Shown one piece after another: positions 1 to 14,767 of a stretch of 14,767 nt of DNA (position 1 is its first letter; each line of letters starts with the position of its first letter). Location: the NCBI GenBank assembly GCA_017652715.1, contig JAGCAL010000090.1:1-14767 (forward strand). The letters run 5' to 3'. The position numbers were made by a program, and so were the translations under genes. The notes beneath the pieces are model-generated. The model saw only the letters and a program-made list of their open reading frames with translations. It made no database searches and was not told the DNA's origin. The stretch comes from Candidatus Saccharimonadota bacterium. Its GTDB lineage: Bacteria; Patescibacteriota; Saccharimonadia; Saccharimonadales; Saccharimonadaceae.

Positions 1-474
1 CTCCAGAAAACAACTAAGAAAGTTTCAGCCTGCGCCGTAAATTCATTAGAAAGCCTAACGTATAACGTCACGAATGACGGCGTTATTATTTCGTTAATCG
101 ATTGCCGAAACAATAATGTCTATGCGGGCATGATTAATCATGAGAATTCAGAATACAAACAAATCGGCGACCTCCTGTGCAACAATATAAATATCGTATT
201 ACAAACTTTCAAAGACCAACTAAACGACGAGAAGACCAAAAATATAATCTTTGTAGGAAACGGATCAGTATTACACAAAGAGTTAATTAAAAAAGAATTC
301 AAACAATTCAATATATCATTTTCTAAAAACAACATTCAAAACGCCACATCTATCATAAAATGCGCATATAATAAATTCATTAACAACGAAATAGGTGGAC
401 AAGAAATTCTCTCCCCAATGTACTTAAGACTTTCGCAAGCCGAACGACAACTAATAAACAAGGAAAAATTTTAA
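1..474 (+). CDS. tsaB: TsaB (YeaZ), tRNA threonylcarbamoyladenosine biosynthesis protein, 5'-truncated by the window edge
   Basis: Frame 1 is open from the first base, so this is the C-terminal part (157 residues visible) of a gene that starts upstream; the internal ATG at 130 is not a true start. The early stretch AVNSLESLTYNV and then LIDCRNNNVYAGMI match the conserved TsaB pattern (GV.SLEAL followed by .iDAR..eVY), and the end SPMYLRLSQAERQL matches the C-terminal family signature P.YLR..QAE. TsaB is the inactive ASKHA paralogue that pairs with TsaD in the t6A37 tRNA-modification complex in the cytoplasm. It stops one base before tsaC, whose product makes the threonylcarbamoyl-AMP used by this complex, so the two are almost certainly one operon. 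The family assignment is strong; the start is outside the window. Confidence 0.88.
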   Translation, partial: LQKTTKKVSACAVNSLESLTYNVTNDGVIISLIDCRNNNVYAGMINHENSEYKQIGDLLCNNINIVLQTFKDQLNDEKTKNIIFVGNGSVLHKELIKKEFKQFNISFSKNNIQNATSIIKCAYNKFINNEIGGQEILSPMYLRLSQAERQLINKEKF

Positions 475-475
475 C

Positions 476-1078
476 ATGATTAAAAAGTATAAATCAAACG
501 AAATCGAAAAGTTAGTTGAAATATTAAATAACGATGGAGTCGCTGCAGTCCCGACCGACACGATATATGGCCTATGCGCGAAAATGTATTCAAAAGAAGC
601 AAGAGAAAAACTAACCCTAGTAAAAGAAAGACTTCCGGATAAATCCTTCCCAATTATGTGCGGCAATATCGAACAAATCAAAAACATCGGAAAAGTAACC
701 AAAAAAACCGAAAAGCTAATCAAAACATTCATGCCGGGACCAATCACCTTAGTCCTAAGAAAATCAAAAAACGTTCCTAGCTACATCAATGAAGGCAGTA
801 TCGAGGTTGGAGTCAGAATGGCAACTACTAAAGAACTACAAAAAATAATCGAACTTCTAGGCATGCCTATTCTTATGACAAGCGCAAATAAAAGTGGCGA
901 AAATGTCTGCAAGACAATCGAAGAAATAGAAGAAAAATTGCCAAAAGTCGACGCCATATTAGAAGGTACAGTTTCTTTCGGTCAAGCCAGCACCATAGTT
1001 GATTGCACAACGGACGATTATAAGATTCTACGAGAAGGCCCAATTAAACTAGAAGAAATCGAAAAAATATATTCATAA
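476..1078 (+). CDS. tsaC: Threonylcarbamoyl-AMP synthase (TsaC/Sua5/YrdC family)
   Basis: The 200-residue protein is a complete YrdC-domain enzyme. It makes L-threonylcarbamoyladenylate from threonine, bicarbonate and ATP for t6A modification at position 37 of ANN-decoding tRNAs. Visible family motifs are VPTDTIYGLCA near residues 23-33, the nearby KERLPDKSFPIMC segment (KxR..K..P), MPGPITLVL near residues 86-94, and TSANKSGE near residues 136-143. The length fits the short TsaC type without the extra Sua5 domain. The start ATG lies one base after the tsaB stop and has AAGGA about 12 nt upstream within tsaB, which supports translational coupling. The gene converges on the leftward gene ending at 1104 with only 25 bp between and no clear terminator. 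Confidence 0.93.
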   Translation: MIKKYKSNEIEKLVEILNNDGVAAVPTDTIYGLCAKMYSKEAREKLTLVKERLPDKSFPIMCGNIEQIKNIGKVTKKTEKLIKTFMPGPITLVLRKSKNVPSYINEGSIEVGVRMATTKELQKIIELLGMPILMTSANKSGENVCKTIEEIEEKLPKVDAILEGTVSFGQASTIVDCTTDDYKILREGPIKLEEIEKIYS

Positions 1079-1103
1079 AGCCAGCCCTTTTTAATATAAC
1101 TAA

Positions 1104-2231
1104 CTATTTCTTCTTTTTAATCGTCGTTCTTAGCGTCATTACAGTTAATACTGAAAATACTACAACAACTATCCCAAATATCATCGCCATTATCATATAG
1201 CCCCGAGTGCTATCGGGATAGAAAACCGACGTCTCGCCGAGCGGCGCTACAAACGACGGATCGGTCGGGTCATAAGCTATTTGTATTCCCTCATCTACTC
1301 CCGCCATCCTCGTATTCATTACATTAAGGTCCATTTCATGGAAAACCATCTTAAATACGCTATTTTCCGAATCACGGTCCGAATGAAAAATTCGGACAGT
1401 TGAGCCCGAATTTTCCGATATGTTAATTCCAGAGTATGCCATTTCCTCGCCATCGACAGACGCGTAAACCTCCCCACTCCCACTAATCGAAACCCTCCCG
1501 GTTAATGCGTCGTGGATACCTCCCATGTCCAGCGCTAGTTCATTTCCAATAAAGACGAACGTGTCGTCATCAGCCGTAATTTCAAAACTCTCATCCCCAC
1601 TCATTAGTACAGTAAACGGTACCACGAGATTCATCGTAAATAGGTGGTTATGACCATCCTTATTTACGGCGTCATCGCTACTAAAGCTAACCTCGTCTAA
1701 AGGATAAAACTCGTCGCTTTCATACGAAAACTCCGCCCCACTTGCTTTATAATTCATTTTCAAAGTGCCAAAGTAATTTTGGCTCTTACCCTCAACCGAC
1801 TGAGACCACCTGCTTAAATCCGCTAATCCGCGATTAGACATCAATTCCCCGCCTACTCCAATCAAATCATAATTCTCATCTAAATAATACTCAACTAAAC
1901 CTTGTTCAAGACCTTTATTATAATACCCGCAACTCGTCCACTCAAATTGTCGCGTCTTTAATTCATTCATTGAAGCAGCGTCATATAAATTCACACATTC
2001 GTCAGCTCGTTGGTCAAAATAAGAAACCGCAATTGAAACTTCTTTTCCATCATCAAGTCCAGCACTCGCCAAAAGCGCATTTGGCGTTTTTGAAATCAAA
2101 TTATCCCGCACCTCTCCAACCATATTAGAAAGGCCCGCAATTGCAAGAAGAATCCCAAGTCCGAAAATTAACAAGGTCGCTATGCCAAAAGTCCGTATCT
2201 TTTCGTTCTTTTGTCCTTGTTTTTTCTTCAT
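1104..2231 (-). CDS. Membrane-anchored surface protein with a fibro-slime-type domain
   Basis: The 375-residue protein has a basic N-terminus, a membrane segment at about residues 16-36, a long extracellular part, and a second membrane segment at about residues 345-368 followed by TTIKKKK. The middle contains FTMNLVVPFTVLMSGDESF, then ADDDTFVFIGNELALDMGGIHDA (about residues 217-240). This resembles the fibro-slime domain core (DDD.wvFIdgkLvlDlGGiH), a beta-sandwich related to PA14-like carbohydrate-binding modules and found in surface proteins. I infer an exported protein anchored at both ends, perhaps for adhesion to a host or to polysaccharide; the ligand is not evident. It is the last gene of a leftward group of three exported proteins, 34 bp after the previous one, with GAGGG a few bases before the ATG. 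Topology is well supported, the domain fairly well, and the function is unknown. Confidence 0.75.
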   Translation of the reverse strand: MKKKQGQKNEKIRTFGIATLLIFGLGILLAIAGLSNMVGEVRDNLISKTPNALLASAGLDDGKEVSIAVSYFDQRADECVNLYDAASMNELKTRQFEWTSCGYYNKGLEQGLVEYYLDENYDLIGVGGELMSNRGLADLSRWSQSVEGKSQNYFGTLKMNYKASGAEFSYESDEFYPLDEVSFSSDDAVNKDGHNHLFTMNLVVPFTVLMSGDESFEITADDDTFVFIGNELALDMGGIHDALTGRVSISGSGEVYASVDGEEMAYSGINISENSGSTVRIFHSDRDSENSVFKMVFHEMDLNVMNTRMAGVDEGIQIAYDPTDPSFVAPLGETSVFYPDSTRGYMIMAMIFGIVVVVFSVLTVMTLRTTIKKKK

Positions 2232-2265
2232 TTCCCTCTAACTATAAACCCTTTCGCTTAAAAAA

Positions 2266-2640
2266 TCAAGACTCATTATTTTTCTCCGTAATCCCTAATT
2301 CCTCGTCTATTAAAACCTTTTCATTAAACGGATCAGAATAAGCATCAATTGCTTTGATTTCTAATTCTAACTTTTCTAAATATTCTTCAACATTTTGAAT
2401 TGTCAGCTTCCCACTTTTCTCAAAATTATATTCTAAATCCTGCCCGTCCTGCTTTTCAATCTCGTCCTCGTCCGGCAAAAATCCCGGGCGCGAACGATCG
2501 AGATAAATATCACCAGAATTATGATAAATCGCTAAAGACACTCCAGTCGTTAAACTCGCAACTAAAACCGAAAGAATTCCGAGTATAACTAGATTACGTC
2601 CCCCACTCGTCATTTTTGAATCCTTCTGTCTTATTTTCAT
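2266..2640 (-). CDS. Small single-pass membrane protein of unknown function
   Basis: I do not recognise this 124-residue protein. It has a basic start (MKIRQKDSK), one clear hydrophobic segment at about residues 17-38 (LVILGILSVLVASLTTGVSLAI), a short linker with PGFLPDEDEIEKQDGQD, and an acidic, probably helical tail (IQNVEEYLEKLELEIKAIDAY). The hydrophobic segment is more like an uncleaved anchor than a signal peptide, which places the acidic tail outside the cell. Its ATG overlaps the upstream stop (ATGA, 4 bp), so it is translationally coupled to the secreted helical protein. The fibro-slime gene follows 34 bp later. The tight layout suggests the three products act together at the cell surface; that is inference. 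Confidence 0.7.
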   Translation of the reverse strand: MKIRQKDSKMTSGGRNLVILGILSVLVASLTTGVSLAIYHNSGDIYLDRSRPGFLPDEDEIEKQDGQDLEYNFEKSGKLTIQNVEEYLEKLELEIKAIDAYSDPFNEKVLIDEELGITEKNNES

Positions 2641-3137
2641 AGCTTCGTCATTACCTCTCTAACTAATTTAACATGTCCTGAAAGTAATGTCCTAATTTGT
2701 AAAACATCTTGCGTCATTATTTTTCGTTTTTGTCGCACAATTACTAACTGTTCATAAAATTTTTCCGGCTCCGCCGTACAATTCATATTAATTAATTCCT
2801 CGAGTACCTGCTGATATTTTACAAAATCGTTCGAAAAAACCGTCCTTGCTTCCGCAAATTTATTTTGATTCTCAACCATTTCCGCTGTCGACAAATTATT
2901 CTCAACTAGTCGCACATTCATCGGTATAATAAATTTTGTCGCGATCGCTTCGTAATAACTTCCGAGATAAACCCTAACCTTCGCATCGAGTTGTTGAACT
3001 TTTTTCAACTTACTTTTTATCGTGCTACAATTTACCGACACTAAGTTTTCCTGCTCTTCCGAAATCGCCATCACATTATACGGAATAAAAAGACCACTTA
3101 CTAAAAACAAAGCCAAGATAATCAATATCTTCTTCAT
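2637..3137 (-). CDS. Secreted helical protein of unknown function, first gene of the surface operon
   Basis: The 166-residue product starts with a good signal peptide (MKKILIILALFLVSGLFIPYNVMA, probable cleavage after residue 24). The mature part is predicted to be mostly alpha-helical, with many K, E, Q and L residues. It has two cysteines (VNCSTIK and MNCTAEP) that could form a disulfide after export. An upstream in-frame ATG at 3146 overlaps the -10 box, so I place the start at 3137, seven nt after TATAAT, as for the other leaderless genes here. No family is recognised. The gene begins 19 bp after the lepA C-terminal part ends, and its last codons overlap the next gene by 4 bp. Open reading, signal peptide and operon position are seen; the role is unknown. 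Confidence 0.72.
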   Translation of the reverse strand: MKKILIILALFLVSGLFIPYNVMAISEEQENLVSVNCSTIKSKLKKVQQLDAKVRVYLGSYYEAIATKFIIPMNVRLVENNLSTAEMVENQNKFAEARTVFSNDFVKYQQVLEELINMNCTAEPEKFYEQLVIVRQKRKIMTQDVLQIRTLLSGHVKLVREVMTKL

Positions 3138-3153
3138 GTAAAACATTATAACA
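3138..3153 (-). promoter_or_regulatory. Leaderless promoter of the secreted-protein operon
   Basis: On the minus strand an extended -10 (TGT-TATAAT, TATAAT at 3150-3145) lies just after the lepA C-terminal stop (3157-3159). The ATG at 3137 follows after 7 nt, which puts the predicted transcription start at or next to the start codon. A clear -35 box is not visible. Confidence 0.6.
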
Positions 3154-3156
3154 CGC

Positions 3157-4383
3157 CTAATCGCGTTTTAACATCACAGTGAAAGCTTCCGACGGAATAT
3201 CAATTTTACCAAAACGTTTCATTCTCGCTTTCCCGCGCTTCTGCTTTTCTAGAAGTTTCGCCTTCCTATCGCGATCACCAGTATGAATTTTTACAGTGAC
3301 ATCCTTTCGGTATGCCCCAATCGTCTCGCGCGCAATAATTCGCGCTCCAATCGCCGCCTGAAGTGCAACTTCCCAGTTTTGACGCGGAATCACTTCCTTT
3401 AACTTTTTCGTCACTTCGCGCCCAATCGCCTCCGCCTCGGATCTATGCGCCATAACCGAAAGCGCATCTATCCGATGTCCGCCTACTAAAAAGTCAACCC
3501 TAACTAAATCTCCTGCCCGATATCCATCAAGTTCATAATTAAACGACGCATATCCGCTCGTAACCGACTTTAGTTGGTCATAAAAATCCGTCAAAAGATT
3601 CGCCATCGGCGCCTCAAAATCAATTACCGACCGGTCTTCAATATACGATAAATTCGTCTGGTGACCACGTTTCTCATTTATTAAATTTAAAACATTTCCA
3701 ATCATTTCCTTCGGCAAAATAATTTCGCCCTTAACCCAAGGTTCCTTAATTTCTCGAACCTCGCTCACGTCCGGCAAATCCGAAGCCGACCTAATCTCAA
3801 TCGTCTCGCCATTATTCATTACAACTTCATAGTTTGTCGACGGATTCGTTACGATTAAATCTAAATTAAACTCGCGTTCAAGTCTTTCACGAATTATATC
3901 CATATGTAGGAGTCCTAAAAATCCAATCCGAAGCCCAAACCCGAGCACTGGCGAATTTTCCGGCTCAAATTTCAAAGCCGAATCCGAAAGCGCTAACTTT
4001 TCTACCGCTTCCTTTAGTTCTTTATATTGATCATTACTTACCGGAAAAAAGCCCGCGTATACGAACGGTAAAACATTTTTATAACCAGGTAGCGCCACCT
4101 TCGCCGGATTTTTGACTAATGTAACAGTATCGCCAACTTTTGCCTCGCGCGTAGTTTTTAGGTTTGTCACGATATAACCAATTTCACCCTGCTTCAAACT
4201 TTCTTTCGGCGTCATCTTCGGAGTTAAAATACCAACCTCTAATGCTATGCCCCTAGTTCCCGCCGCTATCATAAATATTTCGGAGTTTTTCGAGATTTCT
4301 CCATCAAAAACTCGAACATACAGTACAACCCCCCGATAATCGTCAAAATACGAATCAAAAATCAATGCTTTTGTTTTATCCAT
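3157..4383 (-). CDS. lepA: EF4/LepA C-terminal part (domains II, III, V-like and CTD), separated from its G domain
   Basis: The 408 residues match elongation factor 4 from domain II to the C-terminus. KALIFDSYFDDYRGVV opens domain II; LPGYKNVLPFVYAGFFPV, LGFGLRIGFLGLLHMDIIRERLEREF and the region around DLPDVSEVREIKEPW belong to the middle domains; KLLEKQKRGKARMKRFGKIDIP is the LepA-specific tail. EF4 is a ribosome-binding GTPase linked to back-translocation and initiation or assembly under stress. The G domain is encoded separately at 7846-8391, 3.46 kb upstream on the same strand; the two parts total 589 residues, close to a normal LepA (about 600), so little or nothing is lost. I choose the ATG at 4383 because an extended -10 box (TGG-TATAAT, 4398-4390) lies 6 nt before it. 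The upstream ATG at 4404 would be ahead of that transcription start. Whether both parts form a working enzyme is unknown. Confidence 0.88.
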   Translation of the reverse strand: MDKTKALIFDSYFDDYRGVVLYVRVFDGEISKNSEIFMIAAGTRGIALEVGILTPKMTPKESLKQGEIGYIVTNLKTTREAKVGDTVTLVKNPAKVALPGYKNVLPFVYAGFFPVSNDQYKELKEAVEKLALSDSALKFEPENSPVLGFGLRIGFLGLLHMDIIRERLEREFNLDLIVTNPSTNYEVVMNNGETIEIRSASDLPDVSEVREIKEPWVKGEIILPKEMIGNVLNLINEKRGHQTNLSYIEDRSVIDFEAPMANLLTDFYDQLKSVTSGYASFNYELDGYRAGDLVRVDFLVGGHRIDALSVMAHRSEAEAIGREVTKKLKEVIPRQNWEVALQAAIGARIIARETIGAYRKDVTVKIHTGDRDRKAKLLEKQKRGKARMKRFGKIDIPSEAFTVMLKRD

Positions 4384-4390
4384 ATCTATA
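4384..4390 (+). repeat. 7-bp direct repeat ATCTATA, copy 1 (lepA C side)
   Basis: The same 7-mer occurs in the same orientation at 7844-7850, on the lepA N-terminal side of the insert. Here it forms the spacer between the -10 box and the ATG. It looks like a target-site duplication, but 7 bp of AT-rich sequence is weak evidence alone. Confidence 0.4.
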
Positions 4391-4398
4391 TTATACCA
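4384..4398 (-). promoter_or_regulatory. Promoter directly in front of the lepA C-terminal part
   Basis: The minus strand reads TGG-TATAAT (4398-4390), then ATAGAT and ATG at 4383. The same TGTGGTATAATATA string stands before rpsO. The spacing is that of a leaderless start. A -35 box is weak at best (GTTCTT at 17 bp), and an extended -10 can compensate for that. This makes the downstream half of the split gene an independent transcription unit. Confidence 0.65.
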
Positions 4399-4431
4399 CA
4401 CCATGTTTGTAGAAGAACCGCAAGAAAAACC

Positions 4432-4442
4432 AGTCCTTAGAT
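4432..4442 (+). repeat. 11-bp terminal inverted repeat, left copy (AGTCCTTAGAT)
   Basis: This is perfectly complementary in inverted orientation to 7822-7832. It begins one base beyond the FISUMP stop codon, while the partner lies about 47 bp upstream of the FISUMP -10 box, so the pair exactly brackets the promoter and gene inserted in lepA. No transposase or recombinase is encoded inside. Confidence 0.55.
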
Positions 4443-4689
4443 CCTACGCACCAGAAATAAGACAACGGATGCTTCCTCCGCTATTCTTATTGGCCGTACT
4501 CGTACCCGGACCAAGACTAGCAGACAATCCCAAATCATACGCCTCAGAGGATGAATTCGCTGTAGATGACCAATAGTTACCGGCAGCACCACGATTCATT
4601 ACCAAACCATAATCCAAATATCCAGAATAAATAAAATTACTAGGATAGGATCTCATAGCCTTAGAAGCTAAATCTTCAGAAGTACCATA

Positions 4690-4692
4690 CTA
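4690..4692 (-). other. In-frame TAG inside the second FISUMP module
   Basis: Codon 1005 is TAG in the context TTT TAC TAG TAT GGT. No frameshift is involved: the frame stays open for 81 more codons that complete the domain. One base change from a Tyr, Gln, Lys, Glu, Ser, Leu or Trp codon would create it. Confidence 0.85.
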
Positions 4693-5189
4693 GTAAAAAT
4701 AATCGTTTGCATAATTTGCTGGATCCGAACCAACCGTAGCACGAGATAGTTTCCAAAAATCACTTACAGTAACGTTATCTTTTCTTCCACCCACCGGTAG
4801 ATGCCATCCAGACGGACAAAGCGAAGTACTAGTAGTAGACTGATTATTTATAGTGTTAGGATTTAAATCTGCAATAGCTGCGTGCCAAGTGTAGTAGTTA
4901 CCATAGCTGTACATACCAGCGTTAGATGTACTGTTGGTAGCCGAGTTAGTAGTGGGGTTTTGTGGGCGATCCGAAGTAGTAGTTGGGGTATTAATATTGC
5001 TATATCTAGGCATACGATAAGCAGCATCACTAGTACCAATATTTATAGTATCATTACTGCCATCATTACTATATAGGCTATTAGCGGAATAAGTTAAGCT
5101 AAATTTGCTTGCTGTTTCTGGGTCAGCCAGGCCGGAAAAATTACCATAAGTAGCATTAGTACTGTAACCTTGGGCGAGAGTGCCATCTG

Positions 5190-5272
5190 AATTATGAGCA
5201 GCGGTGCTTTCTAGACGCAGATTCTCTATCATCCAGCAATTACCGTCAGCAAGTTTCGCAATAGCATAAGTC
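5190..5272 (-). repeat. Conserved core of FISUMP module 2, duplicated from module 1
   Basis: This segment encodes AIAKLADGNCWMIENLRLE and STAAHNSDG and is clearly similar at DNA level to 6581-6663, which encodes AVAKLADSNCWMIENLRLD and NTAAHNSDG. The two modules therefore arose by internal duplication, and many third-position changes show that the duplication is not recent. Confidence 0.7.
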
Positions 5273-6580
5273 TGGCTATCCCGAATATCGGTTAAGGCAG
5301 AAACCGAAGCGAGATTAGCGGTACCGTTAGTCGGGGCGGTAGTTAAACTATTACAAACGCTAGTAGCGTCCGTCTGCATAGAGCCCGCCGAAGCGACCCA
5401 GATGGCATAAAGCTTTAAGCCATTACTCATATCGGCTGGTGTAGTAATATCCTCCTGTGGACCATAAAACGTGCCGCTATAATCGGGAGCCGTATTCCAT
5501 CCTGCAAACCCGTATCCGCTACGAGAGTAGTTAGAAGCAAGAAGCGTAACATCAGTACTCGCACTAGCGGTTTGTTTCCCCATAGTACCTTCTACTCCAC
5601 TAGCAGCGTTTTTGCTATAACAAATCCTATTAGTTCCACATGCCTCTTCCCACTGCGCATAGAGCGTAATCGTACTGCGAGCCGTCGTTAAATCGGTAAC
5701 ACTTTGCCCGTCCGTATAGCTCGTCCCAGAACCACCCGCTACCGTATTCCAACCAACAAAATCATATCCGCTTCTCGTAAAGGTATTAGAATTCAAGTTT
5801 GTCGCTTCCCCTACTAATATACTCTGATCCCCCATCGTCCCAGTCCCGCCATTAGCATCAAACGATACCGTATACGTCGATGTTGCAAGACAACGGACAG
5901 GAAGACCAATATTTTTATAACCGGTACCATCAATGGTAGCAACACCATAAACACCACCAAAAGCTAAGTCGTATAAGTTACCACTATTATATGCGGTACT
6001 AGACAAATACCAACCATAACTCCCCCTATTAAGAGGCGCTGAATTATAGAAGCGACCAGAATAAATCATGTTATTAGGATAACTCCTAAAAACCTGAGCA
6101 GCAGTCTTGCCGTCTATATTTATTTCTGAATCCTGATAGCTCGAACCATTCGCTGGAGCAAAACCCATAACACCAACACTAAGCCCCCAGAATTCACTAT
6201 TAGCCGCATTAGCCGAACTTCCTCCAATTGGCAAATGCCAACCACTAGGACAAATAGACGTATTAACAACAGATTCGTTACCAGTGTCATAATACGACGT
6301 ATCCGCAATAGCCGCAGCCCAAGTATAGTAATTGCCCAAAGAATAAATGTTAGAATTATTATCCCAAGCGTTCATATCAGCAGTAGGATTCGCTGTATTT
6401 TGGTTATTATAACGTGGAAAACGATAACCTGTACTACTTCCAGTGATAACCGGAGCAACGGTGGAACCATCTGTACTATATAGGCTGTTTGATACAGTGC
6501 TACCAGCACCAAAATTAGCCACCTCCGGATTAGCCAACCCGATAAAACTAGAATTATAACCCTGCGCTAAAGTTCCATCT

Positions 6581-6663
6581 GAGTTATGTGCCGCAGTATT
6601 GTCTAGACGAAGATTTTCAATCATCCAACAGTTACTATCCGCCAATTTAGCAACTGCATAAAC
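6581..6663 (-). repeat. Conserved core of FISUMP module 1
   Basis: This is the counterpart of 5190-5272 within the same gene. Its protein-level conservation (KLAD.NCWMIENLRL, TAAHNSDGTLAQGY) exceeds its DNA conservation, as expected for an old duplication kept under protein-level selection. Confidence 0.7.
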
Positions 6664-7730
6664 GTTAGCATCGCGCGCATCCTTCAAAGCGATCACGTCC
6701 CCGATACTCATAGCATTACAAGCTCCGGTACCAGTCCATTCCTGCAGCGTCATTGGCTGGTTAGTTGCAGTATTTTGTTCTGGTTTCACCCATATAGCAT
6801 AAAATGTAATAGTGTTGGTATTGTTAACTGGAGCAGCTTGAGAAAGAAAAGCAGCATTAGCAGTAACAGTTTCATTAGGACCATAGACCTTGCCAGCCGT
6901 CACTGCGGTTTGTAAATCGGTTTTAAAACTGCTACTTTCTGGATTTAGTTGTACCGTAGACCAACCCGCAAAGCCATAGCCTGCTCTTATATAGTTAGAC
7001 GCTGCAAGATTTACAGTATCATTCTCGACTACATTATGAGTTAAGCTCATTGTCGTATTACCATCATCATTATTGCCGTTATATACAATCGTAAAGTTAG
7101 AACAGTTCACGTTAGGCACTAAGTAATAAGTAATTACGCCATTATCGCTCATGTTATAAGAACCCGGCTCAACATCAGTATCTATCGAGGCTCCATAATA
7201 AATTACGTTTTGATCTCCTCCAGTAGCAGAAGCTGTTGCCTTTGATAATAAAGCCGTAGGAGTATTAGTAAGACCAACAAAGTTACTATTAATATCAGTA
7301 TTAGAATCTAAACTATAACCCCAAGTCCCTAAATTACCACCTAGAATTGTGGCCGGAATAGCCACAGTACCGGCAGAGGGGCTAATTGTACTTGTACTAG
7401 TACTATCACCAGATTTATAAAGCGTAGTATCAGAAAAAGAAGAATTAGTAGCCGAAGTCGCAGCTATAGCTAAATCGTAACCTAAAGGACAAGTAGAAAT
7501 AATCCCTACGGTATCTGTAGCCACATTGGCACTATTACCCGCCGTAGAAACATCAATATTTACGCTACCCGAAGTAGTAATTGAAGTAGTAAAAACATCG
7601 GCGTAAATCGGAGAAGAAACCAAACTAAGAAAAACAATAGGGGTAGCTAAAAACAAAAACCACCTACCACAAAAAAGTAATCTTTTACTGAACATTTTGT
7701 TCATCTTTATTTCCTATTTTAAATGTATGA

Positions 7731-7752
7731 CCTTGTTTTGTTTTTGTATAAC
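7731..7752 (-). promoter_or_regulatory. A-rich 5' leader block shared with the LRR gene
   Basis: Read on the minus strand, GTTATACAAAAAC then AAAACAAGG closely matches the leader of the LRR surface gene (12911-12933), apart from a 2-base and a 1-base indel and one substitution. It starts about 17 nt downstream of the -10 box, so it lies in the transcribed leader. It may be an RNA-level translation or stability element; function is inferred only from the sharing. Confidence 0.45.
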
Positions 7753-7769
7753 TCTAAACTCTAATGGTT

Positions 7770-7797
7770 ATTATACTATCTATTTATAATAATGCAA
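7770..7797 (-). promoter_or_regulatory. Promoter of the FISUMP surface-protein gene
   Basis: On the minus strand, -35 TTGCAT (7797-7792), a 16-bp spacer and -10 TATAAT (7775-7770). The leader to the ATG at 7704 would be about 60 nt, with AGGA about 9 nt before the ATG. Unlike the housekeeping genes nearby, this gene is not leaderless. Confidence 0.6.
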
Positions 7798-7821
7798 GAG
7801 CTTTTTATATAACCCAACACA

Positions 7822-7832
7822 ATCTAAGGACT
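7822..7832 (+). repeat. 11-bp terminal inverted repeat, right copy (ATCTAAGGACT)
   Basis: This is the perfect inverted partner of 4432-4442. It lies 13 bp from the end of the lepA G-domain ORF. Together the copies delimit a segment of 3401 bp. Confidence 0.55.
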
Positions 7833-7843
7833 TGAAAGGAAAA

Positions 7844-7850
7844 ATCTATA
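7844..7850 (+). repeat. 7-bp direct repeat ATCTATA, copy 2 (lepA N side)
   Basis: This matches 4384-4390 in the same orientation. It contains the TAG that ends the lepA N-terminal part (7846-7848). Simply rejoining the two copies would not restore the lepA frame without a small indel, which argues against a clean target-site duplication. Confidence 0.4.
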
Positions 7851-8391
7851 CTTTTCTTGGCGCGGGACCTTTTGAAATAATTTCGTCTAACACCTTATCC
7901 ACATTCTGTCCCGTTTTCCCCGAAACTCCGATGATATCTTCACGTTTACACCCGAGCAAATTCATAATTTGCGCCGCTACACCCTCAACATCCGCCGCCG
8001 GAAGATCGATTTTATTAATTACCGGAATAATATATAAATCTTGTTCCAGCGCTAAATAGACATTAGCAAGAGTTTGTGCCTGAATACCTTGCGTCGCGTC
8101 AACAACTAAGACCGCCGTCTCTACGGCTTGTAACGACCGACTTACCTCATATGAAAAATCCACATGCCCAGGCGTATCGATTAAATTTAAAGTATAACCT
8201 TTCCATTTCATTGTTACAGGCGCAAGCTTAATCGTGATCCCCTTTTCACGCTCCAGCTCCATGGAATCCAAAAGCTGCGCTTTCATTTCGCGCTTCTCCA
8301 CTGTCCCAGTAAGCTCCATCATCCGATCCGCAATCGTCGACTTCCCGTGGTCAATATGAGCAATAATACAAAAATTCCGTATCTTTTCCAT
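7846..8391 (-). CDS. lepA: EF4/LepA N-terminal GTPase domain as a separate ORF
   Basis: The 181 residues are the complete LepA G domain. They show G1 AHIDHGKST (11-19), the switch I region EREKGITIK (47-55), G3 DTPGH (72-76) with the catalytic His, G4 NKID (126-129) and G5 SGK (157-159). The ORF ends GPAPRKV-TAG, exactly at the linker where intact LepA runs into domain II. The rest of LepA is encoded at 3157-4383 on the same strand beyond the FISUMP cassette. The N part has its own TATAAT 7 nt before the ATG. Alone it should still bind GTP, but it lacks all domains that dock on the ribosome. Noncovalent assembly with the C part, or loss of EF4 function, are both possible. It lies 41 bp after pnp. 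Confidence 0.9.
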
Positions 8392-8404
8392 ATCTTATAT
8401 TATA
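8392..8404 (-). promoter_or_regulatory. Leaderless promoter of the lepA G-domain part
   Basis: The minus strand reads TATAAT (8404-8399), ATAAGAT and then ATG at 8391, a 7-nt spacing. There is no TG extension and no evident -35 box. A 10-bp palindrome CTACTAGTAG lies just upstream (8413-8422) and might be a protein site. Confidence 0.5.
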
Positions 8405-8432
8405 TAACACCCCTACTAGTAGCTCGCTATAA

Positions 8433-10610
8433 TTATTTTTCCACCCCAATCATCGACAGACTCAGTTTCCCATTGTCAATCGCAACCAGCCTTACCTTTA
8501 CTTTCTCTCCCATGTGCAAAACCTCGGTTACAGACTTCAAACGTTTCCCTTCGCGAATCTGCGAAATATGAAGCATTCCATCTACTCCAGGCAAAATATT
8601 CACAAACGCCCCAAAATCCTTAATCGATACGACCGTCCCCTCATAAATCTTTCCAACTTCCGGCTCCTCAGTCAGCGACTTTACCCAATCTAACGCCTTC
8701 TGAATCTTCTCTGGATCAGTCCCCGAAATCGTCACAAGTCCAGAATCCTCAATATCCACCTCCGCGCCAGTCTCGCTCGTAATCTTATTAATCATTTCGC
8801 CACCCTTACCAATCACCGCACCAATCTTATCCGGATTAATCATTAGTTTCTCTATTTTTGGCGCATAAGAAGAAATCTCAGCCCTCGGCCTATCAATTAC
8901 CTCCATAATATGCTTTAGAATAAACATTCGTCCTTCATGAGACTGTTTTAAAGCCTTCTCCATAATCTCTACCGGAAGCCCATGCACCTTCATATCCATT
9001 TGAAGCGCGGTTACACCTTCCGAAGTCCCAGTCACCTTAAAATCCATATCGCCCGCAAAATCTTCAGCATCCATAAGATCCGTCAAAACGTACGCCTTAT
9101 CAATATCTGACGCCTTAATCTCTGCACCTTTTTCAACATCAACCATAAGACCCATCGCTACCCCCGAGACCGGTCTTTTAATCGGTACACCCGCATCCAT
9201 TAACGCCATACACGACGAACAAGTCGCCGCCATCGAAGTAGAACCATTCTGCGACATAATCTCAGTCACAGAACGAATCGCATAAGGGAAGTCCTCTTCG
9301 GATGGCAATACCGGAAGTAGCGCCCGCTCAGCTAAATATCCGTGCCCAATCTCACGTCGTCCTGGCGACCCAATTCGTCCCGGCTCGCCTACTGTATACG
9401 AAGGCGCATTGTAATGATGCATATAACGACGCTTCCCGTCCGTCACTTCCATCGTATCTACCTCTTGCGAATAAGACAAAGGTGCAAGCGTTACAATGTT
9501 CATCGCCTGTGTTACTCCGCGCGTAAAGAGCGACGAACCATGCGTCCTCGGCAAAATCCCAACCTGTGACGAAAGCGGCCTAACCTCATCCAACTTTCGC
9601 CCATCCGGACGCACCCCTTCCTCGACAATCCCTCGACGTACCTCTTTAAATACCGCCATCTCAAACGCCTGATCATAAACATCCCTTAAATTCTCATCAT
9701 ACCATTCAACTTTCTCATTGTCGGTCTCCCCCTGTCCATGAGATAAAGCAAACTCATCATGCATTGCATATTTTATATCATCTAAAATATGCGCTCTTTC
9801 CATCACGTTTCCACGTACATTCGAACCAAACTTACCAGAAGTCCAATCCGCCACTTCCTTCAAAATTGCTTCGTCGGGAAGAACTAATTCATATTCTTGT
9901 TCCGGCGCGTCTACTTGTTTAGCTAACTCTCTCTGTAAATCTAAGACAGGCTTTACGTTATCAACCGCCCATTTCATCGCATCAATAATCGTCTCCTCCG
10001 AAACCTCTTTCATACCGGCTTCTACCATCATCACTTTACCATCTTTACAGGCCACGACGAGATCCATAGGAGAAGCGTCTCGCTCTTCTGACGACAAAAA
10101 GCCCTTAAATTTACCATCAATCTGCCCAATCCTAATTCCAGCGATCGGCCCATCAAACGGCACACCGGCGTTCATTAAAGCAGAAGAAGCCGCAATCATC
10201 GCTACACAATCTGGGCGAAAACTCGGATCCATCGATAGAACCGTACAAACTACCTGAATCTCTTGACGATAACCCTTAGGGAACAACGGCCGAATCGGTC
10301 GATCTATGAGCCGCCCAACGAGTACCGCCTCATCCGCCGGCTTTCCTTCTCTTTTAATAAATCGCGAACCTGAAATTTTTCCCGCCGCATACCATTTCTC
10401 TTCATAATCAATCGATAGCGGGAAGAAATCCTGCACAACCGGCTTCGTCCCAACAACTACTGACCCTAGAACTACAGTATCGCCATATTGTACCAAAACC
10501 GACGAAGTAGACCTGAATCCTACTCTGTTTACCTCTAAGGACAACTCTCGCCCTAACCACTCCGTAGTCAACCTTACGGTCTTCTTACCATTAGGGTTTA
10601 TAATTTCCAT
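8433..10610 (-). CDS. pnp: Polyribonucleotide nucleotidyltransferase (PNPase)
   Basis: The 725-residue protein has full PNPase architecture: RNase PH-like domain 1 (about 14-150), a helical linker, RNase PH-like domain 2 (about 337-540; VRPDGRKLDEVRPL, RTHGSSLFTRG), a KH domain with VIGKGGEMI (about 593-601) and a C-terminal S1 domain (about 650-720; GKIYEGTVVSIKDFGAFV). The active-site block DLMDAEDFAGDMDFKVTGTSEG is intact. It degrades RNA 3' to 5' using phosphate, as a trimer in the cytoplasm. The start at 10610 is preceded by AAAGGA at a good Shine-Dalgarno distance. A leader of about 200 nt with a large hairpin precedes it. In many bacteria rpsO directly precedes pnp; here a rightward gene lies between them. 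lepA follows it on the same strand. Confidence 0.97.
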   Translation of the reverse strand: MEIINPNGKKTVRLTTEWLGRELSLEVNRVGFRSTSSVLVQYGDTVVLGSVVVGTKPVVQDFFPLSIDYEEKWYAAGKISGSRFIKREGKPADEAVLVGRLIDRPIRPLFPKGYRQEIQVVCTVLSMDPSFRPDCVAMIAASSALMNAGVPFDGPIAGIRIGQIDGKFKGFLSSEERDASPMDLVVACKDGKVMMVEAGMKEVSEETIIDAMKWAVDNVKPVLDLQRELAKQVDAPEQEYELVLPDEAILKEVADWTSGKFGSNVRGNVMERAHILDDIKYAMHDEFALSHGQGETDNEKVEWYDENLRDVYDQAFEMAVFKEVRRGIVEEGVRPDGRKLDEVRPLSSQVGILPRTHGSSLFTRGVTQAMNIVTLAPLSYSQEVDTMEVTDGKRRYMHHYNAPSYTVGEPGRIGSPGRREIGHGYLAERALLPVLPSEEDFPYAIRSVTEIMSQNGSTSMAATCSSCMALMDAGVPIKRPVSGVAMGLMVDVEKGAEIKASDIDKAYVLTDLMDAEDFAGDMDFKVTGTSEGVTALQMDMKVHGLPVEIMEKALKQSHEGRMFILKHIMEVIDRPRAEISSYAPKIEKLMINPDKIGAVIGKGGEMINKITSETGAEVDIEDSGLVTISGTDPEKIQKALDWVKSLTEEPEVGKIYEGTVVSIKDFGAFVNILPGVDGMLHISQIREGKRLKSVTEVLHMGEKVKVRLVAIDNGKLSLSMIGVEK

Positions 10611-10652
10611 AACAATATTCCTTTCTCGGGAAAACTTCAGGTATTTGCTTAA

Positions 10653-10766
10653 GAAACACTAATCAGTCTTTTCGAGAGCATTGCGACCAACGGGGAGCTG
10701 GCGCAGCGAGCCCTGTGACGACAGGAGCGAGCGTCGCGCGCTCGAGGAAAGACTGATTAGTGTTTC
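10653..10766. repeat. Large palindromic element in the pnp leader
   Basis: A perfect 19-bp inverted repeat, GAAACACTAATCAGTCTTT (10653-10671) against 10748-10766, encloses a GC-rich core. Pairing continues inward through TCGAG (10672-10676 with 10741-10745) and GCGAC (10683-10687 with 10733-10737). An apical hairpin CCTGT-GACG-ACAGG lies at 10712-10725. AGCGAGC occurs twice in the core. On the minus strand it sits within the predicted pnp leader, about 43 nt before the ATG. In E. coli, PNPase represses its own mRNA through a leader hairpin cut by RNase III, so a similar role is plausible; a MITE-like palindrome is the main alternative. Neither strand has a U-tract after the stem, so it is not a terminator. 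Confidence 0.65.
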
Positions 10767-10816
10767 ATTAACCAAATATCTGCCGTCTTCCCAAATATGT
10801 TAATTTTCTCACCATA

Positions 10817-10845
10817 ATTATACCAAATCTTGCTTTTTTAAGCAA
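10817..10845 (-). promoter_or_regulatory. Promoter of pnp, overlapping the divergent promoter
   Basis: On the minus strand, -35 TTGCTT (10845-10840), a 17-bp spacer and extended -10 TGG-TATAAT (TATAAT 10822-10817). Transcription would start near 10810, giving pnp a leader of about 200 nt that includes the large hairpin. Confidence 0.65.
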
Positions 10846-10858
10846 AATATGCTATAAT
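10830..10858 (+). promoter_or_regulatory. Promoter of the rightward gene, overlapping the pnp promoter
   Basis: On the plus strand, -35 TTGCTT (10830-10835), a 17-bp spacer and extended -10 TGC-TATAAT (TATAAT 10853-10858). Both -35 boxes are arms of one palindrome, TTGCTT-tttt-AAGCAA (10830-10845), so the two promoters cover each other's spacer. Confidence 0.65.
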
Positions 10859-10865
10859 ATATAAG

Positions 10866-10904
10866 ATGCTTGCCTTTCGGCAAAATAGCTCTTTAAGGAG
10901 GTAA
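10866..10904 (+). CDS. Possible 12-codon leaderless leader peptide (MLAFRQNSSLRR)
   Basis: An ATG stands 7 nt after the TATAAT box, the same spacing as at the leaderless genes here, and opens a 12-codon frame. Its last two sense codons and stop (AGG AGG TAA) are the Shine-Dalgarno sequence of the next gene; the stop is 2 nt before that gene's ATG. A small hairpin TTGCC-TTTC-GGCAA (10870-10883) lies within it. Ribosomes finishing this peptide would sit on the next start site, so translational coupling is likely if it is translated. It is very short and may be chance. Confidence 0.35.
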   Translation: MLAFRQNSSLRR

Positions 10905-10906
10905 AA

Positions 10907-11521
10907 ATGGGAAAAAATTACTTTATTTCCTCCATATCAGTAGAGGAAAAACTAGGATCAGCAAGAATAACAATAGAAGGAAACATACCCGTACCCAACG
11001 GATGCGACGATCCACTTGTCGAATTATTTAGACCCGTTAGGCTTAAATACTTCGATAGTAATAACCCTGACTCAGAAAAAAAAGATGACGGAATATTCTT
11101 CACGATACTAACAAACCACAAGGAAAACAGTGTCGTATGCACACTTATTCCGAGCAACAGGAGAGGACGCACTATACAGGTTTTCCTCTCAATCGCAAAC
11201 AAGGCTCTTAAGGGTGGCGATGGACGCAGCGGAATCATCGCAGATTATCAGATGATTATCGAAAAATTCTTCTGCGATAGCGAAGGGCTTTCACTCTATC
11301 TTGACGCCACCGAACGCATCGAGAAAGCATCGGAAGAAATGAAAGCAGACCTCTGTAACGCCTGCGATGAAATCACGAAAAGATTCGTTAAAAAAAATGG
11401 TCTGAAAATGCCTTCCAGAAAAAAGAAAGCGAGGAAGAAGACAAAAGCAGAAAAAAGAGAGTCGGGCAAAGCTTATTTGAAAGCTCACCCGGAAATCCTC
11501 AACAAAAAACCCGCCAACTAA
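10907..11521 (+). CDS. Unrecognised 204-residue cytoplasmic protein with a basic tail
   Basis: I do not recognise the family. There is no signal peptide or membrane segment. The N-terminal two thirds look like a mixed alpha/beta domain (FFTILTNHKENSVVCTLIPSN, IQVFLSIANKALKGGDGRSGIIADY). A helical stretch with DATERIEKASEEMKADLCNACDEITKRFVKK follows, then a strongly basic tail (KMPSRKKKARKKTKAEKRESGKAYLK) that could bind nucleic acid. It has a perfect Shine-Dalgarno AAGGAGGT 5 nt before the ATG, unlike most neighbours. It lies on the opposite strand between rpsO and pnp, which are usually adjacent, so it looks like an acquired gene. Its promoter interlocks with that of pnp, and its stop codon lies in the loop of a bidirectional terminator. 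Confidence 0.7.
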   Translation: MGKNYFISSISVEEKLGSARITIEGNIPVPNGCDDPLVELFRPVRLKYFDSNNPDSEKKDDGIFFTILTNHKENSVVCTLIPSNRRGRTIQVFLSIANKALKGGDGRSGIIADYQMIIEKFFCDSEGLSLYLDATERIEKASEEMKADLCNACDEITKRFVKKNGLKMPSRKKKARKKTKAEKRESGKAYLKAHPEILNKKPAN

Positions 11522-11531
11522 GGCGGGTTTT
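11506..11531. terminator. Bidirectional intrinsic terminator between the rightward gene and rpsO
   Basis: A 10-bp perfect stem AAAACCCGCC (11506-11515) with GGCGGGTTTT (11522-11531) has loop AACTAA, which contains the TAA stop of the rightward gene (11519-11521). Each strand has a T-run after the stem. On the minus strand the stem starts 12 nt after the rpsO stop, so one hairpin serves both converging genes. Confidence 0.88.
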
Positions 11532-11543
11532 CCCATTCTTAAA

Positions 11544-11810
11544 CTATTTCCTGAGGCCTAACTTCTTAACCGTCTTCTTATATAGCTCAAAATCGGTCTC
11601 TTCGAGGTAGCGTAATAATTTCTTCCGCTTCCCTACCATCTGCATTAAACCTCTTTTGGCCATAAAGTCATGTTTATTCTTCTTTACGTGTTCGGTTACT
11701 TCACGAATCCGCTCAGTAAGAATCGAAACTTGAACTTCAGGAGAACCAACGTCTGCTTTGTTTCGCTGAACTTTGGCAATAGCCTTGTCTTTATTCTCTT
11801 TTGTTATCAT
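11544..11810 (-). CDS. rpsO: Ribosomal protein S15
   Basis: The 88-residue protein has full S15 length and signatures: ADVGSPEVQVSILTERI (residues 20-36), HFDF-type region KKNKHDFMAKRGLMQMVGKRKKLLRYL and the end LGLRK. S15 is an early-binding protein of the small ribosomal subunit platform and contacts 16S rRNA helices. The ATG lies 7 nt after an extended -10 TATAAT, so the message should be leaderless; the leader-based S15 autoregulation of other bacteria therefore has no room here. The bidirectional terminator follows at once, so rpsO is probably a single-gene unit and is not cotranscribed with pnp. Confidence 0.97.
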   Translation of the reverse strand: MITKENKDKAIAKVQRNKADVGSPEVQVSILTERIREVTEHVKKNKHDFMAKRGLMQMVGKRKKLLRYLEETDFELYKKTVKKLGLRK

Positions 11811-11846
11811 GCTGTATATTATACCACACCCCTAGAGACTTTACAA
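11811..11846 (-). promoter_or_regulatory. Leaderless promoter of rpsO
   Basis: On the minus strand, -35 TTGTAA (11846-11841), a 17-bp spacer and extended -10 TGG-TATAAT (TATAAT 11823-11818), with the ATG 7 nt later. The string TGTGGTATAATATA is identical to that before the lepA C-terminal part. The -35 lies just downstream of the LRR gene stop. Confidence 0.75.
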
Positions 11847-11851
11847 GCTAT

Positions 11852-12901
11852 CTATTTAAAGTCCACCTTGCGAGAAGCTCTTTGGTAACCCTTCGTAAGA
11901 AGCGTACCTAGTATAATCGCGCCCATAACTGGTAAACCGACGAGAATTGCCGTAATAAACTCGCTACCATTCGTATTTCCACCAGTATTCGGCACCTTCA
12001 TATCATCTTCCTCTTCTTCAGCATCAAATAGTTTAAGCTTGTACGAGAAGTACTTTTCCTCTTTTTCCTCATCTCCCTCTTTGCTTAAACCTACAACCTG
12101 CACAAACTCACCAGTTTTCTTCTTATCTTTCACCGTCAAAGTCATGTTATCTTTATCATAAGTATAATAATCCGTATCTTTTATCGAAAACGTCATCGTC
12201 TTAAATACCCCTTCCCCATTTTCGTGCTCAGTGCCATCCTTCATATATTTCAAAGAACTCAAATTAAACACATACCCATCTTTTGTTTCTGTCGGAGGAA
12301 CAATACCAGCATACACTAAAATATTGTCCACCAGTAAATTCTCTAATCGAGAGTTACGAGCTACGTTGATAAAAGTAAGTTTATTCGAAAAGGCCCTAAG
12401 CGACAACAGACTATCGTTATTAGAAACATCGAGTACAGCTAGTTCGTTATGAGAAACATCCAAGTCCTCTAAAACGCCCTCCCTAGGCAAAGTAACTGAG
12501 GTTAATTTATTATTAGATACATCAAGCTTCTTTAAGGAGTTATTTAATGAAAAATCTATGCTAGAAATATTGTTGTCAGCAAGATCCAGCTCTACCAAAT
12601 TTGTCAGATTAACAACTCCTCGAAAATTCGTTATTTTCTTATCAGGACATTCTATCTTTGTCAATTTGTCCGCATATTTCATAGCGCTATTAATATCACT
12701 AACCGGCTTAGGAGCCTCAGCTATTGATGCAATGTCGTCATCACTATTAACGGCAGCTATTATACACTGCTGCGCATTCCAGTCGAAGTAACTCGACGCC
12801 CCTTCCGCATGAGTATTCCCTACCGCCACGCTAGACGCAAGCGCTAGCGACAAAAAGCCGACCGAAGCGACCTTACACACTTTACTTTTTTGTATTAACA
12901 T
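11852..12901 (-). CDS. Internalin-like leucine-rich-repeat surface protein with C-terminal VPNTG sorting-type signal
   Basis: The 349-residue protein begins with a signal peptide (residues 1-32, cleavage after THA). Irregular leucine-rich repeats lie at about 83-200 (NLTNLVELDLADNNISSI, SLKKLDVSNNKLTSV, VLEDLDVSHNELAVLDVSNN). A region of unknown fold and an acidic stretch (DAEEEEDDMKVP) follow. The end has VPNTGG at about 303-308, a hydrophobic segment at about 318-337 and a basic tail (RASRKVDFK). This order (motif, membrane segment, positive tail) is that of sortase substrates, with VPNTG resembling LPXTG; no sortase is in the window. I infer a cell-surface binding protein, possibly used on the host bacterium. 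It has a leader with AAGG about 9 nt before the ATG. Domains are clear; the ligand is unknown. Confidence 0.85.
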   Translation of the reverse strand: MLIQKSKVCKVASVGFLSLALASSVAVGNTHAEGASSYFDWNAQQCIIAAVNSDDDIASIAEAPKPVSDINSAMKYADKLTKIECPDKKITNFRGVVNLTNLVELDLADNNISSIDFSLNNSLKKLDVSNNKLTSVTLPREGVLEDLDVSHNELAVLDVSNNDSLLSLRAFSNKLTFINVARNSRLENLLVDNILVYAGIVPPTETKDGYVFNLSSLKYMKDGTEHENGEGVFKTMTFSIKDTDYYTYDKDNMTLTVKDKKKTGEFVQVVGLSKEGDEEKEEKYFSYKLKLFDAEEEEDDMKVPNTGGNTNGSEFITAILVGLPVMGAIILGTLLTKGYQRASRKVDFK

Positions 12902-12910
12902 AGTTTTTTT

Positions 12911-12933
12911 CCTTGTTTATTTTTGTATATAAC
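12911..12933 (-). promoter_or_regulatory. A-rich 5' leader block shared with the FISUMP gene
   Basis: On the minus strand the block reads GTTATATACAAAAAT then AAACAAGG, starting about 13 nt after the -10 box. It nearly matches 7731-7752 upstream of the FISUMP gene. Here CAAGG also serves as the Shine-Dalgarno region. Confidence 0.45.
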
Positions 12934-12946
12934 CTTTATGCTTAAG

Positions 12947-12975
12947 ATGATACACCAAAAATCACAATTCGTCAA
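12947..12975 (-). promoter_or_regulatory. Promoter of the LRR surface gene
   Basis: On the minus strand, -35 TTGACG (12975-12970), a 17-bp spacer and -10 TATCAT (12952-12947), giving a leader of about 40 nt. The region 12902-13037 otherwise holds only this promoter and leader and the divergent truB promoter. Confidence 0.6.
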
Positions 12976-13003
12976 GCCCCACGCAACACACGATACTACT
13001 AAC

Positions 13004-13037
13004 TTGCAAAAACCTCAAAAAATTATATAATATAAAT
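13004..13037 (+). promoter_or_regulatory. Leaderless promoter of truB
   Basis: On the plus strand, -35 TTGCAA (13004-13009), a 16-bp spacer and -10 TATAAT (13026-13031), with the GTG start 6 nt later. The overlapping ATG at 13036 meets a stop after seven codons and is not the start. Confidence 0.7.
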
Positions 13038-13703
13038 GTGGAGAATCAGATTATATTAATAGATAAACCGGCCGGCCTTTCGAGCTTCGGCGTCGTAGCA
13101 AGAGTCCGTAGCCAGCTAAAAACTGAATTTGGCCATAAAGTTAAAGTCGGCCATACCGGAACACTAGACCCATTCGCTACCGGCCTTCTCATCATATTAT
13201 CCGGAAAAATGACCAAAAAATCTAACGAATTCCTAAAACTTGATAAAGTCTATGAAGCTACCCTGAAACTGGGCTTCATTTCGACCACCGGCGACCCCGA
13301 AGGAGAAATAGAAAAGTATCAAAAAACCGACCAAGAAGAACCAAAAACCCTAAAAGAGCCCTCTCTCGCCGAAATACAATCCACCCTAAAAAGTTTCCTC
13401 GGCAAAATTACCCAAACCCCGCCCAAGTTTTCTGCCATCAAAATAAACGGACAACGCGCCTATAAACTCGCAAGAGCTGGCAAAGACTTCGAAATTCCCT
13501 CTCGCGAAGTTGAAATCTATGATATTAAAATCCTAGACTATAATTACCCGACTCTAAAAATCCGTTGCCATGTCTCTAGTGGCACATATATTAGAACTCT
13601 CGCCAAAGATATCGGCGAAAAACTTAATACCGGCGCCTATCTGACCACTCTCCGCCGCACAAAAATCGGCAACTACGATATAAAAGATGCACGTATGCTA
13701 TAA
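13038..13703 (+). CDS. truB: tRNA pseudouridine(55) synthase TruB, short form
   Basis: The 221-residue protein starts with GTG. It has the TruB catalytic core: LIDKPAGLSSFGVV (7-20), VGHTGTLDPFATGLL (37-51) with the nucleophile Asp44, KVYEATLKLGFISTTGDPEGEI, TPPKFSAIKINGQRAYKLAR and the loop SSGTYIRTLAKDIGEKL. It converts U55 to pseudouridine in the T loop of tRNAs. E. coli TruB is about 314 residues; this one stops after LRRTKIGNYDIKDARML and lacks the C-terminal PUA-like domain, a reduction expected for a streamlined genome. Its stop codon lies inside the -10 box of the next gene. Its neighbourhood with rpsO and pnp recalls the usual truB-rpsO-pnp cluster, but truB is inverted relative to them. 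Confidence 0.95.
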   Translation: MENQIILIDKPAGLSSFGVVARVRSQLKTEFGHKVKVGHTGTLDPFATGLLIILSGKMTKKSNEFLKLDKVYEATLKLGFISTTGDPEGEIEKYQKTDQEEPKTLKEPSLAEIQSTLKSFLGKITQTPPKFSAIKINGQRAYKLARAGKDFEIPSREVEIYDIKILDYNYPTLKIRCHVSSGTYIRTLAKDIGEKLNTGAYLTTLRRTKIGNYDIKDARML

Positions 13704-13710
13704 TATACTT
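13696..13710 (+). promoter_or_regulatory. Leaderless promoter of the PRC-barrel gene, overlapping the truB stop
   Basis: The extended -10 TGC-TATAAT (TATAAT 13699-13704) contains the truB stop TAA (13701-13703). The ATG follows after 6 nt at 13711. No good -35 box is visible within truB. Confidence 0.6.
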
Positions 13711-14313
13711 ATGTTAGTTTATGCATCAAAAATTCTTGGTACAAAAGTAATTAGCGTACAAGCTGGAGGTACAATCGGAATAATCGATGGAATCATCGTC
13801 GAACCAGATAACCTAAAAGTTATTGCCTTTAAAGTCGGCGGACCTCTAGTCGCAAAAAGCGAAAACTACATCCTAGACATTAATAGCATCCGTGAATATT
13901 CTACCTTTGGCATTGTTATCGACCACATTGAAGAACTAGTCGCTCCGAAAGACATTGTTAAAATCGCAAAAGTCCTAGAACTTAATTTTGACCTTATCGA
14001 TCTCAAAGTCGAAACTAAAAAAGGTTCAAAACTCGGCAAAGTCATCGACTATACTATATCGAACGAAGACTTCATAGTCCAACAAATTATCGTTAAACGC
14101 CCGCTTATTAAAAGCCTCGTTGACCCCGAACTAACTATTCCTCGTAAAGAAATAGTCGAAATAACCGATTATAAAATCATCGTAAAAGACGAAGAAAAAG
14201 TTATCAAGAAAAAAGCCGAAAAAGAAGACTTTATCCCGAACTTTGTTAATCCGTTTCGTGAACAAGATTTTGCGCCAGCTGATACGAAAACCCCTGACGA
14301 ACAAGATAATTAA
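13711..14313 (+). CDS. PRC-barrel domain protein
   Basis: The 200-residue protein has two PRC-barrel-like halves. The first is at about residues 3-75 (YASKILGTKVISVQAGGTIGIIDGIIVEPDNLKVIAFKV) and the second at about 85-165 (DLIDLKVETKKGSKLGKVIDYTISNEDFIVQQIIVK...PRKEIVEITDYKIIV). A charged, probably flexible tail follows. PRC barrels occur in RimM and in photosynthetic reaction centre H subunits and generally mediate protein or RNA contacts. The pattern of a pair of PRC domains with a tail is familiar from small bacterial genomes, but no precise role is known. I choose ATG 13711, not the in-frame ATG 24 bp upstream, because the former follows TATAAT by 6 nt. Its last 68 bp overlap the convergent AroA-RecX ORF. 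Confidence 0.8.
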   Translation: MLVYASKILGTKVISVQAGGTIGIIDGIIVEPDNLKVIAFKVGGPLVAKSENYILDINSIREYSTFGIVIDHIEELVAPKDIVKIAKVLELNFDLIDLKVETKKGSKLGKVIDYTISNEDFIVQQIIVKRPLIKSLVDPELTIPRKEIVEITDYKIIVKDEEKVIKKKAEKEDFIPNFVNPFREQDFAPADTKTPDEQDN

Positions 14314-14767
14314 TTAGTTTATCATCATCATACTTAGCACGTTTCTTCGCAATTATTTTTCTAATTTCTTCCTCGTCACTACGTTTTTCTAAAACCCGCT
14401 CAATAGTCTCACGAGAAATTCCTTTCTCAACTAATTCCATTCCGAGCCGCTTCTTTGAAATTCCCTTCTTAACAAATCGATTCTCAACATAAGGCCTTGA
14501 CTTGAATTCCGGCAATACATACAGAGTGACTCCCCGTTGGGATAATGGTGAAGACAATATTATTGATGAGATGAACTGTGAGCTGACATTACCGTAAATA
14601 TTGGTCTCACCGCCAATATAACCAGGTTTAATTAAAATTGGTGCTTTTCCGTTATCTTTAAGTGATTTTGCCTCAATTCCCAGATAGTTAATGGAATTGA
14701 TAAGCAAATCCATTGGACGAGTTTGTAAAGATTCATCGCCTGTTAAAATAACATCATTATCCGATAA
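14246..14767 (-). CDS. Chimeric ORF: AroA (EPSP synthase) fragment joined in frame to the RecX C-terminal part, cut by the window edge
   Basis: The frame is open to the right edge. From 14767 to about 14485 it encodes LTGDESLQTRPM-like EPSP synthase sequence, including GNVSSQFISSIILSSPL (the S-S-Q substrate-binding motif) and FKSRPYVE, which corresponds to S(K/R)PYI/VE in AroA. At about 14485 the match to AroA ends. The next 77 residues read as RecX, for example GISKKRLGMELVEKGISRETIERVL and KLINYLVRQGFSYQLAQNLV, the last two RecX repeats. The rest of AroA, with its catalytic residues, is missing, and so is the RecX N-terminus. The product is unlikely to be an active EPSP synthase, but it could retain RecA-binding ability. 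A deletion that fused two genes, an unusual natural fusion and an assembly chimera are all possible. The stop lies within the PRC-barrel gene (convergent 68-bp overlap). Confidence 0.72.
   Translation of the reverse strand, partial: LSDNDVILTGDESLQTRPMDLLINSINYLGIEAKSLKDNGKAPILIKPGYIGGETNIYGNVSSQFISSIILSSPLSQRGVTLYVLPEFKSRPYVENRFVKKGISKKRLGMELVEKGISRETIERVLEKRSDEEEIRKIIAKKRAKYDDDKLINYLVRQGFSYQLAQNLVHETD

Follow-up and report, generated by a model that had tools for sequence, protein, structure and literature searches.

The window, i.e., the whole stretch of 14,767 nucleotides that was analysed, harbors the gene for the ribosome GTPase LepA (EF4) as two separate open reading frames. LepA is a single polypeptide in nearly all bacteria. 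The locus is organized as follows:

8433..10610, minus strand: pnp, upstream neighbour of lepA in the clade and a synteny anchor (TIGR and neighbour comparison)
8399..8404, minus strand: TATAAT, 7 nt upstream of the N-half start, predicted leaderless promoter (from the sequence)
7846..8391, minus strand: lepA N half, the G domain, 181 codons, ending GPAPRKV-stop (ORF, TIGR01393, Pfam, alignment to 3cb4)
4384..7845, no strand: spacer separating the lepA halves, here holding a surface-protein gene (comparison of loci)
4690..7704, minus strand: FISUMP / List_Bact_rpt surface-protein gene, stopped by an in-frame TAG (TIGR02145 and PF09479 above cut-offs)
4444..4656, minus strand: tail of the FISUMP frame past the TAG, an ORF of 70 codons from the ATG at 4656 (ORF list)
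4390..4395, minus strand: TATAAT, 6 nt upstream of the C-half start, predicted leaderless promoter (from the sequence)
3157..4383, minus strand: lepA C half, domains II, III, V and the LepA CTD, 408 codons, beginning MDKTKALIFDS (TIGR01393, Pfam, 3cb4)
2637..3146, minus strand: first downstream neighbour of lepA, a synteny anchor (neighbour comparison)
2266..2640 and 1104..2231: genes after the downstream neighbour of lepA

The initial annotation had placed a G domain with all five G motifs and a 408-residue remainder on the same strand, cut at the boundary between the G domain and domain II with nothing essential lost, and a TATAAT 6–7 nt before each start; all of this was borne out. The N piece (181 aa) was found to correspond to positions 2–183 of the TIGR01393 profile and the C piece to positions 188–594, the latter read from the ATG at 4383 within a longest ORF that opens at 4404. 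Aligned with E. coli LepA (3cb4), the two pieces cover residues 1–183 (N) and 192–592 (C); hence, only the linker is absent. Pfam assigned the G domain to the N piece and GTP_EFTU_D2, EFG_C, and LepA_C to the C piece, with the LepA-specific C-terminal domain PF06421 scoring 140.1 bits against a cut-off of 29.7. The C half by itself passed TIGR01393 (542.8 bits, cut-off 533.9), and the N half by itself, at 294.7 bits, fell below that cut-off because it makes up one third of the protein. The pair thus retains the five G motifs and domains II, III, V, and LepA_C of LepA/EF4 (TIGR01393) and differs in being two polypeptides cut in the G/II loop. The chain is not continuous, as a stop lies at 7846–7848 and 3.46 kb separate the halves, a single chain being the usual form of LepA but lying outside the family's sequence definition; both parts are open and jointly span the parent gene, as in a gene fission. 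Another complete lepA, named in the initial annotation as evidence against a split gene, was sought in the window's genome (79% complete, 100 contigs) and not found.

The surface-protein gene reported between the halves was identified as FISUMP, but it is itself interrupted by an in-frame TAG at 4690–4692, the same frame continuing to 4444. Across the split genomes, the spacer holds FISUMP, an aquaporin, a histidine phosphatase, a Y-family polymerase, or no gene. Since the inserts of different genomes are unrelated genes, and neither integrase nor transposase was noticed in the starts of the insert ORFs (Pfam on seven inserts, first 90 residues), an insertion element targeting lepA is unsupported. 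Around the locus, the fetched stretch includes pnp in 20 of the 24 split genomes of the genus and the first downstream neighbour in 16, and pnp is found near lepA in both split and unsplit forms.

Split lepA was found in many gut and rumen Saccharibacteria, which are tiny bacteria with reduced genomes. The window had been taken as a one-off case; however, 24 of the 140 same-genus genomes read are broken at the G/II joint and 115 carry an unsplit lepA. Both halves are visible in 22 of the 24, and the other two (G082 and G090) show one half each, with a contig end within about 300 nt on the gap side. Intact orthologues occur in sister lineages (split G075 beside intact G016, split G129 beside intact G119). 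The same joint is also split in another genus of the family and in a distant family, and in at least 22 further genomes of the family the cut lies one joint on (II/III). The halves may also be dispersed: they lie on separate contigs in G120 and on opposite strands in G030, and in family f15 they lie 75 kb apart on opposite strands (G357) or on separate contigs (G338). At the other extreme, insert-free minimal splits consist of stops plus TATAAT within 75 and 102 nt (G080 and L249), or of a single TAA followed by AAGGAGG ahead of an ATG (G236). G036 carries an additional C half alongside an unsplit lepA; G106, with two stops and no promoter box, may have a decaying gene. Stand-alone G domains of 178–187 aa made up 90 of 120 among the matches listed, and the N-half names among the source names listed were mostly “GTP-binding protein,” with one “GTP-binding protein LepA.” Apparent breaks in G011 and G379 are runs of N, and G425, considered for an internal TAA, is unsplit, as that stop precedes its start. 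No lepA match was found, at the cut-offs used, in the near-complete genomes G031, G114, G176, and G211, so lepA may be dispensable in the group.

The cuts in lepA probably arose several times. A single clade of split rows in the genus was rejected (p = 5.9e-5; 21 rows, with G082, G090, and G106 excluded), but a single origin was not rejected within the pnp-linked clade (p = 0.077; 18 rows). How many independent fissions occurred is therefore uncertain, and some changes reconstructed on a tree may be re-fusions. In the PNPase tree, the split G080 stands next to the intact G073, which it does not in the LepA tree, a conflict which suggests that lepA may be exchanged between lineages by recombination.

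Comparisons between split-carrying species show strong purifying selection on both halves. The median dN/dS of the N half was 0.074 in split and 0.072 in intact lineages, and that of the C half 0.056 and 0.064, respectively; dS was mostly saturated, leaving 18 (N) and 12 (C) usable split pairs of 231, nearly all with dS above 1. At columns invariant across 114 intact rows, 8 of 6,854 cells were altered in the split rows, a change rate of 0.12% compared with 0.14% in held-out intact rows. The N halves of split genomes carried the full set of five G motifs together with the catalytic-site histidine (DTPGH) in 23/23 cases. The relaxed selection and loss of conserved residues expected of a pseudogene were thus not observed, dN/dS matching that of the intact rows.

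Analysis of the regions ahead of the starts revealed a TATAAT 6–7 nt upstream in 20 of the 24 C-half starts (23 split genomes and the extra C half of G036) and, allowing up to one mismatch, in 22 of 24; the same place in unsplit genes had it in 0/116 under either setting. The lepA start itself is preceded by TATAAT (≤1 mismatch) in 115/140 loci. In the fetched loci, where the same few genes recur, TATAAT-N6-ATG occurred 201 times as against mostly 10–30 times at other spacings. The best-supported C-half starts lie 3–6 codons ahead of ALIFDS, and the N halves end 0–5 codons past the last aligned LepA residue.

In unsplit relatives, the G/II loop was found to contain in-frame insertions that reach 276 nt and in many cases carry palindromic repeats. 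For 41 of 52 spacers of 61–299 nt, a further match at E ≤ 0.01 was present in another part of the fetched loci, with 34 also passing E ≤ 1e-5; 41 folded better than mononucleotide shuffles (z < −2). With one linker as the query, copies outside lepA were obtained in four of six genomes (two in G101, three in G048, two in G026, one in G034) and none in G128 or G000. Being present elsewhere, palindromic, and in frame, the repeats in the unsplit linkers are RPE-like. A scan of six sources at the gathering threshold for a known RNA family in the linkers returned only four tRNAs, and an AlphaFold2 model of an intact LepA whose linker spans 92 residues, from a relative, was discarded (mean pLDDT 44). 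As described in the accessible part of the literature, Rickettsia palindromic elements (PMC10969869) likewise sit in frame within protein genes; the likeness is one of description, and the lepA repeats differ in sitting, within LepA, in one loop, which is also the split site. The paralogous GTPase TypA/BipA, used as a control, has its own linker inserts in these genomes, in frame and close to profile position 240, but showed no confirmed split in 139 matched genomes among the matches listed (the partial or broken matches of G028, G121, G008, and G135 left out); two candidates for a second split GTPase proved to be a run of N (G142) and a contig end (G129).

In this genome, lepA is two open genes, each likely driven by a promoter of its own, and it is quite probable that their products, as predicted, reassemble non-covalently into a working ribosomal LepA. 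Separate expression and a split GTPase, as put forward in the initial annotation, are predictions from sequence that gain support from the conservation, co-retention, and promoter boxes of the halves. It is rather unlikely that the halves have instead diverged into a free small GTPase and a separate ribosome-binding protein with roles of their own. The dispersal of the pieces in some genomes, the extra C half of G036, and the generic naming of most N halves listed would fit such roles; new roles should shift constraint, however, and it is equal in split and intact lineages and falls on the same columns. A single half was seen only in G082 and G090 of the 24, both with a contig end close by on the gap side, and in E. 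coli, according to the accessible part of the study, LepA function requires the active-site histidine and the CTD alike, and loss of LepA has a synthetic phenotype when ubiF is deleted too (PMC4245954).

That the gene was recently broken, its frames being open by chance, is very unlikely and is contradicted by the dN/dS near 0.06–0.07 between split species, the absence of surplus changes, and the new promoter boxes at C-half starts, even though the intervening FISUMP gene ends prematurely, some relatives have no lepA match, and G106 has stops without a box; the recent inactivation that had been offered as an alternative is accordingly not upheld. Split inteins and trans-splicing are known where two loci encode the halves of one protein, which favors rejoining as RNA or protein, but start and stop codons are present for each half separately and the tight N ends and C starts leave no space for an intein, making this highly improbable. 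An assembly or binning artefact is scarcely credible: the window is a single contig among the 100 of its genome, and the breaks of G011 and G379 and the TypA break of G142 were N runs, but the same joint recurs across many assemblies from different projects, the usual neighbours flank many split loci, and splits lie on long contigs (e.g., G155, 578 kb).

The best reading is that lepA has repeatedly been split into complementing subunits, aided by insertion-tolerant linkers and leaderless TATAAT-only promoters. The loop joining the G domain to domain II would accommodate extra sequence, and a stop in the loop together with a fresh start would yield two genes. As many starts in these loci are of the leaderless type, such a start would require just a TATAAT about 6 nt upstream of an ATG. 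After the split, the gap would act as ordinary intergenic space into which unrelated genes could move.

Protein genes in pieces are known from Nanoarchaeum and other reduced genomes. The split genes described in the available part of PMC3491384 share with lepA a host-dependent microbe with a small genome but concern other organisms and genes; lepA is found both intact and split within one genus, which makes the steps of fission comparable. Similarly, mitochondrial cox2 (PMC5374615, as far as accessible) reportedly became two complementary genes when an insertion divided it, but in an animal mitochondrion, whereas lepA encodes a bacterial ribosome GTPase cut at two joints depending on lineage. 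A split lepA was not found among the titles and abstract openings listed from the literature on split lepA, gene fission, and split GTPases, in which subscription journals are thinly covered; the accessible parts of PMC1780047 and PMC7750005 hold nothing on splits, the “lepa” matches in the latter being the name LePage.

The free G domains bear mostly the name “GTP-binding protein” among the names listed, so LepA may be miscounted in surveys of small genomes. In the usual view, translational GTPases couple GTP hydrolysis to the movement of their remaining domains via a single chain. Were LepA to act as two pieces, this coupling would have to cross a non-covalent interface, which is directly testable. 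A more tentative possibility, somewhat less likely than not, is that LepA in Saccharibacteria is modular, the covalent connection of its G domain to the remaining domains being expendable, the gene toggling between fused and split at two joints and the free G domain serving as a trans subunit, perhaps separately controlled. On the same reading, a TATAAT and an ATG in the linker would be enough, so that leaderless transcription would make fission nearly free. Fused, linker-expanded, stop-only, adjacent-split, and dispersed forms of lepA occur in one phylum, mostly in one family, which allows the stages of fission to be compared, and the phylum would then be a natural laboratory for the transition from a protein to a complex.

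The initial annotation had described a lepA gene divided at the boundary between the G domain and domain II with a FISUMP surface-protein gene in between, and this arrangement in the window, a whole contig of a 640-kb genome (79% complete), was borne out by the open reading frames, the LepA profile TIGR01393 and Pfam domains.

Features of the split lepA locus
7846–8391, minus strand: N half of lepA (G domain), open frame with profile and domain matches
3157–4383, minus strand: C half of lepA (domains II to CTD), open frame with profile and domain matches
4444–7704 including the frame past the stop, minus strand: FISUMP surface-protein gene between the halves, with an in-frame TAG in the last domain

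The TAG interrupts the FISUMP frame within the final domain; past the stop, that frame continues as far as 4444. Alignment showed that the halves match residues 1–183 and 192–592 of E. coli LepA, only the short intervening loop being absent, in agreement with the earlier estimate that they add up to about normal LepA length. The TATAAT boxes, predicted to be leaderless promoters and previously placed 6–7 nt before each start, were found 7 nt 5' of the N-half ATG and 6 nt 5' of the C-half ATG. The gene pnp lies upstream of lepA, and three genes common to relatives lie downstream. The window also encodes an LRR protein (11852–12901, minus strand) whose C terminus combines a VPNTG-like motif with a hydrophobic segment and basic residues, which we take to be a sortase-substrate pattern.

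Comparison with relatives, proposed in the initial annotation, revealed both intact and split lepA. A search of congener genomes matched lepA in 141 of 147, and the locus was read in all of these but G006; among the 140 loci, 115 were unsplit, 24 were split at the joint between the G domain and domain II (G/II joint), and one contained N bases preventing a call. At the cut-offs applied, lepA was not matched in several near-complete genomes of the group (G031, G114, G176 and G211). Both halves were present in 22 of the 24 split congeners, with one half near a contig end in G082 and G090; G106 was scored as split on two stops. The sources of 80 named congener records were mostly ruminant gut, and among them Ca. 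Nanosyncoccus alces carries an unsplit lepA with a 27-residue linker. Where the halves share strand and contig, the spacer ranged from 75 nt (G080) to 8.6 kb (G093); the C half is inverted in G030, and the N half is on a separate contig in G120.

Spacer content in split congeners (further spacers hold other genes)
G000, G054, G072, G093: FISUMP-like surface genes
Seven genomes, plus G046 alongside another gene: histidine phosphatase (Pfam for one, likeness for the rest)
G018: aquaporin
G023: Y-family polymerase
G044: TM2 protein
G038: HD-like protein by our reading, the first 90 residues being without Pfam match

It was also observed that lepA of G036 (L072, L073) is unsplit in its customary position, and that another contig of this genome bears a free second C half with its own TATAAT close to FISUMP-like sequence. 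In G046 (L076, L077) an N half was found on each of two contigs, which may reflect strain variants or a duplication.

The LepA tree of the genus (140 rows, 24 split) needed 12 changes of state, six of them forced by well-supported branches, and the PNPase tree, with 18 split rows among 70 and G106 omitted, needed 11, three of them forced. A single clade was rejected for 21 split rows; for the 18 pnp-linked rows it was not rejected. Part of the changes may be re-fusions. The two trees placed G080 differently, and hence species may have exchanged lepA with one another.

C-half starts were compared in 23 split genomes together with the additional C half of G036, 24 in all. Of these, 22 are preceded by TATAAT when up to one mismatch is allowed, 20 of them at 6–7 nt, and none of 116 unsplit genes, counting G011, which has N bases, has such a box at the corresponding place. 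The box of G090 has one mismatch and lies 11 nt from the start; G129 has AAAGGAG upstream instead, and G106 has neither. TATAAT-N6-ATG occurred at about ten times background in the fetched loci, in which the same few genes recur, so that the excess is no genome-wide count.

Beyond the genus, 199 genomes of the family were searched and 46 loci read (26 selected partial or broken matches and 20 unsplit ones for comparison). A G/II split was found in four of these, all of genus g10, where G236 displayed a second route to C-half expression, namely, one TAA and AAGGAGG within the linker codons directly before a second ATG. Splitting at the next joint, between domains II and III (profile about 277/280), was seen in at least 22 family genomes (22 of the 46 loci), and 10 of 23 C parts carried the TATAAT form; G281 resembles this split, but its contig ends. 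A tree of 58 chosen rows required seven changes for the II/III state and six for the G/II state. An in-frame insert of 17 residues also occurs at the II/III joint in two split species of the window's genus (L250, L254). Across the phylum, 136 genomes were sampled and 128 had a lepA match, mostly unsplit; in the distant family f15, both members carry a G/II split whose halves lie far from each other, and the single-contig genomes G335, G355 and G452 of family f12 gave no match at the cut-offs used.

With the N half as query, 4,985 proteins at E ≤ 1e-60 were found among 7,999 candidates scored, the search covering lengths of ~100–317 aa and thus placing full-length LepA out of range. Of 120 matches listed, 90 were 178–187 aa long, and some of the remainder may be contig-end fragments. 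The 25 C-terminal ends shown among the matches listed all coincided with GPxPR/K or lay only a few residues from it. Among the source names shown, one reads 'GTP-binding protein LepA' and the others 'GTP-binding protein'.

In the 115 unsplit congeners, 9 to 276 nt separate the aligned halves, always in frame. These linkers include GC-rich palindromic repeats of ~70 bp, read in frame and present elsewhere in the genomes. Fifty-two spacers of 61–299 nt (including two with stops, G080 and G106) had a median GC of 0.60; 41 folded better than mononucleotide shuffles, and 41 had matches elsewhere in the fetched loci, 34 at E ≤ 1e-5. For the repeats, no Rfam family was matched at gathering threshold in six sources scanned. 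The repeats look like the in-frame palindromic repeats of Rickettsia, as described in PMC10969869, and could be the cause of the lepA splits. The paralogous GTPase TypA carries in-frame linker inserts near profile position 240 in several genomes of the genus. As no confirmed TypA split was found in the same genomes despite these inserts, splitting is not general to these GTPases.

Recent inactivation of lepA, the alternative raised by the initial annotation, is at odds with the constraint on both halves, which is as strong as in intact relatives. Median dN/dS was 0.074 (split) vs 0.072 (intact) for the N half and 0.056 vs 0.064 for the C half. Few pairs had usable dS: among 231 split pairs, 18 for the N half and 12 for the C half, and among 6,441 intact pairs, 373 and 70, respectively. 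At 298 columns invariant across 114 intact rows, 8 of 6,854 cells were changed in split rows, a rate not exceeding that of held-out intact rows. Judged by this low dN/dS and the lack of excess change, both halves are maintained in working order. Two separate functions for the halves could be envisaged, and are considered less likely. The two LepA proteins probably reassemble on the ribosome via the native interface of the G domain with the rest, a proposal drawn from the unchanged constraint, the co-retention of the halves and the finding in E. coli that LepA needs the histidine as well as the CTD (PMC4245954).
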